Source of the DNA: Mesoterricola sediminis
GTDB taxonomy: Bacteria; Acidobacteriota; Holophagae; Holophagales; Holophagaceae
Reading direction: 5' to 3'
Assembly: GCF_030295425.1 (NCBI RefSeq)
Contig: NZ_AP027081.1
Location: 3,827,001-3,891,000, forward strand
Length of the DNA stretch: 64,000 nt
Part shown: positions 1 through 64,000 of the stretch, one piece after another
Numbering within the stretch: position 1 is the stretch's first letter
How the letters are laid out: each line of letters opens with the position of its first letter
Made by a program: the position numbers and the translations under genes
The notes under the pieces: model-generated
Told to the model about the DNA's origin: nothing
What the model saw: the letters and a program-made list of their open reading frames with translations, nothing else
Databases searched by the model: none

Positions 1-1
1 C

Positions 2-232
2 GAGGGCTGCCTGTCCATCCCCGGCATCCACGAGATCCTGGAGCGCCCCCGGAAGGTCTGGGTGAAGACCCGGACCCGGGAGGGCGCCTGGGAGGAGCTG
101 GAGGGGGAGGACCTCCTGGCCCGGGCCTTCTGCCACGAGATCGACCACCTGCGCGGCCGGCTGTTCGTCGAATACTTCGGCCCCGTCAAGCGCCAGATCA
201 TCCAGCGCAAGTACAGCAAGTCGAGGGCCTGA
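2..232 (+). CDS. def: Peptide deformylase, C-terminal part (5' end outside window)
   Basis: Removes the N-terminal formyl group from nascent proteins in the cytoplasm. The visible 76 residues open with the EGCLSIPG motif, whose Cys is a metal ligand, and contain HEIDHLRG at residues 45-52, which supplies the two metal-binding His and the catalytic Glu. The C-terminal tail after the HExxH helix has normal length. The TGA stop overlaps the ATG of fmt (TGATG), so deformylase and formyltransferase are probably translationally coupled, as in the common def-fmt operon. The start lies upstream of base 1. Identity is near certain from the two motifs and the partner gene. Confidence 0.95.
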   Translation, partial: EGCLSIPGIHEILERPRKVWVKTRTREGAWEELEGEDLLARAFCHEIDHLRGRLFVEYFGPVKRQIIQRKYSKSRA

Positions 233-1164
233 TGGTCCGCATCGCCTTCCTGGGGACCCCGGCGGCGGCGGTGCCCGTCCTGCGCGCGCTGGCCGGGGCG
301 CGGGAGGTGGCCGCCGTCTTCTGCAATCCCGACCGGCCCCAGGGCCGGGGCCGGCACCTGGAGGCCCCGCCGGTGAAGCAGGCCGCGCTGGCCCTGGGCC
401 TGCCGGTCCACCAGCCCCTCTCCTGGAAGGCCCCGGAGACCCGGACGGCCTGGGAGGCCCTGTCCATCGACCTGGCCATCGTCGTCGCCTACGGCCACAT
501 CCTCCCCCGCTGGATGCTGGACGGCTGTCAGCTCGGCGCCTGGAACCTCCACTTCTCCCTCCTCCCCCGCTGGCGGGGGGCCGCCCCCGTGAACCACGCC
601 ATCCTGGCCGGGGACCCGGAGACCGGCGTGGGCCTCATGGCCATCACCCCCGGCCTGGACGAGGGCCCCATCCTGGCCGAGGCCCGGCGCCCCATCACGC
701 TGCGCGACACCGCCGAGGACCTCCTGCCGGCCCTGGCGGAGGATGCCGCCGGGCTGCTACTCGCCCACCTGCCCGCCCTGGCGGCGGGGACCGCCCGGCC
801 CACCCCCCAGGCCGGTGAACCCACCTTCGCCACCAAGCTCCACAAGGGCCTGGCCCCCCTGGACCCGGGGCGCCCCGCCCTGGACCTGCACCGCCAGGTG
901 CGGGCCCTGGCGCCCTGGCCCGGCACCGAGCTGGACCTGGAGGGGACGCCCCTGAAGGTCTGCGCGGTGGGGGACCTGCGTCCCGACGGCGCGCGGCCCG
1001 GCACCCTGGCCTGGGGCCGGGACGGCGCCTGGCTCACGGCGGGCGACGGCCAGGCCCTGGAGCTGATCCGCCTCCAGCGCCCCGGCAAGCCGGTCCAGCC
1101 CGCCCTCCAGGCCCTCCAGCCCCTGGGATCCCAGGGGACCCGCCTCATCCCGCGAAGGGCTTGA
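232..1164 (+). CDS. fmt: Methionyl-tRNA formyltransferase
   Basis: Transfers a formyl group from 10-formyl-THF to Met-tRNAfMet to make the initiator. The protein has 310 residues, the normal family length. The N-terminal Rossmann-type domain begins MVRIAFLGTP. The catalytic Asn105 and His107 sit in WNLHFSLLPRWRGAAP, and the catalytic Asp143 in ITPGLDEGPIL. The C-terminal OB-like tRNA-binding domain spans about 205-305. The start overlaps the def stop by one base. The 3' end overlaps the convergent pterin dehydratase gene by 20 bp. Confidence 0.97.
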   Translation: MVRIAFLGTPAAAVPVLRALAGAREVAAVFCNPDRPQGRGRHLEAPPVKQAALALGLPVHQPLSWKAPETRTAWEALSIDLAIVVAYGHILPRWMLDGCQLGAWNLHFSLLPRWRGAAPVNHAILAGDPETGVGLMAITPGLDEGPILAEARRPITLRDTAEDLLPALAEDAAGLLLAHLPALAAGTARPTPQAGEPTFATKLHKGLAPLDPGRPALDLHRQVRALAPWPGTELDLEGTPLKVCAVGDLRPDGARPGTLAWGRDGAWLTAGDGQALELIRLQRPGKPVQPALQALQPLGSQGTRLIPRRA

Positions 1165-1390
1165 TCGCCTCGTCAATGCGGGCGGCCAGGGTCCGGTCCT
1201 TGTCCGTCAGGCCCCCCGCGTCATGGGTGGTGAGCCGGATGCGCACGTAGCCCCACCCGAAGGCCACGTCGGGATGATGGTTGAGGGCCTCGGCCGGGGC
1301 CACGAGGCGGCTCACCAGGTTGAAGGCCGACAGGAAGTCCGGGGTCCGGATCTCCCGCTCCAGGGCGTTGTCCTTCTCGATCCAGGTCAT
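1145..1390 (-). CDS. phhB: Pterin-4-alpha-carbinolamine dehydratase
   Basis: Dehydrates the 4a-hydroxytetrahydropterin released by aromatic amino acid hydroxylases, regenerating the cofactor. The protein has 81 residues (compact for the family). The conserved active-site segment NHHPDV is at 37-42 and a second conserved His follows in LTTHDAGGLT. The ATG start overlaps the phhA stop (ATGA), giving a two-gene operon of hydroxylase and cofactor-recycling enzyme. The reading frame stays open far upstream of this ATG, but that part only shadows phhA; homology starts at MTWIEKDN. The 3' end runs 20 bp into the convergent fmt. Confidence 0.93.
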   Translation of the reverse strand: MTWIEKDNALEREIRTPDFLSAFNLVSRLVAPAEALNHHPDVAFGWGYVRIRLTTHDAGGLTDKDRTLAARIDEAIKPFAG

Positions 1391-2961
1391 GGTCGCTCCA
1401 CGCAACGGGGCCCCGCCGCGGCGCCCACCTTCTCCTGTGGCGCGCCCGAGGGGCGAAGTTCCGCCACTTCCTCCGCCAGGAGCCACTCGCCGGGCCACGC
1501 CTCGAGGGCCGCCTGGATGGCGTTCAGGCGGGCCGGCTCGACCCGGCCCGCGGCGCGCAGGTCCCGCACCTCCTGGTACAGGGCGGCCAGGGCCGGATCC
1601 AGGGCCCGCCGCCGCCGGTCCCGGGCCCGCCGCTCGGCGTCCGCCTCCCCGGGGTCCTGGCCGAAGCGCCGGTCCCAGGCCTCCGGGTCCGCGGGGCCGC
1701 CGGCCACCGAGACCACGGCGTCCGCCGTGAACAGCAGGGCCTCGGCGGGCAGCTCCAGGTCCCGCCCTCCGGCCCAGCCCTCCAGGTCCAGCACCTCGCC
1801 GCCCTCCAGGCGGAGCCCCGAGAGCTCGACGCCGCCGGGGGTCTCCAGGCGGAAGTCCCCGACCCGGGGGGGGTCCCCCGCGTCCAGGAGCACGACGGCG
1901 TGGCCCGGCCAGGGCTCGCCCTGGGCCCGGCCCCGCACGGCGACCTGGACGGGTCCGGCCAGGACGGCCAGTCCCGGCTCCACGGCCACCACCCGGCCGC
2001 TGAGCTGCGCCCCCGTGTCCAGCACGAGGTGGTTCACGGTCCGGGCCCGCATCGCCTCCCGCAGGCCGTGCTCCCCGCCCCGGCGCCAGCTCAGGGTGGC
2101 CTCGAAGGCCTCCAGCACCTCGGTGAGGTGATCGAAGTCCCGGGCCACGTACAGGAGGGGCTGCATGGCGGTGATGTCGAAGTCGCGCTCCACGCAGGCG
2201 AGGCTCAGGGGCACGCGGCGCACCTCGGGGCCCAGGCAGTGGACGGCCTCGCCCAGGCTGCTCAGGAGGCCGGCCCCGTAGATGCGGGGGTCCGACTCGG
2301 GGCCGACGAGCCCGTACTCCGCCGTCCACCAGTAGAGGCGGCTGGCCTTCACGCTCTCGCTGGCGTAGGTGCGGGCGGCCCTGGCGGCCTCCAGCCGCGC
2401 CTGGGCCTCGGCCACCTCCGCGGGCCCGCAGGCGGGGTCCTCCTTCACGACGCTGAGGTGGCGCACGGCCTGGTACACCGCCTCGTCCTCGAGGCTCGCG
2501 ATGGCCTTGAAGCCCGCGGTCCCGCAGCGCTTCAGGTAGGCGGCGTAGGCGGGGTCCGCGAGGATGGGCGCGTGGCCCGCGCTCTCGTGGACGATGTCGG
2601 GGGCGGGCGTGTAGGGGACGTGCTCCACCGAGCGGATGTCGGCCGCGATGGCCAGGATCCCCAGGGACTGGAGCTCGGTGAACACCGCGGGGGGGATGAA
2701 CCCCCGCACGCCCACGGCGCGCCAGCCGATCCGCTGGAGGCGGGCGTCCATCTCCTCCAGGCGGGGGATGGCCTCCACCCCGATGCCCGCCGAGGCCAGG
2801 CCCTCCAGGTAGCTGGGGTGGGCCCGGTGGGCGAGGTGGGTGGTCAGCCGGGTGAGGATGTGCCGCCAAACGGCCTGGTCCCGGGGGGTGTAGGCATCGT
2901 AGGCCTGGTCCACCACGTGGCGGGCCAGATGGGGGGGGAGGATGGGACGCGCGTCCGGCAT
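1387..2961 (-). CDS. phhA: Aromatic amino acid (phenylalanine-4-) hydroxylase, long form
   Basis: Non-haem iron, tetrahydropterin-dependent monooxygenase, most likely converting Phe to Tyr. At 524 residues it is much longer than the roughly 270-residue proteobacterial PhhA. The catalytic domain is N-terminal. The iron ligands are recognisable: His125 and His130 in PDIVHESAGHAP and Glu215 in YWWTAEYGL. The C-terminal half (about 300-524) is a mostly beta-rich and then helical extension of unknown role. The start has GGAGG just upstream. The gene is coupled by ATGA to phhB. Substrate (Phe against Trp or Tyr) cannot be decided from motifs alone, but linkage to the pterin dehydratase supports a functional hydroxylase. 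Confidence 0.9.
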   Translation of the reverse strand: MPDARPILPPHLARHVVDQAYDAYTPRDQAVWRHILTRLTTHLAHRAHPSYLEGLASAGIGVEAIPRLEEMDARLQRIGWRAVGVRGFIPPAVFTELQSLGILAIAADIRSVEHVPYTPAPDIVHESAGHAPILADPAYAAYLKRCGTAGFKAIASLEDEAVYQAVRHLSVVKEDPACGPAEVAEAQARLEAARAARTYASESVKASRLYWWTAEYGLVGPESDPRIYGAGLLSSLGEAVHCLGPEVRRVPLSLACVERDFDITAMQPLLYVARDFDHLTEVLEAFEATLSWRRGGEHGLREAMRARTVNHLVLDTGAQLSGRVVAVEPGLAVLAGPVQVAVRGRAQGEPWPGHAVVLLDAGDPPRVGDFRLETPGGVELSGLRLEGGEVLDLEGWAGGRDLELPAEALLFTADAVVSVAGGPADPEAWDRRFGQDPGEADAERRARDRRRRALDPALAALYQEVRDLRAAGRVEPARLNAIQAALEAWPGEWLLAEEVAELRPSGAPQEKVGAAAGPRCVERP

Positions 2962-3021
2962 GGCGGCCTCCAGACTCCATCAGGATAGAGTCTCAACCTC
3001 AGATTGGGATCCACCGATTTT

Positions 3022-5685
3022 TCAGGCGTGGAGCATCTGGGCGACGTCCCGGTAGTCCGGGTCCTGGTCGGCGACGGTGCGGAACTCGGCCATCGCCTCG
3101 TCCCGGTGGCCCTGGCCCAGCAGGAGGATGCCCAGGTCGTAATGGAGGCCCAGGGCGTCCTCGGGCGGGAAGCCCGGCGCCCCGATGCCCTGGCGCAGCC
3201 AACCGGCGGCGGCGTCCGGGTTGTTCTGGGCCAGCTCGCAGATGGCGAGCATGGAGCAGCATTCGAGCGTGCGCTCCGGATCCCGCATGGCCTTCTTGAA
3301 CTCCTCGATGGCCGGTTCCAGGAGCATCATTTCCTTGTAGGCGATGCCCAGGTTGTAGTGGGTCTCGTAGTCGTCCCCCTTGACCTGCTGCTCCACCCCT
3401 TCACGGAAGGCGTTGAAAAGTTCATCAACGCTTTGGATCTTCTCCACCACGTGGGTGGCGTCGTGCATTTCCTCGCCCTCGCCCGTTTCCAGGAGGGCGT
3501 CGCCCAGCACGTCCGAGAGGTCGAAGAAGGAGGCCTCGTACTCCGGCTTGGGCTCCGCCGCCGCGCCCGGGGTGGGCATGCCCAGCCGAGCGAGGGCGCC
3601 GTCGGCGGCCGACAGCCGCTTGAGCAGCTCTGGATGGCCCGGGTGGACCTTGAGGGCGTTGTCGATCTCGATCTTGGCTTCCTCGGGGCTGCCGTAGTCC
3701 AGCTGGAAGTCGATGTCGGCCAGCCAGGAGACGAGGTCCTCGGGCACCGGCGCGGGGGTCGCCGGGGCGGTGGGGAAGGGCAGCGGTTCGAGTTCGAGGG
3801 GCGGCAGGTCGGCCCCGCCGCCGGTGATCTCGGACCACTCGTAGTCGGGCTGGCTGGGGTAGGCGGCCGGCGCCGCGGGGGGCGCCCAGCCCGGCACCTC
3901 CAGGGCGATGGGGGGTTCGGGCGCCGGCGGCGGCACGACGGCCGCGGGCAGCTCCAGCTCCAGGTCCAGGGGGATGATGGGCGGCAGTTCCTGGATCGGG
4001 GGCAGCTCGTGGGCGGCCTCCAGCTCCTGGATGGGTTCCAGCTCCTGGATGGGCAGGAGGTCGAGGGGCGCCACGGGGAGGGCTTCGATGGGCGGCGGCA
4101 GCGGGATCGCGGGCGCGGAAGCCGACGCGGGCCTGGCCGGAGGCGCGTCCAGGAGGCCCAGGTTGCGCCGGTAGAGGCGGGTGGAGCCCGGGAAGAGGTT
4201 CTCGGCCAGGTCCAGCAGGTCCACCGCCAGGGCCCGGTTCCCCAGGGCCGCCAGCTTCTCGGCGTGCTTCACGTAGTGCATCTGCACCTTGCTCAGGATG
4301 CCGGTGGAGCGGTGGATCTCGGCGATGCGGACGATCGCCTGGTAGTTGGCGGGCTCCAGCTCGAGGATCTTGGCGTAGGCGTCGTGGGCCCGGTCCATGA
4401 ACCGGCTGCGCATGGCCTGTTCGGCTTCCCGTTCCAGCTGCTGGACCTGGATCCGGCGGGCCGCATCCGCCTCCAGGTGCTCGGCGGATTCGAGGGGCGA
4501 GGCCACCCAGCCCGAGCTGGCGCCCGAGATCTGGCTGGCGGTGGGCGCGGGCGCCTCGTCGGCGTCCGAGATCCCCATGCCCTGGAGCTGGGCCCGGACG
4601 GCGGCGGCGACCTCGTCGTCCCCCTTGGCCCGGGCGGCGGCCAGGGCGCGCCGCAGGTGGTCCACCTGATCGGTCCGGTTCCCGGACTGGTGGCTGATCT
4701 CCGCCATCTGGATCCAGGCTTCGGCGTTGAAGGCGCCCTGCAGGCCGCTCCGGAGGGTCCGGGCCGCGGCCTCGCCCATCCCGCGCCGGCCCAGTTCGCG
4801 CCCGATGGGCTTGAAGAGCTTGAGGGCCTCGTCCACGTGGCCCAGGCGCACCATTTCCCGCAGGGAGCGCTCCACCAGGCCCAGGCTCTTCTCGGGCAGC
4901 TGGGGCACCTCCGCCAGCGCCTCCAGGGCCCGGTCGGGAGCCTTGGCCTGGAGCTCCACCTCCGCGAGGGCGTCCAGGATCTCGGCGCTGCGGGGGTTGG
5001 CGGCCAGGCCCTCCCGCAGATGGGCGGCGGCCGAGGCCAGGTCCTTCTGGATGACCGCGAGCCGGCTCTGGGTCAGGAAGACCTGGGGGGTGGAGACCAT
5101 CGCCTTGGCCCGCTCCAGGATCTGGCTGGCCTCGGCGTGCATCTGCTCCAGGGCCAGGGCTTCGGAGACATCCAAGTAGATGGCGGCCGCCTTCTCCTTC
5201 ATGCCCTCCTTGTTGTAGAGGTCCGCCAGCTTGACCTTGTTCTTCAGGTTCTTGGGATCCAGCTCGACGACCTTGGCGAACTCCTCCAGGGCCCGCTTGA
5301 GGAGGCCCTTCTTGGTGAAGGCCTCGGCCACCCCGATGTGGATCTGGATGGCGTCCTTGATCATGTTGGTCTGGCGGTACAGCTCGGCCAGGCGCTCGCA
5401 CACGTCCAGGTCGTCCGGGGCCGTGCGGTGGGCCTTCTTGAAGACGGCGCTCGCCTTGGCGGCGAAGCCCCCCCGCTCGTAGCCGATGCCCGCGCGCTTG
5501 AACATGTCCATGGCTTCGGGCACCCGGCCGGACTGCAGGTAGGCGTCGCCCACCCGGTTCATGAGGTTCCAGTCGTCGGGCTTGTCCTCGAGCAGCTTCA
5601 GGAACTCATCGATGGCGCGGTCGATGCGCCCCTGGGCCATGTAGGTCTCTGCCTGCCTGGTGATCTTCGCTCGGTCAATGGCCAT
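3022..5685 (-). CDS. Large TPR-repeat protein with acidic proline-rich linker
   Basis: An 887-residue cytoplasmic-looking protein with no signal peptide. Residues 1 to about 360 are consecutive TPR-like helical hairpins, starting with QAETYMAQGRIDRAIDEFLK. More TPRs lie around 410-510 and 730-887. Between them, at about 525-660, is a low-complexity linker rich in Pro, Glu and Leu with repeated PIQELEPIQELE-type units. TPR arrays act as protein-protein scaffolds, so no enzymatic role is implied. The gene stands alone between phhA and cdd on the same strand. Similar acidic proline-rich linkers occur in the receiver protein at 55.0-56.4 kb. Function unknown. Confidence 0.85.
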   Translation of the reverse strand: MAIDRAKITRQAETYMAQGRIDRAIDEFLKLLEDKPDDWNLMNRVGDAYLQSGRVPEAMDMFKRAGIGYERGGFAAKASAVFKKAHRTAPDDLDVCERLAELYRQTNMIKDAIQIHIGVAEAFTKKGLLKRALEEFAKVVELDPKNLKNKVKLADLYNKEGMKEKAAAIYLDVSEALALEQMHAEASQILERAKAMVSTPQVFLTQSRLAVIQKDLASAAAHLREGLAANPRSAEILDALAEVELQAKAPDRALEALAEVPQLPEKSLGLVERSLREMVRLGHVDEALKLFKPIGRELGRRGMGEAAARTLRSGLQGAFNAEAWIQMAEISHQSGNRTDQVDHLRRALAAARAKGDDEVAAAVRAQLQGMGISDADEAPAPTASQISGASSGWVASPLESAEHLEADAARRIQVQQLEREAEQAMRSRFMDRAHDAYAKILELEPANYQAIVRIAEIHRSTGILSKVQMHYVKHAEKLAALGNRALAVDLLDLAENLFPGSTRLYRRNLGLLDAPPARPASASAPAIPLPPPIEALPVAPLDLLPIQELEPIQELEAAHELPPIQELPPIIPLDLELELPAAVVPPPAPEPPIALEVPGWAPPAAPAAYPSQPDYEWSEITGGGADLPPLELEPLPFPTAPATPAPVPEDLVSWLADIDFQLDYGSPEEAKIEIDNALKVHPGHPELLKRLSAADGALARLGMPTPGAAAEPKPEYEASFFDLSDVLGDALLETGEGEEMHDATHVVEKIQSVDELFNAFREGVEQQVKGDDYETHYNLGIAYKEMMLLEPAIEEFKKAMRDPERTLECCSMLAICELAQNNPDAAAGWLRQGIGAPGFPPEDALGLHYDLGILLLGQGHRDEAMAEFRTVADQDPDYRDVAQMLHA

Positions 5686-5712
5686 GGGGCGCCCCGGGGT
5701 GCTTGGGCTGGA

Positions 5713-6135
5713 TCAGCCCTTGAGATTGCGGATGGTGAAGGCGTGGGGGAGCAGGTCGGCCAGCCGATGGAGCGCCCGGGCCTTCCGGTTCGCCAGGAGG
5801 ACGGGCGCATCCTCGGCGAATTCCGCGAGCACCTGGCGGCAGGAACCGCAGGGCGGCGTGAGGTCCGGCGCGTCGGTGACCACCACGACGGCCTTCAGTC
5901 CGCCGGGCTTCATCCCCGCCGCGGTGGCGGCGAAGACGGCGTTGCGCTCCGCGCAGATGGAGGAGGGGTAGGCCGCGTTCTCCACGTTGCAGCCGGCCGT
6001 GACGCTTCCGTCCTCCCGGAGGATCGCGGCGCCCACCTGGAACCCGGAATAGGGGGCGTGGGCGTTGGCCCGCGCCTTCCAGGCGGCGTCCAGAAGGGCG
6101 TCCCATGCGGGGGACTGGGGGTCGTCGAAGGTCAT
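5713..6135 (-). CDS. cdd: Cytidine deaminase
   Basis: Zinc-dependent hydrolytic deamination of cytidine/deoxycytidine to uridine in pyrimidine salvage. The zinc site is complete: CAERNA (Cys61, catalytic Glu63) and PPCGSCRQ (Cys96, Cys99), numbered from the ATG at 6135. The length of 140 residues matches the homotetrameric class. A GTG two codons upstream (6141) is possible, but the AGGTGG-like ribosome site fits the ATG better. The gene lies on the same strand as the TPR gene, 27 bp upstream of it. Confidence 0.96.
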   Translation of the reverse strand: MTFDDPQSPAWDALLDAAWKARANAHAPYSGFQVGAAILREDGSVTAGCNVENAAYPSSICAERNAVFAATAAGMKPGGLKAVVVVTDAPDLTPPCGSCRQVLAEFAEDAPVLLANRKARALHRLADLLPHAFTIRNLKG

Positions 6136-6164
6136 GGCCACCTCAAAGCAATCGTGGATTCATC

Positions 6165-7103
6165 TTAGGCAAAATCCGGTCCGCTGCACAGGTCTCTGAC
6201 CAGCCCGCCGGCCTGGGCCAGGGCCAGGGCCCGCCAGCAGGGGCCGGGCCCGTCCACGGCCACCCGCCCGTCGGAGCCCGCCGCCTCCAGCCGCACCTGG
6301 CGCCGCTGGAGCCGGGCCTGGAGGACGCTGCCCGAAAGGCCTTCCAGCTCCCGCTCAAAGGCCGGGCCGGGCTCCCAGGCCGCCAGGTCCAGGACCAGGC
6401 GCACCCCCCGGGCCGCCTCGTCCTCGAAGGTGCGGACCCAGGGCTCGCCACGCTGGGCGGTGCGCTTCCAGTGGACCCGGGAGAGGGGGTCCCGTTCCCG
6501 GAAGGGACGGGCCCCATCCGGGCTGGCGGCGCCGGCCCGGGCGAGGGGGAAAGGGGCGTCCCCCAGGCCCCCGGGGCCGCCGGCCAGGGTCCGGGGATGG
6601 GGCAGCACCAGGATCCGCTGGTCCAGGGGCACCGACCAGGCCTTCTCCATGAACCCGAAGGGGAAGGCTGTGCGCAGCTCCACGTTCCGGAGCGGGGTCC
6701 AGCCGCGCTGGGCGGGGGTGACCTGGACCGCCGCCACCCCCTCCCTGGTCCCGTCGCCGCCCCGGACGAAGGCGGCCTCGGCCCTGGCGCCGGCCAGGTC
6801 CAGCCGCACCTCCAGGGCCCGGAGCCGGGCGGGGTCGCCGTCCCGGTAGCGCACCTTCACGGCGCCCTTCACCCGCGCGAAGAGGTTGCCCTCCTCCACC
6901 CCCAGGACCTCCAGGTCCCGGATCGCCCGCCGGCTGATCCAGCCCGAGGCCAGGAACAGCCCCAGCATCAGGGAGAAGACGAGGTACAGCAGGTTGTTGC
7001 CCGTGTTGACGGCGGCCGCGCCGAGGGCGAGCAGGGCCACCAGGAACTCCATCCCGAGTCGGGTCACGCTGAGCCGGAGCCGTCTGTCGCGCCAGAGGTC
7101 CAT
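6165..7103 (-). CDS. DUF58 domain protein with two N-terminal membrane segments
   Basis: A 312-residue membrane-anchored protein. Two hydrophobic helices (about 18-36 and 38-55) are followed by a soluble region with the DUF58 signature RPFRERDPLSRVHWKRTAQRG (about 205-225), typical of von Willebrand-like proteins usually encoded beside MoxR ATPases. Here no MoxR or transglutaminase-like gene is adjacent, which is unusual. It is divergent from the amino acid permease, with 84 bp between the starts. Specific role unknown; family members are associated with cell-envelope or metal-complex maturation. Confidence 0.88.
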   Translation of the reverse strand: MDLWRDRRLRLSVTRLGMEFLVALLALGAAAVNTGNNLLYLVFSLMLGLFLASGWISRRAIRDLEVLGVEEGNLFARVKGAVKVRYRDGDPARLRALEVRLDLAGARAEAAFVRGGDGTREGVAAVQVTPAQRGWTPLRNVELRTAFPFGFMEKAWSVPLDQRILVLPHPRTLAGGPGGLGDAPFPLARAGAASPDGARPFRERDPLSRVHWKRTAQRGEPWVRTFEDEAARGVRLVLDLAAWEPGPAFERELEGLSGSVLQARLQRRQVRLEAAGSDGRVAVDGPGPCWRALALAQAGGLVRDLCSGPDFA

Positions 7104-7187
7104 TCAGGCCCTACCCCGGGTTCCGTCGTTTGCCATTACCATGGTCCAAAGCCAGCAGCCCCCAGTCTGACGCCAGGAAGGGCCCCG

Positions 7188-8765
7188 ATGATCGAAAAAC
7201 TTTTCCGTTCCAAGTCATTGGAGACGCTCAAGGCACAGGCGGAGGAGCCCGAGCACCAGCTCCGGAGGAACCTGGGCACCTTCGACCTGACCATGTTCGG
7301 CATCGGCGCCATCATCGGGGCCGGCATCTTCTCCAGCATCGGGACGGCCGCCGCCGGGCACCTCGCCGACGGGAGGCTCCCGGCGGGCCCGGCCCTGGTG
7401 GTCAGCATCCTCCTGGTGGCCGTGGGCTGCGGCTTCACGGCCCTCGCCTACGCCGAACTGGCCTCCATGATCCCGGTCTCGGGCTCGGCCTACACGTACG
7501 CCTACGCCACCCTGGGCGAGCTCATGGCCTGGATCATCGGCTGGGACCTCCTCCTGGAGTACGCGGTCAGCAACGTCGCGGTGGCCATCAGCTGGGGCGA
7601 CTACGCCCGGAGCTTCCTGGCCAACGTCCTGGGCGTCCACGTCCCGGGCTGGCTGGCCATGGATCCCCGGACCGCCCTCCAGCTCCTGCCCGCCTCGCCC
7701 CCCATGGGCCTGGGGGCCAAGCTCCACCTCCTCGCCCAGGCGCGGGCCGGCCTCGCCGACGGCGGCGCCGTCTTCGCCAACTGGCAGGTGCTCCGGGACG
7801 CGCCTCTGGTGGCGGGCTTTCCCGTGACCGTGAACCTCCTCGCCGTCGTGGTCACGGTGGGGGTCACCTACCTGGTCTACCTGGGCATCCGCGAGAGCGC
7901 CAGGGCCAACGCCGTCATGGTGGTGCTCAAGGTCCTCATCCTGGCCGCCGTCGTGGCCATCGGGGCCCGGTTCATCAACCCCGGCAACTGGCACCCCTTC
8001 GCCCCCCACGGCTTCGGCGGGATCCAGGCAGGGGCGGCCATCATCTTCTTCGCCTTCATCGGGTTCGACGCCGTGAGCACCACGGCCGAGGAGTGCCGGG
8101 ATCCGGGCCACAGCCTTCCCCGGGGGATCCTCCTGAGCCTGGGCATCTGCACCCTGATCTACGCCGCCGTGGCCCTCGTGGTCACCGGCATGCTCAAGTA
8201 CACCGACCTGGCCGGGAAGGCCGACCCCCTGGCCTACATCTTCAGCCAGAACCACATGAACGGCGTGGCCGGCGTCATCAGCCTGGGCGCGGTGATCGCC
8301 ACGACGGCCGCCCTCCTCGTCTACCAGGTCGGCCAGCCGCGCATCTTCATGGCCATGAGCCGGGACGGCCTCCTGGGCCCCTGGTTCGGCCGGGTGAGCC
8401 CCCGCCACCGGACCCCCTCCAACGCCACCCTCCTGACGGGCCTCCTCGTCGCCATCCCCGCCGCCCTGCTGAGCATCGACGAGGTGGTCGAGCTGTGCAA
8501 CATCGGCACCCTCTTCGCGTTCTCCGTCGTCTGCGCCGCCGTCATGATCCTCCGGAAGCGCCGGCCGGAGGCGGTCCGCCGCTTCCGCATGCCCTGGATC
8601 TGGGTGTTCGCCCCGGCGGGCATCCTGGCCTGCCTCTGGATCGCCAAGGGCCTGCCCGCCGTCACCTGGATCCGCTTCTTCGCATGGCTCGGCCTGGGCC
8701 TGGTGATCTACTTCGCCTATGGACTCCGCAACAGCGCGTTGCACACTAGGACGGAGGAGGCCTGA
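7188..8765 (+). CDS. APC-superfamily amino acid permease
   Basis: A 525-residue polytopic inner-membrane transporter with about 12-14 hydrophobic helices. The APC hallmark at helix 1, FGIGAIIGAGIFSSIG (residues about 37-52), contains the unwound Gly-rich segment that binds the substrate amino and carboxyl groups. The charged N-terminus (MIEKLFRSKS) resembles the cationic amino acid transporter (YfnA/CAT-like) branch, so basic or broad amino acid uptake is likely but not proven. The start follows AGGAAGG. The stop overlaps the riboflavin synthase start (TGATG). Confidence 0.93.
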   Translation: MIEKLFRSKSLETLKAQAEEPEHQLRRNLGTFDLTMFGIGAIIGAGIFSSIGTAAAGHLADGRLPAGPALVVSILLVAVGCGFTALAYAELASMIPVSGSAYTYAYATLGELMAWIIGWDLLLEYAVSNVAVAISWGDYARSFLANVLGVHVPGWLAMDPRTALQLLPASPPMGLGAKLHLLAQARAGLADGGAVFANWQVLRDAPLVAGFPVTVNLLAVVVTVGVTYLVYLGIRESARANAVMVVLKVLILAAVVAIGARFINPGNWHPFAPHGFGGIQAGAAIIFFAFIGFDAVSTTAEECRDPGHSLPRGILLSLGICTLIYAAVALVVTGMLKYTDLAGKADPLAYIFSQNHMNGVAGVISLGAVIATTAALLVYQVGQPRIFMAMSRDGLLGPWFGRVSPRHRTPSNATLLTGLLVAIPAALLSIDEVVELCNIGTLFAFSVVCAAVMILRKRRPEAVRRFRMPWIWVFAPAGILACLWIAKGLPAVTWIRFFAWLGLGLVIYFAYGLRNSALHTRTEEA

Positions 8766-9397
8766 TGTTCACGGGACTGATCCGCCATCTGGGGACCCTG
8801 GAAGCCCGGCGCGACCGCCCCGGGGGGGCGCGCCTGACCATCCAGGCCCCCCCCGATCTCATCGAGCGCGCCGAGGAGGGCGCCAGCATCTGCACCAACG
8901 GGGCCTGCCTCACCGCCGTCGCGCGCTCCCCCCGCGCCTGGGAGGCGGACCTCTCCCACGAGACCCTGGCCCGCACCACCCTGGGGCGCCTGGAGCCCGG
9001 GGCGCTGCTCCACCTGGAGCCCGCCCTGCGCGTCGGGGATCCCCTGGACGGGCACCTCGTGTCCGGCCACGTGGACGGGGTCGGGCAGCTCCTGGAGCGC
9101 GCCTCCGGCGAGGGCGTCTGGCGCTTCGGCATGCCCCCGGAGCTGGCCGCCATGATGGCGCCCAAGGGCTCCGTCGCCGTGGACGGCATCTCCCTGACCG
9201 TGGTCGACTGCGGCCGGGACTGGTTCACGGTGGCCCTGATCCCCGAGACCGTGCGCCGCACCCGCCTGGAGAAGATGATCCCGGGCGCCCCCGTGAACCT
9301 GGAGGCCGACCCCATCGGGCGGTTCGTGGCCCGGGCCCTGGACCTCCGGTCCGGGGAGGAGCGCCTGGCCCGGTTCGCCCGGGAAGGGTGGGCCTGA
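8765..9397 (+). CDS. ribE: Riboflavin synthase, alpha subunit
   Basis: Dismutates two 6,7-dimethyl-8-ribityllumazine molecules to riboflavin plus the pyrimidine precursor. The 210 residues form the classic tandem lumazine-binding barrels (about 1-97 and 98-195). The conserved N-terminus MFTGLI is present, with VSGHVDGVG at the domain junction and APKGSVAVDGISLTV in the second repeat. It is coupled by TGATG to the upstream permease. The ribB gene lies about 10 kb away, so riboflavin genes are dispersed here. No FMN riboswitch-like leader is visible. Confidence 0.96.
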   Translation: MFTGLIRHLGTLEARRDRPGGARLTIQAPPDLIERAEEGASICTNGACLTAVARSPRAWEADLSHETLARTTLGRLEPGALLHLEPALRVGDPLDGHLVSGHVDGVGQLLERASGEGVWRFGMPPELAAMMAPKGSVAVDGISLTVVDCGRDWFTVALIPETVRRTRLEKMIPGAPVNLEADPIGRFVARALDLRSGEERLARFAREGWA

Positions 9398-9473
9398 GGC
9401 CCCGAGTGCAGCGTCCGCAAAGTTGCCTGAATCATCCGAGGGGAGCGGACGCGGCACGAGCCGTCCCTTAAGC

Positions 9474-9479
9474 TACACT
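9474..9479 (+). promoter_or_regulatory. Candidate -10 hexamer TACACT ahead of the channel gene
   Basis: TACACT ends 6 bases before an ATG at 9486, so a transcript starting at the usual distance would begin at or next to that ATG. No convincing -35 box is visible. A hairpin stem GCGTCCGC/GCGGACGC (9411-9418 with 9445-9452) lies just upstream. Low-confidence call from position and consensus only. Confidence 0.3.
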
Positions 9480-9485
9480 GGCACC

Positions 9486-9545
9486 ATGGCCAGCGCGCAT
9501 GCCCTGCATGAGGCCGCCCTCGCGGCGCCGTGGGAGGTCCCATGA
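9486..9545 (+). CDS. Possible 19-residue leader peptide coupled to the channel gene
   Basis: The short frame MASAHALHEAALAAPWEVP stops at TGA 9543-9545, which overlaps the ATG of the channel gene (ATGA). It begins 6 bases after a candidate -10 hexamer. The GGGAGG serving the channel gene lies inside its last codons. This arrangement would allow translational coupling or leader control, but a 19-codon frame can arise by chance. No homology is recognised. Confidence 0.25.
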   Translation: MASAHALHEAALAAPWEVP

Positions 9546-10546
9546 AGGACCTCCCCCCCATCCGGCGCCTGGCCCAGTCCATCACCCTCCTGGCCCTCGT
9601 GGCCCTCATGGGGGCCGTGGGCTTCCACCTCCTGGGCCGTGCGGGCTGGATGGACGGCTTCTACATGGCCGTCACCACCCTGGTCGGCTTCCGGGACGAG
9701 CACCCCGGGGGCTACGGCCTGAAGCTCTTCGTCATCTTCTACCTCATCGCCGGCCTGGTCGTGGTGGGCATGGCCTTTTCCAACCTCCTGGCCCTCCTCC
9801 TCGAGGGGGACCTCAAGGGGTTGTTCCTGGAGCGCCGCATGCAGAACCGCCTCAACGCCCTGAAGGGCCACGTCGTCGTCTGCGGGTTCGGGAAGACCGG
9901 ATTCCAGTCGGCCTGGGAGCTCAAGCAGGCCAACGTCCCCTTCGTGGTGGTCGAGCGGGATCCCGACAAGACCCACAACCCCCGGTTCCAGGGGGACCTC
10001 TTCATCGTCGGCAACGCCATGGACGAGGTGGTCCTGGAGCAGGCCGGGATCGCGCGGGCCCGGGGGCTCATCACCGCCCTCACCTCGGACGCCGACAACG
10101 TCCTGGTGACCCTCACCGCCCGGCAGATGAACCCCGACCTGGAGATCGTCGCCCGCGCCACCAAGCTGGGCACCGAGAACAAGCTCAAGGCCGCCGGGGC
10201 CGACCACATCGTCAGCCCCTACGAGATCGGGGGGCGCCGCATGGCCTCCCTCCTCATGACCCCCGACCTCCTCAACTACGTCGACGTGATGCTGGACAAG
10301 AAGCAGCTCGAGATGGCCATCGAGCACGTGCTCGTGCGCCCCGGCTCGCCCCTGGTGGGACGCACCATGCGGGAGATCCGGGTGCGGGACTGCACCGGCG
10401 CCCTCATCGTCGGCATCAACCGCGGCCTGGAGGGACTCCGGTTCAACCCCACCGGCGCCGAGGTCTTCGAGGCGGGGGACGTGCTGATCGCCATGGGTTC
10501 CCACGAGGCCCTGGACGCCCTCGTCAAGGTCGCCCGGGGGGAGTGA
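9542..10546 (+). CDS. Two-TM RCK-type ion channel (TrkA-N/TrkA-C) with altered selectivity filter
   Basis: A 334-residue inner-membrane channel-like protein. TM1 is about 12-32, the pore loop about 38-53, TM2 about 60-88. A cytosolic RCK/TrkA-N Rossmann domain starts at VVVCGFGKTGFQ (111-122), and a TrkA-C domain covers about 245-330. The domain order matches bacterial K+ channels such as MthK or Kch. The filter reads TTLVGFRDE (45-53) instead of TVGYGD or TVGFGD: the second filter Gly is replaced by Arg. That is incompatible with a standard K+ filter, so ion selectivity is uncertain. The start has GGGAGG upstream. The 3' end overlaps the convergent gene by 23 bp. Confidence 0.85.
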   Translation: MKDLPPIRRLAQSITLLALVALMGAVGFHLLGRAGWMDGFYMAVTTLVGFRDEHPGGYGLKLFVIFYLIAGLVVVGMAFSNLLALLLEGDLKGLFLERRMQNRLNALKGHVVVCGFGKTGFQSAWELKQANVPFVVVERDPDKTHNPRFQGDLFIVGNAMDEVVLEQAGIARARGLITALTSDADNVLVTLTARQMNPDLEIVARATKLGTENKLKAAGADHIVSPYEIGGRRMASLLMTPDLLNYVDVMLDKKQLEMAIEHVLVRPGSPLVGRTMREIRVRDCTGALIVGINRGLEGLRFNPTGAEVFEAGDVLIAMGSHEALDALVKVARGE

Positions 10547-12044
10547 CCCCGGTCTCCAGTTCCAGCACCACGGCCCGGTCGTCCCCGTAGCGCCGCCGGA
10601 AGCCCGGGCCCCCGAATTCCGGGAAGCGGTCCGCGCGGGCCTTGCGCAGGACCAGGTACCTGGCCCCGAAGGCGGCCGCGATGCGGGGGCCGTCCACCAC
10701 GGCGCGGTGGAGGCGGAGGTCCTCCAGGAGGCGCGCCCGCGCCGGGTCCTCGCGGATCGTGTAGGTGGGGTCCAGGCCCCAGAGGTAGGTCTGGCGGTAG
10801 CCGTCGTAGTAGAGCTCGGGAAAGTCGTCCCAGAAGAGGTTCACCACCCGCTCCCCCGGCGGGAGGTTCGCGGCCATCCAGGCGCAGGCCCCCGTGAAGA
10901 AGCGCGGCGGGGCCCCCGTGGACTGGTACCAGGCGTAGAACGTCAGGGACCGCGCGTGGAAGCCCGCGAGGACGGCCCACGCGAGGACGCCGCCCGCCAG
11001 GCGGGCCCAGCGCCGCGCCGCCAGGCGCGCCTCCAGGGCGGGCAGGAGGTCCCGGACGACCAGGGCGCAGGCGGCGGCCACCAGGAGGACCGAATACTCC
11101 GCGAAGCGGGGGGTGGCCAGGGTGAGCCCGAACCAGGCCAGGGCCGCCGCGCCGAGCCCCAGGGCGTCGGCGCCGAGGCGCCGCCGGAACCCCGCCAGCG
11201 CGGCCGCGAGCAGCACGGCCTCCGCCGCCAGGAGGGGGTAGATGTCCAGGAACACGGCCAGGGGGTAGGGATACAGCTCGTTGCCCAGCTCGAAGCCCGA
11301 GGTCCCCGCGCCCTGCATCCCCAGGCGGAACACCTGCACGTAGGTCAGGAACGTCTCCAGCGTGAGGGGGGTGTAGGGGTGGAGCGCCAGGCCCGCGACG
11401 GCGCCGAGGGCGGCGGCCGCCGGCAGCTTCCAGGGCAGTCGCCCGCCGGCGGCCCAGACCCCCAGCGCGAAGGGCGCGGCCGTCATGGCCAGCACGAAGG
11501 GGACCGTGTAGCTCCAGGCGTACAGGAAGCCCAGGAGGAAGAGCCCCCGGACCGAGCGTTTCAGGAGGAGGTGCACCCCCACCACCAGCAGGAGCATGCT
11601 GAGCACGTGGGAACGGATCATGCCCAGCCGGGCGATGAAGAGCCCGCCCGCCGCCAGCGGCAGGAGCGCGAAGGCGAGGGGCGCCCGCGCCCGGTGGGCC
11701 CGGAGCACCACCGCCAGGGCGCCCAGCACGGCGGCGGCGAGGAGGACCGAGAGGATCCGGGCCCCGAGGATGGGGTCGTCCCCGATCCGCGCGAAGGGCG
11801 CCATCAGCAGGTGGTAGAGGAACTCCTTGTCGCAGAACCGGTCCCGCCAGGTGCTCAGCTGGGTCCAGGGGAAGGCCCTGGAGAGGCCCCGGACCGGCAT
11901 CATCCACGCGAAGCGCGCGTGGAAGTACCCGTCCCGCTCGAAGAGGCCCTGCTGGAGGAGGGCCGTGGCCCCGAAGAGGAGGGCCGCGTAGCCCGCGGCG
12001 GCCCCGGGCAGGGCCAGCCGGCGGATCCGGCCGCCGGGGTTCAC
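10524..12044 (-). CDS. Polytopic membrane protein, GT-C glycosyltransferase-like
   Basis: 506 residues with about 10-11 hydrophobic helices followed by a soluble C-terminal domain (about 385-506). An early extramembrane loop contains ERDGYFHARF, an acidic motif reminiscent of the first-loop Asp/Glu of GT-C enzymes, which use polyprenyl-phosphate sugars on the outer face of the inner membrane. It lies directly downstream of a family 2 glycosyltransferase and probably shares a transcript. Together they could make and transfer a lipid-linked sugar for envelope glycans or protein glycosylation. The acceptor cannot be named. Confidence 0.75.
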   Translation of the reverse strand: MNPGGRIRRLALPGAAAGYAALLFGATALLQQGLFERDGYFHARFAWMMPVRGLSRAFPWTQLSTWRDRFCDKEFLYHLLMAPFARIGDDPILGARILSVLLAAAVLGALAVVLRAHRARAPLAFALLPLAAGGLFIARLGMIRSHVLSMLLLVVGVHLLLKRSVRGLFLLGFLYAWSYTVPFVLAMTAAPFALGVWAAGGRLPWKLPAAAALGAVAGLALHPYTPLTLETFLTYVQVFRLGMQGAGTSGFELGNELYPYPLAVFLDIYPLLAAEAVLLAAALAGFRRRLGADALGLGAAALAWFGLTLATPRFAEYSVLLVAAACALVVRDLLPALEARLAARRWARLAGGVLAWAVLAGFHARSLTFYAWYQSTGAPPRFFTGACAWMAANLPPGERVVNLFWDDFPELYYDGYRQTYLWGLDPTYTIREDPARARLLEDLRLHRAVVDGPRIAAAFGARYLVLRKARADRFPEFGGPGFRRRYGDDRAVVLELETGVTPPGRP

Positions 12045-12988
12045 CGCCCGTCCCCGGGCGCCGCCACCGCGAGGTAGGCCAGCTTCTTCATCTCGCGCCG
12101 GCCCCGGGTCACCGTGTCCAGGACGAGGCCGCAGGCGAGGCCGAGGGCCGAGATCGTCATCATGCCGGCGCAGAGGATGGCCGTGGGGAACCTCGGCACG
12201 AGCCCGGTCCGCGCGTAGGTCACGAAGAGCGGCACGGCCAGCGCCAGCGAGGCCGCGGCGACGAGGCCCGAGAGGATGGAGAAGAACTGGAGGGGCTTCT
12301 CGTTGCGGTAGAGGCTCGCGATGAGGCGGAGGATCCGGAGCCCGTCGCTCCAGGTGCGCAGCTTGCTCTGGGTGCCCTCCGCCCGGGCCCCGTAGGGGGC
12401 GGGGACCTCCTCCACCGGCATGGACAGCTCCAGGGCGTGGACCGTGAGCTCCGTCTCGATCTCGAACCCCGCGGAGAGGACGGGGAAGGACTTCACGAAC
12501 CGCCGGGAGAAGGCCCGGTAGCCCGAGAGGATGTCAGTGAAGCGCCGCCCGAAGAGGAGGCGCACGGAACCGGTGAGGAGGCGGTTGCCGACGCGATGAC
12601 CGGGCCGGTAGGCCTCGAGGGCCGTCTCGACGCGGCTCCCGACCACCATGTCCAGGCGGCCCTCCCGGAGGGTCCGCACCAGGAGGGGGGCGCTGGCGGC
12701 GTCGTAGGTGCCGTCGCCGTCCACCATCAGGTAGACGTCGGCCTCCACGTCGGCGAACATCCGGCGCACCACGTGCCCCTTGCCCTGGCAGGCCTCGCGG
12801 CCGACGCGGGCCCCCGCGGCCCGGGCGGCCTCCGCCGTCCCGTCCGTGGAGTTGTTGTCGTAGACGTGGATGACGGCCTCCGGCAGGGCCTCCCGGAAGG
12901 ACGCCACGACGCGGCCGATGGCCGCGGCCTCGTTGTGGCAGGGGATGAGCACGGCGATCCTGGGCCGGGGTTCCATGGGGGTGTCCAT
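12041..12988 (-). CDS. Family 2 glycosyltransferase (polyprenyl-phosphate sugar synthase-like)
   Basis: 315 residues. The GT-A fold starts at RIAVLIPCHNEAAAIGRVV (10-28). The nucleotide-binding NNST segment is at 45-48 and the metal-binding DGDG at 90-93. Two C-terminal TM helices (about 230-255 and 272-297) anchor it, the layout of DPM1/GtrB-like enzymes that load a sugar onto polyprenyl phosphate. The start at 12988 is chosen because homology begins there. No Shine-Dalgarno is present, and a TAGGAT hexamer lies 7 bases upstream, suggesting a possible leaderless mRNA. The stop overlaps the downstream GT-C-like gene start. Confidence 0.88.
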   Translation of the reverse strand: MDTPMEPRPRIAVLIPCHNEAAAIGRVVASFREALPEAVIHVYDNNSTDGTAEAARAAGARVGREACQGKGHVVRRMFADVEADVYLMVDGDGTYDAASAPLLVRTLREGRLDMVVGSRVETALEAYRPGHRVGNRLLTGSVRLLFGRRFTDILSGYRAFSRRFVKSFPVLSAGFEIETELTVHALELSMPVEEVPAPYGARAEGTQSKLRTWSDGLRILRLIASLYRNEKPLQFFSILSGLVAAASLALAVPLFVTYARTGLVPRFPTAILCAGMMTISALGLACGLVLDTVTRGRREMKKLAYLAVAAPGDGR

Positions 12989-12995
12989 GCCGGAA

Positions 12996-13001
12996 ATCCT
13001 A
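12996..13001 (-). promoter_or_regulatory. Candidate -10 hexamer TAGGAT for the glycosyltransferase operon
   Basis: Read on the minus strand, TAGGAT lies 7 bases upstream of the glycosyltransferase ATG, in the short divergent gap to the antiporter gene. The spacing would place the transcript start at the ATG. No clear -35 element is visible. Position-based inference only. Confidence 0.3.
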
Positions 13002-13061
13002 TCAGGAGCGCGCCTCCGGTCCCCCCGGGAACGATGCCGGCCCTGGAGGCATCCCAGGACC

Positions 13062-14960
13062 ATGACCCAGGGAATCCCGCCTCTCGTCGCCGACCTCGCC
13101 ATCGTGCTGGGGGTCGCCGGCGTCACGACCGTCGTCTTCCGCCGCCTCCGCCAGCCGGCGGTCCTGGGCTACGTCCTGGCCGGGCTCATCGTGGGCCCGC
13201 ACCTGCCCGTCCCGATCATGGCCGACGTGGGCAGCATCCGGACCCTCTCCGAGCTGGGCGTGATCCTCCTGATGTTCTCGGTGGGGCTGGAGTTCGACCT
13301 GCGCAAGCTCGCGCGGGAGGGGGTGGCGGCCCTGGTCATCGGCTCCTCCCAGGTGGGCGCCGCCGTCCTCCTGGCCTCGGCCACGGGGCGCGCCCTGGGC
13401 TGGCAGCCCCAGGAGGCCGCCCTGCTGGGGGCGGCCCTGGCCGTGAGCAGCACCATGATCATCGCCAAGCTCTTCCAGGAGCACGGGACCCGCGGCCCCT
13501 TCCGGGACCTGGTCTTCTCCGTCCTCGTCGTCCAGGACCTCTTCGCGGTCCTCCTCCTCGCCGGTTTGGACGCCAGGGCCGCCGCCGGCGGCGTCGGTCT
13601 GGCCCTCCTGAAGGTGGCCGCCTTCGCGTGCGGGGCCCTGCTCGCGGGCGGCCTGGTCGTGCCCCCCCTGCTCCGGTGGGCGGCCGACCACGGGCGGGAC
13701 GAGACCCTCCTGGTGACGGCCATGGGCGCCTGCTTCGCGGGGGCCGCCCTGGCCGGGCAGGCCGGCATCTCCCCGGCCCTTGGCGCCTTCGCCGCGGGCA
13801 TGCTGGCCTTCGCCAGCCGCCGGGGGGAGGCCATCGAGCGGCTCGTCCAGCCCGTCCGGGACATGTTCGGCGCCATCTTCTTCGTGGCCGTGGGCATGCT
13901 CCTGGATCCCCGGCACCTGGCGGCCCAGGCGGGCCCCATCCTCCTGCTCTCCGCCGGGCTCCTCGTCGCCAGCACTCTGGGCGGCGGCCTGGGAGCCGCC
14001 CTGGCCGGCGTTCCCGTCGCCCGGGGGCTCCGGGTGGGGCTCACCCTCGCCCAGCCCGGCGAACTTTCCTTCGTCCTCGCGGGCGTGGGGAGCGCCGCGG
14101 GCCTGCTGTGGCCCCACGCCCTGCCCGTGGTGGCGGGCGTCGCCCTGGTGACCGCCGTGGCGGGGCCCTGGACCTTCCGGACCGGGTCCGCCCTCGCCGA
14201 AGGCCTCGTCCGGCACGCGCCGCGCGCCCTCCGGCGCTGGCTGGCCCCCCGGGGGCCCCTGGACGGCCGGGGTCCGGCCGCCCCCCGCGGGCCCGCGGCC
14301 CCCGTGGCCTACCTCCTGGTGGACGCCCTCGTGTTCAACCTGCTCCTCCTCGTGACCGCCCAAGTGAGGGCCCTGCCCCTGGTGGCCCGCCATCCCCTGG
14401 CCGCCGCCTCCTTCCTGGCCGTGGCCCTGGCCGGCCTGCTCCTTTTGGGCTGGGTGCTCTTCCGCCGTGCGGGCCAGATCGCCGGCCTCGTGGTGGCGGC
14501 CCCCGCCCGTCACCCGGGCCGGGTCGGCCTGCTCCGCCTGGCCATCCTCCTGGGGCTCAGCGCGCCGACCTTCGCCCTCCTTCCGGCCGGCCCGGCCCTG
14601 GCCCTGCTCGTGGGCCTCCTCCTGGGGGTGGCGGTGCTCATCCGGGCTCCCGCGCCCCTGGGCGCCGCCGCCCCCGGCTGGCGCGTGCGGCCCGCGGATC
14701 CCGGACCACGGCCGACCCTGGCCTGCGTGCAGGTCCAGGATCCCTGCCCCTTCATCGATCGCCCCCTGGCCGACCTCCAGGCCGCGCTGGCCGACCTGCC
14801 GGACACCGACCTGGCCGCCATCCACCGGGCGGGCCACTGGCTGCCCATCGACGGGGACGCGATCCTGCGCCCCGGCGATCGTCTGGCTCTGGCCGGATCT
14901 CCCCCCGGCCTCCAAGCCGCCGAATCCCTCCTCGAGGGCGCCGGGGAGCCTGGCGCCTAG
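13062..14960 (+). CDS. KefB/CPA2-type cation:proton antiporter with C-terminal RCK-C domain
   Basis: A 632-residue inner-membrane monovalent cation/H+ antiporter-like protein. The Na_H_exchanger domain (about 1-380, 11-13 helices) contains the CPA2 helix patterns VLGYVLAGLIVGPH, GVILLMFSVGLEF and VVQDLFAVLLLA, the last with the Gln-Asp ion site. A second hydrophobic region (about 415-535) precedes a TrkA-C/RCK-C-like domain (about 555-630). The Rossmann TrkA-N domain seen in full KefB/KefC is missing. The start follows CCAGGACC. The TAG stop forms part of the CTAG duplicated by the IS insertion. Together with the RCK channel 3 kb upstream it suggests local ion-homeostasis functions. Confidence 0.9.
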   Translation: MTQGIPPLVADLAIVLGVAGVTTVVFRRLRQPAVLGYVLAGLIVGPHLPVPIMADVGSIRTLSELGVILLMFSVGLEFDLRKLAREGVAALVIGSSQVGAAVLLASATGRALGWQPQEAALLGAALAVSSTMIIAKLFQEHGTRGPFRDLVFSVLVVQDLFAVLLLAGLDARAAAGGVGLALLKVAAFACGALLAGGLVVPPLLRWAADHGRDETLLVTAMGACFAGAALAGQAGISPALGAFAAGMLAFASRRGEAIERLVQPVRDMFGAIFFVAVGMLLDPRHLAAQAGPILLLSAGLLVASTLGGGLGAALAGVPVARGLRVGLTLAQPGELSFVLAGVGSAAGLLWPHALPVVAGVALVTAVAGPWTFRTGSALAEGLVRHAPRALRRWLAPRGPLDGRGPAAPRGPAAPVAYLLVDALVFNLLLLVTAQVRALPLVARHPLAAASFLAVALAGLLLLGWVLFRRAGQIAGLVVAAPARHPGRVGLLRLAILLGLSAPTFALLPAGPALALLVGLLLGVAVLIRAPAPLGAAAPGWRVRPADPGPRPTLACVQVQDPCPFIDRPLADLQAALADLPDTDLAAIHRAGHWLPIDGDAILRPGDRLALAGSPPGLQAAESLLEGAGEPGA

Positions 14961-15073
14961 GGTGTGTTCGTCATCTAGGATAGTAATGGCTAATACCCAT
15001 CCGTGCCGGAGCATGGAGGAGCTGGAATAGTGAGTCTGTGCTGCAGTGCCTGATGGCGCCGCGCATTCGCAGC

Positions 15074-15375
15074 ATCCTATTGGAACGCGGAGGCGCGGAG
15101 GATCTCGCTGAGGCTCGCGGAGAAAGGATCAAGCCCTTGTATGTATCACCCGCTTGATTCCACCGTCTTTGAAAGGCCACTGACGGGAATTGAGGAGCAG
15201 GCCGACCTCCATTCCGCCTTCGCCTCCACGACCACGAGGTCGTCAACCAGCAAATCCAGCCGGTAGGCCCGCTCAACCACAAGCCCCCTCCACTCGATAT
15301 CCAGGGGCAGGTTCCAGGAGCGCTTTCCTCCGCGACCCTCTGCGAGATCCTCCGCGCCTCCGCGTTTCATAGGAT
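15074..15375. repeat. GxxExxY passenger unit with ~50-bp terminal inverted repeats (copy A)
   Basis: The left arm 15074-15126 and right arm 15323-15375 are imperfect inverted copies. Both contain AACGCGGAGGCGCGGAGGAT followed by CTCGC and a GAAAG end, and both carry ATCCTAT at the outer edge. They bracket the remains of a GxxExxY gene. The same unit occurs in copy B (24859-25236) at the same place within the IS, so it joined the element before the IS duplicated. The arms look like mobile-unit ends rather than IS ends. Confidence 0.8.
15129..15305 (-). pseudogene. GxxExxY-family protein remnant (central and C-terminal parts)
   Basis: On the minus strand a central segment PLDIEWRGLVVERAYRLDLL, followed by VDDLVVVEAKAE, matches the nuclease-like core of GxxExxY proteins. 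After a small deletion and frame change the typical C-terminal end follows (FKDGGIKRVIHTRA and a stop at 15129-15131). The N-terminal part, including the GxxExxY motif itself, is missing. Copy B keeps exactly that N-terminal part. Not functional as it stands; the family's role is poorly defined. Confidence 0.75.
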
Positions 15376-15408
15376 CAATGAGGATCCGGAACGCTTGTCA
15401 CCCTCCGC

Positions 15409-16165
15409 TCATAGCCTCAGCCAGATCACGATGCAGGCCAAAGCCACCTGGGCTGAGAAACTTCGCGCCGTTTTGTCGAACCTGGTGGCCAGCGCCCTGA
15501 ACTGTTTGAGCTTGGCGAACCCATGCTCGATGGCATGGCGGGCCTTGTATAGGTGTGAGTCCCAGGCCGCCGGATTCTTGCGCCGGGGATGAGGTGGGAT
15601 GACGGCTGTCGCACCCATGGCCTCGATCGCCTTCCTTACCGGGTTCCCATCGTAGGCCCGATCTCCGAACCCGTACTCTGCCTGCCAACCGCACAGCAAT
15701 CCTTCAGCAGACCGGCTTTCATGGGCTTGCCCCGGAGTGACCAGGAAATCCAAAGGATTACCGTGGGCATCGCAGATCAAATGGATCTTGGTCGAGCATC
15801 CACCCCGAGATCGTCCGAGCGCCTGGTTCCAGAGCCCCCCCCCTTTTGCCTGCTGAATGTTGATGAGCGCGAATGATGGTGCCATCCAGCATGACCCACT
15901 CCAGGTCGGCTTCCTTGCGCAGGAACTCCAGGATCCTTTGCCACACGCCGCGCTTGGTCCAGGCCTCAAATCGCGTGTACACGCTTGTCCAAGGTCCAAA
16001 TTCCTCCGGCAGGTCCCTCCACGGCGCCCCAGTCCTGTGCCTCCACAGGATCGCCTCCACCATGGGACGGTTGGGGTGACGGGATCGCCCCATCCCTCCA
16101 CGCTCTGGCGGAAGGAGCGGTTCAAGCTTTGCCCACATGGCATCGGTCAGGAAACGTCTCGGCAT
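15409..16165 (-). CDS. IS5-family transposase, two overlapping frames (copy A)
   Basis: DDE transposase of the IS5/IS427-like group, encoded in two frames. The first frame starts MPRRFLTDAMWAKLEPLLPP at 16165 and includes WRHRTGAPWRDLPEEFGPW and the DDE Asp in VMLDGTII. The second frame carries GGCSTKIHLICDAHGNPL, GDRAYDG (second Asp) and the C-terminal KARHAIEHGFAKLKQFRAL (Glu). They meet at a homopolymer that reads A4G9 on the coding strand. With nine G the second frame is +1 relative to the first; in copy B, with seven G, it is -1. Frameshifting or transcript slippage would be needed for full-length enzyme, so copy A may be less productive. Confidence 0.88.
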
Positions 16166-16253
16166 CGTTACCCCAGGAAAATTCGTGGTGTACGAGCCTT
16201 TACGTATGAGTACAAGTTAACTATTTATCTAATCTATAGATTCCGAACACAGC

Positions 16254-17183
16254 CTAGGCGCCCCGCTCCTCCATCAGCGCTTCCATGCGGCGCACGGCGC
16301 GCTGGGTGGACCAGAACCCCCACAGGGCGCCGAGGGCGCCGGTGGCCATGCCGATGGCCACCAGGAGGAGGACGTTCCAGGGCGAGAAGAAGCCCGTCCG
16401 CGCCAGTTCCACGAGGAGGGGGGAGAGCCCGCCCACGCCGCGGTGGAGGGGCCACCAGAGGCCGAGGAGGCCCAGGACGGCCCCGGCGCTGCCCAGGAGG
16501 CCGAGCACCGCGCCCTCCACCAGGAGGGGGGTCCGGATGAAGCCCTCGGTGGCGCCGACGAGGCGCATGATGGTGATCTCCTCCTCCCGGGCCATGACGC
16601 ACATGCGGATGACGTTGCCGGTGGCGAAACCCGCGGCGATCAGCAGGAGGGCGCCGAAGGAGCCCAGGGCGGAACGGAGGAGGCGCGCCGCGCGCTGGAG
16701 GCCCTCCATGCGCTCCTGGTCCACCACCACGTCCCCGACGCCGGGGAGGTTCCGCAGGCTCTCGCCCACTTCGATGGCCCGCCGTCCCGAGCGGAGGTCG
16801 GGGCGCAGAGAGAGCTCGAGGGTCTCGGGGATGGGCTCGCCCAGGCTCTTCAGCATCAGGCCCGCGTCGCGGGTGGTCTCCATGAACCGGCGGGTGCCCT
16901 CCTGGGAGCTGACGCGGCGGACCTGCACGAACCGGGGGTCCCGGGCGAGCTGCGCCTCCGCCTGGTCCAGGGTGCCCCCCTCCCCCGCGAAGAGCGTGAT
17001 GCGCGCCAGGGCCTCCATGCGGGAGACCCAGCGGTCCAGCCCCTGCACCACCAGCAGGCCGCCCCCGGCCAGGAACAGGCCCGAGGCGAGGGTGAGGATG
17101 GCGAGGAGATGCTGTCCCCGGTGGCGGAGCAGATCCTTGGCGACGTCCCGGGCCAGGACGCCCAGGAGGCGGTGCAGCACCAT
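16254..17183 (-). CDS. ftsX: FtsX-like permease of the cell-division ABC system
   Basis: 309 residues with the FtsX layout: an N-terminal cytoplasmic tail, TM1 (about 27-47), a periplasmic domain of about 120 residues, then three TM helices (about 173-195, 220-245, 268-290). In the divisome FtsEX signals to periplasmic cell-wall hydrolases. No ftsE lies next to it: the upstream gene is a lipoprotein, and the downstream side now borders the IS. The start lies immediately after the lipoprotein gene's region on the same strand. The TAG stop is within the CTAG target duplication. Confidence 0.88.
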   Translation of the reverse strand: MVLHRLLGVLARDVAKDLLRHRGQHLLAILTLASGLFLAGGGLLVVQGLDRWVSRMEALARITLFAGEGGTLDQAEAQLARDPRFVQVRRVSSQEGTRRFMETTRDAGLMLKSLGEPIPETLELSLRPDLRSGRRAIEVGESLRNLPGVGDVVVDQERMEGLQRAARLLRSALGSFGALLLIAAGFATGNVIRMCVMAREEEITIMRLVGATEGFIRTPLLVEGAVLGLLGSAGAVLGLLGLWWPLHRGVGGLSPLLVELARTGFFSPWNVLLLVAIGMATGALGALWGFWSTQRAVRRMEALMEERGA

Positions 17184-18326
17184 CTACAGGCTCCCGTCCA
17201 GGGCGATGCCCTTGATGGCCACGCCCGCGCCCAGGCTGACCGCCACGGACTTGACCGTGCCGGTGCTGGGGCCCTTCCACAGCCGCAGGATGTTCGTGCC
17301 CGTGCCGTTCCCCGTGCCCGTGACCACGTCGGCCCCCGCCATCCAGTCCTTGGTGCGGGCGTGGGCGAGGGTGCGCAGGTTGGGGAGGCTGCCGTCGGGC
17401 AGCGAGGCGTAGGGAGTCTGGGTCAGGGTGCCGATGGTGAACTGGCTCTGGTTGAAGGCGATCACGGGATTGCCCGACGCGAGCTGGCGCAGGATGTAGA
17501 CCCGGTTGTTGGCCGAATCGAAGGCCAGGGAGGCCCACGTCGTCGAGGTGTCCCCCAGGAGGGCCTGGGTCCCGATGATCACGTTGCTGGCCAGGGCGAA
17601 GCTGCCGCCGGAGGAGAGCCGCGCCCGGAAGCCGGTGTAGTAGGTGCCCAGGGCGTCGGGGACCTGGTTCCCGTCCTTGAACCAGGCCAGGACGGTGCCC
17701 GAGCTGCCCGCGGTCAGGCCGGAGCCGCCGGTGTCCGAGGTGAGGTCGTTCCCGATCACCGTGCCCAGGGGGAGCGTCGTGTTGTTGGCGATCGCCGCCG
17801 GCGAGGCCACCACCCAGATGCGGCTGGCGCTGCTGTTCCCCTTCTCGAGGGCGTAGAGCGTGCCCGTCGTGGGGTCGAGGGCGGCCTGGTCGAAATAGTA
17901 GTTGGAGTAGTGATCGGTGGTGGAGCTGCTGTTGCCCAGGTTGAAGGAGACGATGTCGGTGACGTTGCTCAGGTTGCCGCTCTGGTTCGCCACGTTGGAG
18001 ATGCGCACCACCGCGCCGTTCTCGTACACCAGGTAGAGGAGCTCCGCCGAGGGGTTGAGGGCCATGCCGCCCCAGGCCATGGCGCCGCGCCCGGTGAGGA
18101 GGGCCGAACTCGTGATGACCCGGTCGGGGGACGGCGCCGCCGTGCCGCTGGAGGCGGCGTCGTAGAGGGCGTTGACGTCGTTCCAGACGAGCACCTGCTG
18201 GCCGGTCTCGTCGTACACGTAGACCATGGTCCTGCTCGTGTCCCCGGGTTTGGGATCCACGCAGGCCGTCGCGGCGAGGAGGGCGAGAAGGGCCGGGACG
18301 GCGAGGAGGAGCCTGGGTCTGGTCAT
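17184..18326 (-). CDS. Predicted lipoprotein with beta-propeller-like sequence
   Basis: About 380 residues with a lipoprotein signal peptide: charged MTRPR, hydrophobic core, and Cys22 in LAATAC. The mature protein is rich in Ser, Thr, Gly and Asn with recurring LDPTTGTLYALEKG- and FDSANNRVYILRQL-type strands, suggesting a repeat-based beta-propeller. The ATG at 18326 is preferred because AGGACG precedes it; a GTG at 18347 would overlap the DUF4388 stop but has no ribosome site. No enzyme signature. It sits between a DUF4388 protein and ftsX in one transcriptional direction. Function unknown. Confidence 0.8.
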   Translation of the reverse strand: MTRPRLLLAVPALLALLAATACVDPKPGDTSRTMVYVYDETGQQVLVWNDVNALYDAASSGTAAPSPDRVITSSALLTGRGAMAWGGMALNPSAELLYLVYENGAVVRISNVANQSGNLSNVTDIVSFNLGNSSSTTDHYSNYYFDQAALDPTTGTLYALEKGNSSASRIWVVASPAAIANNTTLPLGTVIGNDLTSDTGGSGLTAGSSGTVLAWFKDGNQVPDALGTYYTGFRARLSSGGSFALASNVIIGTQALLGDTSTTWASLAFDSANNRVYILRQLASGNPVIAFNQSQFTIGTLTQTPYASLPDGSLPNLRTLAHARTKDWMAGADVVTGTGNGTGTNILRLWKGPSTGTVKSVAVSLGAGVAIKGIALDGSL

Positions 18327-18343
18327 GCGGGTACGTCCTGGGG

Positions 18344-19384
18344 TCACTTGGCGAAGAGGGCCTTGAGGCCCGCGTTGAGGTTCTTGACGGTCTCCCCGTC
18401 GCAGCCCGCGTCCACGGCGCCCCGGGACACCGCCAGGGCCAGGTTCTTCACGGCCTCGGGGCCCTCGCCAGCCATGAGCTGCTGATTGGCCCTGGCCTGG
18501 AGCTTGTTGACCATGTCGTGGTGCTCCGGCGGCAGGACGGCCTTGGAGGCCTGGACGATGCGCTGGGTGAAATTGGTGAGCTTCGCCAGCTTGACCGGAT
18601 CCTGGACCACCGGACGGGCCGTGGGATGGGGCGCGGGATGGGGAAGCGGTCGGATCTCCACGCGGGCAGGTTCGGCGGGCGCCACCGGGGGCGGGACCGG
18701 CTCGGGAACCGGCTCCGGAACGGGCGCGGGGATGGAGACGGAGACGGGGACGGGTTCCGGGGCCGGCGCGGGCTCGGGCGCGGCAGGCAGGTCCTGGGGG
18801 GGCGCTTCGTGGACCGGCACCTCCGGGCGCCGGCCGCCGCGGACGCCCTTGAGGATCACGTGGCCGGCCATGACGAGCCCATAGAGATCCTTGGCGATGG
18901 TCAGCACGGGCTTTTCCAGGACCTCGGCCAGCTCATGGACGGTGTACCACCCGGTGACGAGGGCCAGCAGCCGGGCCTCGCGGGGATTGACGCCGGAAGG
19001 CGTCTCGCCCGGAAGCAGGGTGGACTGGGGATGGAGGTCCAGCGAGGGGATCTTCTGGCTGATCACCCGCCATTCGTCCATGCGTTTATGCATTTCCATG
19101 AGGATGGACGGGTTGGGCTTGGTGATGGTCACCTCGGTCCCCGGGTCCTTCTCCTCGAAATGGTAGGTGCCGTCGAGCCAGAGGGCGATTTCGTAGATGG
19201 CGTCCAGGCCCTCGCAGTCGTTGGTGACGGCGTGGACGATCTTGCCGTCCTTCAGATAGATCCGGGCCTTCCGCGGCTCGTCCGCCACGTGGAAGCACCC
19301 CGTCTTCCCACCCTGGCTCACCAGCTGGATGATGTCGGGGAGCGGGGCTTCCCGCATGGAACCTTGGATCAGCCCTTGGGACAT
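18344..19384 (-). CDS. DUF4388 (PATAN-like) protein with proline-rich linker
   Basis: 346 residues. The N-terminal DUF4388 domain (about 1-105) contains PLPDIIQLVSQGGKTGCFHV and ARIYLKDGKIVHA, a module found in signalling and gliding/motility-linked proteins of myxobacteria, Geobacter relatives and acidobacteria. A short helical segment (about 130-180) is followed by a Pro-Val-Glu linker with repeated PVPEPVPE units (about 195-245). The C-terminal helical domain spans about 260-346. No catalytic residues are visible; probably a signalling or scaffold protein. A TAGGAT hexamer lies upstream on the minus strand, near 19395-19425. Confidence 0.85.
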   Translation of the reverse strand: MSQGLIQGSMREAPLPDIIQLVSQGGKTGCFHVADEPRKARIYLKDGKIVHAVTNDCEGLDAIYEIALWLDGTYHFEEKDPGTEVTITKPNPSILMEMHKRMDEWRVISQKIPSLDLHPQSTLLPGETPSGVNPREARLLALVTGWYTVHELAEVLEKPVLTIAKDLYGLVMAGHVILKGVRGGRRPEVPVHEAPPQDLPAAPEPAPAPEPVPVSVSIPAPVPEPVPEPVPPPVAPAEPARVEIRPLPHPAPHPTARPVVQDPVKLAKLTNFTQRIVQASKAVLPPEHHDMVNKLQARANQQLMAGEGPEAVKNLALAVSRGAVDAGCDGETVKNLNAGLKALFAK

Positions 19385-19508
19385 GGAGATTCCCTCTCGA
19401 GTAAAGGTATGCTTAGAGAGAATCCTAGCACGGTCCCCCTGAAGGTCACCCGATGATGGGTGCCGCCGCGGACCCGGAGGTTCCTGGAAGGGAGCCTGGA
19501 TTCGGGCC

Positions 19509-19514
19509 TACAAT
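19509..19514 (+). promoter_or_regulatory. Candidate -10 hexamer TACAAT for ribB
   Basis: TACAAT sits about 20 bases before the GTG start of ribB, leaving room for a short leader with the AGGAAG ribosome site at 19524-19529. No clear -35 box and no FMN riboswitch elements are visible in the gap. Confidence 0.35.
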
Positions 19515-19534
19515 CCAGTTTTCAGGAAGCGACC

Positions 19535-20605
19535 GTGGACACGCCCTTTTCAGAGATCGAAACCGCCATCGAGGCCATCCGGCAGGGACGCATGGTCGTC
19601 GTCGTGGACGACGAGGACCGGGAGAACGAGGGGGACCTGACCCTGGCGGCCGAGAAGGTGACCCCCGAGCTGATCGCCTTCATGGCCACCCACGGGCGCG
19701 GCCTCATCTGCACCGCCCTGGAGGGGGGGCTCCTGGACCGCCTCCACATCCCCCAGATGGTGCAGGACAACACCAGCCCCTTCGAGACGGCCTTCTGCGT
19801 CAGCGTCGAGGCCCGGGAAGGCACGAGCACGGGCATCTCCGCCCACGACCGGGCCCGCACGATCCAGGCCCTCGTCGCCCCCGGGGCCAAGCCCTCGGAT
19901 TTCGTCAAGCCGGGCCACGTCTTTCCGCTCCGGGCCCGGGCCGGCGGCGTCCTGGCGCGCACGGGCCAGACCGAGGCCTCGGTGGACCTGGCGCGCCTGG
20001 CGGGCCTCCACCCTTCGGGGGTCATCTGCGAGATCATGAAGGACGATGGGACCATGGCCCGGGTGCCGGACCTGATCCCCTTCTGCCGGAAGTTCGATCT
20101 GCCCCTGGTGACCGTGGCGGCCCTGGTGGCCCACCGCCTGCGGGTCGATCCCATCATCCGCCCCCTCGGCGCCGCGCGCCGGGAGACCCCCTGGGGCAGC
20201 CTCCACATCCACCGCTTCGAGAGCCTGCTGGACGGCAACACCCACATGGCCTTCGTGCTGGGCGACCTGGCCGGTGATCCGCCGCTGGTGCGGGTCCACC
20301 AGGAGAGCCTCCCCGCGGACCTGGACGGGTTCGGAGGCGTGGAGCCCACGCCCTTCCATCAGGCCATGGAGGCCCTCCGCCGCGAGGGCCGGGGCGTCCT
20401 CGTCTACCTCCGCCGTCCCGCCGGGGCCCCCGAAGGCGCCGCCCAGGGCCCGCTCTCGGACCGGGATGTGGGCGTCGGCGCGCAGATCCTGGAGTCCCTG
20501 GGCGTCCGGGAAATGCGGCTCCTGAGCCGTCAGGAAAAGAAGTATATTGGTCTCCGTGGCTTCGGGCTGGACATCGTAGGCCACGTGCACCTGGACGCCC
20601 AATAA
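19535..20605 (+). CDS. ribB: 3,4-dihydroxy-2-butanone-4-phosphate synthase with degenerate GTP cyclohydrolase II domain (RibBX-like)
   Basis: Makes the four-carbon precursor of riboflavin from ribulose 5-phosphate. The DHBP synthase domain (about 1-205) is intact: DDEDRENEGDL (25-35), THGRGLICTAL, HDRARTIQAL and HPSGVICEIM (159-168). The C-terminal half (about 205-356) aligns in length with GTP cyclohydrolase II but lacks the zinc cysteines. Where active RibA has a CxxGD...SxRCDC pattern this protein reads VRVHQESLPADLDGF, with no Cys in the half. It is therefore predicted to be monofunctional, as in RibBX proteins. The GTG start follows AGGAAG. The stop overlaps the next gene. Confidence 0.9.
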   Translation: MDTPFSEIETAIEAIRQGRMVVVVDDEDRENEGDLTLAAEKVTPELIAFMATHGRGLICTALEGGLLDRLHIPQMVQDNTSPFETAFCVSVEAREGTSTGISAHDRARTIQALVAPGAKPSDFVKPGHVFPLRARAGGVLARTGQTEASVDLARLAGLHPSGVICEIMKDDGTMARVPDLIPFCRKFDLPLVTVAALVAHRLRVDPIIRPLGAARRETPWGSLHIHRFESLLDGNTHMAFVLGDLAGDPPLVRVHQESLPADLDGFGGVEPTPFHQAMEALRREGRGVLVYLRRPAGAPEGAAQGPLSDRDVGVGAQILESLGVREMRLLSRQEKKYIGLRGFGLDIVGHVHLDAQ

Positions 20606-21099
20606 TGAATTCTCAATTCCTCCAAGCCTCGCCCCTGTTCAGGAACCTGGACGAGGCGGAGCGCGCCCGGATCCTGGCCATCGGCCAGCCCAGGGCCCAC
20701 GCGGGGGAGGAGGTCATATTCCGGGAAGGCGACCCTGGGGACGGACTCTACATCGTCGTCACCGGCGAGGTGCGCATCAGCAAGCACGCCGCGGCCGGCG
20801 AGGAGGCCCTCGCGATCCTGGGCCCCAACGCCTTCTTCGGCGAGATGGCCCTGGTGGACGATTCGCCCCGGGCGGCCGACGCCATCGCCAACGGCCCCAC
20901 GGGCACCTTCTTCATCCCCCTCCAGGCCCTCCGCGGCCTGATCGAGACCCACCACGGCATCGCCCTGAAGGTCCTCTACGCGCTGTGCGAGGTCCTGACC
21001 CAGCGCCTGCGGGAAACCAACGAACGTTACATGACCGTGTTCACCCTGGCACAATGGGGGGGCGGCATGCCCCAGGCCAACCTGTTCCCCATTCCCTGA
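20605..21099 (+). CDS. Cyclic nucleotide-binding domain protein
   Basis: 164 residues with one cNMP-binding beta-roll (about 10-125). The phosphate-binding cassette region reads FFGEMALVDDSPRAADAIA (about 81-99), which keeps the Gly-Glu and the Arg-Ala of functional sites. There is no C-terminal helix-turn-helix, so it is not a Crp-type transcription factor. A C-terminal helix (about 126-148) may mediate partner contacts. The start overlaps the ribB stop (TAATG). Ligand and partner unknown. Confidence 0.88.
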   Translation: MNSQFLQASPLFRNLDEAERARILAIGQPRAHAGEEVIFREGDPGDGLYIVVTGEVRISKHAAAGEEALAILGPNAFFGEMALVDDSPRAADAIANGPTGTFFIPLQALRGLIETHHGIALKVLYALCEVLTQRLRETNERYMTVFTLAQWGGGMPQANLFPIP

Positions 21100-21142
21100 C
21101 CCGGTCCCACGACCGGGCGATCCCCGACCCGAGAGGAGAAAC

Positions 21143-21463
21143 ATGTCTGACCTCGTCAAGCACATCACCGATGGTGAATTCCAGCAGACCGTCGCCCAGG
21201 GCGTCACGCTCATCGACTTCTGGGCCCCCTGGTGCGGCCCCTGCCGCATGATCGCCCCCATCCTGGACGAGCTCGCCGGCGAGCTCCAGGGCAAGGCCCA
21301 GATCGTCAAGATCAACGTGGACGAGAACCCCGTCGTCGCCGGCCAGTTCGGCGTCATGTCCATCCCCACCCTCCTCCTCTTCAAGGACGGCAAGCGGGTG
21401 GATCAGAAGGTCGGCGGCCAGGCCAAGCCCGCCCTGAAGGCCTTCATCGAGCAGGCCCTGTAG
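21143..21463 (+). CDS. trxA: Thioredoxin
   Basis: Cytoplasmic disulfide reductant of 106 residues. Active site WCGPC (Cys31, Cys34), buried Asp in LIDFWAPW and cis-Pro75 in MSIPTLLLF are all present. It starts after a strong GAGAGGAGAAAC ribosome site and is followed by a long hairpin terminator shared with the convergent gene. Confidence 0.97.
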   Translation: MSDLVKHITDGEFQQTVAQGVTLIDFWAPWCGPCRMIAPILDELAGELQGKAQIVKINVDENPVVAGQFGVMSIPTLLLFKDGKRVDQKVGGQAKPALKAFIEQAL

Positions 21464-21474
21464 GATCCCCGCAC

Positions 21475-21510
21475 GGAAGGGCCGGACGCCCCGCGGCGTC
21501 CGGCCCTTCC
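21475..21510. terminator. Bidirectional hairpin terminator between trxA and the receiver-ATPase gene
   Basis: A perfect 16-bp stem (21475-21490 with 21495-21510) around a CCGC loop lies between two convergent genes. It lacks a long T tract, so it may work as a bidirectional or factor-assisted terminator. Confidence 0.75.
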
Positions 21511-21519
21511 GCGTACGCC

Positions 21520-22437
21520 TCAGGCTTCCTTCTTGGCCAGGACCAGGCGGATCTCGTTGCCGGCGGGGTTGTGGATCACCTCGTCCATCACGAGGAGGAT
21601 CAGGGGCAGGCCGCGGCCGCACTGGCGGTTCAGGTCCACGTCGGAGATGTTGGCCACGGTGGCCGTGTCGAACCCGGGCCCGCCGTCCCGGATGGCCACG
21701 GTGAAGCTGTCGCCGGTGAGCACGCTTTCGATCTCGATGTGGCGGTGGGCGTAGCGCGGGTCCGCGAGGCGCTCCTGCATCTGGGCGGCGTAGGCGTCCT
21801 TCTCGGCGAAGAGGTCGCCCTTGAGCCCCGAGTCCAGCTCGAGGCAGCCGTGCTCCAGGGCGTTGACCAGCGCCTCGTGGAAGGCCATGGCGATGACGTC
21901 CACGTTCGTGGCCTTGGCGAAGCCCATGGGCACGAGCCGGTCCGTCAGGTGCGTGACGAGGCTGGGGATGTCGAGCTCGTCGGCCCTTGCCCGGAAGACG
22001 CGGCGTTCCTCCACCATGCCCCGGAGGCCGCTCTCGGCCAGGCGGATCTCCCGGTGGAGGTCCACCAGGTGGAACACGCTGTTCACCAGCTCCCGGATGG
22101 TGAGGGGCTTCTGGAACAGGTTGGCCGCGCCCATGCGCATGGCCCGGATGGCGTAGTCCAGGCTGGCCTGCCCCGTCATGAGGACGACGGGCAGGTTGGG
22201 ATGGGTGGACTTGACCCGGTTGATTACGTCGAAGCCGTCCATCCCGTCCATGTTGATGTCGGAGATGACCAGGTCGAACTGGGGGGATTCGGGGTCCTCC
22301 AGGAGGCGCAGGGCGCGGTTCGCCTCGGAAAAGGGGTGCACCCGCATCCCGAAGTGGGTGAGGGCGTCCCCCACCAGGCCCAGCACGGCCACGTCGTCAT
22401 CAATGAGCAGAACATGAGGCGGCTGGGGATGGCTCAT
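21520..22437 (-). CDS. Response regulator receiver fused to a HATPase_c domain
   Basis: 305 residues. The receiver domain (about 8-122) has the acidic pocket LLIDDDV, phospho-acceptor Asp60 in VISDINMDG and Lys110 in FQKPLT. A linker leads to a histidine-kinase-like ATPase domain with N box FHEALVNALEHG (about 188-199) and G box IRDGGPGFD (about 249-257). No phospho-accepting His (HisKA) domain is present, so this resembles RsbW/anti-sigma-factor type ATPases under receiver control rather than a classical kinase. It is convergent with trxA, and waaA lies upstream on the same strand. Confidence 0.88.
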   Translation of the reverse strand: MSHPQPPHVLLIDDDVAVLGLVGDALTHFGMRVHPFSEANRALRLLEDPESPQFDLVISDINMDGMDGFDVINRVKSTHPNLPVVLMTGQASLDYAIRAMRMGAANLFQKPLTIRELVNSVFHLVDLHREIRLAESGLRGMVEERRVFRARADELDIPSLVTHLTDRLVPMGFAKATNVDVIAMAFHEALVNALEHGCLELDSGLKGDLFAEKDAYAAQMQERLADPRYAHRHIEIESVLTGDSFTVAIRDGGPGFDTATVANISDVDLNRQCGRGLPLILLVMDEVIHNPAGNEIRLVLAKKEA

Positions 22438-22464
22438 GGGGACGGACTCCGGGGGATACGTTCC

Positions 22465-23721
22465 TTATCGTGCGGGAGGTAGGCAATTCTTGAGCAATGC
22501 GGCTGTTTTTCCCAGGGTTCCCGTGAGGGCTTCCGGATAGGGTACCGGCTTCCCGGCCAGGGCGGGGCGCAAAGGCGTGGCCGCCAGCAGGGCTCCGATC
22601 CGGCCAGCCAGGCCATCGAGGGGCAGGACCTCCACCAGCCCCGCCTCCCGGAGGGGGACCACCAGGTCCTCGAAATTGGCGAACCCCGGGCCGATCAGGG
22701 TCGGCAGGCCGAAGCGCACCGGCTCCAGGGGGTTGTGCCCCCCGTGCCAGCCCCAGCCGCCCCCCACGAGGGCCAGGGTGCCCTCCCGGTAGGCCGAGGC
22801 CAGTTCGCCCAGGGTGTCCGCGAGGAGGATGCCCGTGTCCGCCCAGGCCCGGGCGTCCCCGGGCCAGGGCTCCGAGGCCCGCCGGAAGGGTTGGCCCGCC
22901 AGGAGGCCGGCCACCTCCTGGAAGCGGCGGGGCTGGCGCGGGGCCAGGATGAGGCGCAGGCCGGGCCAGGCCGCCCGCAACCCGGTCCACAGGTCGAGCA
23001 GGGCCGCCTCCTCCCCCTCCACCGTGTTGCCCGCCACGAGGACGGGGTCGGCCGCCCAGGCCTCCCGCAGAAGGGTCCATCCGGCGTGCAGGGGCCGGGG
23101 TTCGGGCAGGTCCGCCTTCAGGTTGCCGCCCAGGTCCACCCGGGGGGCCCCGAGGGTCCGCCAGGCCTCCGCCGAGGCCGCGTCCCGGGCCGCCACGAGG
23201 GTCAGGCGGGATGCCGCACGACCAAGCCAACGGCCTCCCCGGGCGAGGCTCCGCGGGGTGAGCCGCCCGTTCACGATGCACCTGGGAATGCCGCGGGCCT
23301 CCAGTTCCCGGAGCAGGTTCGGCCAGATCTCCGTCTCCAGGCACACGAAGGCGCCCGGGGGCACCCGCAGGAAGGGGGCCAGGCCCCGGGGATCGTCCAG
23401 GGGGAAGGCGCCGCCTGTGACCCGGCCCGTCCCCCGGTCCCATCCTGGCAGGCGGCGTTCCAGGAGGGCGAGGCCGTTGGCCGTCCCCGTGGTCACGTGC
23501 AGGCGGTGCCCCGCGTCCCGGAGGATGCCGAGCAGACCTTCGGCCAGGAGCAGTTCCCCCACGCTCACCGCGTGCACCCAGATCCAGCCCTGCGCCAGGT
23601 CCTCGCAGGGCGAGGCCTCCAGGCGCAGGCGCCAGTCCGGGGGAAGGCCCCGCTTCAGGGCCCGGGCGACCGCCCCAGCCAGGGATACGGCCACCAGGTA
23701 GCTGCTGTCCACCCAATCCAT
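22465..23721 (-). CDS. waaA: 3-deoxy-D-manno-octulosonic acid (KDO) transferase
   Basis: Adds KDO from CMP-KDO to lipid A precursor on the cytoplasmic face of the inner membrane. 418 residues with a GT-B fold. An N-terminal hydrophobic segment precedes HAVSVGELLLAEGLL (about 50-64). ETEIWPNLLRE contains the catalytic Glu region, and the C-terminal donor-binding motif GGWGWHGGHNPLEP is present. Its presence indicates an LPS outer membrane. It is divergent from the CobW-like gene with a very short gap. Confidence 0.95.
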   Translation of the reverse strand: MDWVDSSYLVAVSLAGAVARALKRGLPPDWRLRLEASPCEDLAQGWIWVHAVSVGELLLAEGLLGILRDAGHRLHVTTGTANGLALLERRLPGWDRGTGRVTGGAFPLDDPRGLAPFLRVPPGAFVCLETEIWPNLLRELEARGIPRCIVNGRLTPRSLARGGRWLGRAASRLTLVAARDAASAEAWRTLGAPRVDLGGNLKADLPEPRPLHAGWTLLREAWAADPVLVAGNTVEGEEAALLDLWTGLRAAWPGLRLILAPRQPRRFQEVAGLLAGQPFRRASEPWPGDARAWADTGILLADTLGELASAYREGTLALVGGGWGWHGGHNPLEPVRFGLPTLIGPGFANFEDLVVPLREAGLVEVLPLDGLAGRIGALLAATPLRPALAGKPVPYPEALTGTLGKTAALLKNCLPPAR

Positions 23722-23765
23722 GGCTTCAGCGTGCCATGATCGAGGTGGATACGGAAAGGCCGCCC

Positions 23766-24734
23766 ATGCTCGATGTTCTGCTCGTGACGGGTCCCCTGGG
23801 CTCGGGGAAGACCACGGTGGTGAACCGCCTGCTCCGGGAGGAGCTGGGGCGGGGCCGCAAGGTGGCCGTCCTGATCAATGAGTTCGGGTCCGTGAGCGTG
23901 GACGGGGTGCTGGTGGACGCCGAGCGCCCGGAGCTGGCGGGCATCGCCAACCTGGTGAACGGCTGCGCCTGCTGCAGCCTCAAGGCCGATGTGGTGAAGG
24001 TCCTGGCCGAATGGGCCGGAGCCCCCCCCGAGACCCGTCCGGACCGGGTGGTCCTGGAAACGACCGGACTGGCGGACCCCACCGACCTGGTGGACCTGGA
24101 GACGGACCCCGCCCTGGGGGGCATCCGCCTTGCAGGCTGCCTGACCGTAGTCTCGGCCCTGACCCCCCTGCACCACCTGGAGCAGCGCGCCCTGCTGCGC
24201 CGCCAGGCGGCCCTCGCCAGCCTGGTGTACGTGAGCAAGGCGGACCTGGACCCGAGCCTGGCGGTGGCCTGGGAGAGCCAGATCCGCGCCGCCTACCCCG
24301 GCCACGCCATCGTCCAGACGCGCCTGGGGGTGGCGCCCGCCGGGAGCCCCGACCCCTGGGAGGGCCTGCTGCCCGAGGCCCCCGCCTCCACGGGCCGGGT
24401 GAGCTTCGCCGGGGCCCGGGCCCTGACGGTGGCCTGGGACCGTCCCCTGGATCCCGAGGCCCTGGAGGCGCTCTTCCTGCGGCCCCCGGCCCGGGGCGAG
24501 GTCCTGCGGGCGAAGGGCGTCTGCGTCTTCGCCCAGTGGCCCCCCCGGAACGATGGCAGCGACCGCTGGGCCTTCCAGTTGGCCGACGGCCGCCTGGAGG
24601 TGGCCCCCCTCCCGCTCCTGCCCGGCGGCACCCCCGCGCCCTGCGCCGGCGTGGTCATCGGCCTCGACCTGGACATGCCCGCCTGGCGCGCGGACCTGCT
24701 CGGGCTTCAGCGCGGGAGCCTGGTGACGGACTAG
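23766..24734 (+). CDS. CobW/COG0523-family GTPase (metal chaperone-like)
   Basis: 322 residues from this ATG. The P-loop GPLGSGKTT (about 9-17) is followed by the family's metal-binding NGCACCSLK (CxCC), then ETTGLADPTDL and a VSKADLD G4-like motif; CobW_C is at about 205-320. Family members deliver zinc, cobalt or nickel to targets. No cobalamin or zinc-regulated neighbour is visible, so the metal is unknown. An ATG at 23736 is an alternative start; 23766 is preferred for its GGAAAGG site and family alignment. An IS inserted 8 bp after the stop. Confidence 0.88.
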   Translation: MLDVLLVTGPLGSGKTTVVNRLLREELGRGRKVAVLINEFGSVSVDGVLVDAERPELAGIANLVNGCACCSLKADVVKVLAEWAGAPPETRPDRVVLETTGLADPTDLVDLETDPALGGIRLAGCLTVVSALTPLHHLEQRALLRRQAALASLVYVSKADLDPSLAVAWESQIRAAYPGHAIVQTRLGVAPAGSPDPWEGLLPEAPASTGRVSFAGARALTVAWDRPLDPEALEALFLRPPARGEVLRAKGVCVFAQWPPRNDGSDRWAFQLADGRLEVAPLPLLPGGTPAPCAGVVIGLDLDMPAWRADLLGLQRGSLVTD

Positions 24735-24858
24735 AAAGCACCTAGGGTGTGTTCGTAATCTAGGATAGTAATGGCTAATACCCATCCGTGCCGGAGCATG
24801 GAGGAGCTGGAATAGTGAGTCTGTGCTGCAGTGCCTGATGGCGCCGCGCATTCGCAGC

Positions 24859-25236
24859 ATCCTATTGGAACGCGGAGGCGCGGAGGATCTCGCTGAGGCT
24901 CGCGGAGAAAGGATCAAGCCCACAAGCCCCCTCCACTCGATATCCAGGAAAACCTCCCGCTTCACCTTATGGCCGGCCAGTCTCAGGGAGTGCGCCAGAC
25001 AGACCTTGTAGGGATCTTCCAGGAGTCCGTGCCCCAGAGCCTTCTGGATCTCGATGGCCTCCCCGATGATGGCCTGGGTGATCTCCTTGTGCGGATGATC
25101 CTCCCCGTCGACCTCTCCCCAATGCCTTCCCATCACGCCTCCCGTTGGGACGTGTCATTGGGAGGTGGCAGGTTCCAGGAGCGCTTTCCTCCGCGACCCT
25201 CTGCGAGATCCTCCGCGCCTCCGCGTTTCATAGGAT
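24859..25236. repeat. GxxExxY passenger unit with ~50-bp terminal inverted repeats (copy B)
   Basis: Left arm 24859-24911 and right arm 25184-25236 match the arms of copy A and are inverted relative to each other (AACGCGGAGGCGCGGAGGAT core). The interior differs from copy A: here the N-terminal part of the GxxExxY gene is kept and the C-terminal part deleted. The complementary loss shows that the common ancestor carried a full gene. Confidence 0.8.
24921..25136 (-). pseudogene. GxxExxY-family protein remnant (N-terminal part)
   Basis: The minus-strand frame from 25136 reads ITQAIIGEAIEIQKALGHGL, then LEDPYKVCLAHSLRLAGHKV and REVFLDIEWRGL, a clear N-terminal half of a GxxExxY protein with the name motif GLLEDPY. 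It then runs out of homology into the shared inverted-repeat arm. About half the protein, including the catalytic-looking VEAKA core kept in copy A, is absent. Confidence 0.8.
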
Positions 25237-25269
25237 CAATGAGGATCCGGAACGCTTGTCACCCTCCGC

Positions 25270-25320
25270 TCATAGCCTCAGCCAGATCACGATGCAGGCC
25301 AAAGCCACCTGGGCTGAGAA
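25270..25320 (-). pseudogene. 3' fragment of the IS5-type transposase, separated by the IS91-type insertion
   Basis: These 51 bases equal the last codons of the copy A transposase (ending VALACIVIWLRL and a TGA at 25270-25272). The remainder continues at 27736 on the far side of the IS91-type element, which proves insertion into a pre-existing IS copy. Confidence 0.85.
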
Positions 25321-25461
25321 TTGGACGAAGCCGCTTCGCGGCAGGGGTGATCAGCGTCCGTCCAGCCTGATCGTCCAATAAGGCTTGCGGGATCTACAGC
25401 TTGCAGTCCCCATGGATGTGGCGGTGTTACAGCACCAGCCCCACATTCATGGAGGACTGCA

Positions 25462-26301
25462 ATGGCGGTCAGTTTATCTCTGTCCCGGTTCGCCGGGGAC
25501 CTTCAAATGGCGAACCGCGCCCATAAGACGATCCAGCAGTACGTCGCATCGGTGAGGCGTTTCGAGGAATTCCTTGGCCACGACCCATGCGACGCCAGCC
25601 AGGAATCGGTGCGGCGGTGGGTGGACGTCCTCCGGCAGCAGGCCATCGGAGCCTCCCGGCTGGCCCTCCACTACTCAGCCTTGAAGTTCCTCTATGCCCG
25701 GACCCTGGGCCAGCCCGAGAAGGTGGCCTGGATCACCGTCCCCAAGGCCAAGGCCCACCTGCCTTCCACCTTGAGCCAGGCTGAGGTTGCGCGGCTGCTG
25801 GACGGGTTCACCACCACGAAATACCGCACCTTCTTCACTCTGGTCTACGCCACCGGCCTGCGGATCAACGAGGCCTGCCGGCTCGAGACCCGGGACATCG
25901 ACGCCATGCAGCAGGTGATCCACGTCCGCGATGGAAAGGGCGGCAAGGACCGGATGGTGCCCATGGGGGCCAAGCTCTACCGGGCGCTGCGGACCTACTA
26001 CAAGCACATGCAGCCCCCGAAGCCTTGGCTGTTCGCCTCCAAGTCGGGAGGGCCCCTCTGCGCGGACACCGCCCGGCGCGCCCTCCTTTGCGCAGCGGCC
26101 GTCTCCGGCATCGGCAAGTTCGTGAACCCCCACCTTCTGCGCCACGCGTTCGCGACCCACCTGCTGGAGAGCGGCGAGGACCTGCGCAAGATCCAGGTGG
26201 TCCTGGGCCACGCCAGCATCACCTCCACCCAGATCTACACCCAGGTGGCGCCAGGCCAGATCGCCGCCGTGCGAAGCCCTCTGGAGGACCTGCCGGAGTA
26301 G
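25462..26301 (+). CDS. Tyrosine recombinase of the IS91-type element
   Basis: 279-residue XerC/D-like site-specific recombinase. The N-terminal SAM-like core-binding domain spans about 5-85 and the catalytic domain about 100-270. The catalytic set is complete: Arg134 in TGLRINEA, a Lys in the RDGKGGKDR beta-hairpin (about 156-164), His224 and Arg227 in HLLRHAFATH, His250 in VLGHAS and nucleophile Tyr259 in STQIYTQV. The gene ends 4 bases before the GTG of the transposase. In IS91-like elements such an ORF accompanies the HUH transposase; its exact contribution is unsettled. Confidence 0.92.
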   Translation: MAVSLSLSRFAGDLQMANRAHKTIQQYVASVRRFEEFLGHDPCDASQESVRRWVDVLRQQAIGASRLALHYSALKFLYARTLGQPEKVAWITVPKAKAHLPSTLSQAEVARLLDGFTTTKYRTFFTLVYATGLRINEACRLETRDIDAMQQVIHVRDGKGGKDRMVPMGAKLYRALRTYYKHMQPPKPWLFASKSGGPLCADTARRALLCAAAVSGIGKFVNPHLLRHAFATHLLESGEDLRKIQVVLGHASITSTQIYTQVAPGQIAAVRSPLEDLPE

Positions 26302-26305
26302 GGCG

Positions 26306-27430
26306 GTGGGGTTCACCCGACCCCGTTTCGACATCGCCGACATCGTCCGCCTCCACCGCGACGCCCTGGAAAGCCGGGTTGCCTTGAACCGGCAGCAGCG
26401 CCGCGTCCTCACGGCCATCGGCCAATGCCGCACCGCGGCCCTGGGCGGGCACAAGGAGGTCTGCGAGCACGGTGACTTCGAGCGGATCGCCTACAACTCC
26501 TGCCGGGACCGGCACTGCCCCAAGTGCCAGGCCCTGGCCCAGGAACGCTGGCTCGACAAGGAGACCCAGCGCCTCCTGGACGTGCCCCACTTCCACCTGG
26601 TGTTCACCCTCCCGGCGGAACTGCGGTTCCTGGCCCGGCAGTATCCGGCCAAGTTCTACGGCGCCCTGTTCCGGGCAGCGACGAAGACCCTCCTGAAGCT
26701 GTTCCGGAGCCGACTGAAGGCCATTCCCGGCCTGCTGCTGGTGCTGCACACCTGGACCCGGGAGTTGACCTTCCACCCCCACCTCCATGTGCTGGTCACC
26801 GCCGGGGGCCTCGCCCTCGACGGCGGAGGCTTCATCCCCAGCGGGAAGAATTACCTGTTCCCGGTGGCCATGATGGGTGAGGTGTTCCGGGCCAAGATGC
26901 TCAACGCCCTGGGCCGGCTCCAGGCGAAGGGCGCCTTCCCTGAGGTCCCGAAGGAACTCTACGCCAGTCGGATGGCCACGGTCAGCGATCTGGACTGGGG
27001 CGTCCACGCCAAGAAGCCGTTCGGGCACTCCAGCCATGTGGCCGGCTACCTGGCCCGGTACACCCACCGGGTCGGCATCGCCAACTCCCGGCTCCTGGAC
27101 GTCACCGAGGACCGGGTGACGTTCGCCACCAAGAACGGCAACACTGCAACGGTCCACCCCGTGGAGTTCCTCGAGCGCCTGGTCCAGCACGTCCTCCCCC
27201 CGGGCTTCCACAAGATCCGTCATGCCGGCCTCTACGGCTCCCTCCAGGCTGGCGGCCTTCTGGAGAAGGCCAGGGCCATCGTCGGGACCTGCAAGAAGCC
27301 CCGGAAGGATCCATCCGACCTGGAACGGGTGGAACGCGAATCCCAGACCTGCCCGGTCTGCGGCGGGGCCCTCCGTCGGACACCCCTGCCCGCCACCATC
27401 CGCGCACCGCCCGAGGACGATCCATGCTGA
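26306..27430 (+). CDS. IS91-family HUH (Y2) transposase
   Basis: 374 residues. An N-terminal zinc-binding region contains CEHG and CRDRHCPKC (66-74). The HUH metal motif HPHLH is at 157-161. The catalytic segment GYLARYTHRVGIAN (247-260) holds two tyrosines (Tyr248 and Tyr252), the IS91 Y2 arrangement for rolling-circle transposition. A C-terminal CPVCGG Cys pair follows. The GTG start lies directly after the recombinase stop, indicating coupled translation. It appears intact. Confidence 0.93.
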   Translation: MGFTRPRFDIADIVRLHRDALESRVALNRQQRRVLTAIGQCRTAALGGHKEVCEHGDFERIAYNSCRDRHCPKCQALAQERWLDKETQRLLDVPHFHLVFTLPAELRFLARQYPAKFYGALFRAATKTLLKLFRSRLKAIPGLLLVLHTWTRELTFHPHLHVLVTAGGLALDGGGFIPSGKNYLFPVAMMGEVFRAKMLNALGRLQAKGAFPEVPKELYASRMATVSDLDWGVHAKKPFGHSSHVAGYLARYTHRVGIANSRLLDVTEDRVTFATKNGNTATVHPVEFLERLVQHVLPPGFHKIRHAGLYGSLQAGGLLEKARAIVGTCKKPRKDPSDLERVERESQTCPVCGGALRRTPLPATIRAPPEDDPC

Positions 27431-27735
27431 CCGTCCCCACAACGCCCATGACATCAACTCCCGGCCTGCCCGGTTGGGGTGGCTGGACCGGGGTCTGCCT
27501 GCACCTCAGCATCCCGCCGGGAACGGTGATCCCGAAGGGCGAATCTGAGCCCCACGGAACGATCCAGGGAGCCATCGGGTCCCCTCCCGGGCTCCGACCC
27601 ATTTCGAAATCCCCATAGCCCGGTTGCGCCGGCCCCCTGCCGCTACGGGCCTGTCCAAGAACGTAAGATCGGGCTGCGCGTCAGCGCGCCGGTCAAGGCG
27701 TACGCTCGTGTTCCTGCGAGCCCGATTTACTAACT
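27431..27735. other. Non-coding right end of the IS91-type element
   Basis: About 300 bases without a supportable gene. Near the end are palindromic GC-rich blocks (GCGCGTCAGCGCGCC near 27674-27690 and a GCTCGTGTTCCTGCGAGC hairpin at about 27705-27722), consistent with a rolling-circle origin or terminus. Nothing else is recognised. Confidence 0.5.
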
Positions 27736-28440
27736 AACTTCGCGCCGTTTTGTCGAACCTGGTGGCCAGCGCCCTGAACTGTTTGAGCTTGGCGAACCCA
27801 TGCTCGATGGCATGGCGGGCCTTGTATAGGTGTGAGTCCCAGGCCGCCGGATTCTTGCGCCGGGGATGAGGTGGGATGACGGCTGTCGCACCCATGGCCT
27901 CGATCGCCTTCCTTACCGGGTTCCCATCGTAGGCCCGATCTCCGGACACGTACTCTGCCTGCCAACCGCACAGCAATCCTTCAGCAGACCGGCTTCCATG
28001 GGCTTGCCCCGGAGTGACCAGGAAATCCAAAGGATTACCGTGGGCATCGCAGATCAAATGGATCTTGGTCGAGCATCCACCCCGAGATTGTCCGAGCGCC
28101 TGGTTCCAGAGCCCCCCCTTTTGCCTGCTGAATGTTGATGAGCGCGAATGATGGTGCCATCCAGCATGACCCACTCCAGGTCGGCTTCCTTGCGCAGGAA
28201 CTCCAGGATCCTTTGCCACACGCCGCGCTTGGTCCAGGCCTCAAATCGCGTGTACACGCTTGTCCAAGGTCCAGATTCCTCCGGCAGGTCCCTCCACGGC
28301 GCCCCAGTCCTGTGCCTCCACAGGATCGCCTCCACCATGGGACGGTTGGGGTGACGGGATCGCCCCATCCCTCCACGCTCTGGCGGAAGGAGCGGTTCAA
28401 GCTTTGCCCACATGGCATCGGTCAGGAAACGTCTCGGCAT
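27736..28440 (-). pseudogene. IS5-type transposase, main part, truncated by IS91-type insertion (copy B)
   Basis: Nearly identical to the copy A transposase: the first frame starts at 28440 (MPRRFLTDAMWAK), the second carries GGCSTKIHLIC and KARHAIEHGFAKLKQ. It loses its last residues at the IS91 junction. Its frameshift homopolymer is A4G7, two G shorter than in copy A, which puts the second frame -1 relative to the first, the arrangement expected for classic -1 frameshifting. A few substitutions also distinguish the copies. Confidence 0.88.
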
Positions 28441-28595
28441 CGTTACCCCAGGAAAATTCGTGGTGTACGAGCCTTTACGTATGAGTACAAGTTAACTATT
28501 TATCTAATCTATAGATTCCGAACACAGCCTAGGTGTTTTGACTTATTTTCCAGGGTCGGGGGGCGCCGTAGCCTGGGGTCTGAACGGGAGGACCC

Positions 28596-28964
28596 ATGGC
28601 CGAACTGCCCCTCGCCCTGGTCGTGGACGACACGGACATTCATCGCAGCCTCATCAAGATGACCCTGGGCGCCAAGGGCTACCGGGTCCTGGCGGCGACG
28701 GACGGCCAGGAGGGCCTCGCCCTGTGCAAGCAGCAGACCTTTTCCCTGGTCTTCAGCGACTTCGAGATGCCGAACATGAACGGCGCCGAATTCCTCCGGG
28801 CCGTGAAGCGCCTGCCCACGTACAAGGATGTGCCCGTGGTCATCCTGTCCACCCTGGAAGGCAACGACGTCAAGGAGCGGGTGATGGCCCTCGGGGCCTT
28901 CCACTACATCGTCAAGCCCTTCAATCAGGCCAAGCTGGACGAACTGTTCAAGAGGCTCGCATGA
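28596..28964 (+). CDS. Single-domain CheY-like response regulator
   Basis: 122 residues, receiver domain only. The acidic pocket is VVDDTD (9-14), phospho-acceptor Asp55 is in VFSDFEMPNM, the Thr/Ser switch is in ILSTLEGND and Lys107 in IVKPF. It lacks an output domain and so probably works by protein interaction or as a phosphate shuttle. The stop overlaps the start of the Hpt-REC gene (ATGA), making phosphotransfer between the two plausible. It lies just right of the IS copy B, whose insertion may have changed its upstream control. Confidence 0.92.
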   Translation: MAELPLALVVDDTDIHRSLIKMTLGAKGYRVLAATDGQEGLALCKQQTFSLVFSDFEMPNMNGAEFLRAVKRLPTYKDVPVVILSTLEGNDVKERVMALGAFHYIVKPFNQAKLDELFKRLA

Positions 28965-30067
28965 ACCTTGCGGAGGAGGGGGCCCATCTCGCCGACCTCG
29001 CGGACCAGCTCGAGGACGAAGCCCTGGCCCTCGACAGCGGCGGAGACGCCTCCCATGTCCACCTCCTCTTCCGCACCGTGCACAACCTGAAGAGCCTGGC
29101 GGGCTTCGCGGGCCTCCGGGAGCTGGCCGGCGTGTTCCACCGGCTCGAGGACGGCCTGGACCGCATCCGCCGGGGACGGGAGGACTGGACTTCCGCCTGG
29201 TCGGACGAGGTCTTCCGGAGCATCGATCTCACCCGGCAGGTGCTGGACCAGGCGCAGGACCTGGCCCCCGGCGAAGGGACCGGGGCGGCTCCTGCGCCCG
29301 GCCCCGCCACCGCCCAGGCCGGCCTGGGGCTCCCCCTCACCCCCGAGCAGACGGAACGCCTGGAGGCGGCCCTCCGCGCGGGCCACGGCATCTACCGGAT
29401 CGAGAAGCTCTTCCGCCAGGGGCTGGACCGGGAGACCTTCGACACCCTGCCGGTCATGGAGGACGTGGCCGAGGCCGGCAGCCTCCTGGCCATGCACCCC
29501 GGCTACGACGCCTACGCCGCCGGCCCCGAGGAGCAGGTCCTCAAGCTCCTCTTCGCCTCGCCCCGGACCCGGGAGGAACTGGAGCGCACGTTCTTCGATC
29601 CCCTGATCGAGGTGCAGGCGCCCCATCCCCTGCCCGAGGGCCTGGACCAGGTTCCGGGCGCCCGGTTCCTCATCGTCGAGGACGATGCCGCCTCCAGCAC
29701 CGTCCTGGCGCACATCGTCAAGCGCTTCGGGGCCTGCATGGTGACCGGCACCGCGCGGGAGGGCTACACCCAGTTCACCCGCGCCTGGGACCGCGGGGAA
29801 CCCTACCAGGTCTGTTTCCTGGACCTCCACCTGCCCGATCTCAGCGGGTTGGCGATCCTCAGCGCCCTGCGCCGCTTCGAGTCCGAGCGGCGGATCCCCC
29901 GGTCCCAGCGGTGCCGCGTGCTCGTCACCACGGCCAGCGAAAGCGTGGACGACATCAAGGCCAGCCTCGTCTTCGACGCCGACGGCTACCTGGTCAAGCC
30001 CGTGGATCCGGCCGTGATCGAGGAGAAGATCGCCTTGATCCGGGAGGCGTGGATGGCCGAAACTTGA
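28961..30067 (+). CDS. Hpt domain protein with C-terminal receiver domain
   Basis: 368 residues. The N-terminal Hpt-like helical domain (about 1-105) has the candidate phospho-His41 in RTVHNLKSLAGFAG. A linker and an unassigned helical region (about 125-220) are followed by a receiver domain (about 232-360) with EDD at 240-242, phospho-acceptor Asp288 in CFLDLHLPDLSG and Lys in YLVKPVD. It is translationally coupled to the CheY-like protein. Together they form a compact phosphorelay module without a visible kinase, so the input kinase must be encoded elsewhere. Confidence 0.85.
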   Translation: MNLAEEGAHLADLADQLEDEALALDSGGDASHVHLLFRTVHNLKSLAGFAGLRELAGVFHRLEDGLDRIRRGREDWTSAWSDEVFRSIDLTRQVLDQAQDLAPGEGTGAAPAPGPATAQAGLGLPLTPEQTERLEAALRAGHGIYRIEKLFRQGLDRETFDTLPVMEDVAEAGSLLAMHPGYDAYAAGPEEQVLKLLFASPRTREELERTFFDPLIEVQAPHPLPEGLDQVPGARFLIVEDDAASSTVLAHIVKRFGACMVTGTAREGYTQFTRAWDRGEPYQVCFLDLHLPDLSGLAILSALRRFESERRIPRSQRCRVLVTTASESVDDIKASLVFDADGYLVKPVDPAVIEEKIALIREAWMAET

Positions 30068-30070
30068 CGG

Positions 30071-30691
30071 GTGAACCCGCCCGTACTGATCCGTCGCGCC
30101 GCGTGGCTCCTGGCCGTGGCCGGGCTGCTGGCGGCGGTGTCCAACGCCCTGGCCGGACCCGGTCGGCGCCTGGCCTGGACGGGCCGGGTCCCCGTCCCGG
30201 CCCCGGCCGCCCCCGCCGGGCCCACGGCCGCGGCCCCGGCCGCCGACCCCGCGCCGGCCCCGATCCCGGCGCCGCGCCCCGCGGCGCCGAAGGCCTCGCC
30301 TGAACCCGGGCCCCGGCCCTTCCCGCCGGACCCCGGCGCGCCGGTGCGGGACCTCACCTCCGGCGAAGCCTGGGAGGCCTACCGGGCGGGCATTCCCTTC
30401 CTGGACGCCCGGCGCAGCGCGGACTACGCCGCCGGTCACGTGGCCGGGGCCTGGTGCATCCCCGTCTGGGAGGACGGCGCGGCCGAGGCCATCACCCGCT
30501 TCGAGGCCCAGGCGGCCCCGGACCCGAAGGCCCCCCTGGTGCTCTACTGCTCCGGCGGCGGCTGCGAGGACTCCCATCTGCTGGCCCGGCGCCTCCTGGA
30601 ACTGGGCTACCGGAACCTGCTGGTCTACGGGGGCGGCTGGCCCGACTGGACCGCCCAGGGCCGGCCCACGGCCCGGGGAGGCTCCCGGTGA
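30071..30691 (+). CDS. Exported rhodanese-domain protein
   Basis: 206 residues from a GTG start. An N-terminal signal or anchor helix (about 8-28) is followed by an Ala-Pro-rich spacer (about 40-90) and a rhodanese fold (about 92-200). The active-site loop YCSGGGCEDS has Cys160, so sulfur-transfer chemistry is possible, and FLDARRSADYAAGHVAGA is the usual N-terminal rhodanese strand. The stop overlaps the next gene's GTG (GTGA). The rhodanese/MauE-like membrane protein pairing suggests periplasmic thiol or sulfur handling. Confidence 0.88.
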   Translation: MNPPVLIRRAAWLLAVAGLLAAVSNALAGPGRRLAWTGRVPVPAPAAPAGPTAAAPAADPAPAPIPAPRPAAPKASPEPGPRPFPPDPGAPVRDLTSGEAWEAYRAGIPFLDARRSADYAAGHVAGAWCIPVWEDGAAEAITRFEAQAAPDPKAPLVLYCSGGGCEDSHLLARRLLELGYRNLLVYGGGWPDWTAQGRPTARGGSR

Positions 30692-31149
30692 GCCTCCGCC
30701 GCGCCCTCGCCCATCCCTGGCTCCAGGTCCGGGCGCAGATCGCCCTGGGGGCGGTCTTCGTGGCGGCGGCCCTGCCGAAGATCGCCGATCCCCCCGGCTT
30801 CGCGAAGCTGATCTGGAACTACGCCCTCTTCCCGGCCTGGGCCGTCCACCCCGCGGCCCTCGTGGTGCCCTGGCTGGAACTGGCCTGCGGGGCCGCGCTC
30901 TGCCTCGGCGTCTGGGTCCGGGCCGCGGCGGGGTGGATCGCCGCCCTCCTCGCGGCCTTCATCCTGGCCCTGTCGGTGAACCTGGCCCGGCACCGCCCCG
31001 TGGACTGCGGGTGCTTCTCCACCGGGGAACGCGCCCGGAGCGAGGCCGAGCGGATCTCCGACATGCGCTGGGACATCCTGCGCGACCTGGGCCTCCTCCT
31101 CCTCGCCCTCCACGCGCTCGGGACCCGTCCTCGCAATCCCGCCGCGTGA
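30688..31149 (+). CDS. DoxX/MauE-like four-helix membrane protein
   Basis: 153 residues with four hydrophobic helices (about 14-32, 48-68, 72-95, 128-146). The loop RHRPVDCGCFS (about 104-114) is the Cys-X-Cys signature of MauE/DoxX-type proteins linked to disulfide chemistry or electron transfer in the membrane. It starts with GTG overlapping the rhodanese stop. Partner enzyme unknown. Confidence 0.85.
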   Translation: MSLRRALAHPWLQVRAQIALGAVFVAAALPKIADPPGFAKLIWNYALFPAWAVHPAALVVPWLELACGAALCLGVWVRAAAGWIAALLAAFILALSVNLARHRPVDCGCFSTGERARSEAERISDMRWDILRDLGLLLLALHALGTRPRNPAA

Positions 31150-31152
31150 AGG

Positions 31153-31158
31153 TAGAAT
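31153..31158 (+). promoter_or_regulatory. Candidate -10 hexamer TAGAAT for the ABC-F gene
   Basis: TAGAAT lies in the 31-bp gap before the ABC-F ATG. A transcript start near 31165 would leave a short leader with GGGGAGAG. No clear -35 element is seen. Confidence 0.3.
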
Positions 31159-31180
31159 AGGAGGTTTGGGGGGAGAGACC

Positions 31181-32800
31181 ATGCTCGGTGCGCAAAACGT
31201 CACCATGCGCTTTGGCGCCAGGATCCTGTTCGAGGACGTCACCACGACCTTCGCGCCGGGCCGCCGGTACGGCCTGACCGGCCCCAACGGAAGCGGCAAG
31301 TCCACTTTCATCAAGCTCTTCACCGGCGAGCAGGAGCCCTCCAGCGGCACCATCCAGCGGCCCCGCAAGATGGGCGTCCTGGCCCAGGACCAGTTCGCCT
31401 TCGACGCCTTCCGGGTCATCGACACCGTCATCATGGGCAACAAGGGCCTCTGGGCCGCCCTCCAGGAGCGGGACGCCATCTACGAGAAGGCGGAGATGAC
31501 CGACGAGGACGGCATGCGCCTCGGCGAGCTCGAGGGCATCGTCGCCGACGAGGACGGCTACACCGCCGAGGCGGACGCGGCGATCCTCCTGGACGGCCTG
31601 GGCGTCCCCGAGGCCTTCCACGAGCGCACCATGGGCGAGCTCCAGGGCGGCCAGAAGGTCCGGGTCCTGCTGGCCCAGGCCCTCTTCGGCAACCCCGAGG
31701 CCCTCCTGCTGGACGAGCCCACCAACCACCTCGACCTGGACTCCATCCACTGGCTGGAGAACTTCCTGCAGCGCTACAAGGGCTCCCTCGTGGTCATCTC
31801 CCACGACCGGCACTTCCTCAACTCGATCTGCACCCACATCGCGGACATCGACTACCAGACCATCATCCAGTACTCGGGCGGCTACGACGACATGGTCGTC
31901 CAGAAGATGCAGATCCGCTCCCGCCTGGAGGCCGAGAACACCCAGCGCGAGAAGAAGATCGCCCAGCTGAACGAGTTCATCCAGCGCTTCGCCGCCGGCA
32001 CCCGCTCGAGCCAGGTCGCCTCCCGCCGCAAGGAGGTGGAGCGCCTGACCCCGAACGACCTGGCCCGGAGCAACATCCAGCGGCCCTACATCATGTTCTC
32101 CCAGGCCAAGCCCGGGGGCCGCCACGCCGTGGAGTTCGAGGACGTCAGCCGCGGCTACGACCTGGAGGACGGCAGCCGCCTCGAGGTGATCCGGGGCTTC
32201 TCCGCCAACGTCGCCCGGGGCGAGAAGATCGCCGTCGTCGGCCGCAACGGCGCCGGCAAGTCCACGCTCATCAAGGCCCTGCTGGCCAACGCCCCCGGCG
32301 TGACCGAGGCGGACCGCGGCATCGACGCCGGCACCGTCAAGTGGGGGCACGAGGTCAACGTCGGCTACTTCGCCCAGGACTTCCGCGAGTCCATCCCCGG
32401 CGGCCACGCCCTCGTGGACTGGCTGCGCCAGTTCGATCCCGACGCCATGGTGGAGCAGATCCGCGGCGTGCTGGGCCAGATGCTCTTCCGCGGCGAGGAG
32501 GGCATGAAGCGCACCGAGGTCCTTTCGGGCGGAGAGGGCTGCCGGCTCATGTTCTGCAAGCTCATGCTCCAGAAGCCCAACTTCCTGGTCCTCGACGAGC
32601 CCACCAACCACCTGGACCTCGAGGCCGTGATCGCCCTCAACACCGCCCTCCAGCGCTACGAGGGGACCGTGATCCTCGTGACGCACGATGAGGATCTCAT
32701 CGACGAGGTGGCGACGCGCATCTGGAACATCACGGACGACGGGATCGAGGACTTCCAGGGCAGCTTCAGCGAATTCCAGGCCCACAAGGGACTATCCTGA
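31181..32800 (+). CDS. ybiT: ABC-F ATPase, YbiT type
   Basis: 539-residue soluble twin-ATPase of the ribosome-associated ABC-F family, without membrane domains. The first cassette has Walker A GPNGSGKST, signature MGELQGGQKVR and Walker B LLLDEPTNHLD. The linker between cassettes (about 235-310) is Arg/Lys rich, as in ABC-F factors that reach the tRNA P-site region. The second cassette has GRNGAGKST, LSGGEGCRLM and LDEPTNHLD. Length and order match YbiT (about 530). A TTG at 31166 is an alternative start; ATG 31181 has a GGGGAGAG site. Confidence 0.93.
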   Translation: MLGAQNVTMRFGARILFEDVTTTFAPGRRYGLTGPNGSGKSTFIKLFTGEQEPSSGTIQRPRKMGVLAQDQFAFDAFRVIDTVIMGNKGLWAALQERDAIYEKAEMTDEDGMRLGELEGIVADEDGYTAEADAAILLDGLGVPEAFHERTMGELQGGQKVRVLLAQALFGNPEALLLDEPTNHLDLDSIHWLENFLQRYKGSLVVISHDRHFLNSICTHIADIDYQTIIQYSGGYDDMVVQKMQIRSRLEAENTQREKKIAQLNEFIQRFAAGTRSSQVASRRKEVERLTPNDLARSNIQRPYIMFSQAKPGGRHAVEFEDVSRGYDLEDGSRLEVIRGFSANVARGEKIAVVGRNGAGKSTLIKALLANAPGVTEADRGIDAGTVKWGHEVNVGYFAQDFRESIPGGHALVDWLRQFDPDAMVEQIRGVLGQMLFRGEEGMKRTEVLSGGEGCRLMFCKLMLQKPNFLVLDEPTNHLDLEAVIALNTALQRYEGTVILVTHDEDLIDEVATRIWNITDDGIEDFQGSFSEFQAHKGLS

Positions 32801-32824
32801 TTCCATCCAACAGAAAGGTCGCCG

Positions 32825-35266
32825 ATGTGCGGAATCGTCTCCATCTGCTACGGGTCTGACAACGCGTCGCTGGGCGCCGAGGCCACTGAACTACTGAAAA
32901 GGCTTGAGTACCGTGGATACGATTCCACCGGCGGCGCCTTCGTGGACGGCGCCGGGGAGATCCGCCTCCTGAAGAAGGTGGGCGCCCCCAGCCGGGTCTG
33001 CTCCGCCATCGGCATCGACCGGGAGCGCGGCGCGCGGTTCATCGGCCAGGTGCGCTGGGCCACCTACGGCGCCGTCACCGACGTGAACAGCCAGCCCCAC
33101 CACGTCACCTGCCGGCTGCCCTTCGTGGGCGCCCACAACGGCAACATCTCGAACACCGACTCCCTGAAGGGCTGGCTCACGGACCTCGGGCACCGGGTCG
33201 TCTCGGACAACGACGGGGAGATGATCACCCACGTCGCCGAGGCGTTCTACGCCGACAACCTGGAAGCCCCCGCCGAGGCCCTCGAGGCCGGCCGCCGCGC
33301 CGCGGCGGCCCTCCCCGCCCCGCCCCCGGACGGGGCCCTCCTCCTCATGGACGCCGCGCGCCGGGCCGACGCCCGCGCTGAAGGCTCGTACGCCGCCGCC
33401 TTCTGCGACCCCCGGGTCCCCGGCGTCGTCGCGGTGAAGTCGGGCTCCTCCCTCTACGCCGGGATCGGCTCGGACGCGCACGGGCCCTTCGTCCTCGTCT
33501 CCAGCGACCTCACCAGCGTCCTCAGCAAGACCCGGATGCTCATCCCCCTGAGCGAAGGCGAGGGCATCTGGTTCACGGACCGGGAGTACGCCGTCTTCCC
33601 CCTGGCCGGGCCCCTGGCGCTCTCGGCCCCGAAGCCCCGCCGCTCCAAGCTCAACGTGCGGGACACCGGCCTGCGGCCCCCCTTCAAGTACTTCATGGAC
33701 CAGGAGATCGCCTCCTCCGCGGAGAACCTGGACGCCATCCTGCGCTACTACTTCCAGGACCCCGCCACCGAGGCCCTCCACCAGGCCTTCGAGGCCCGCC
33801 TGGACCTGGGCAAGGCCGTCCTGGCCAAGGCCGCGGCCCTGAACGAGGCCCCGGACGCCGAGGCCCTCCGGGAAGGGTTCGACAGGCTCCTGGACGATCC
33901 CGCCCTCGGGGAGCTGAGGGCCGCCGTGAAGCCCCACCGGGAGGCCCTCGGCGTCGGGGAGCCCTTCACCTCCGAGGAGCGGGGGCTGCTGGGGGACCTG
34001 GCCCGCCTGGCGCCCGGCGCCGCCGAGGACCTGGCCCTCTTCGACCGCCTTTTCGTGTGGAAGAAGCAGCGGCGCGTCTCGGGGCTCCTGCAGGAGCTCG
34101 CCAAGGCCATGCGCGAGGCCAAGGGCCGGATCTTCCTCGTGGCCTCCGGCACCTCGTACCACGCCGCGCTGGTGGGCGCCTACTTCTTCAACAACCTCGC
34201 GGGGGTGGCGGTCTTCCCGGCCAACCCGGGGACCTTCCGCTCCATGTACCTCAACACCCTGGAGCCGGGGGACCTGCTGGTGGGCATCACCCAGTCCGGC
34301 GAGACCAAGGACCTGGTGGATATCTTCCAGGACGTCCGGGCCCGGGTCCCCGCCCTCCGCCGGGTGGCCCTCGTGAACAACGAGAACAGCCGCATCCCCC
34401 AGGAGCTCTCGGAGTTCTACCTGCCCCTCCTCTGCGGCCCCGAGATCGCGGTGGCCGCCACCAAGAGCTTCCTCAACCAGATCGCCGTGCTCTACGCCCT
34501 CGCCGCCTCCTTCTCCATGAACGAGCGCCGCGTCGTCGAGCAGCTCCGGGCGGCCCGGGACCTCGTGGAGCGCACCCTGGCCGGGTGCGGCGAGGCCGTG
34601 GAGGCCGCCGCGCGCCGCCTCCACCTGGAGCCCAGCCTCCACATCCTCGGCACCGGCCTCATCGGCCTGGCCCGGGAGGGGGCCCTCAAGATCCGCGAGG
34701 TGGTGCTCAACCACGCCGAAGGGTACGACGCCGCCGAGTTCAAGCACGGGCCCAACACCATCCTCGGCAAGAACACCCTCTTCTCCATCGCGGACCTGGC
34801 GGGGCTCCTGGACGCCTACGAGGCCCGCCGGGACGGCAGCCCCTTCCCCGGCGGCATCGACGTCCTGCGGGCCAACCCCGACCTCGTCGAGTCCCACTTC
34901 TCCAACTACCCCCTCCTCTTCGTGTGCCCCCGGGACGAGCGGGACGTGCGGATCACCATCAGCCAGATCCACACCCACAAGATCCGGGGCGCCGACATCC
35001 TCCTCATCGCCGAGGCCGATCCCGACCTGGCCCTGGCCGTCGCCGGCCGGCCCATGGGCGACGACCGCTACCAGTCCCTCTACCTGGAGGTCCCGCCGGC
35101 CCCCGATCCGAACCTCTTCGTGTTCGCGGCGACCCTCCTCCTCCAGCGCCTCGCCTTCCGCATGTCGGTGCTCAAGATGGAGTATCTGGACCAGTTGCGG
35201 GTGGCCGACCACGGCGTCCACCCCGACAGTCCCAAGAACGTCTCCAAGTCCATCACCGTGGACTGA
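32825..35266 (+). CDS. GlmS-like glutamine amidotransferase/SIS protein, enlarged form
   Basis: 813 residues against about 610 for standard GlmS. The class II glutaminase domain (about 1-250) has the nucleophile Cys2 in MCGIVSICYG, RWATYG (the usual RWATHG His is Tyr) and AHNGNISN. An inserted helical region (about 280-430) is absent from GlmS. Two SIS domains follow: SGTSYHAAL and ITQSGETKDL in the first, EFKHGPNTI in the second. The C-terminal tail PKNVSKSITVD keeps the Lys of the sugar-phosphate site. It probably forms glucosamine 6-phosphate for peptidoglycan and LPS, but could be a divergent paralogue. Confidence 0.85.
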   Translation: MCGIVSICYGSDNASLGAEATELLKRLEYRGYDSTGGAFVDGAGEIRLLKKVGAPSRVCSAIGIDRERGARFIGQVRWATYGAVTDVNSQPHHVTCRLPFVGAHNGNISNTDSLKGWLTDLGHRVVSDNDGEMITHVAEAFYADNLEAPAEALEAGRRAAAALPAPPPDGALLLMDAARRADARAEGSYAAAFCDPRVPGVVAVKSGSSLYAGIGSDAHGPFVLVSSDLTSVLSKTRMLIPLSEGEGIWFTDREYAVFPLAGPLALSAPKPRRSKLNVRDTGLRPPFKYFMDQEIASSAENLDAILRYYFQDPATEALHQAFEARLDLGKAVLAKAAALNEAPDAEALREGFDRLLDDPALGELRAAVKPHREALGVGEPFTSEERGLLGDLARLAPGAAEDLALFDRLFVWKKQRRVSGLLQELAKAMREAKGRIFLVASGTSYHAALVGAYFFNNLAGVAVFPANPGTFRSMYLNTLEPGDLLVGITQSGETKDLVDIFQDVRARVPALRRVALVNNENSRIPQELSEFYLPLLCGPEIAVAATKSFLNQIAVLYALAASFSMNERRVVEQLRAARDLVERTLAGCGEAVEAAARRLHLEPSLHILGTGLIGLAREGALKIREVVLNHAEGYDAAEFKHGPNTILGKNTLFSIADLAGLLDAYEARRDGSPFPGGIDVLRANPDLVESHFSNYPLLFVCPRDERDVRITISQIHTHKIRGADILLIAEADPDLALAVAGRPMGDDRYQSLYLEVPPAPDPNLFVFAATLLLQRLAFRMSVLKMEYLDQLRVADHGVHPDSPKNVSKSITVD

Positions 35267-35290
35267 GCCTAGGGGCTGCACAAATCTACC

Positions 35291-35322
35291 GGAGGGGGGC
35301 CGGAAACTACCAGCCCCCCTCC
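35291..35322 (+). terminator. Hairpin terminator after the GlmS-like gene
   Basis: A 10-bp perfect stem GGAGGGGGGC (35291-35300) pairs with GCCCCCCTCC (35313-35322) around a 12-base loop, 25 bp past the stop. No T tract follows. Confidence 0.6.
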
Positions 35323-35606
35323 CGGCCCGGGTTGTATGCCTGTTCGCTCAGGCGCCAAGTATAAATTTTTCTATATTTTAGAAATCGATAATTACAGCAC
35401 GAAAAACGCCGGAGGGGGGTTGGCGCCGACCTGGGCGCCGGGCCAGGGCGGCCCTAGGATGGGATCATAGGTCTGAAAGGCAGGCGGCGCGCGGTGGCGC
35501 CCCTCCCGTCCCTGACAGGGGACGGCCTTCGGTCTGCCCCTCCGGGCGGCCCGACCTGCCCTCGGTCCGCCCTATGGAGCACCCACCCCCCTTGGAGGAC
35601 ACGCGG
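35323..35606 (+). promoter_or_regulatory. AT-rich island and long GC-rich leader upstream of the flavoprotein gene
   Basis: Bases 35355-35405 are strikingly AT-rich (TATAAATTTTTCTATATTTT and following) in an otherwise very GC-rich region, the best promoter or UP-element-like zone in the window. TATAAA occurs at 35360-35365. Up to about 200 bases of leader follow before the ATG, with several potential GC-rich hairpins (for example GGCGCCGACCTGGGCGCC near 35423-35440). No known riboswitch is recognised. Probably the regulated promoter of the flavoprotein-cytochrome operon. Confidence 0.5.
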
Positions 35607-37307
35607 ATGACGAACAACCCATCCCACGACGCACCGGAGCTGGATGCCGCGACCCGGCATGCCCTGGAGAACGGCCTTTCCCGGCGCAGCTTCCTGACCC
35701 ACACGGCCCTCGGGGCGGCAGCGGTCGGCATGGTCGGCCTGCCCGGCGTCGCCGCGGCCGCCGCCGAGCCCGGCAAGGCCAAGGCCAAGGCCGCCGCGGC
35801 CCCCGCCGGCGAGTTCGGGAAGACGCCCGGCGCCACCCTGAACTTCCTGCCCAAGCCCAAGCCCATCCCCGAAAAGGCCATCAAGGAGACCCTCACCTTC
35901 GATGTGGTGGTGGTCGGCGCCGGCGCCTCGGGCGTCCCGGCGGCCCTCTCCGCCCATGAGGCCGGCGCCAAGGTCGCCGTCCTCCAGAAGGCCCCCTTCG
36001 CCGTCTCCCAGGGCAACACGGGCACCGGCATCGACCTGGCCAAGAGCGACAAGGCCGGCGTCGAGGCCCTGGTCGCCCTGATCGTGGGCAACAACAACCA
36101 TCGCAGCAACACCAAGCTGGTCCGCCAGTGGGCCTACAACTCCGGTGAAGCCGTCCGCTGGGTCATCGACCGCGCCAAGAAGGGCGGCAGCCCCGTCTTC
36201 GACCAGGGCAACGTCCAGCACGGCCCCAACCTGAAGGTGAACGGCTACCCCATGAGCTACGTCACCTCGTTCTTCGGCCCCAAGCCCTACACCACGGGCG
36301 ACGGCATGCGCGACCTGGCCAAGTACGCCGAAGCGCAGGGCGTGAAGTTCTTCTACCTCCACCCCGCGGCCCAGCTCGTGCAGGGGCGCAACGGCGAGGT
36401 GGTGGGCGTGATCGCCCAGAACGCCCAGGGCCAGTACATCCGGTTCATGGCCAAGAAGGGCGTCATCCTGGCGACGGGCGACTACCAGAGCAACAAGGCG
36501 ATGAGCGACTACTTCCTGCCCGACCTCAGGCACATGGGCCGGAAGCAGATGGACCGCGATGGCGACGGGTTCGTCATGGCCTTCTGGGCCGGGGCCGTCT
36601 TCGACCCCATCGGCCACACCAAGATGCTCCACGACTTCGACGCGGGGCCGGCCACCATGTGCGACATGCCCTTCCTGGCGGTCAACCGCGACGGCAAGCG
36701 CTTCGTCAGCGAGTGCGTGGAGATGTCCCTGCTCAACAACTACCTGAAGAACGAGAAGGACGCCGGCCACTACTGCCAGATCTTCGACGCGGACTACATG
36801 ACCCGCGCCGCGAAGTGGCCCGGTCGCCTCGTTCCCCCCGAGGGCCTGAAGAACTACATGCCCGACGTCCCCGGTCCCAAGAAGGGCGTGCTGGAGCCCT
36901 TCATCAACACCCACGTGGCCGACACCCTGGACGAACTGGCCCGCAAGCTGGGTCTGGATCCCGCCGCGCTGGCCGCGACGGTCAAGCGCTACAACGACCT
37001 GGCCGCGGCCGGCCGCGACGAGGACTTCGGCAACCCCGCGGACAAGATGGCCCCGGTGCTCAAGGCCCCCTTCTACGGGATTCACCGCGCCGTCCGGGTC
37101 TCGGCCATCGTGTCGGGCATGGTGGTGAACGAACGGCATAACGCCCTGGACGCCGACGGCAAGCCCATCAAGGGGCTCTACCTCGCCGGCAACCTGAGCG
37201 GCGGCTTCTACGGTGGCATCGATTACCCGATGGCAGTCCCCGGCCTCTCCTTGGGCCGGTGCTACACCGTCGGGTACCTCACCGGGAAGCACGTGGCGAG
37301 CCTCTGA
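35607..37307 (+). CDS. Tat-exported FAD-dependent reductase (fumarate reductase/flavocytochrome c-like flavoprotein)
   Basis: 566 residues. The Tat signal has SRRSFL at 25-30 and a hydrophobic stretch ending AAAA near 53. The FAD-binding fold starts at FDVVVVGAGASGVPAALSAHEAG and closes with GLYLAGNLSGGF, so this belongs to the FRD_SDH/FAD_binding_2 family and acts in the periplasm. The residues diagnostic of fumarate reduction are not seen: the TTRD Arg segment reads ECVEMS after GKRF, and the HHTMGG segment reads SAIVSGM. Another substrate is therefore likely. The next gene encodes its probable electron donor, a pentahaem cytochrome. The ATG at 35607 has GGAGGAC upstream. Confidence 0.88.
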   Translation: MTNNPSHDAPELDAATRHALENGLSRRSFLTHTALGAAAVGMVGLPGVAAAAAEPGKAKAKAAAAPAGEFGKTPGATLNFLPKPKPIPEKAIKETLTFDVVVVGAGASGVPAALSAHEAGAKVAVLQKAPFAVSQGNTGTGIDLAKSDKAGVEALVALIVGNNNHRSNTKLVRQWAYNSGEAVRWVIDRAKKGGSPVFDQGNVQHGPNLKVNGYPMSYVTSFFGPKPYTTGDGMRDLAKYAEAQGVKFFYLHPAAQLVQGRNGEVVGVIAQNAQGQYIRFMAKKGVILATGDYQSNKAMSDYFLPDLRHMGRKQMDRDGDGFVMAFWAGAVFDPIGHTKMLHDFDAGPATMCDMPFLAVNRDGKRFVSECVEMSLLNNYLKNEKDAGHYCQIFDADYMTRAAKWPGRLVPPEGLKNYMPDVPGPKKGVLEPFINTHVADTLDELARKLGLDPAALAATVKRYNDLAAAGRDEDFGNPADKMAPVLKAPFYGIHRAVRVSAIVSGMVVNERHNALDADGKPIKGLYLAGNLSGGFYGGIDYPMAVPGLSLGRCYTVGYLTGKHVASL

Positions 37308-37387
37308 GCCCGCCTCCGGCCCGTCCCTGGGGGTGGGGACGGGCCGGCCGCACCTCACCCCTCCCTCGCCCATCACAGGAAGGAACC

Positions 37388-37870
37388 ATGATCCGAATTT
37401 GGAGATTTCTGCCATCGTCCCTCGCGCTCCTCGCCGCCCTCACCCTGGGCGTCCAGGCCCAGGCCAAGCCGGCCACGGGGGCGGAGCCCATCAAGCTGCC
37501 CGCGGGCCACGTGTCCATCCAGGGCAAGTCCTTCAAGGACTGCAAGACCTGCCACACGGGGGCCCAGGGCAAGCCGGCCAGCCTAGTCGGCAAGCTGAAG
37601 GGCGTCCAGATCCACGCCCTCGCCGGCGTCACCTGCGCCCAGTGCCACGACGGGAAGGGCAAGCCCGCCCCCGTGCCGACCTGGACCTGCGTGGGCTGCC
37701 ACGGCCCCACGAAGGACCTCGCCGCCCGCACCGCCCAGGTGAAGCCCCACAACCCGCATCAGTCCCGCCACTACGGCACGGACGCCGCCTGCGCCAAGTG
37801 CCACCACATGCACCGCGCCTCGGAGAACGACTGCCTGCAGTGCCACGCTTTCCAGTTCCAGGTGCCCTAG
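37388..37870 (+). CDS. Periplasmic pentahaem c-type cytochrome
   Basis: 160 residues with a Sec signal peptide (about 1-26, cleavage near AQA). Five CxxCH haem sites lie at 52-56, 83-87, 101-105, 135-139 and 149-153, with additional His residues (for example 41, 76, 121, 124, 128) available as distal ligands. It resembles the small cytochrome c3-like subunit that donates electrons to periplasmic flavin reductases, though flavocytochrome c3 and the methacrylate reductase cytochrome carry four haems rather than five. It follows the flavoprotein gene by 80 bp with an AGGAAGGAA ribosome site, and a strong terminator comes after. Confidence 0.92.
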   Translation: MIRIWRFLPSSLALLAALTLGVQAQAKPATGAEPIKLPAGHVSIQGKSFKDCKTCHTGAQGKPASLVGKLKGVQIHALAGVTCAQCHDGKGKPAPVPTWTCVGCHGPTKDLAARTAQVKPHNPHQSRHYGTDAACAKCHHMHRASENDCLQCHAFQFQVP

Positions 37871-37914
37871 CAACCTGACGACACCCTGAAGGGCTCCGCG
37901 ACGGGAGCCTGCGA

Positions 37915-37956
37915 CCGGACCCTGGAGGCGGACGCCTTCAGGGTCCGGTTTCCTTT
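37915..37956 (+). terminator. Intrinsic terminator after the cytochrome gene
   Basis: CCGGACCCTG (37915-37924) pairs with CAGGGTCCGG (37939-37948) and is followed by TTTCCTTT. The clearest rho-independent terminator in the window; it closes the flavoprotein-cytochrome operon and lies just before the convergent Cys-rich gene. Confidence 0.85.
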
Positions 37957-37968
37957 CATGGGACGGAC

Positions 37969-38190
37969 TCATGGTTTGCGCGGCTCGGTGGGGGCCGGCT
38001 GGAGGTGGGCGGGCTTGTCGCAGCAGTTGGGACAGCCGGCCTTCTCGCACGCTTTGTCGCAATGCCGGTCGCAATTGCGGTCCGGCTTGCAGCAGGCGTT
38101 GGAACAACAGGTCTTGCGAGGCTTGGCCTCGTGCTGGCCCGCGAAGAGGACCAGGGAGGCGGTGAAGAAGGGGAGCAGCAGTCTGGACAT
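37969..38190 (-). CDS. Small secreted Cys-rich peptide (10 Cys)
   Basis: 73 residues. A signal peptide (MSRLLLPFFTASLVLFAG, about 1-18) precedes a mature region with ten cysteines at 28, 29, 33, 34, 40, 44, 48, 53, 56 and 57, three of them in CC pairs, then a Pro-rich tail. Spacing does not match CxxCH haem sites. It could bind metal like a periplasmic metallothionein or be a disulfide-rich peptide. The gene is convergent with the cytochrome operon and has GGAG upstream of its ATG. No family recognised; the reading frame is supported by signal peptide and Cys clustering. Confidence 0.65.
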   Translation of the reverse strand: MSRLLLPFFTASLVLFAGQHEAKPRKTCCSNACCKPDRNCDRHCDKACEKAGCPNCCDKPAHLQPAPTEPRKP

Positions 38191-38424
38191 GTCGGTTCTC
38201 CAAGGCCATCCGGCCTAGGCCTTTGGATGTCCCAACCCGGCGCGTGTTGCCCGGCGGCGGACCGGGCCGCTTGCCCAGGATCCGGGGCAAATGTCACGTT
38301 CATGTCATCGCCCCGGAGGCGGGCTGTGACGGGGGTCATCAATATCCGCCGGAGCGGGCCGCGCGCCTTGACGGGCCGTTCAGGGGAAAGCGACCCTTAG
38401 ATCCTCCCCCGGAACAGGTGCAGC

Positions 38425-40347
38425 ATGATCGAGAAGCTTGACTACGAATCGGCGGGCTTGATCTCGGGCCTGGAAGTGCATCAGCAGCTTCTCACCGCCC
38501 ACAAGCTCTTCTGCCGCTGCCCCGCGGGGCTCTACACCCACACCCACGACGGCGAGGTGCTCCGCCACATGCGGCCCACCCTCTCCGAGCTGGGCGAGTA
38601 CGACGGCACGGCGCTGATGGAGTTCAAGACGCGCAAGGAGATCATCTATCTCCTGAACCACCTCAACGTGTGCACCTATGAGATGGACGACACCCCGCCC
38701 TTCCTGGTGAACCAGGAGGCCATCGACGTCGCCATCGAGCTCTGCCTGGCCATGGGCATGGACATCATCGACGAGGTCCACATCGCCCGGAAGCAGTACC
38801 TGGACGGCTCCATTCCCACCGGCTTCCAGCGCACGGCCATCGTGGGCATGAACGGCGGGATGCCCTTCCACGGGCGCACCCTCAGCGTCACCCACGTCTC
38901 GATCGAGGAGGACTCCTGCCGCGAGGTGAGCGACAAGGGCCACCGCATCGTCTGGCGCACGGACCGCCTGGGCATGCCCCTCACGGAGACCGTGACCGGC
39001 CCCGACCTGCGGACCCCCCAGGAGGTGCGGGACGCCATCACCCTCTGCGGCCTCGTGGCCCGGACCACGGGCCGGGTCCGCACCGGCATCGGCGCCAGCC
39101 GCCAGGACGTCAATGTCAGCGTCAGGGGCGGCAGCCGGGTCGAGATCAAGGGCGTGCCCAAGGCGGCCTGGGCGGTGAAGCTCGTGCACAACGAGGGCAT
39201 CCGCCAGGTCAACCTGCTCCGCCTGCGCGACGAGCTCCACCGGCGCGGCTGGCGGGAGCCCGGCGATGTCCGCACCCACGTGGCCGATGTCACCGACGTG
39301 TTCCAGTCGGTGGACCTGGGCTTCATGCAGCGCGCCATCCGGAGCGGCGGCCGGATCTTCGCGGTCCGCCTGGAGGGCGGCCTGGGCCTGGCCCAGTGGC
39401 CCACCCAGCCGGAGACCACCTTCCTGGACGAACTCGCGGGCCGGGTCCGGGTCATCGCCTGCCTGGACGAAGCGCCCATTGTGCTCAGCGGCCAGCAGAT
39501 GCCCGAATTCCCCCTGAAGCACCGCACCCTCGAGCGCCTCCGCCGGAAGCTGCGCATGGGGGAGAACGACGACTACTTCATCGTCTTCGGACCCGAGGTG
39601 GACTGCCGCACGGCCGCCGAGGAGATCCGGATCCGCTTCGTGGACGCCCTCAAAGGGGTGCCCCAGGAGACCCGCCAGTCCCTGGCCGGCGGGTTCACCA
39701 CCTTCGAGCGCATCCTGCCCGGCCCGGACCGGATGTACCCCGACACCGACTCGCCCCCCACCCGCATCACCGCCGAGCGCGTGGAGGCGGCCCGGGCCCG
39801 CATGCGGCCCACCCCCTGGGCGCGGTTCCACCAGTTCGGCGCCTGGGGCGTGCCCCCGGAGACCACGGAGTACCTCATCCGCAGGGGCGGCGTCGCCCTC
39901 GTGGACGCCGTGGTGGCCGCGACGGGCGCGGACGGCCTCCTGGCCTCCGTGGAGATCGGGCAGCGGGCCAAGGCCCTCCACCGCCGCGGCCTGCCCGTGG
40001 AACGGCTGGGCGCCACCGAATGGGTCCAGATCTTCGACCTCTTCACCGGCGGCCAGATCCCCCGCGAGGGCATCCAGATGCTCGCCGCCCACATGGCCGC
40101 CAACCCGGGCCGGGACGCCCAGGCGTCCATGGAGGCCCTGGGCATCGGCGTCCAGCCCCGGGAGGCCTGGGCCCGCGAGCTGTCCGCCCTCTCCATGGAG
40201 GACTACCGCATCGACAAGGGCGACTCGGACGGCAAGCGCCTGCGCTTCCTGGCCGGGCGCGCCATGAAGCTCCTCCTCGGCAAGGCCCCCGCGAAGGACG
40301 TGGCCGACTACCTCAGGACCCGGCTCACCCAGGAGGCTTCCCGATGA
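38425..40347 (+). CDS. gatE: Glu-tRNA(Gln) amidotransferase subunit E (archaeal type)
   Basis: 640 residues, the length of archaeal GatE. The N-terminal GatB/E cradle starts GLISGLEVHQQLLT (residues about 12-25) and includes the zinc-type Cys in KLFCRCP. Motifs of the kinase/transamidase core follow (SIPTGFQRTAIVG, SRQDVNVSVRGGSRVEIKG), then an AspRS-like GAD insertion (about 285-400) unique to GatE, and helical plus tail domains contacting tRNA. It phosphorylates Glu-tRNA(Gln) and accepts ammonia from GatD. The gene couples to gatD by ATGA. The GatDE pair is textbook archaeal, so its presence beside normal bacterial genes is notable. Confidence 0.92.
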   Translation: MIEKLDYESAGLISGLEVHQQLLTAHKLFCRCPAGLYTHTHDGEVLRHMRPTLSELGEYDGTALMEFKTRKEIIYLLNHLNVCTYEMDDTPPFLVNQEAIDVAIELCLAMGMDIIDEVHIARKQYLDGSIPTGFQRTAIVGMNGGMPFHGRTLSVTHVSIEEDSCREVSDKGHRIVWRTDRLGMPLTETVTGPDLRTPQEVRDAITLCGLVARTTGRVRTGIGASRQDVNVSVRGGSRVEIKGVPKAAWAVKLVHNEGIRQVNLLRLRDELHRRGWREPGDVRTHVADVTDVFQSVDLGFMQRAIRSGGRIFAVRLEGGLGLAQWPTQPETTFLDELAGRVRVIACLDEAPIVLSGQQMPEFPLKHRTLERLRRKLRMGENDDYFIVFGPEVDCRTAAEEIRIRFVDALKGVPQETRQSLAGGFTTFERILPGPDRMYPDTDSPPTRITAERVEAARARMRPTPWARFHQFGAWGVPPETTEYLIRRGGVALVDAVVAATGADGLLASVEIGQRAKALHRRGLPVERLGATEWVQIFDLFTGGQIPREGIQMLAAHMAANPGRDAQASMEALGIGVQPREAWARELSALSMEDYRIDKGDSDGKRLRFLAGRAMKLLLGKAPAKDVADYLRTRLTQEASR

Positions 40348-41774
40348 GCGCCGCCATCCCCCTGAACGAGCGTGACGACCGGTTCCAGGGCTACCGCGGA
40401 CCCGCGCGCGACGCCCTCGAGCGCTACGCCATCGGCGTCTGGAGCGAGGTGGAGATCGTCAACGACCGCGGCTCGGTCTTCAAGGGCGTGATCCTCCCCC
40501 GCAGCGAGACCTTCGACGACCTCCACATCGTGGTCAAGCTGTTCAACGGCTACAACGTCGGCGTCGAGGCCACCCGCATCGCCTCCGCCGTCGAGACCGG
40601 ATACCGCAAGGCCGTCTACAAGATCCCCGAGAAGGCCTTCCCCTGCGACTTCCGCAAGAAGAACGTCACCCTGCTGGGCACGGGCGGCACCATCGCCTCC
40701 CGCCTGGACTACCGCACCGGCGCCGTGATCCCGGCCTTCACCCCCGGCGAGCTCTACGGCGCCGTCCCGGAGCTGGCCGACATCGCGAACATGGAGACCA
40801 AGAAGCTCTTCGGGGTCTTCAGCGAGAACATGGGCCCCGAGCAGTACAAGGCCCTGGCCAAGGCCATCGGCGAGGAGATCGCCAAGGGCGTGGACGGCAT
40901 CGTGGTCGGCCACGGCACGGACACCATGAGCCACACGGGGGCGATCCTCAGCTTCATGGTCCAGAACTCCCCGGTGCCCATCGTCCTCGTCGGCAGCCAG
41001 CGCAGTTCCGACCGGCCCTCCTCCGACGCGGCCCTCAACCTCATGAACGCGGTCCGGACCGCGGCCGAGTGCGACATCGCCGAAGTCATGCTCTGCATGT
41101 TCGGCCCGACGTCGGACAACTACGACCTGCTGCACCGCGGCACCCGCTGCCGGAAGATGCACTCCAGCTACCGGAGCACCTTCCGCACCATCGGCGCCAC
41201 CCCCCTGGCCACCGTGAGCCGGGAGACCAACGAGCACGGGAAGCACTTCACCTACCTCACCGACGACTACCTGAAGCGGGACCGCAGCCGCGTGCCCATC
41301 ATCAACCCGGCCTTCGAGGAGAAGGTCACCATCCAGTACTACTACCCGAACTTCAACCCCGACATCATCGACGCCCTCTCCGACCTGAACTACCGGGGCC
41401 TCGTGATCGCCGGGACGGGCCTGGGCCACATCAACAAGCCCCTGTACCCCGCCGTCAAGCGCGCCATCCAGAAGGGCATGACCGTGGTCATGACGGTCCA
41501 GACCATCTGGGGCTACGCCCAGATGTACGTCTACGACACCGGCCGCGACCTGCTCAACCTGGGGATCATCCCCATGGACAACATGCTCCCCGAGACGGCC
41601 TACATGAAGCTCGCCTGGGTCCTGGGCCAGACCGACGATCCCAAGCGGATCCGGGAGATGCTGCTCACCCCCGTGAACCACGAGATCACGCCCCGGGAGC
41701 CGCACAACGGCTACCTCGTGCTCCAGGGCGGGCTCCCCGAGGTGGAAGCCTTCATCGGGCAGCACTGGAAGTAG
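40344..41774 (+). CDS. gatD: Glu-tRNA(Gln) amidotransferase subunit D (archaeal type)
   Basis: 476 residues. The N-terminal GatD-specific beta-barrel domain (about 30-100, with VWSEVEIVN and KGVILPRSE) distinguishes it from plain L-asparaginase. The asparaginase-like domain carries the catalytic residues: Thr116 in GTGGTIAS, Thr192-Asp193 in GHGTDTMSHTG and Lys271 in RGTRCRKMHSS. SQRSSDRPSSDAALNL is the usual GatD loop. It releases ammonia from Gln for GatE-bound Glu-tRNA(Gln). The start overlaps the gatE stop and has AGGAGG. A hairpin terminator follows. Confidence 0.92.
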   Translation: MSAAIPLNERDDRFQGYRGPARDALERYAIGVWSEVEIVNDRGSVFKGVILPRSETFDDLHIVVKLFNGYNVGVEATRIASAVETGYRKAVYKIPEKAFPCDFRKKNVTLLGTGGTIASRLDYRTGAVIPAFTPGELYGAVPELADIANMETKKLFGVFSENMGPEQYKALAKAIGEEIAKGVDGIVVGHGTDTMSHTGAILSFMVQNSPVPIVLVGSQRSSDRPSSDAALNLMNAVRTAAECDIAEVMLCMFGPTSDNYDLLHRGTRCRKMHSSYRSTFRTIGATPLATVSRETNEHGKHFTYLTDDYLKRDRSRVPIINPAFEEKVTIQYYYPNFNPDIIDALSDLNYRGLVIAGTGLGHINKPLYPAVKRAIQKGMTVVMTVQTIWGYAQMYVYDTGRDLLNLGIIPMDNMLPETAYMKLAWVLGQTDDPKRIREMLLTPVNHEITPREPHNGYLVLQGGLPEVEAFIGQHWK

Positions 41775-41790
41775 GGCGCCCCTCACGCTT

Positions 41791-41832
41791 CTGCCCCCGG
41801 TCCCGGCGGCGCGCCGCGGGAACCGGGGGCAG
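41791..41832 (+). terminator. Hairpin terminator after gatD
   Basis: CTGCCCCCGGT (41791-41801) pairs with ACCGGGGGCAG (41822-41832), with further pairing inside. It lies between the convergent gatD and lipoprotein genes and probably serves both directions. Confidence 0.65.
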
Positions 41833-41855
41833 GACTTTCGGCGGGAAGGTCGGGG

Positions 41856-42455
41856 CTACTTGGCCTCGGCGGAGCGCCACTCGGGATCGATGGTGGCGGG
41901 CACGGCGGCCTTGGCGCGGCCGATGAGGCCCTGGCTGGCCTCCTTGATCTGGTCGCGGCGCACGGCGGCGGGGAGCTGGGCCTTGACCGCCTCGTAGGCG
42001 GGGAAGTCCTTGTCCTGGCCCGCGGCCTTGGCCTGGGCCTTGACCTTCTCGTAGAAGGCCTTCATCTGCTCCTCGGAGGGCTCGCCGGTGGAGACGGCGC
42101 GCTCCATGAGCACCTGGCCGTAGGCGTTGGCCTTGGCGGCGTCCACCAGCAGCTTGGCCTTGGGATCCTTGCCCAGGCCCTGCTTGTCGCCGTACTTGAC
42201 CAGCACCTTCTGGTCCACGAACTCCTGCAGGAAGCGGTTCCGCTGGTCGCGGTTGGCGGGGTTGGTGAGCAGGTCCTTGGCCCGGGCCTCGTCGCCCAGG
42301 AGGATCTTCACGGCCTCGGTGAAGGCCTTCTCCGTGATCTTCTCGCCGCCCACGTTGGCGACGACCTTGGAGTTGTCGGGGGAAACCCGGGAGCAGGCGA
42401 GGCCCGCGACCAGAAGACCACACATGCCCCATACCCGCGCGGTGCGCATTTCCAT
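41856..42455 (-). CDS. SurA_N-like periplasmic chaperone lipoprotein
   Basis: 199 residues. A lipoprotein signal ends at Cys21 (LLVAGLAC). The mature part VVANVGGEKITEKAFTEAVK is the usual opening of SurA/PpiC N-terminal domains, and the remainder is helical with long KAFYEKVKAQAKAA-type segments. No parvulin catalytic domain is present, so it would act as a holdase or chaperone-like factor rather than a prolyl isomerase. Divergent from the glutaredoxin gene. Confidence 0.78.
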   Translation of the reverse strand: MEMRTARVWGMCGLLVAGLACSRVSPDNSKVVANVGGEKITEKAFTEAVKILLGDEARAKDLLTNPANRDQRNRFLQEFVDQKVLVKYGDKQGLGKDPKAKLLVDAAKANAYGQVLMERAVSTGEPSEEQMKAFYEKVKAQAKAAGQDKDFPAYEAVKAQLPAAVRRDQIKEASQGLIGRAKAAVPATIDPEWRSAEAK

Positions 42456-42523
42456 GCTTCTCTCCTACACGTTTCAGTTCCAGAATGACAGCGAAGGCAT
42501 ACCCTGCCTAGCGAGGAACGTCC

Positions 42524-42820
42524 ATGCCGGGTCACGAATCCCTTAAGGGACTGGATTTACAAGTATATACCGCCACCTGGTGCCCCGATTGCCGCCGCCT
42601 GGAACGCTGGCTGGCCGAGGCCGGCATCCCCCATGCGGACGTGGACATCGAGACCGTCCCCGGGGCCGCCGAACGCCTGGAGCGGGAGACGGGCAAGCGC
42701 GCCATCCCCTTCATCCTCGTGAATGGAACCCGCTGGGTCCGGGGCTATCACCGGGAGCTGCCGAGCCGCCTGGACCCCGCCCTGCTGGTCCAGGAACTGC
42801 TGCAAGCGGCAGAATCTTGA
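42524..42820 (+). CDS. Glutaredoxin-like protein
   Basis: 98 residues with a thioredoxin fold. The active site TWCPDCRRLE (CPDC at about 20-23) and cis-Pro in KRAIPFILVNG match the mycoredoxin/NrdH-like glutaredoxins, and GYHRELPSRL fits the C-terminal helix. A GAGGAAC ribosome site precedes the ATG. It lies 37 bp upstream of mreB on the same strand, so it could be the first gene of the shape operon. Confidence 0.88.
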   Translation: MPGHESLKGLDLQVYTATWCPDCRRLERWLAEAGIPHADVDIETVPGAAERLERETGKRAIPFILVNGTRWVRGYHRELPSRLDPALLVQELLQAAES

Positions 42821-42857
42821 TTTTCATGGCATTCTAAGAGATTCGCCGGAGCGCCAC

Positions 42858-43901
42858 GTGCCGACACCTTTTTCCGCCCAATTCTGGTCCAGCCTCTTCA
42901 CGTCCGATCTCGCCATCGATCTGGGCACCGCCTCCGTGCTGGTGTACACCAAGCAGGCGGGCAGAATCGTGGTTTACGAGCCATCCATCGTCGCCCTGAA
43001 CACCCAGACCCATGAAGTGGAGGCCGTCGGCGACGAGGCCAAGCAGCTCCTGGGCCGCACCCCCCAGGGGGTCCAGACCATCCGGCCCATGAAGGACGGC
43101 ATGATCTACGAGGTGGACGCCGCCGAGAAGATGCTGGCCGCCTTCATCAAGAAGGCCCGGCCCAACCGGGGCATCGCCCGCACCCGCATCGTCGTCAGCG
43201 TCCCCCCCCGGGCCCACCAGGTGGCGCGCCGCGCGGTCAAGCAGGTCTGCTACGACGCCAAGGCCGGCGAGGTCTTCCTCGTGGACCAGACCATGGTGGC
43301 CGCCATCGGCGCCGGGCTCGCCATCAACGAGAAGCGGGGCTGCATGATCGTCGATATCGGCGGCGGCACCACGGACGTGGCGGTGATCTCCTACAACGGC
43401 AAGGTCTTCTCCGACTCCATCCTCGTGGCCGGCGACGAGATGGACGAGGCGATCATCAAGTACATCCGTGAGAAGTACAACGTCCTCATCTCCGAGGCGG
43501 CCGCCGAAGAGGTCAAGTGGACCCTCGGCTCCGCGTACATCTCCGACAAGACCCGGACCATGAGCATTTCCGGCCGGGACCAGTTCGAGGGCCTGCCCAA
43601 GACCCTGACCCTGAACGACACCGAGATCCGGGAGGCCCTGGCCGAGCCCATCAGCGCCATCATCGACCTCGTGCGCAAGGCCCTCAACGAGACGCCCCCC
43701 CAGCTGGCGGCGGACCTCATCGACCGGGGCATCTGCCTGACCGGCGGCGGGTCCAAGATCCAGGGCCTGGACGTGCGCATCTCCAAGGAGACCCACCTGC
43801 CCTGCTACCGAGCGGAAAACCCCGAGACCGCCGTGGTGCGCGGCACCGCCATGCTGCTCGAGGACATCCCCTTCCTGAGGCGCATCCAGATCCTGGACTG
43901 A
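42858..43901 (+). CDS. mreB: Rod-shape determining actin-like protein MreB
   Basis: 347 residues from a GTG start with CCGGAG upstream. Actin-fold nucleotide site: phosphate-1 segment AIDLGTASVLVY, phosphate-2 segment IVDIGGGTTDVAVIS and adenosine motif CLTGGGSKIQGLD. It forms membrane-bound filaments that position elongasome enzymes. It heads the mreB-mreC-mreD-mrdA-rodA set, with start-stop overlap to mreC (TGATG). Confidence 0.96.
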   Translation: MPTPFSAQFWSSLFTSDLAIDLGTASVLVYTKQAGRIVVYEPSIVALNTQTHEVEAVGDEAKQLLGRTPQGVQTIRPMKDGMIYEVDAAEKMLAAFIKKARPNRGIARTRIVVSVPPRAHQVARRAVKQVCYDAKAGEVFLVDQTMVAAIGAGLAINEKRGCMIVDIGGGTTDVAVISYNGKVFSDSILVAGDEMDEAIIKYIREKYNVLISEAAAEEVKWTLGSAYISDKTRTMSISGRDQFEGLPKTLTLNDTEIREALAEPISAIIDLVRKALNETPPQLAADLIDRGICLTGGGSKIQGLDVRISKETHLPCYRAENPETAVVRGTAMLLEDIPFLRRIQILD

Positions 43902-44785
43902 TGCGTAGGCGCGCCTGGGGCTGGAACCCGACCGGACGCAGGCGCTGGGCCATGGCGGCCCTGCTGCTGGGGCATCTGGGCTGGATCCTGTTGGGGCGCG
44001 GCCCCGGCGGGCGCTGGCGGGCCCTGATGGACCTGGCGGGGACCCCCACCCGGATGGTGTCCGGCCGGCTCGAAGCCTGGCGGGATCACCGCCGGCAGCG
44101 CCTGGACACCTACAAGGCGGCCGTGGCCGAAGCCACCCGCCTCCGGGCCCAGGTGGCCGCCTTCCAGGCGGAGCGGGACGCCCTCGCGCCGCGCCTGGTG
44201 GAGGCCGACGAGGCCATCCGCCTCCTGGGGCTCAAGAAGCTCCTGCCCCTCTCCTTCACGCCGGCCCGGGTCATCGCGAGCACCCGCCGGGCCCCCTTCG
44301 GCGGCCTCTTCCTCGACCTGGGCAGCGACGGGGGGCTCCAGCCGGACCAGGGCGTGATCTGCCCCGAGGGGGTGGTCGGCCGGCTTTGGGAGGTGGGTCC
44401 CACCCAGGCGAGCCTCCTCCCCCTGGACGCCTACAACGCCTCCACCGGCGTGATGCTGGCCCGGAGCCGGGCCACCGGCGTCCTCCAGGGCCTGGGCCCG
44501 GGCAAGGCCGCCCTGCGCTACATCGGCAGCCAGGAAGGGGTCCAGGTCGGCGAGCCGGTCTACACCTCGGGCCTGGACCGCATCTTCCCCCGCGGCCTCC
44601 TGGTGGGCTACGTGAGTTCCGTGCGCCCCCGCGACGTGGAGCTCCAGGTGGAGGTCTCCCTGGCCGCGCCCCTGGACCGGGTCAACCTCGTCCTGATCCT
44701 GCCGCCCCGGCCCCAGCTGGAACTGCCGCCGCCGGCCCAGCCCAAGCCCACCGAGAAGCCCAAGGTCCGGAAGGGGGCGCCATGA
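43901..44785 (+). CDS. mreC: Rod-shape determining protein MreC
   Basis: 294 residues. One TM helix (about 15-33), a coiled-coil segment (about 65-100, rich in Ala, Glu and Arg) and the MreC beta domains with ASTRRAPFGGLFLDLGSDGG and SGLDRIFPRGLLVGYV. The C-terminal tail is Pro/Lys-rich. It links cytoplasmic MreB to periplasmic PBP2. The ATG overlaps the mreB stop, and the stop overlaps mreD (ATGA). Confidence 0.95.
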   Translation: MRRRAWGWNPTGRRRWAMAALLLGHLGWILLGRGPGGRWRALMDLAGTPTRMVSGRLEAWRDHRRQRLDTYKAAVAEATRLRAQVAAFQAERDALAPRLVEADEAIRLLGLKKLLPLSFTPARVIASTRRAPFGGLFLDLGSDGGLQPDQGVICPEGVVGRLWEVGPTQASLLPLDAYNASTGVMLARSRATGVLQGLGPGKAALRYIGSQEGVQVGEPVYTSGLDRIFPRGLLVGYVSSVRPRDVELQVEVSLAAPLDRVNLVLILPPRPQLELPPPAQPKPTEKPKVRKGAP

Positions 44786-45261
44786 GCGGCCAGACGCCTC
44801 CCATGGTGCGCCGGCACCTCCTGAGCCTGGCCGCCATCGCCTGCCTGCCCCTCGCCGCGCCCTGGCCGGGGCTCCAGGCCATCGTCCACATCTTCCTCAT
44901 CCTGGGCCTGGCCCCGGGCTTCCCCTCCCCGCTGACCGGCCTCCTGTGGTCCGCCGCCGCCGGGTGGGTGGTGGAAGGCAGCCTCCGGCTCACGCCCCAC
45001 ATGGGCGCCACCCCCCTGGCCAACATGCTGATCTGCCTGACGGCCTACGCCCTCCTCGTCCAGTGGCCCCCCCACACCCGCCGGCCCTTCTGGGGCCGCA
45101 TGGCCGCCCTCGCGGCCCTCCACTGGCTCCTGGCGAACCTCCTGCTCCGGCTCGCGGGCGGTCCCCACGCCTGGGGCTTCCAGTGGGTGTTCACCCTCGG
45201 CTCCGTCCCCCTCTGGGCGACCCTGGCCCTGAAGCTCCACGAGCCCATCCACCGGAGGTAG
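44782..45261 (+). CDS. mreD: Rod-shape determining protein MreD
   Basis: 159 residues, almost entirely hydrophobic with five to six predicted helices, as in MreD. Sequence is weakly conserved in this family, so the assignment rests on size, topology (LTGLLWSAAAGWVVEGSLRL as a typical mid-protein segment) and position between mreC and the PBP2 gene. It starts on the ATGA overlap with mreC. Confidence 0.88.
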   Translation: MSGQTPPMVRRHLLSLAAIACLPLAAPWPGLQAIVHIFLILGLAPGFPSPLTGLLWSAAAGWVVEGSLRLTPHMGATPLANMLICLTAYALLVQWPPHTRRPFWGRMAALAALHWLLANLLLRLAGGPHAWGFQWVFTLGSVPLWATLALKLHEPIHRR

Positions 45262-45264
45262 GGG

Positions 45265-47136
45265 ATGGAACTCGTCAACCGCAACGTCATCCACCGCCGC
45301 ATCGCCGTGATGAAGACGGTGGTGTACTGCATGCTCCTGGGCCTCGTGCTTGCCTACGGCTGGGTGCAGCTGGGCCTGCGGCGCGAGATGCAGCGGCTGG
45401 CGTTCTCGCAGGCCGTCAAGACCCGCACCACGCCGGCGCCGCGCGGCATCATCTACGACCGGAACGGCAACAAGATCGTCGACAACCGCCGGGCCCTCCA
45501 CCTCGTGATCCAGAACGAGGACCTGCCCCGGGACCCCGCCCAGATCGAGGGCCTGGCCTACGCCCTCCAGCTGGAGCCCGAGGCCCTGAAGCGACGGATC
45601 CAGGCCATCCGGCAGGCCGCGGGCAACCGCATGCTGGTCCTCCAGGACAACCTGGACGATTCGGCCCTGGCCCGGGCCGAGGTGCTCCGGGCCCGCTACC
45701 CCTTCCTCAGCATCGAGGTGGCCCCCCGGCGGGTCTACCTCGGCCAGGAGCTGGCGGGCCACGCGCTGGGCTACGTCGGCGAGGTGACGCCGGACGAGCT
45801 CGCCAAGAACCCCGATGTGTACCAGCTGGGCGAGATCATCGGCCGCTCGGGCTTCGAGGCCAGCCGCAACGACAAGCTGCGGGGCGTGGACGGCCAGCGC
45901 CGCATCCTCGTGGACAACCTCGGCCGCGAGGTGGCCGTGTTCGGGCAGGTGGAGGCCAGGCCGGGCCGGAGCGTCTACCTCACCCTGGACGCGGGCCTGC
46001 AGCAGGTCATGAAGGAGGCCTTCGGGGAGAACTCCGGCGCCGGCATCGTCATCGACCTGCGCGACGGGGGCATCCTGGCCATGTACTCCGCCCCGTCCTA
46101 CGACCCCAACATCTTCCTCAACCGCCTCACCCAGGAGCAGGTGGAGCAGTTCTGGGGCAACCCCGACCGCCCCATGCTGGACCGGGTCACCCAGGGCCGC
46201 TACCCGCCGGGCTCCACCTTCAAGCTGCTGGTGGCCCTGGCCGCCCTCGACAAGGGCCTCATCACCCCCGACACCACGTACACCTGCCACGGGCACAAGG
46301 TCTACTACAACCGGGACTTCCGCTGCGACAACGTCCACGGCACCGTGAACCTGGTGCAGGCCATCGCCCAGAGCTGCGACATCTACTTCTACGAGCTGGG
46401 CATGAAGCTGGACGTGGACGACATCCACGCCGCGGCGGAGAAGTACGGCCTCATCTCGCCCACGGGCGTCGACCTGCCCCACGAGAGCGTCAGCCGCGTG
46501 CCGAGCCGGGAGTGGAAGAAGCGGGTCAAGAAGGAGAAGTGGTGGGCGGGCGAGACCATCAGCGTCGCCATCGGCCAGGGCGCCAACAGCATCACCCCCA
46601 TCAGCCTCGCCCGCTTCTACGCCATGCTGGCCACGGGGGGCAAGCTGCTGACGCCGCACCTCCTCTACGGGGTGCGCCCCGACGACAGCCGGCCCATGGA
46701 GCCCTTCGTGCCGCCGGCGCCGCGGGACGCGGGCCTGGATCCCCGCATCCGGGCCATCCTGGACGAGGGCCTCTACGAGGTGGTCCAGTCGGGCACCGCC
46801 AAGGGCATGGGCATCCCCGGCGTGACCATGGTGGGCAAGACCGGCACCAGCCAGGTGACGACCTTCGTCAGCAAGTCCCACTACGCCACCCTGGCCAAGA
46901 AGTTCCGGGACAACGCCCTCTTCGCCGGGTACGCGCCCCGCGAGAACCCCCAGATCGCCTTCGCCGTGGTGGCCGAGAACGCCGGCTTCGGCGCCTCCAA
47001 CGCGGCGCCCATCGCCAAGAAGCTCTGCCAGTACTGGTTCATCGACCGGCTCAAGAAGCCGCTGCCGCCGCCCAGCGCCAAGATCCCCGACGAGTACCGG
47101 CCCGAGGACGCGGCGGCGGAAGGGGAGGCGCCGTGA
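45265..47136 (+). CDS. mrdA: Penicillin-binding protein 2, elongasome transpeptidase
   Basis: 623 residues. An N-terminal TM helix (about 17-37) leads to the pedestal domain with APRGIIYDRNGN. The transpeptidase domain has the nucleophile Ser317 in GSTFK, an SxN-type SCD motif in AQSCDIYFYELG and the KTGT motif at 525-528. It crosslinks peptidoglycan along the side wall together with RodA, its downstream neighbour. It follows mreD by 3 bp, and its stop overlaps the rodA GTG. Confidence 0.96.
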   Translation: MELVNRNVIHRRIAVMKTVVYCMLLGLVLAYGWVQLGLRREMQRLAFSQAVKTRTTPAPRGIIYDRNGNKIVDNRRALHLVIQNEDLPRDPAQIEGLAYALQLEPEALKRRIQAIRQAAGNRMLVLQDNLDDSALARAEVLRARYPFLSIEVAPRRVYLGQELAGHALGYVGEVTPDELAKNPDVYQLGEIIGRSGFEASRNDKLRGVDGQRRILVDNLGREVAVFGQVEARPGRSVYLTLDAGLQQVMKEAFGENSGAGIVIDLRDGGILAMYSAPSYDPNIFLNRLTQEQVEQFWGNPDRPMLDRVTQGRYPPGSTFKLLVALAALDKGLITPDTTYTCHGHKVYYNRDFRCDNVHGTVNLVQAIAQSCDIYFYELGMKLDVDDIHAAAEKYGLISPTGVDLPHESVSRVPSREWKKRVKKEKWWAGETISVAIGQGANSITPISLARFYAMLATGGKLLTPHLLYGVRPDDSRPMEPFVPPAPRDAGLDPRIRAILDEGLYEVVQSGTAKGMGIPGVTMVGKTGTSQVTTFVSKSHYATLAKKFRDNALFAGYAPRENPQIAFAVVAENAGFGASNAAPIAKKLCQYWFIDRLKKPLPPPSAKIPDEYRPEDAAAEGEAP

Positions 47137-48218
47137 AGGAACGCCTGCGCGCCCTCGACACCTCCCTCCTCTGGCCCATGGCGCTCCTGGTGATCATGGG
47201 CCTGCTCACCGTGTACTCGGCGGGGCGCGGCACCAACCAGCAGGCGATGATCTGGGCCAAGCAGGGGCTCTGGAACCTCATCGGCTTCGCCCTGATGGCC
47301 TTCCTCGCCGGCATGGACCCCCGCCGGGTCTTCCGCAGCGGGTTCGCCCTCTACGTCCTGGGCATCCTGAGCCTGGTGGCGGTCCTGGCGGCCGGCCACC
47401 GCATCGGCGGCGCCCAGCGCTGGCTGGGCGTGGGGGGCCTGACCTTCCAGCCCTCCGAGCTGATGAAGTGGCTGACCCTGCTCTTCGTCGCCCACCGCCT
47501 CGGCACCCGCCAGCCCCAGGACCTGACCGGCTGGGACCTGGTGCAGACCTCGGCCCTCGTGTTCTTCCCCATGCTCCTGGTGCTCAAGCAGCCCGACCTG
47601 GGCATGGCCATCAGCTTCACCCCCATCCTCGCCCTCATCCCGGTCATCAAGGGCCTGCGCGCCAAGTGGGTGGCCCTCACCCTCGCCATCTGCTGCGCGG
47701 GCGGGGTCTTCGCCTGGCACAAGGTCCTCAAGCCCTACCAGAAGCAGCGCGTGATGACCTTCCTGGACCCCGGCGCCGACCTCAAGGGCAAGGGCTACCA
47801 GATCAACCAGAGCCGCATCGCCATCGGCGCGGGCGGCCTCACCGGCCAGGGCTTCACCTCCGGCAGCCAGACCCAGCTCAACTTCCTGCCGGTGAAGACC
47901 ACGGACTTCGTGTTCTCGGTGTGGGCGGAGGAGCGCGGTTTCCTGGGCGTGCTCCTGGCCCTGGGGCTCTTCGGCCTGGTCCTGACCCGCATCCTGGACA
48001 CGGCGGTGGCGGCCCGGAGCGCCTCGGAGACCTACTTCTGCGTCGGGGCCGCGGGCATCATCGCCCTGCACCTCCTGGTGAACGTGGGCATGGTCGTGGG
48101 CGTCCTGCCCAACAAGGGCATCGTCCTGCCCTTCTTCAGCGCCGGCGGCAGCAGCACCCTCAGCTACTTCCTGGGGCTGGGCGTCGTCATGGGCGTGAGG
48201 CACCGGGCCACGCTCAAG

Positions 48219-48221
<3 letters not shown>
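47133..48221 (+). CDS. rodA: SEDS peptidoglycan glycosyltransferase RodA
   Basis: 362 residues with ten predicted TM helices. The SEDS signatures include GGAQRWLGVGGLTFQPSELMKW, LVLKQPDLGMAI (catalytic Asp region in loop 4) and FSAGGSSTLSYFLGLGV near the C-terminus. It polymerises glycan strands from lipid II in partnership with PBP2. The GTG start overlaps the mrdA stop. Confidence 0.96.
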
Positions 48222-50219
<1,998 letters not shown>

Positions 50220-50279
50220 CCCGGCCCGGCCGTGGCACACTGGAGGGGCGCCGTCGGGCGCACCCCGGGAAGCCTGGCC

Positions 50280-51818
50280 ATGACGAACCATCCCCGCCGC
50301 ATCGGCAAGTTCGAGCTCATTGAGCGCCTGGGCGAAGGCGCCATGGGCGAGGTTTTCCTGGCCCGGGACACCCTCATCGGCCGCGAGGTGGCCCTGAAGA
50401 CCATCCGCCCCGCCGCCCTGACCTCCCCCGACGCCCGGGAGCGCTTCTTCCGGGAGGCCCAGGCCGCGGGCCGCCTCAACCACCCCAACCTCGTCACCAT
50501 CCACGAGTTCGGCGAGGACGCCGGCGTCCACTACATCGCCATGGAACACGTGCCCGGCGACGACCTCGCGGCCCTGCTGGCCTCCCGCGAGCTCAGCCGG
50601 CCCGCGATCCTGGACCTGCTGGCCCAGGTCTGCGACGGCCTCGCCTACGCCCACCAGCGGGGCGTCGTCCACCGGGACATCAAGCCCAGCAACGTGCGGG
50701 TGACCCGGTTCTCCAACCGGCTCACCGCCAAGATCCTCGATTTCGGCATCGCGCGGCTCCCGGGCAGCGACCTCACCTCCACGGGCACCCTCCTGGGGAC
50801 CTTCGGCTACCTGGCCCCCGAGGCCATCCAGGGCGGCAAGGCCGATCACCGGGCCGACCTCTTCGCCGTGGGCGTCCTCCTCTACGAGGCCCTGGCCGGC
50901 GAGCGCCCCTTCGACGGCGAGTCCACGGCCACGGTGCTGCACCGCATCGTCCACGATGAGCCCGCCCCCCTGGATCCCGAGGCCCTGGAGGGCGTCAGCC
51001 CCGCCCTCCGGGACGTGGTGGCCCGGGCCCTGGCCAAGGCCCCCGCCGCCCGCTACGCCACCGCGGACGCCCTGGCCGCCGACCTCCGGGCCGCCCGGAA
51101 TCCCGCCTGGACGGGCGGGGACACCCGGGAGATCACCGTCCGCATGCCCCGCATCCGCCCCGAGGGCGGGACCGCCCCCCGGCGGGGGCTCCGGATCCTC
51201 GTCTGGAGCCTCCTCGCGGTGCTCCTGGCCGGCGCGGCCGGCGGGGGCGCCTGGGCCTGGCGCCGCCACCGCCGCCGGGCCCGGGCCGCGGCGCAAGCCG
51301 TTCAGCCGGTCCCCCAGGCCGTGGCCGTGCCGGTGCCCGCCGCCCCGGATCCAACGCCCACCCAGCCGCCCGCGGCCCAGCCCGCCCCGGAGACGGCGCC
51401 CCCCGTCCAGACGCCGGCCCCGGGCCAGAACCCGGGTCAGCCCCCGGCCGCGCATCCGGTCCCAAGCCAGCCGGCCGCCCAACCCCCTGCGCCCGCCCCG
51501 GCCCCGGCCCCGTACCGGGACCTGGACGCGGCCGCGGCAGCCCTCGACAAGGATCCGCGGGGGGCCCTGGCCGCCCTGGAGGGCATCCTGCAGCGGGAGC
51601 CGGACAACGAGCGGGCCATCGCCCTGCGCATCGCCGCCCTGTACGAGTCGGGCGACTACCGCGGCACGGGCCGGGCCATGATGGAAGCCAAGCGCGGCGG
51701 GCATCCCCTCTGGCCCATGGCGCTGAAGTACCCGCGGCTCCGCCAGGTCTTCGAGCGGGAACGCCTGCAGCCCCGCCTCCCGAGGCGGCGCGCGGAGGGT
51801 GCGGACCAGGGTAGGTAG
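50280..51818 (+). CDS. Transmembrane Ser/Thr protein kinase (PknB type)
   Basis: 512 residues. The kinase domain spans about 11-275: Gly loop GEGAMGEV, Lys40 in VALKTI, catalytic Asp133 in VHRDIKPSN, DFG at 154-156 and APE in GYLAPEAI. A TM helix (about 305-328) separates it from a Pro/Ala-rich extracytoplasmic linker (about 345-420) and a short TPR-like C-terminal region (about 425-500). It follows ligA and the cell-wall cluster in the same direction, so the targets may include envelope proteins. The stop codon TAG touches the first base of a long inverted repeat. Confidence 0.92.
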   Translation: MTNHPRRIGKFELIERLGEGAMGEVFLARDTLIGREVALKTIRPAALTSPDARERFFREAQAAGRLNHPNLVTIHEFGEDAGVHYIAMEHVPGDDLAALLASRELSRPAILDLLAQVCDGLAYAHQRGVVHRDIKPSNVRVTRFSNRLTAKILDFGIARLPGSDLTSTGTLLGTFGYLAPEAIQGGKADHRADLFAVGVLLYEALAGERPFDGESTATVLHRIVHDEPAPLDPEALEGVSPALRDVVARALAKAPAARYATADALAADLRAARNPAWTGGDTREITVRMPRIRPEGGTAPRRGLRILVWSLLAVLLAGAAGGGAWAWRRHRRRARAAAQAVQPVPQAVAVPVPAAPDPTPTQPPAAQPAPETAPPVQTPAPGQNPGQPPAAHPVPSQPAAQPPAPAPAPAPYRDLDAAAAALDKDPRGALAALEGILQREPDNERAIALRIAALYESGDYRGTGRAMMEAKRGGHPLWPMALKYPRLRQVFERERLQPRLPRRRAEGADQGR

Positions 51819-52070
51819 ATCGAATCACCGGAACGATCGGGTTCCGATCCTTCGTGACGGCAAGGGTAGGTAAAGAACCCGTACGCCGAGTTCGCCGAGA
51901 CACCGAGTCACGCGGAGTCGGCTTCGCGATCCACCGCGCCGACCCATGCCGCCCAGGCCCTGGCCCGCGCATGCGGGCCGCGATGCTGCGCATCGCCCGG
52001 CTGGGGGCTCCGGGCCTTCCGCAGGCACGCCTGCGGGTGCCCTGCGCCCCCAGCCTTGGACGGGCCTGGG
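51818..52070. repeat. Left arm (253 bp) of a long inverted repeat
   Basis: Begins GATCGAATCACCGG at the kinase stop and ends CGGGCCTGGG. Its inverted, roughly 90 percent identical partner is 52340-52592. Inside the arm are short perfect hairpins: GCCCGCGCATGCGGGC near 51964, GCGATGCTGCGCATCGC near 51980 and GCAGGCACGCCTGC near 52021. No gene is supported within it. Confidence 0.85.
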
Positions 52071-52339
52071 TCGGAGGTTCGGCCCACCGTCGATCAGCTC
52101 CAGGTGGGTGACAACACCATCCGGTGGTGGCGGGACCGGGGGCGAAAGGCCACCCTCACGGCGGAGGGCAAGGTTCAACGGGCAGGCCCAGACGTTGAGA
52201 AGCCGTCCCACCTCCTTGCCAGAGAGGCGCGGACAGGTGAGGCGCTGGGCCTGACGGATGGGGGTCAGCCGCTCCACGGCCTTGGCTTCCAGGAGGTCGG
52301 CGTGTGTTCCCGAAACCGAGGTTTACCGAGGCGGCTGAG
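52071..52339. other. Unique core between the inverted arms
   Basis: 269 bases. A minus-strand frame beginning MERLTPIRQAQRLTCPRLSG near 52277 is open through the core and runs on into the left arm, but it matches no family I recognise and has no clear ribosome site. It may be a gene remnant. Function unknown. Confidence 0.4.
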
Positions 52340-52592
52340 CCCAGGCCCGCCCAAGGCTGGGGGCGCAGGGCACCCGCAGGCGTGCCTGCGGAAGGCCCGG
52401 AGCCCCCAGCCGAGCGATGCGCAGCATCGCGGCCCGCGCCAGCGGGCCAGGGCCTGGGTGGTATGGGTCGGCGGGCTGAACCGCGAAGCCGACTCCGCGT
52501 GACTCGGCCCCTCGGCGCACTCGGTGTACGGGTTCTTTACCTACCCTTGCCGTCACGAAGGATCGGAACACGATCCTTCCGGTGATTCGATC
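52340..52592. repeat. Right arm (253 bp) of a long inverted repeat
   Basis: Inverted counterpart of 51818-52070, starting CCCAGGCCCG and ending GGTGATTCGATC. It has the same internal hairpins with compensatory differences. The 775-bp unit (two arms plus core) fills the whole gap between two convergent genes, as expected for a foldback or miniature mobile element that avoids coding sequence. Confidence 0.85.
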
Positions 52593-52644
52593 CACCCACA
52601 CCAGGTCGACCTGGGGACAAGGCGTTGCCGGTTCTTCCTGCGGC

Positions 52645-53049
52645 CTACACGAGCTCCCGCAGCCGCCAGGTTCCCTCCCGCGCCTCCCAGCGCAGCACGA
52701 AGGTCCGCCGCGAGGATTCGCCGGGCAGGAGCTCCCCGCTGCCGCGGCCGGTGAGCAGCACGTCCACGGTCTGGACCGCCTCCCGGCCCTCCACCTGGAT
52801 GCGGCTGCCCAGGACCGTCACGCCGATCCGGCTGCCCCGCAGCCGCGCCGCCAGGAAGAGGCGGGCCGAGGCCCGGTCCAGGCCCTCGGGGCCGGAGAAG
52901 GCGGGGGAGAGCGCCTCGGCGGCCCCCGCGGCGTCGCCGCGCTCCACGGCGGCCACGGCCCGGTCGAAGGCGCGCCGGACCTGGGCTTCCGGCGTCTCCC
53001 GGCCGCAGGCCGCCAGGACCAGGAGGACGGCGGCGGCCGCGGCCCTCAC
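52645..53049 (-). CDS. Small predicted lipoprotein, NTF2-like
   Basis: 134 residues. The lipoprotein signal ends at Cys15 (VLLVLAAC). The mature part opens with VRRAFDRAVAAVERGDAAGA and ends in antiparallel-strand-like sequence (RTFVLRWEAREGTWRLREL), the pattern of NTF2-like folds, without identifiable active residues. The GTG start overlaps the stop of the CYTH gene (GTGA). Function unknown. Confidence 0.72.
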   Translation of the reverse strand: MRAAAAAVLLVLAACGRETPEAQVRRAFDRAVAAVERGDAAGAAEALSPAFSGPEGLDRASARLFLAARLRGSRIGVTVLGSRIQVEGREAVQTVDVLLTGRGSGELLPGESSRRTFVLRWEAREGTWRLRELV

Positions 53050-53576
53050 GGCCGGCCCTCGCGGAAGGCCTGGAACAGGGCCGGGTAGCTGCGGGCCTCC
53101 ACCATGTCCTCGGACAGGCCCAGGGCGGCCATCTCGGCCCGGATCGCGGCGGCCTCCCCCTCCAGCTCCAGGAAGGTCCCGAAGGGCGTCTCGTCCAGGC
53201 AGGCCTCCAGGTCCGCGCGGCGCCAGACGGCGCGGCGCTTGGTCATGTCCATCCAGGGCGCGTAGCCCAGCGCGGCGAGGATGCCCGCCAGGGCCCGGGG
53301 GTCGGCGACCCCGGTCTCGATCTCGGGACGGATCTTCAGCAGCGGATCCTCCACCCGCGCGCCCTTCCAGGTGAGGACGGACCGGCCCCCGTGGGTGCGC
53401 AGGCGCAGGGCGCAGCCCGCCTCGCGGAGCGCGCCGTCCCGGTCCCAGAGGACGCTGGCCTCCTCCGCGGCGGGAACGGCCTCGCGGAAGCCGCGGTCCG
53501 CGAGGGCCTGGGCGGCGGCGGCCAGGTCCGGGATCCGGAACTTCATTTCGGTCTCCACATGCCCTTCATGTTTCAT
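53046..53576 (-). CDS. CYTH-domain protein (class IV adenylate cyclase/triphosphatase-like)
   Basis: 176 residues. The ExExK signature is in HVETEMKFRI (residues 7-16). Further charged strands line the tunnel: LRLRTHGGRSVLTWKG and FLELEGEAAAI near the C-terminus. CYTH proteins hydrolyse triphosphates (thiamine or tripolyphosphate) or make cAMP; motifs alone do not choose between these. A cNMP-binding protein occurs at 20.6 kb, but no link is shown. The start is placed at MKHEGHVETE because homology begins there; the frame is open further upstream but overlaps the divergent gene. Confidence 0.85.
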   Translation of the reverse strand: MKHEGHVETEMKFRIPDLAAAAQALADRGFREAVPAAEEASVLWDRDGALREAGCALRLRTHGGRSVLTWKGARVEDPLLKIRPEIETGVADPRALAGILAALGYAPWMDMTKRRAVWRRADLEACLDETPFGTFLELEGEAAAIRAEMAALGLSEDMVEARSYPALFQAFREGRP

Positions 53577-53628
53577 GGCGGCCCATCCAGGAATGATTGC
53601 ATCATGTTCCAGGAGGGTTCTTCCACCC

Positions 53629-54939
53629 GTGATCCCCAAGCGATACCTGTTCGCCAGCATGTTCATCGCCGCCATGCTGATGCTGTTGGCGATCGTCCAG
53701 GCGCCCCGCTCCACGCGGGAAGGGGGCGCTGTGGTGGAATCCGCGGCGGTCGAACAGTCCCTCCAGACCTTCGAGACCCTCGCCGAGTACCGCCTCCTGG
53801 ACGGCTGGGCGCCCCGCTTCCAGGGGGCCGTGGATCCGGACCAGGAGCAGCCCTGGCCCTACGGCGGCGGGTTCGGCTCGCCCTGGGAACCCGCCTCGGC
53901 CTACCTCACCGACCAGGGCCTGGCCCTGAACGGGCCCGGCGGCCGCAGCGAGATCATCCTCTGGAAGGGCCTGGAGTGGCGCCACTACCGCTTCGACGCC
54001 CCCATCGCCAGCGCCCGGCTGGACCCGCTCCGGGGGAGCCGCCTCCTGGTGACCCTCTCGGCGGGCCCGGGGCGCTTCGAGACGCGGCTCATGGAAGTGC
54101 CCGAGGGCCGGGTGCTGTGGGCCACGGACAGCGGTCCCTGGAGCCGCTTCAGCTGGGACGGCAAGGCGGTCCTGATCGGCCTGAAGCCCCCCCAGGGCGA
54201 GGCGGGCCTGCTCCTGGCGACCCTGCCGCTGGAGCCCGAGCTCCCCCCGGCCACCCTGGCCCCCTGGGACGAGAAGGGCTTGCCGCCGGCGCCGCGCGGC
54301 TGGCCAGTCCGCCAGGATCACCTCTGGGACGACGGCAAGGACCTGCCCGGGGCCCGGGTGATGGTGCCTTGGCAGGCCGGTGGACGGCTTTGGTTCCCCC
54401 AGCAGGACCGCCTGTGGGTGTCGGCCGGCGGCCAGTGGACCCTCTGGGTCCTGGAATCCGGCGTCTGGAAGCGCAGCGCCGCCGGTGCCGGCACGCTGCA
54501 GGCCCTGCCTCCCCGGCGCATGGGCCTCCTGGGCCCCGAGCGGAAGGGCGAACCCGCGCCGCGCAGCGTCACCCCCGCGGATCGCGCGGAATGGGAGAAG
54601 GTCGACCCCTCTCTGGCAGCCTGGCCGGCCAATGACCCCGCGTGGCTCTGGTTCGGCGACGGCGCCGCCGCCACCGCCTGGGACCAGCGCTGGGGCGGGG
54701 AGACCCCGGACCTGCCCCGGGAGCGCCAGCGGGAGGCCCTGCTGAAGGCCTTCCGGCCCGAGTGGCGCACGGCCCTGGGGCTCCGCGCCTCGGTGAAGGG
54801 CTGGATCCCCGAAGGGCCCGAAATCGCCCTGCGCGAGGCCTGGGAGGTGGGCTGGGTGTGGGTCGGGGACCGGGCCATCCTGGTGCGCCTGCAGCCCACG
54901 GCCAGGCTCAGGACGGTGCGGTCCGCCTTGAAACGTTAG
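53629..54939 (+). CDS. Hypothetical protein with one N-terminal membrane anchor
   Basis: 436 residues from a GTG preceded, at a longish distance, by AGGAGGG. One hydrophobic helix (about 5-24) anchors a large extracytoplasmic domain. That domain is rich in Trp, Gly and Pro, with many GRLWFPQQDRLWV- and WRHYRFDAPIASA-type strands, suggesting a beta-sheet or propeller fold. An ATG at 53593 or 53650 could also be the start. No family, catalytic site or lipobox recognised. Divergent from the CYTH gene. Confidence 0.65.
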   Translation: MIPKRYLFASMFIAAMLMLLAIVQAPRSTREGGAVVESAAVEQSLQTFETLAEYRLLDGWAPRFQGAVDPDQEQPWPYGGGFGSPWEPASAYLTDQGLALNGPGGRSEIILWKGLEWRHYRFDAPIASARLDPLRGSRLLVTLSAGPGRFETRLMEVPEGRVLWATDSGPWSRFSWDGKAVLIGLKPPQGEAGLLLATLPLEPELPPATLAPWDEKGLPPAPRGWPVRQDHLWDDGKDLPGARVMVPWQAGGRLWFPQQDRLWVSAGGQWTLWVLESGVWKRSAAGAGTLQALPPRRMGLLGPERKGEPAPRSVTPADRAEWEKVDPSLAAWPANDPAWLWFGDGAAATAWDQRWGGETPDLPRERQREALLKAFRPEWRTALGLRASVKGWIPEGPEIALREAWEVGWVWVGDRAILVRLQPTARLRTVRSALKR

Positions 54940-55011
54940 CTATCATGTACCCAGGTCTCTGCTAGTGTTAGCCCAGCCCTTCTCCCGCCATCAGGCCTCC
55001 CGAGGTTTCTC

Positions 55012-56379
55012 ATGCCCCGACTCCTCCTCGTGGACGACAACCAGCGAATCCACCAGATCGTCGAGACGCTCCTGGCCGCCACGGACCTCCAGCTGACCTG
55101 CGCCTCCTCGGGCGCCGAGGCGCTGGACCTGGCCGCCGCGGGCGGCTTCGACGCGGCCCTGGTGGACGCCATCCTGCTGGACATGGACGGGTGGGACCTC
55201 ATGGAGCGCCTCCGCGCGGCCCCCGCCACGGCCCGGATGCCCATCGCCATGATGGCCGGCGTGCTCGACACGGTCGACCTGGGGAAGGTGGACGCGGCGC
55301 CCATCCAGGGCTTCCTGCGGAAGCCGGTGGACTTCCACGACATCGCGGACCGGGTGCGCGCCCTCATGGCGGTGCCGGTCCCCGCCCCCGCCTCCCCCGA
55401 CCTGACCGCGACGGTCCCCGGCCTGCGGCTGGCGGACCACCGCCTGGCCGTCGAGGACGACCTGCTCCTGCTGGAGCCCGGCGACGTGCTGGAGGAGCCC
55501 GCCGCCGCGGAGGCGCCCGCCGACGGCCTGGAACTGGAGGAGCTCGACCTGGAGAGCCTCAAGGGCCTGAACCTGGAGGGTCCGGCCGTCGAGGACGCCG
55601 GGGCCCCCCTGCCCCTGGCGGAGCCCCCCGCCGCGGCCGCCGAGGGCTTCCTCGACTTCACCGCGGAGGACACCCTGCCCGAGGCGGCGCAGGAGGTCCT
55701 GCCCGACCTGGGCCCGTCCCTGGACCTGCCCCTCGAGGCCCTGCCCGGGGAGGAGGAGCCCGCCCTCCACGTGGACGTCGCCCCGCACCTGAGCGCGCCG
55801 ACCCCCGTCTCCGCCATCCCGGCGGACTGGTCCGACGAGAGCGACACCCTGCTGGACCTGGGCCGCGACGAGGTCTGGAAGGCCCCGGCGCCCCCCGAAC
55901 CCGAGCCCGCGGCCGATCCCATCGCCGGGCATTCCGACTTCGATTCTGACAGCTTCCTCGACCAGGACGCGGCCCCGGAGGCCACCCCGGCCTTCCTGCC
56001 CGACCTGCCCGGGGAGGTGACGCCCCCCACCCTCCCCCCGGAGGCCGAGGCCGCCCCCGAACCGCCCGCCTTCGAGCCCGAGCCCACCCCGGCCCTGGGC
56101 GCCATCGCGTCCGTCCTGGCCGCGGCCGGCGCCGTGGCCGTCGCCGCGCCCGCCGAGGCCCCGGCCGAAACCCCGGCCGAGGTCCCCGCCCCGGCGACCC
56201 TCGAGCTGCCCCCGGCGCCCGCCCCCGCCGGCCACGACCCCCTGGCGGCCCTCCTCGCCGACCCCGTCCTCATGGACCGCCTGGCCAAGGCCGTCGCGGC
56301 CCGCCTCGGCAACGACGCCCTGCGCGAGGTGGCCTGGGAGGTCATGCCCGAGCTCGCCGAGCGCATCGGCCGCCCCTGA
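55012..56379 (+). CDS. Receiver-domain protein with long acidic/proline-rich region
   Basis: 455 residues. The N-terminal receiver domain (about 1-122) has LLVDDN, phospho-acceptor Asp52 in ALVDAILLDMDGW and Lys in FLRKPVDF. Residues about 125-405 are a low-complexity Glu/Pro/Ala/Leu linker with hydrophobic-acidic patches. The C-terminal module (about 410-455, DPVLMDRLAKAVAARLGNDA and VAWEVMPELAERI) is a conserved short motif often at the end of such receiver proteins in gliding or soil bacteria. Probably a polarity or scaffold regulator. It lies 7 bp upstream of the next gene. Confidence 0.85.
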   Translation: MPRLLLVDDNQRIHQIVETLLAATDLQLTCASSGAEALDLAAAGGFDAALVDAILLDMDGWDLMERLRAAPATARMPIAMMAGVLDTVDLGKVDAAPIQGFLRKPVDFHDIADRVRALMAVPVPAPASPDLTATVPGLRLADHRLAVEDDLLLLEPGDVLEEPAAAEAPADGLELEELDLESLKGLNLEGPAVEDAGAPLPLAEPPAAAAEGFLDFTAEDTLPEAAQEVLPDLGPSLDLPLEALPGEEEPALHVDVAPHLSAPTPVSAIPADWSDESDTLLDLGRDEVWKAPAPPEPEPAADPIAGHSDFDSDSFLDQDAAPEATPAFLPDLPGEVTPPTLPPEAEAAPEPPAFEPEPTPALGAIASVLAAAGAVAVAAPAEAPAETPAEVPAPATLELPPAPAPAGHDPLAALLADPVLMDRLAKAVAARLGNDALREVAWEVMPELAERIGRP

Positions 56380-56386
56380 GCCCCCC

Positions 56387-57034
56387 ATGATCACCGGCTA
56401 CAACACCGACGTCCGGCACGGCAACCGCGTCTTCCACGTCCAGACGGAGGACAAGGGCCTCGCCAATCCCAAGATCGAGACCCTCATCTACGTGGGCGGC
56501 GAGATCCTCGACAGCTACCGGGGCACGTACGAGGACCTGATGGCCGAGCACCCCGTCCCCGAGGGGGCCATCCAGGCCCGCATGGACGACCAGCACAAGG
56601 CCGTCATCCGGGACATCAAGAACGGCAAGTACGACGTCACGCCCGCCGATCCCAGCCTCGCCGAGCAGAGCGTCTTCAACGACCGCCCCCTGGACCAGGC
56701 CATCCTGGAGTACCTCCAGCAGGAGGGCGACACGGACACCCTGGAACTGGTGCTGGACGAGCCCATGGTCCCCAAGTTCGGCGAGCCCTTCCAGGTCCGG
56801 ATCCGGGCCCGGCTCTGCGTGAGCCAGGCGCCGGTGGCCGGGGCCGAGGTCACGGTGCGCCTCATGTCCAGCCTCAAGAAGGCGGGCAGCCTCGCCGCGG
56901 GCAGGACGGACGCCGAGGGCGCCTTCAGCGTCCAGGTGGACCTGCCCCCGAGCCAGCCCGGCCACCTGGCCCTCCAGGTCTCCTGCGCCTCCGAATTCGG
57001 CAACGACGAGGTCCGCGCCCTCATCACCGCCTGA
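56387..57034 (+). CDS. Conserved protein of unknown function with C-terminal Ig/CarboxypepD-like domain
   Basis: 215 residues, no signal peptide. The N-terminal region (about 1-75) reads TEDKGLANPKIETLIYVGGE, a pattern I recognise only as recurring in uncharacterised proteins. The C-terminal part (about 120-215) looks like a beta-sandwich with AGAEVTVRL and GRTDAEGAFSVQVDL, similar to carboxypeptidase-regulatory-like or macroglobulin-like repeats. It is cotranscribed with the receiver protein and ends before a strong hairpin. Function unknown. Confidence 0.7.
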   Translation: MITGYNTDVRHGNRVFHVQTEDKGLANPKIETLIYVGGEILDSYRGTYEDLMAEHPVPEGAIQARMDDQHKAVIRDIKNGKYDVTPADPSLAEQSVFNDRPLDQAILEYLQQEGDTDTLELVLDEPMVPKFGEPFQVRIRARLCVSQAPVAGAEVTVRLMSSLKKAGSLAAGRTDAEGAFSVQVDLPPSQPGHLALQVSCASEFGNDEVRALITA

Positions 57035-57062
57035 AGGCCGGGCCCGCCCGGGGAAACCGGAA

Positions 57063-57096
57063 CCGGCCCCTGGATGCGGAGGCATCCAGGGGCCGG
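57063..57096. terminator. Bidirectional hairpin terminator
   Basis: A perfect 15-bp stem CCGGCCCCTGGATGC (57063-57077) with GCATCCAGGGGCCGG (57082-57096) around a GGAG loop, between two convergent genes. No T tract, as with the trxA terminator. Confidence 0.75.
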
Positions 57097-57130
57097 CAGC
57101 GCTGAAGGGCGGGACGCCGCCCGCGGACGC

Positions 57131-58603
57131 CTAGGCGTTCTCGAGCACCGCCACGAGGAGCTTCCAGAAGTTCCCCACGGAGGGGATGCTCACGTGCTCG
57201 TCGGGGGTGTGGACGTCCCACATGTCGGGGCCGAAGGAGACCATCTGCATGCCGGGGTACTTCTCGCCGATGAGGCCGCACTCCAGGCCGGCGTGGATGG
57301 CCTTGATGGCCATGGGCTTCCCGAAGACCTTCTCGTGGACGCCGGTCACCAGCTTCACGAGGTCGGCGCTGGGCTCGGGCTTCCAGCCGGGGTAGCCGTC
57401 GCCGTGCTTGACGGTGAAGCCGCACAGCTCGAGGGAGGCCGCCACGCGGTGGGCCATGTCCATCTTGGAGCCGTGGATGGAGCTGCGCTGGCTGGTGGAG
57501 ATCTCCACCTGGTCGCCGTTGGTGGCGATGATGGCCAGGTTCGTGGAGGTCTGCACGAGGCCCGGGATGTCGGGGCTGTTGGCCTCGACGCCGTGGGGGC
57601 AGGTGAAGAGGAAGCTCGCCACCGCGCGGGCGCCGGCGTCCTCCCAGACCTGGGCGGGGGCGTCCGCCTTGGGCTCGAGCACGAAGGCGAGGCCCGGATC
57701 GAAGGCGCCCAGGGCGGACCGGTGATCCGCCTCGAGGGCCTTCAGGGCGGCCTGGAAAGCCTCGACCTGCGCGGGGGCGATCCAGAGCACCGCGGAGGCC
57801 TCGCGGGGGATGGCGTTGCGCTTGTTGCCGCCGGCCAGGGCCGCGACCTCCAGGCCGAAACGGGGCCCGAGGGTCCAGAGCACGCTGCCCAGGATGCGCA
57901 GGGAGTTGCCGCGGCCCGCGTTGATCTCCATGCCGGAGTGGCCGCCCTTGAGGCCCATGACCTTCAGGCGGTAGGGGGCGTGGCCCGCGGTGGCGGGACG
58001 GAGCGCCATCTTCCGGGTGGCCGTGGTGTCGATGCCGCCGGCGCAGCCGATGGTGAGGTCGCCCTCCTCCTCGCTGTCCAGGTTGAGGAGGTACTTTGCC
58101 TTGAGCTGGCCGGAGGCGAGGTTGGCGGCGCCGGTGAGGCCCGTCTCCTCGTCGATGGTCACCAGCACTTCCAGGGGCCCGTGCTGGATGTCCTTGGAGG
58201 CCAGGACGGCCAGAGCGGCGGCCACGCCGACGCCGTTGTCCGCGCCCAGGGTCGTCCCGGTCGCGTACAGGCGGTCGCCCACGCGCCGGAGGGCGATGGG
58301 ATCCTTCAGGAAGTCGTGGGGCGTGCCCTCGTTCTTCTCGCAGACCATGTCCACGTGGGCCTGGAGGGCCGTCACGGGGGCGCCTTCCCGGCCGGGGGCG
58401 GCGGGCTTGCGGATGATCACGTTGCCCACGGCGTCCTGGTGGACCTCGCAGCCGAGGGCCCGGCCCATGTCAGCGACCCAGCGAGCGGCGGCGGCCTCGT
58501 TCTTGGAGCCGCGGGGGATGCGGGAGAGCTCGATGAAGTAGTGCCAGAGCCCATGGGGCTCGAGGACGCCGAGGTCCTCGCGGGTGGCGGTGGCGGTGGT
58601 CAT
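57131..58603 (-). CDS. pepD: Aminoacyl-histidine dipeptidase (PepD, M20 family)
   Basis: 490-residue cytoplasmic zinc dipeptidase cleaving Xaa-His and other dipeptides. The opening LEPHGLWHYFIELSRIPRGSKNE is characteristic. Metal ligands appear in LQAHVDMVCEK (His-x-Asp), the bridging LGADNGVG Asp, the catalytic Glu pair TIDEETGLTGA and LNLDSEEEG. A C-terminal lid domain with SPDIPGLVQTSTNLA completes the family pattern. Divergent from pyrR with a 212-bp gap. Confidence 0.95.
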   Translation of the reverse strand: MTTATATREDLGVLEPHGLWHYFIELSRIPRGSKNEAAAARWVADMGRALGCEVHQDAVGNVIIRKPAAPGREGAPVTALQAHVDMVCEKNEGTPHDFLKDPIALRRVGDRLYATGTTLGADNGVGVAAALAVLASKDIQHGPLEVLVTIDEETGLTGAANLASGQLKAKYLLNLDSEEEGDLTIGCAGGIDTTATRKMALRPATAGHAPYRLKVMGLKGGHSGMEINAGRGNSLRILGSVLWTLGPRFGLEVAALAGGNKRNAIPREASAVLWIAPAQVEAFQAALKALEADHRSALGAFDPGLAFVLEPKADAPAQVWEDAGARAVASFLFTCPHGVEANSPDIPGLVQTSTNLAIIATNGDQVEISTSQRSSIHGSKMDMAHRVAASLELCGFTVKHGDGYPGWKPEPSADLVKLVTGVHEKVFGKPMAIKAIHAGLECGLIGEKYPGMQMVSFGPDMWDVHTPDEHVSIPSVGNFWKLLVAVLENA

Positions 58604-58779
58604 GGTGTTCCTCCGTGGATGGAAACCTGGGGGTCCGGGCGGGGGCCGAGCCGGCTGCCCGGAAGTTCGTTCCGGAATGCATCCAAAGAGTAGCGTGCCC
58701 GCCCCGTGACCGAATCCATTTCGTCTGGTTTTCGCCTGCCCGGGAGCTCACGGCCGGACGGGCCGCACCCCACTTCCGA

Positions 58780-58785
58780 TACACT
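58780..58785 (+). promoter_or_regulatory. Candidate -10 hexamer TACACT for pyrR
   Basis: TACACT followed by GG, as at 9474. It lies 30 bases before the pyrR ATG and leaves a leader of about 24 bases with AGGAG. No attenuator-like alternative hairpins are visible in so short a leader. Confidence 0.35.
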
Positions 58786-58815
58786 GGAGGGCGGACACGA
58801 ACCAGGAGCCGCAAG

Positions 58816-59361
58816 ATGTCCCAGTCGAACGCCCCCTGCCTGCTGGACGCCAAGCAGATGGAGACCCATCTCCAGCGGCTCTGCCGGGAGATCACGGCCG
58901 CCTTCGGCGACGACCCCTCCATCGCCCTCCTGGGCATCCGGACCCGGGGCCTCCACCTCGCCGAGCGCCTCAAGGCCATGTTGGAGGAGGTCCTCCAGCG
59001 CGACGTGCCCCTGGGGGTGCTGGACATCACCCTCTACCGGGACGACCTGTCCGAGCTGGCGGGAAGCCCCATCGTGCGCCCCACCGAGATCCCCTTCAGC
59101 CTCCGGGAGCGGTCCGTGATCCTGGTGGACGACGTGCTCTTCACGGGACGCACCATCCGCGCGGCCCTGGACGCCCTGCTGGACCACGGCCGCCCCAAGC
59201 GGGTCTGGCTGGCGGTCCTGGTGGACCGCGGGGGCCGGGAAGTGCCCATCCAGGGCGACTTCGTGGGCCTGAAGCTGGACGTGGCCCTCACCCACCGGGT
59301 GGCGGTCCGGATGAAGGAAGCCGACGGGGAGGACAGCGTCCTCCTGGAGACCCGGAGCTGA
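58816..59361 (+). CDS. pyrR: Bifunctional pyr regulator/uracil phosphoribosyltransferase PyrR
   Basis: 181 residues with a type I phosphoribosyltransferase fold. The PRPP-binding loop is [21 protein letters not shown], and [16 protein letters not shown] is the N-terminal PyrR segment. In Firmicutes it binds pyr mRNA and causes attenuation; elsewhere it may serve mainly as an enzyme. The upstream leader is too short for a classical antiterminator, so an RNA-binding role for this copy is not supported by sequence. It is followed 2 bp later by pyrB. Confidence 0.93.
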
Positions 59362-59363
59362 CC

Positions 59364-60323
59364 ATGCCCCAGAACCGCTACGTCTTCCCCCACCGCCACC
59401 TCCTGGGGATCGAGCCCCTCTCCCCGGAGGACATCACCCACATCCTGGACCAGGCCCGGGCCTTCGAGGAGGTCTGCGAGCGCCCCGAGATCAAGATCGT
59501 CCCGGCCCTCCGCAAGCGGCTGATCGTGAACCTGTTCTTCGAGAACAGCACGCGCACCCGCAACAGCTTCGAGATCGCGGAGAAGCGACTGTCGGCCGAG
59601 ATCATCAACTTCGACGCCGACACCAGCTCCCTGAGCAAGGGCGAGACCCTCATCGACACGGCCCTCAACCTGGAGGCCATGCACCCCGACCTCATCGTCA
59701 TGCGCCACAGCGCCCCGGGCGCCCACGCCCTCCTGGCCCGGCACATGAAGGCCAGCATCGTGAACGCCGGGGACGGGGCCCACGAGCATCCCACCCAGGC
59801 CCTGCTCGACGCCTACACCCTGCGCAAGCGCTTCGGGAAGCTGGAGGGCCTGCGGATCGCCATCGTCGGCGACATCCGCAACAGCCGCGTGGTGCGGTCC
59901 AACCTCTGGCTCCTCACCAAGATGGGCGCCCACGTCACCCTGGTGGGCCCCCCGACCCTCGTGCCCCGGGAGCTGAAGGCGACCTGGCCCGACATCGAGA
60001 TCACCCACGACCTCGACGCCGCCCTGCCCAGCCAGGACGCCGTCATGATGCTGCGCTGCCAGTTCGAGCGCGGCACCGGCGCCTTCATCCCCGGACAGGG
60101 GGAGTACGTGCGCTTCTTCCAGCTGAACGCCCGCCGCATGGGGCTGGCCCGTCCCGACGTGGCCGTCCTGCACCCTGGGCCCATCAACCGGGGGGTGGAG
60201 ATCACCTCCGAGGTGGCGGACGGGCCCAACAACCTCATCCTCGACCAGGTCACCAACGGCGTCCCCGTGCGAATGGCCGTTCTCTATCTCCTCTGCAACC
60301 CCCACGGGGAGCAGGTTCCCTGA
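59364..60323 (+). CDS. pyrB: Aspartate carbamoyltransferase catalytic subunit
   Basis: 319 residues. First committed step of pyrimidine synthesis: carbamoyl phosphate plus aspartate. The carbamoyl-phosphate site is [30 protein letters not shown] and [11 protein letters not shown] supply the remaining active-site residues. No pyrC gene follows; the next gene is gpmI. It probably shares the pyrR transcript. Confidence 0.96.
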
Positions 60324-60427
60324 AGCAACCGCGGGGGGACCGGCCGCACGTGCGGCCCCGGCGCGCCCCCCCCACACCCCCTGCCCAGCCACCCTACGAC
60401 TGGCGGGCAGACGAGAAGGACACATTT

Positions 60428-61951
60428 ATGATCACGGGTCCCGTCACGCTCCTCATCCTCGACGGGTTCGGGGATGGTCCCCGCAACGCCTTCGACGCCA
60501 CCTTCGTCTCCGGCATGGCCCACCTGTCGGACCTGCGCCGCCGCTACGCCGCCACCCAGCTCAACGCCGGCGGCGAGGCCGTGGGCCTCCCCGAAGGCCA
60601 GTTCGGCAATTCCGAAGTGGGTCACATGAACCTGGGCGCCGGCCGCGTGGTGTGGCAGGAGCTCACCCGCATCGACGCCGCCATCCGCAAGGGCACCTTC
60701 CGCGACAACGCGGCCATGGGCGGCCTCCTCCGGGACCTCAAGGCCTCCGGCGGGCGCCTCCACCTGATGGGCCTGGTCTCCGACGGCGGCGTGCACAGCC
60801 ACCAGAACCACCTCGTGGCCCTGGCCCAGTGGGCCCAGGCGGAGGGCGTCCCCACCACCATCCACGCGTTCCTGGACGGGCGCGACACGGCCCAGAAGAG
60901 CGCCGACGGCTACCTCCAGTGGCTGGCCTTCCAGCTCCGGGCCTGCCCCCTGGTCACCATCGGCAGCCTCATCGGGCGCTACGTGGTCATGGACCGCGAC
61001 AAGCGCTGGGAGCGCGTCGTCCGGGCCTGGAAGCTGCTCGTGGACGGGGAGGGCGAGTTCGAGGCCGCCGACGCCCAGGCCGGCATCAAGGCCGCCTACG
61101 ACCGGGGCGAGACGGACGAGTTCGTGAGCCCCACGAAGCTCGACGGCTTCCACCCCATCGCCGACGGCGACGGCTGCATCTTCTTCAATTTCCGCGCGGA
61201 CCGGGCCCGCCAGTTCAGCCACGCCCTCGTGGACCCCGCCTTCGACGCCTTCCCCCAGGCCCGGCGCCCGAAGGTGAAGCTCGTCACCTTCACCGCGTAC
61301 GAGGCCGACCTCGAGCCCCACGTCTCCGTGGCGTACCCGCCCCAGAACCTCACCCGCATCCTGGGCGAGCTGGTCAGCGAGAAGGGCTGGAAGCAGCTCC
61401 GCACCGCCGAGACCGAGAAGTACGCCCACGTGACCTACTTCTTCAACGGGGGGCGCGAGGAGCCCTTCCCCGGCGAGGAGCGGATCCTCGTGCCCAGCCC
61501 CAAGGTGCCCACCTACGAGCTCCAGCCCGAGATGAGCGCCCACGAGGTGGTCCGGGGCCTCCTCAAGGCCATCCGGGGCGGGGAGTTCCGGCTCCTGGTG
61601 TGCAACCTGGCCAACCCCGACATGGTCGGCCACACCGGCGACCTGAATGCCGCCGCCGCGGCCTGCGCCGTGGTGGACGACGCCATCCGCCAGATCGCGG
61701 CCGCCACCCTCGAGCAGGGCGGCGCCCTGCTGGTGACCGCCGACCACGGCAACTGCGAGTGCATGCGGGACGAGAAGGGGAACCCCCACACGGCCCACAC
61801 CACCAACCCGGTGCCCGCCGTCCTCGTGGCCCGGGGCTTCGAGGCCCGGCAGCTGCGCGCGGGCGGCGCCCTCGCCGACGTGGCCCCCACCCTCCTCAAG
61901 CTCCTGGGCGTGGACCAGCCGGCCGAGATGGACGGAACCAGCCTCTTCTGA
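60428..61951 (+). CDS. gpmI: 2,3-bisphosphoglycerate-independent phosphoglycerate mutase
   Basis: 507 residues. Interconverts 3- and 2-phosphoglycerate using two metal ions. An alkaline-phosphatase-like core (LLILDGFGDG, nucleophile Ser62 in GQFGNSEVGHMN) alternates with the iPGM domain (SDGGVHSHQNH, FLDGRDTAQKSA). LVTADHGNCECM and NPHTAHTTNPVP provide late metal ligands. The start is at ATG 60428 with GAGAAGGA upstream, not the earlier in-frame ATG, since homology begins at MITGPVTLLILDG. Confidence 0.95.
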   Translation: MITGPVTLLILDGFGDGPRNAFDATFVSGMAHLSDLRRRYAATQLNAGGEAVGLPEGQFGNSEVGHMNLGAGRVVWQELTRIDAAIRKGTFRDNAAMGGLLRDLKASGGRLHLMGLVSDGGVHSHQNHLVALAQWAQAEGVPTTIHAFLDGRDTAQKSADGYLQWLAFQLRACPLVTIGSLIGRYVVMDRDKRWERVVRAWKLLVDGEGEFEAADAQAGIKAAYDRGETDEFVSPTKLDGFHPIADGDGCIFFNFRADRARQFSHALVDPAFDAFPQARRPKVKLVTFTAYEADLEPHVSVAYPPQNLTRILGELVSEKGWKQLRTAETEKYAHVTYFFNGGREEPFPGEERILVPSPKVPTYELQPEMSAHEVVRGLLKAIRGGEFRLLVCNLANPDMVGHTGDLNAAAAACAVVDDAIRQIAAATLEQGGALLVTADHGNCECMRDEKGNPHTAHTTNPVPAVLVARGFEARQLRAGGALADVAPTLLKLLGVDQPAEMDGTSLF

Positions 61952-62038
61952 CGGCCGAACGGCTTCCCTCCTGAAAAAAACCATGGCCCCGGCGGCGCGG
62001 CGACCCCATCGTGGGGCGTCCCGCTCCCGAGGCCGACG

Positions 62039-63451
62039 ATGCGCCCCCTCCGCCCCCTGCTCCAGGCCCTCACGCTGGGCCTCGCCCCGGCGTCAGCCCA
62101 GGCGGCCGACCCACCCCCCATCCCCGTCCCCCAGCCCCTCCTCGGGCCCTTCCGCGGCTACTCGGCCCTGACCACGTTCACCGTGGCCGTGAACGTCCTG
62201 GAGCAGTGGCTGGGGCCCGAGATCCCCGACCTCGCCGTGCACTCGGCCTACCTGTCGTACCTGGGCCGCCGGCCCCGCTTTGACGCCCGGGGAGAACCGG
62301 TGCTGGACGAGCGGGGGGACCAGGAGGCCGACCTCGTCCCCATGTCCGGGCGGGTCTTCTACCCCCCCACCTGGCGCCTGCCCCTGCGCCGGGACCTTCC
62401 CCTCGTCGTCTACCCCCACTTCACCGGGCTGGGCAAGAAGGCCGTGCCTTCGGCCTACGGGGGCCATGAATGGGTCTTCGCGGCCGCGGCGGCCCTCTAC
62501 TACGGGTTCGCGGTGGCCATGCCCGACCTGCCCGGCATGGGGGCCGACGGGGTCCACTACCATCCCTTCTGCCACGCCACCTCCCTGGCCTGGTCCACCC
62601 TGGACGCCATCCCGGCGGCCCTGGACCTGTTCCGCACGGACCCCTGGCTCGTGGCCGGGGGCTACGGGTGGGACGGCCGCACCTTCCTCCTGGGCTACTC
62701 GGAGGGGGCCTACACGTCCCTGGCCGCCGCCCGGGAGCTGGCCACCCGCCCCGAGGCCTACGCGGGCCAGCGCTGGACCCTGACGGGGGCCGCGTGCATG
62801 TCGGGTCCCTTCGACCTCTCCGACCAGGCCCGCCGGGACCTGATCCGGCCCGACGCCCGCTTCACCTACTGCTTCTTCCTCCCCTACCTGCTCACCGCCT
62901 GGGCCCACGTGTACGGCCCCCGGGTGGACCTGCGGGAGGCCTTCGCCCCCGTGCTCCTGGAAGAGCGGGAGGACGGGGGCATCCTCCGCTGGATGGACGG
63001 GACCCTGGACGGCTTCGAGGCCGGGGACTACATCGCCCGGCGCCTGGGCAAGCCCCAGGACCAGGTCCGCGTCCGGGACCTCCTCAACCCCGCCTGGATG
63101 GCCCGGGAACTGGAGGACCCGGCCTTCGCCACCAGCGGCATGCGCCGCCTCCTGGAGGAGAACGACCTGCACCAGGGCTGGCGGCCCACCTGTCCCATCC
63201 TCTTCTGCCACAGCCCCGCGGACGCGGACCTGTCGTACCAGCAGTCCCTGCGCACCGCCGAACGGCTCGGCGCGGAGCTGGCCCTGGCCGGGAGCAACCC
63301 GGCGGACTTCCTCCGCGTCCAGCCCATCGGCGACCGCGGCGCGGGCTGGTCCCACCTGGGCGCCATCGCCGTGGCCCTGCCCGCGGGCTTCGAATGGATC
63401 CACCGCGGCATGCCCATGGACCCGGGCGTCAGCCCCGGGGCCCCCCGGTGA
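62039..63451 (+). CDS. Secreted alpha/beta-hydrolase (lipase/esterase-like)
   Basis: 470 residues with a signal peptide (about 1-23, ending SAQA). The alpha/beta hydrolase core contains LVVYPHFTGLG and the nucleophile elbow GYSEGAYTS (Ser221). A late region CPILFCHSPADADLSY resembles the strand holding the catalytic Asp, and WSHLGAIAVA gives a candidate catalytic His. It may be a secretory lipase or peptidase-like esterase; substrate unknown. The 3' end overlaps the convergent DCC gene by 23 bp. Confidence 0.85.
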   Translation: MRPLRPLLQALTLGLAPASAQAADPPPIPVPQPLLGPFRGYSALTTFTVAVNVLEQWLGPEIPDLAVHSAYLSYLGRRPRFDARGEPVLDERGDQEADLVPMSGRVFYPPTWRLPLRRDLPLVVYPHFTGLGKKAVPSAYGGHEWVFAAAAALYYGFAVAMPDLPGMGADGVHYHPFCHATSLAWSTLDAIPAALDLFRTDPWLVAGGYGWDGRTFLLGYSEGAYTSLAAARELATRPEAYAGQRWTLTGAACMSGPFDLSDQARRDLIRPDARFTYCFFLPYLLTAWAHVYGPRVDLREAFAPVLLEEREDGGILRWMDGTLDGFEAGDYIARRLGKPQDQVRVRDLLNPAWMARELEDPAFATSGMRRLLEENDLHQGWRPTCPILFCHSPADADLSYQQSLRTAERLGAELALAGSNPADFLRVQPIGDRGAGWSHLGAIAVALPAGFEWIHRGMPMDPGVSPGAPR

Positions 63452-63800
63452 AGCGGTCCCGCCCTTCCGGGGGCAGGACCGGGCAGCTTTCGTCCCGGCC
63501 GAACCAGCGGTGGCGGTTCCGGGCGACCGCATCGTAGACCGCGTCCCGCCAGGGCCGGGGCAGGGCCCGCAGGAGGCCGGCCCACCGCCAGGGGGCGGGG
63601 AGGCGTTTCAGCACCTCCAGGACCGCGTCGCTCCGCCGGAAGGTCCCGGCCGCGGTCTCCACCACCACCGTGTCCCCGGGCGCCTCCAGGGGCGCGAAGC
63701 GCAGCCTCCCGGCCCGGTCCCGGGCCAGGAGGAAGCGCACCCACCCCCGGCACAGGACGCACCCGCCGTCGAAACGGATCAGGGCGCCCCCGGGGTCCAT
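63429..63800 (-). CDS. DCC-family (DUF393) thiol-disulfide oxidoreductase-like protein
   Basis: 123 residues. The DxxCxxC motif that names the family is FDGGCVLCRGWVRFL (Cys14, Cys17). The typical tail RNRHRWFGRDESCPVLPPE is also present. Predicted redox-active but of undefined substrate. Convergent with the hydrolase gene, and 10 bp downstream of the PLP-enzyme gene on the same strand. Confidence 0.93.
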   Translation of the reverse strand: MDPGGALIRFDGGCVLCRGWVRFLLARDRAGRLRFAPLEAPGDTVVVETAAGTFRRSDAVLEVLKRLPAPWRWAGLLRALPRPWRDAVYDAVARNRHRWFGRDESCPVLPPEGRDRFTGGPRG

Positions 63801-63810
63801 GGGTCCGGCC

Positions 63811-64000
63811 TCAGACGTGGGCCAGGGCCTGGTCCAGGTCGGCGATCAGGTCCTCCACGTCCTCGATGCCCACGGCGTAGCGCACGAGGCCATCGGTGAC
63901 GCCGCCGGCCAGGCGGGCTTCCCGGCCCATGCTGGCGTGGGTCATGGAGGCGGGGTGGCAGATGAGCGTCTCGACGCCGCCCAGGCTCACCGCCAGGGCG
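63811..64000 (-). CDS. Cys/Met metabolism PLP-dependent enzyme, C-terminal fragment
   Basis: The last 62 residues are visible; the 5' part is outside the window. The C-terminal signature of the cystathionine gamma-synthase/lyase family reads [20 protein letters not shown], followed by [20 protein letters not shown]. These enzymes transsulfurate or eliminate at the gamma or beta carbon of sulfur amino acids. The exact reaction (metB, metC, metZ or mgl) cannot be chosen from the tail. Confidence 0.92.

Follow-up and report, generated by a model that had tools for sequence, protein, structure and literature searches.

The window, a stretch of 64,000 nucleotides from the complete 4.52 Mb genome of Mesoterricola sediminis (Acidobacteriota, Holophagaceae; positions 3,827,001-3,891,000), carries a flavoprotein gene and a multihaem cytochrome gene separated by 80 nt (Table 1). 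The ATG of the flavoprotein gene is preceded by a GGAGG-like site, and its product matches FAD_binding_2 (PF00890; E = 4.3e-37, 128.7 bits for a gathering cut-off of 20.4). The product of the second gene, with CxxCH motifs starting at residues 52, 83, 101, 135 and 149, matches PF14537 over residues 76-153 (1.1e-15, 58.3 bits for a cut-off of 25). These ORFs and matches, together with the SRRSFL motif, confirm the first-pass annotation, which had described a Tat-exported FAD protein followed by a cytochrome with five CxxCH motifs. All of the 46 orthologues that were inspected have the Tat motif. Scans for promoters and terminators gave no result. A haem-free Tat flavoprotein followed by a separate exported multihaem cytochrome is also the arrangement of the methacrylate system Mrd/Mcc of Geobacter sulfurreducens AM-1, where both genes lie in one operon (PMC4427408); the likeness is one of layout, and the window cytochrome differs by its five haems.

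Table 1. Coordinates of the flavoprotein-cytochrome pair and of its features in the window.
Feature	Position	Strand	Description or basis
Flavoprotein gene, proposed catalytic subunit	35607..37307	+	566 aa, Tat-exported; ORF and translation; PF00890
Approximate Tat signal region, residues 1-53 (SRRSFL at residues 25-30)	35607..35765	+	sequence
Met373 codon at the Fcc3 Arg402 / UrdA Arg411 position	36723..36725	+	alignment
Ser499-Ala500 replacing Fcc3 His504-His505	37101..37106	+	alignment
D539-Y540-P541...G546 motif replacing the Fcc3 NR(544)LGG segment	37221..37244	+	alignment
Pentahaem cytochrome gene, proposed electron donor	37388..37870	+	160 aa, Sec-exported; C-terminal Fcc3-type tetrahaem module
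LPAGH remnant in the cytochrome	37496..37510	+	alignment with hexahaem cytochromes of G001 and of this genome
Extra N-terminal haem motif CKTCH	37541..37555	+	alignment with hexahaem relatives
Haem motif CAQCH, first of the tetrahaem module	37634..37648	+	
Haem motif CVGCH	37688..37702	+	
Haem motif CAKCH	37790..37804	+	
Haem motif CLQCH	37832..37846	+	

Several other genes lie close to the pair. Convergent with the cytochrome gene, a 73-aa ORF (37969-38190, reverse strand) encodes a Cys-rich exported product, with a signal-like N-terminus and then a Cys-rich tail. Adjacent genes on the forward strand (38425-40347 and about 40344-41774) encode GatE and GatD of the archaeal-type Glu-tRNA(Gln) amidotransferase, both above their NCBIfam equivalog cut-offs (477.5 vs 456 and 483.9 vs 310, respectively), and the host also has a full GatB gene (G000:C1:4519037). 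On the other side of the pair, a GlmS-like protein of 813 aa (32825-35266, forward strand) scores about 288 against GlmS models of 601-607 positions with cut-offs of 381 and 418; this longer protein may differ in function from GlmS.

The C-terminal part of the window cytochrome matches the haem domain of Fcc3, the terminal F-x-F-x-x-P included. Four haems are the norm in orthologues and close relatives, with six in one close relative (G001) and five in the window. We found that the window cytochrome keeps the LPAGH of the hexahaem forms without the CxxCH that precedes LPAGH there, so that its five haems are most simply explained by the loss of one of six. The pentahaem form would thus look like a six-haem form minus one motif. 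The idea that five haems define the system was rejected, since orthologues have four haems and the window form is best aligned as a hexahaem relative lacking one motif. Hence, the five motifs reported by the first-pass annotation are real but the fifth haem is incidental.

When scored against curated models, the flavoprotein was best matched in NCBIfam by the vinyl phenol reductase VprA (NF053717). This alignment runs end to end over residues 96-564, the Y540-P region included, but its score of 147.1 bits is far below the cut-off of 600, so we take the similarity to VprA as a lead rather than as membership. VprA differs in being LysR-regulated in Lactobacillus, and the part of its description that we consulted mentions no haem partner (PMC10295242). 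The window protein also stays below the cut-off of the flavocytochrome c model TIGR01813 (143.5 bits vs 285.45), on which a paralogue from the same genome scores 433.5, and a Pfam search found no FMN_bind domain in it. An AlphaFold2 model was built from a 35-sequence alignment (pLDDT 83.7, pTM 0.83), and Foldseek ranked UrdA first with this model (9e-31). By VIA-align, Z scores were 35.1 for 1qo8, 34.9 for UrdA and 33.7 for both 3-ketosteroid delta1-dehydrogenase (KSTD, 7p18) and cyclohexanone dehydrogenase. With scores so nearly tied, fold alone cannot choose between a reductase and a dehydrogenase.

Orthologues at 67-72% identity are present in eight other Holophagaceae genomes. A scan of named genomes returned matches at 60-71% in Geomonas, Desulfuromonadaceae, Desulfosediminicola, Desulfobulbaceae, many Shewanella, Rubrivivax and Xanthobacteraceae, as well as in Myxococcota, Planctomycetota and Bacteroidota; matches at about 50% were found in Eggerthella, Adlercreutzia and an Oscillospiraceae MAG. 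Thirty of these sequences grouped as a single clade in a maximum-likelihood tree (support 100/100, stem 0.91), separate from Fcc3, from UrdA and from the remaining Holophagaceae module enzymes; several branches of this tree are long, L137 inside the clade being one of them. Sequence comparison therefore strongly supports a clade that spans eight phyla at 49-72% identity, and this family is apparently undescribed so far. Within the Acidobacteriota, the orthologue is patchy (12 of 297 genomes), which together with the spread across phyla suggests horizontal transfer of the family; the plasmid records searched contained no orthologue.

Active-site residues were then read against Fcc3 (1qjd, numbering checked at ten residues) and UrdA (numbering checked at eight). 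First, the general acid (Arg402 in Fcc3, Arg411 in UrdA) is replaced by Met373, an assignment anchored by the preceding RF-x-x-E motif, and Met occupies this position in 29 of the 30 clade members. Second, Ser499-Ala500 stand where Fcc3 has His504-His505, with Ser499 kept in all 30. Third, the segment of Fcc3 Arg544 and UrdA Arg560 has become D539-Y540-P-x-x-x-x-G546, which is four residues longer and in which D539 and Y540 are invariant (30/30). Fcc3 His504 and Arg544 are the carboxylate ligands. The proton path Glu378/Arg381 of Fcc3 falls in an alignment gap, within a region (about Fcc3 363-381) that is gappy and less certain, and the aromatic-lid region around UrdA Phe245 aligns poorly with the flavoprotein loop. 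In UrdA terms, Arg411, His520, Arg560 and Asp388 correspond to Met373, Ser499, the DYP insertion region and a gap, respectively. The roles of Arg402/Arg411, Arg560, His520 and the Glu378/Arg381 proton path have been described previously (PMC10882135).

In the same genome, a fused flavocytochrome keeps the canonical EIGTRD, HYTMGG and GANRLGGNS elements and a second two-gene pair has HHCMGG and VRLGS, which indicates that fumarate- or enoate-type chemistry has separate paralogues. The replacement of the fumarate-site residues, already noted in the first-pass annotation, thus holds against Fcc3, UrdA and this fused fumarate reductase-like protein alike; sequence alignment restores neither the Arg nor the His, and the AlphaFold2 model matches Fcc3 and UrdA over the whole domain. 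Compared to the flavocytochrome c fumarate reductase Fcc3 of Shewanella (1qjd, 1qo8), the window system shares the fold of the FAD domain and the tetrahaem electron-input module, but it is made of two genes with five haems and has no equivalents of Arg402, His504, Arg544, Glu378 and Arg381. Likewise, the urocanate reductase UrdA (6t85/6t86; PMC10882135) shares the FAD domain fold, with the best Foldseek E-value and the second highest VIA-align Z, but the window protein has no equivalents of Arg411, Arg560, His520 and Asp388 and lacks FMN_bind, the N-terminal domain that serves UrdA as electron input and that is found in the clade member L137.

Besides Y540 and D539, the clade-invariant residues are H342, D343, D345, K226 and R551; among further basic residues, K339 is invariant and H493/R494 are conserved. 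Since K226, K339, R551 and H493/R494 could bind a carboxylate, the enzyme might act on (hydroxy)cinnamates or other enoates and hold the carboxylate in a new way, in which case losing the Arg and His of Fcc3 would not imply a neutral substrate. Cinnamate specificity has reportedly arisen several times in this superfamily, and the esterases that adjoin several orthologues (see below) could release hydroxycinnamates. However, all canonical carboxylate ligands were lost together, other modules of the same genome keep the canonical HH-xMGG and RLG for an enoate-type job, and the phenol-type sensors found beside three orthologues belong to a small-phenol-binding family. Taking both sides into account, we consider an enoate-type reductase unlikely.

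In 36 of 36 didermic orthologous loci, the gene that directly follows the flavoprotein gene encodes four or more CxxCH motifs, a pairing that is not due to chance. In thirty of these loci, the Tat flavoprotein is soluble and its partner is a small tetrahaem cytochrome c; in the other six (L109, L117, L121, L122, L126 and L138), the flavoprotein is a Tat lipoprotein and the cytochrome is Cgr1-like and anchored in the membrane. The localisation of the flavoprotein thus tracks the type of its partner. No cytochrome is adjacent in the ten monoderm loci, where eight of the ten flavoproteins fit the lipobox pattern, that of L133 narrowly misses it and that of L137 is fused to FMN_bind. In this Oscillospiraceae orthologue (L137:5422-7422), the fusion is N-terminal. 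The window pair resembles the cardiac glycoside reductase Cgr1/Cgr2 of Eggerthella lenta in combining a Tat FAD reductase with a c-type cytochrome, and Cgr2 is also devoid of most fumarate, urocanate and KSTD active-site residues (PMC5953540). Cgr1-like partners occur with some orthologues elsewhere (119.5 bits on the Cgr1 model, NF051471); the window cytochrome, with 25.5 bits, is far below its cut-off of 340. The reading of the pair as an extracytoplasmic respiratory reductase, put forward in the first-pass annotation, is thus backed by the conserved c-type pairing, by Tat export and by a partner homologous to the tetrahaem domain of Fcc3. It is probably a variant, with a different active site, of the known flavin reductases that work in the periplasm as two components.

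The same comparisons bear on the direction of electron flow, as the flavoprotein could instead work as a dehydrogenase in the periplasm, oxidising a phenolic or cyclic ketone and passing electrons through the cytochrome to Fe(III) or a quinone. KSTD and cyclohexanone dehydrogenase (7p18, 4c3x, 8am3) share its fold (Z 32-34), come about as close to the predicted model as Fcc3 and UrdA do, and have a GN...YP...G segment in place of the Fcc3 NRLGG; Y540-P aligns with the YPG motif of KSTD, in a loop longer than that of KSTD. The KSTD oxyanion pair is Tyr487/Gly491, and the catalytic Tyr of KstD1 is Tyr318. Several of the hosts are able to reduce Fe(III). Moreover, DmpR/EtpR-type regulators, akin to those described below, normally control phenol-catabolic genes (PMC4630880). 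Against an oxidising enzyme, the position of the KSTD catalytic Tyr, which aligns with Fcc3 Arg402 and is Tyr in KSTD 7p18, is Met373 in the window protein, its partner is of the Fcc3 electron-input type, six orthologues have a Cgr1/NapC-like membrane cytochrome of the class that feeds reductases, and the gut Eggerthellaceae orthologues have no adjacent cytochrome that could accept electrons. We therefore hold oxidation to be quite unlikely, and the pair is probably a reductase fed by its cytochrome.

The neighbourhoods of the orthologues point to a class of acceptor. Six of the eight relatives in the Holophagaceae have, upstream of the two genes, a Gram-negative porin and an AraC regulator that carries a cupin-like sensor. 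This linkage is lost in the window, where neither regulator nor porin stands beside the pair; the closest porin, which is the orthologue, is at 3,663,095, about 200 kb away, and the genome has a porin-flavoprotein-hexahaem-AraC module at 2.285 Mb. A module AraC - porin - flavoprotein - multihaem cytochrome recurs in Holophagaceae (L070, L073, L085, L086, L087 and L088), in which the porin and regulator stay similar and the flavoprotein is swapped (about 25% identical to that of the window), sometimes in tandem. In two loci of genus g9 (L067 and L069), the upstream genes are not AraC and porin but encode an oxidoreductase of the Old Yellow Enzyme type and a peroxidase-like protein with a thioredoxin fold.

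Outside the Holophagaceae, the neighbours of Shewanella orthologues are a GntR regulator and an OprD porin. A sigma-54 regulator with an XylR_N domain (PF06505) adjoins the orthologue in two Geomonas species, Desulfosediminicola, Desulfuromonas and a Desulfuromonadaceae MAG, and these six XylR_N domains are the only ones in the five genomes (four lineages). In DmpR and MopR, the hydroxyl group of the phenol is held by a His and a Trp (PMC7264223, PMC10715001). The zinc ligands are kept in all five adjacent regulators and the phenol-anchoring pair in three; the two Geomonas regulators have Ser/Met at the anchor, so that the claim that all of them keep it was discarded. The neighbouring regulator in Xanthobacteraceae has no XylR_N. 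As these regulator neighbourhoods are related by descent, they do not count as fully independent cases. In addition, L108 has a LysR gene and a Phenol_MetA_deg outer-membrane protein upstream, L137 has as its immediate upstream neighbour one of the two alpha-L-rhamnosidases of its genome, and the Bacteroidota loci L126 and L138 have an alpha-L-rhamnosidase nearby with carboxylesterases, in genomes with 8-9 rhamnosidases each; in the acidobacterial loci L156 and L157, a PF00756 esterase is close upstream. Together, the aromatic sensors, Phenol_MetA_deg, rhamnosidases and esterases point towards phenolic compounds of plant origin.

Two further observations concern single neighbourhoods. In an acidobacterial MAG (L122:3122-5896), an AFOR-family oxidoreductase and a ferredoxin-type gene are directly upstream of the pair; a link to AFOR tungsten enzymes was dismissed, as neither of the related loci, L156 and L157, shows it. 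A Pfam search of the 403-aa gene found downstream in Geomonas, and of its Desulfuromonadaceae homologue, returned no family.

Aromatic-responsive regulators could also signal toxicity, and together with the patchy distribution in Acidobacteriota this might fit an enzyme that detoxifies reactive phenolics or quinones instead of one that conserves energy by respiration. We regard this as improbable, because a dedicated multihaem donor, the recruitment of porins and a coupling kept across eight phyla fit an acceptor pathway, and no stress genes recur among the neighbours examined.

The anatomy of the locus, the pairing, the loss of the acid and carboxylate-binding residues of fumarate and urocanate reductases, the clade membership and the neighbour associations are established. 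From these we infer substrate and direction, and we propose, at a probability of about 0.5, that the pair forms a periplasmic respiratory reductase of two parts, whose acceptor is a phenolic or phenylpropanoid compound. The first-pass annotation had left the acceptor unnamed: its exclusion of a fumarate-type site stands, and genomic context now narrows the class towards phenolics, to which we lean slightly. A literature search on caffeate- or vinylphenol-type respiration yielded nothing useful.

In the proposed route, electrons would leave the menaquinol pool through a quinol dehydrogenase or a periplasmic cytochrome network, reach the multihaem cytochrome and pass to the FAD of the Tat-exported flavoprotein. 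NapC/NirT-type candidates are present in the genome, one of them beside a cytochrome c552 gene. A hydride from FAD N5 would then be transferred to an activated acceptor, most likely a C=C bond, and the acceptor would most likely be a plant-type phenolic such as a vinyl- or propenylphenol, a hydroxystilbene, a phenylpropanoid or a phenylpropanoid ester. In place of the Arg acid, Y540, which lies in the column of the KSTD oxyanion Tyr, or H342, D343 and D345 are candidate proton donors or might bind the phenol or carbonyl oxygen.

A broader and more tentative proposal, which we consider possible though doubtful, is that this cross-phylum periplasmic family lets anaerobes of soil, sediment and gut respire neutral plant phenolics (vinyl- and propenylphenols, hydroxystilbenes and related enones) as terminal acceptors, with proton donation that dispenses with the catalytic Arg and with interchangeable donors, namely soluble tetra- to hexahaem cytochromes c, membrane Cgr1-like cytochromes c or a fused FMN domain. 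The interest of the family lies in its clear boundaries, its non-canonical site, its phenol-sensing neighbours and its spread over eight phyla, and its activity is directly assayable. The prediction can be tested directly in culturable hosts, that is Geothrix, Geomonas, Shewanella, Desulfosediminicola and Adlercreutzia. If it is true, these enzymes would represent a natural flavin-dependent reduction without the arginine acid of Fcc3 and UrdA, one well-defined clade would serve as a marker gene for phenolic respiration, and phenolic plant debris would be a respiratory electron sink as well as food in anoxic soils, sediments and guts.

Follow-up and report, generated by a model that had tools for sequence, protein, structure and literature searches.

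Mesoterricola sediminis, a bacterium of the Acidobacteriota, encodes full-length GatE and GatD, the two subunits of an amidotransferase that reviews from 2021 (PMC8007984) and 2022 (PMC9499178) place only in archaea. The gene pair lies at positions 38425-41774 of the window, the 64,000-nucleotide stretch of chromosome analyzed here. As the initial annotation of this DNA pointed out, a bacterial pair contradicts the view of GatDE as the archaeal route to Gln-tRNA(Gln). Related pairs constitute a bacterial GatDE subfamily that is present in at least ten phyla. The explanation that we favor, with modest confidence and on the basis of sequence comparisons, is that the pair is a working member of this widespread subfamily and acts as an accessory enzyme that has changed its substrate recognition and has probably been repurposed.

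Results and Discussion

The gatE gene (38425-40347, + strand, stop codon included) encodes a protein of 640 aa that scores over the cut-offs of curated GatE models, with 477.5 bits against the NCBI curated model NF003107 (cut-off 456) and 406.5 bits against TIGR00134 (cut-off 319.6). GatB models reach at most 129.7 bits on the same protein, compared with a cut-off of 338, which places it outside GatB. The best PDB matches are the archaeal GatE structures 1zq1 and 2d6f, over essentially the full length, and the AlphaFold model (mean pLDDT 82.9) matches 2d6f with a Z score of 36.1 and 1zq1 with a Z score of 32.6. The cradle domain spans residues of about 5-270 and 413-455, with a GAD domain (about 275-412) between its two parts, and is followed by a helical plus YqeY-like tail (about 458-640). 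Pfam matches GatB_N, and GatB_Yqey scores 26.7 bits, just below its cut-off of 27. The Pfam GAD model gives no match at an E value of 0.001. The GAD insertion, which had been proposed from the sequence, is nevertheless confirmed because residues 279-411 of the AlphaFold model match the AspRS insertion (GAD) domain with a Z score of 13.4. His19, Glu161, and Glu188, which we take to be metal/ATP ligands, are present, and each of the three archaeal sequences compared has the same residues. The catalytic residues of GatE are near-invariant across 111 bacterial sequences.

The gatD gene (40344-41774, + strand, stop codon included) encodes 476 aa and is coupled to gatE by an ATGA overlap at 40344-40347 (+ strand), in which the gatD start coincides with the gatE stop; an AGGAGG motif lies shortly upstream. 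GatD scores 483.5 bits against TIGR02153 (cut-off 324) and consists of a GatD_N barrel (PF18195, residues 33-79) followed by two asparaginase domains, PF00710 and PF17763. Its best PDB matches are archaeal GatD of 2d6f and 1zq1, again over essentially the full length. Thr116, Thr192, Asp193, and Lys271 are present and invariant in the alignment. The protein resembles type I L-asparaginase in its catalytic domain, which affords 361.5 bits on TIGR00519, but differs from that enzyme in its extra N-terminal barrel, its GatE partner, and its higher score on the GatD model. Misannotation of a GatB plus an asparaginase is ruled out by the profile scores and fold. The initial annotation had described two full-length subunits, a GatD N-terminal barrel with a Thr-Thr/Asp-Lys catalytic set, and ATGA coupling, all of which are borne out with exact coordinates. 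Bacterial GatD also has a conserved C-terminal extension, NGYLxxQGGxPEVEEFI (window 41700-41774), past the point where the alignment to the archaeal structures ends.

The source genome is complete and consists of a single contig of 4.52 Mb. Both genes have the same GC and GC3 as their neighbors, as had been noted before, and the sister genome G390 carries gatED at the same locus. These three observations exclude contamination or recent import. In the window, a flavocytochrome-type dehydrogenase and a small multihaem cytochrome (35574-37870) lie between a glmS-like gene and gatE; in G390, only a short gap separates the corresponding long ORF from gatE. Long antisense ORFs, such as that at 32891-35281, are common in the window because it is 71% G+C, and they are unlikely to be genes.

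The same genome encodes a full-length GlnRS (722 bits, cut-off 425.8; 769 bits against the GlnRS structure 5bnz). GatDE is therefore not the sole route to Gln-tRNA, and the unusual Gln-tRNA pathway that the initial annotation had suggested is not needed. A genome check for gatB, gatC, glnS, and gltX, along the lines proposed at that stage, finds, besides GlnRS, a separate GatB (501.8 bits), GatC, and GluRS. It is less informative for gltX: the equivalent of Arg350 is present in GluRS, but it is also present in GluRS of GlnRS-negative relatives, and it was dropped as a marker of a discriminating GluRS because it is not diagnostic in Acidobacteriota. The genes for GlnRS and GluRS adjoin on the same strand (G000:C1:4275244-4278422), and many Acidobacteriota genomes, with or without GlnRS and GatDE, contain two GluRS genes (eight such genomes were recorded). 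Also encoded are AsnRS (442.5 bits, over the cut-off), a GluQ-RS-like protein, a bacterial-type AspRS, and a LysRS, the last two named from sequence. A role for GatDE as an Asp-AdT that replaces AsnRS is not needed, with AsnRS over the cut-off in 75 of 80 genomes tested as well as in the source genome. Archaeal GatDE reads the D-loop and the A1-U72 pair of tRNA(Gln) (PMC9499178). The two tRNA(Gln) genes of M. sediminis (TTG and CTG) both specify U1-A72, and the archaeal A1-U72 pair is absent.

GatE scores over the cut-off in 57 of 396 sampled Acidobacteriota genomes (14%), and GlnRS does so in 240. GlnRS is found in 52 of the 57 genomes with GatE versus 188 of the 339 without it (Fisher p about 5e-8, an optimistic value because the genomes are related); this co-occurrence is partly an effect of shared ancestry. 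The five GatE genomes that lack a full GlnRS comprise two with GlnRS fragments (G239 and G268) and three assemblies that are 75-84% complete (G012, G303, and G338). GatB over the cut-off is missing in 34 of the 57 GatE genomes, a tally in which G338, which has a GatB fragment, is counted as GatB-positive. Within a single family (f42), GlnRS and GatDE occur in genus g65 and GatB is absent, and the one genome of genus g114 that was tested for the three proteins encodes GatB but neither GlnRS nor GatE.

Scanning 84,980 genomes with an alignment of bacterial GatE recovered more than 570 relatives, nearly always as gatE-gatD pairs. The best 80 of these come from Acidobacteriota, Aminicenantes, Bacteroidota, Ignavibacteriota, Chlorobiota, Planctomycetota, Myxococcota, Cloacimonadota, Krumholzibacteriota, Neomarinimicrobiota, WOR-3, Eisenbacteria, and a Bdellovibrio. 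Of the named relatives, a Holophagaceae MAG is the nearest, at 78% identity. Because these 80 include two chromosome-level records (CP070718 and CP054675) and Perlabentimonas gracilis, a named strain, bacterial GatDE is not just a binning artifact. The two genes overlap or are closely spaced in most relatives, and almost every locus that extends far enough has gatD adjoining gatE. Membership in a bacterial subfamily of this breadth rules out an isolated archaeal import for the pair. In other phyla, GlnRS is over the cut-off in 41 of 50 GatE genomes and fragmentary in 3 more (44 of 50 in total). The Phycisphaerales chromosome CP070718 has GatDE and GatB without a full GlnRS; a stand-alone GlnRS C-terminal (anticodon-binding) stretch occurs there in a 173-codon frame (G413:C1:3598641-3598940). 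In a Neomarinimicrobiota MAG (G425) with GatE, neither GlnRS nor GatB was found. An all-against-all comparison of flanks of up to 8 kb at 80 loci identified no neighbors of gatED conserved beyond a few loci; one flank family other than gatED, a secreted-protein sorting domain in varying positions, occurs in 11 of the 80. The neighborhood of gatED at these loci gives no pointer to another pathway.

In a GatE tree of 87 rows, a fully supported split divides the bacterial sequences from two archaeal ones; this is expected in part because bacterial sequence patterns were used to gather the relatives. Window GatE falls in a 16-member clade (SH-aLRT 100) that contains Acidobacteriota, Myxococcota, and an Eisenbacteria MAG. 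Because this clade mixes phyla, as judged only from explicitly named rows, the tree suggests transfer of GatE between phyla. Within the first 280 residues of GatE, 60 near-invariant bacterial positions, the catalytic ones included, are identical in all three archaeal sequences, whereas another 24 near-invariant positions differ from all three, some of them beside the active site. Examples of the bacterial signature are DGSIPTGFQRT (archaeal DGSN[TV]xGFQR[TS]) and EEDSCRE. In sequence, the bacterial GatE proteins form a subfamily of their own.

In GatDE and GatCAB, the tail domains contribute to telling tRNA(Gln) and tRNA(Glu) apart through their fit to the smaller D-loop at the elbow (PMC4810234). 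In pairs of bacterial GatE sequences with cradles that are 60-70% identical, identity across the helical domain plus tail is 24% in per-pair alignments, and shuffled tails give 23.5%. In contrast, GatB pairs from Acidobacteriota with equal cradle identity retain 39-40% in the same region. Three archaeal GatE pairs retain 38-39% at a cradle identity of 57-58%, a comparison that draws on only three archaeal sequences, of which the haloarchaeal one is split, with cradle and tail taken from separate frames. An archaeal gatE on the Natrinema thermotolerans plasmid record CP031304.1 (L221:1801-3644) is unannotated and split over two frames. The GAD domain follows the same trend, at about 35% versus 55% for the Methanothermobacter-Pyrococcus pair. 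Bacterial GatE thus contains the tail domain itself but does not exhibit family-like constraint on this tRNA-elbow-reading region. Alignment scores of bacterial tails are well above those of shuffled sequences despite the shuffled-level identity. These scores, along with the near-threshold YqeY match, indicate that the tail has kept its fold, and it may bind tRNA even now. The divergence of the tail bears on substrate recognition, not on the family identity of GatE.

Our data allow us to propose a role for the pair. The host does not need GatDE for Gln-tRNA, and bulk Gln-tRNA(Gln) would come from GlnRS, which makes GatDE an accessory enzyme. By analogy with its family, GatD would release ammonia from Gln or Asn, and the ammonia would pass from GatD to GatE. 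GatE would activate a carboxylate with ATP and then amidate it, as in archaea. Judging from the conserved residues, this chemistry is kept and selected for. The pattern of divergence suggests that elbow-based tRNA selection has been lost. Because the cradle and GatD are very strongly conserved and the tail is not, the substrate is most likely no longer an elbow-selected Glu-tRNA(Gln). We consider it plausible, although with somewhat less confidence than we place in an accessory and probably repurposed enzyme, that GatDE is a neofunctionalized ATP-dependent amidotransferase in many bacterial phyla that acts on another carboxylate, either a different aminoacyl-tRNA or a tRNA-free substrate. Repurposing is supported by a complete genome that encodes both GlnRS and AsnRS, by GlnRS in nearly all carriers, by a diverged tail beside a strongly conserved GatD and intact catalytic residues, by the 24 cradle signature positions, and by a tRNA(Gln) with U1-A72. 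Weighing against it, GatD and GatE both pass models named for Glu-tRNA(Gln) amidotransferase, the tail fold persists, the flanking genes suggest no other pathway, and shared ancestry accounts for part of the co-occurrence with GlnRS. Recruitment for another role, one of the possibilities raised in the initial annotation, is favored as probable.

The main rival explanation, which we regard as possible but distinctly less probable, is an auxiliary Glu-tRNA(Gln) amidotransferase. Such an enzyme would correct the Glu-tRNA(Gln) that an imperfect GluRS produces or provide a conditional supply of Gln-tRNA, for example with Asn as the amide donor, and both routes to Gln-tRNA(Gln) would operate in the cell. 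Both proteins are full-length members of the Glu-AdT family with all catalytic residues and with the GAD and tail domains retained, and a role in correction would explain the co-occurrence with GlnRS. However, the elbow-reading tail lacks the conservation that GatB of Acidobacteriota keeps, the tRNA(Gln) lacks the archaeal A1-U72 pair, and a Glu-AdT lacking tRNA selection would risk amidating Glu-tRNA(Glu).

It is improbable that only GatD matters, as an asparaginase or glutaminase, with GatE as a decaying or structural partner. GatD contains the asparaginase domain and is the most conserved part of the pair, at 60-86% identity to the window protein across phyla versus 37-73% for GatE. However, GatE is not decaying, because its catalytic residues are near-invariant in the 111 bacterial sequences and the two genes have stayed together across phyla. 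Least probable is that GatDE serves as the main or only route to Gln-tRNA, as in archaea; family identity and the Neomarinimicrobiota MAG are consistent with that role, but a full-length GlnRS is present in the complete source genome and in nearly all carriers.

The accessory, probably repurposed enzyme that we favor can be compared with several enzymes already described. Archaeal GatDE (Methanothermobacter thermautotrophicus, 2D6F; Pyrococcus abyssi, 1ZQ1) has the same subunits, domain order (including GAD and the GatD_N barrel), catalytic residues, and fold. The bacterial pair differs in having a host with GlnRS and a U1-A72 tRNA(Gln), 24 altered cradle signature positions, an unconserved tail, and a C-terminal extension of gatD. 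GatB of bacterial GatCAB has the same cradle and tail domains as GatE and the same ATP-dependent amidation chemistry; GatE differs by its GAD domain and by pairing with an asparaginase-type protein in place of GatA and GatC. A further parallel is GatCAB of Bdellovibrio, Deinococcus, and Thermus, which have GlnRS and AsnRS and likewise keep a tRNA-dependent amidotransferase beside direct synthetases (PMC4206432). In those genera it is GatCAB that is redundant, with a presumed function in Asn formation on tRNA(Asn) (PMC4206432), whereas the source genome also has GatDE, and most GatE genomes of Acidobacteriota (the 34 of 57 counted above) have no GatB over the cut-off.

Conclusions

Bacterial proteins are named GatD and GatE by NCBI automatic models, and the genes are therefore visible in databases. 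In a search confined mainly to open-access literature, no paper on bacterial GatDE was found. Accounts of the origin of Gln-tRNA rest on GatDE being confined to archaea (PMC9499178), and its presence in at least ten bacterial phyla changes that premise. If the Neomarinimicrobiota MAG G425 is complete, it may represent a bacterium that relies on GatDE. A 2014 survey knew of no bacterium that encodes both routes to Gln-tRNA (PMC4206432). Because GatDE sits beside GlnRS, bacterial GatDE represents either the first bacteria with both routes or a new job for a translation enzyme.
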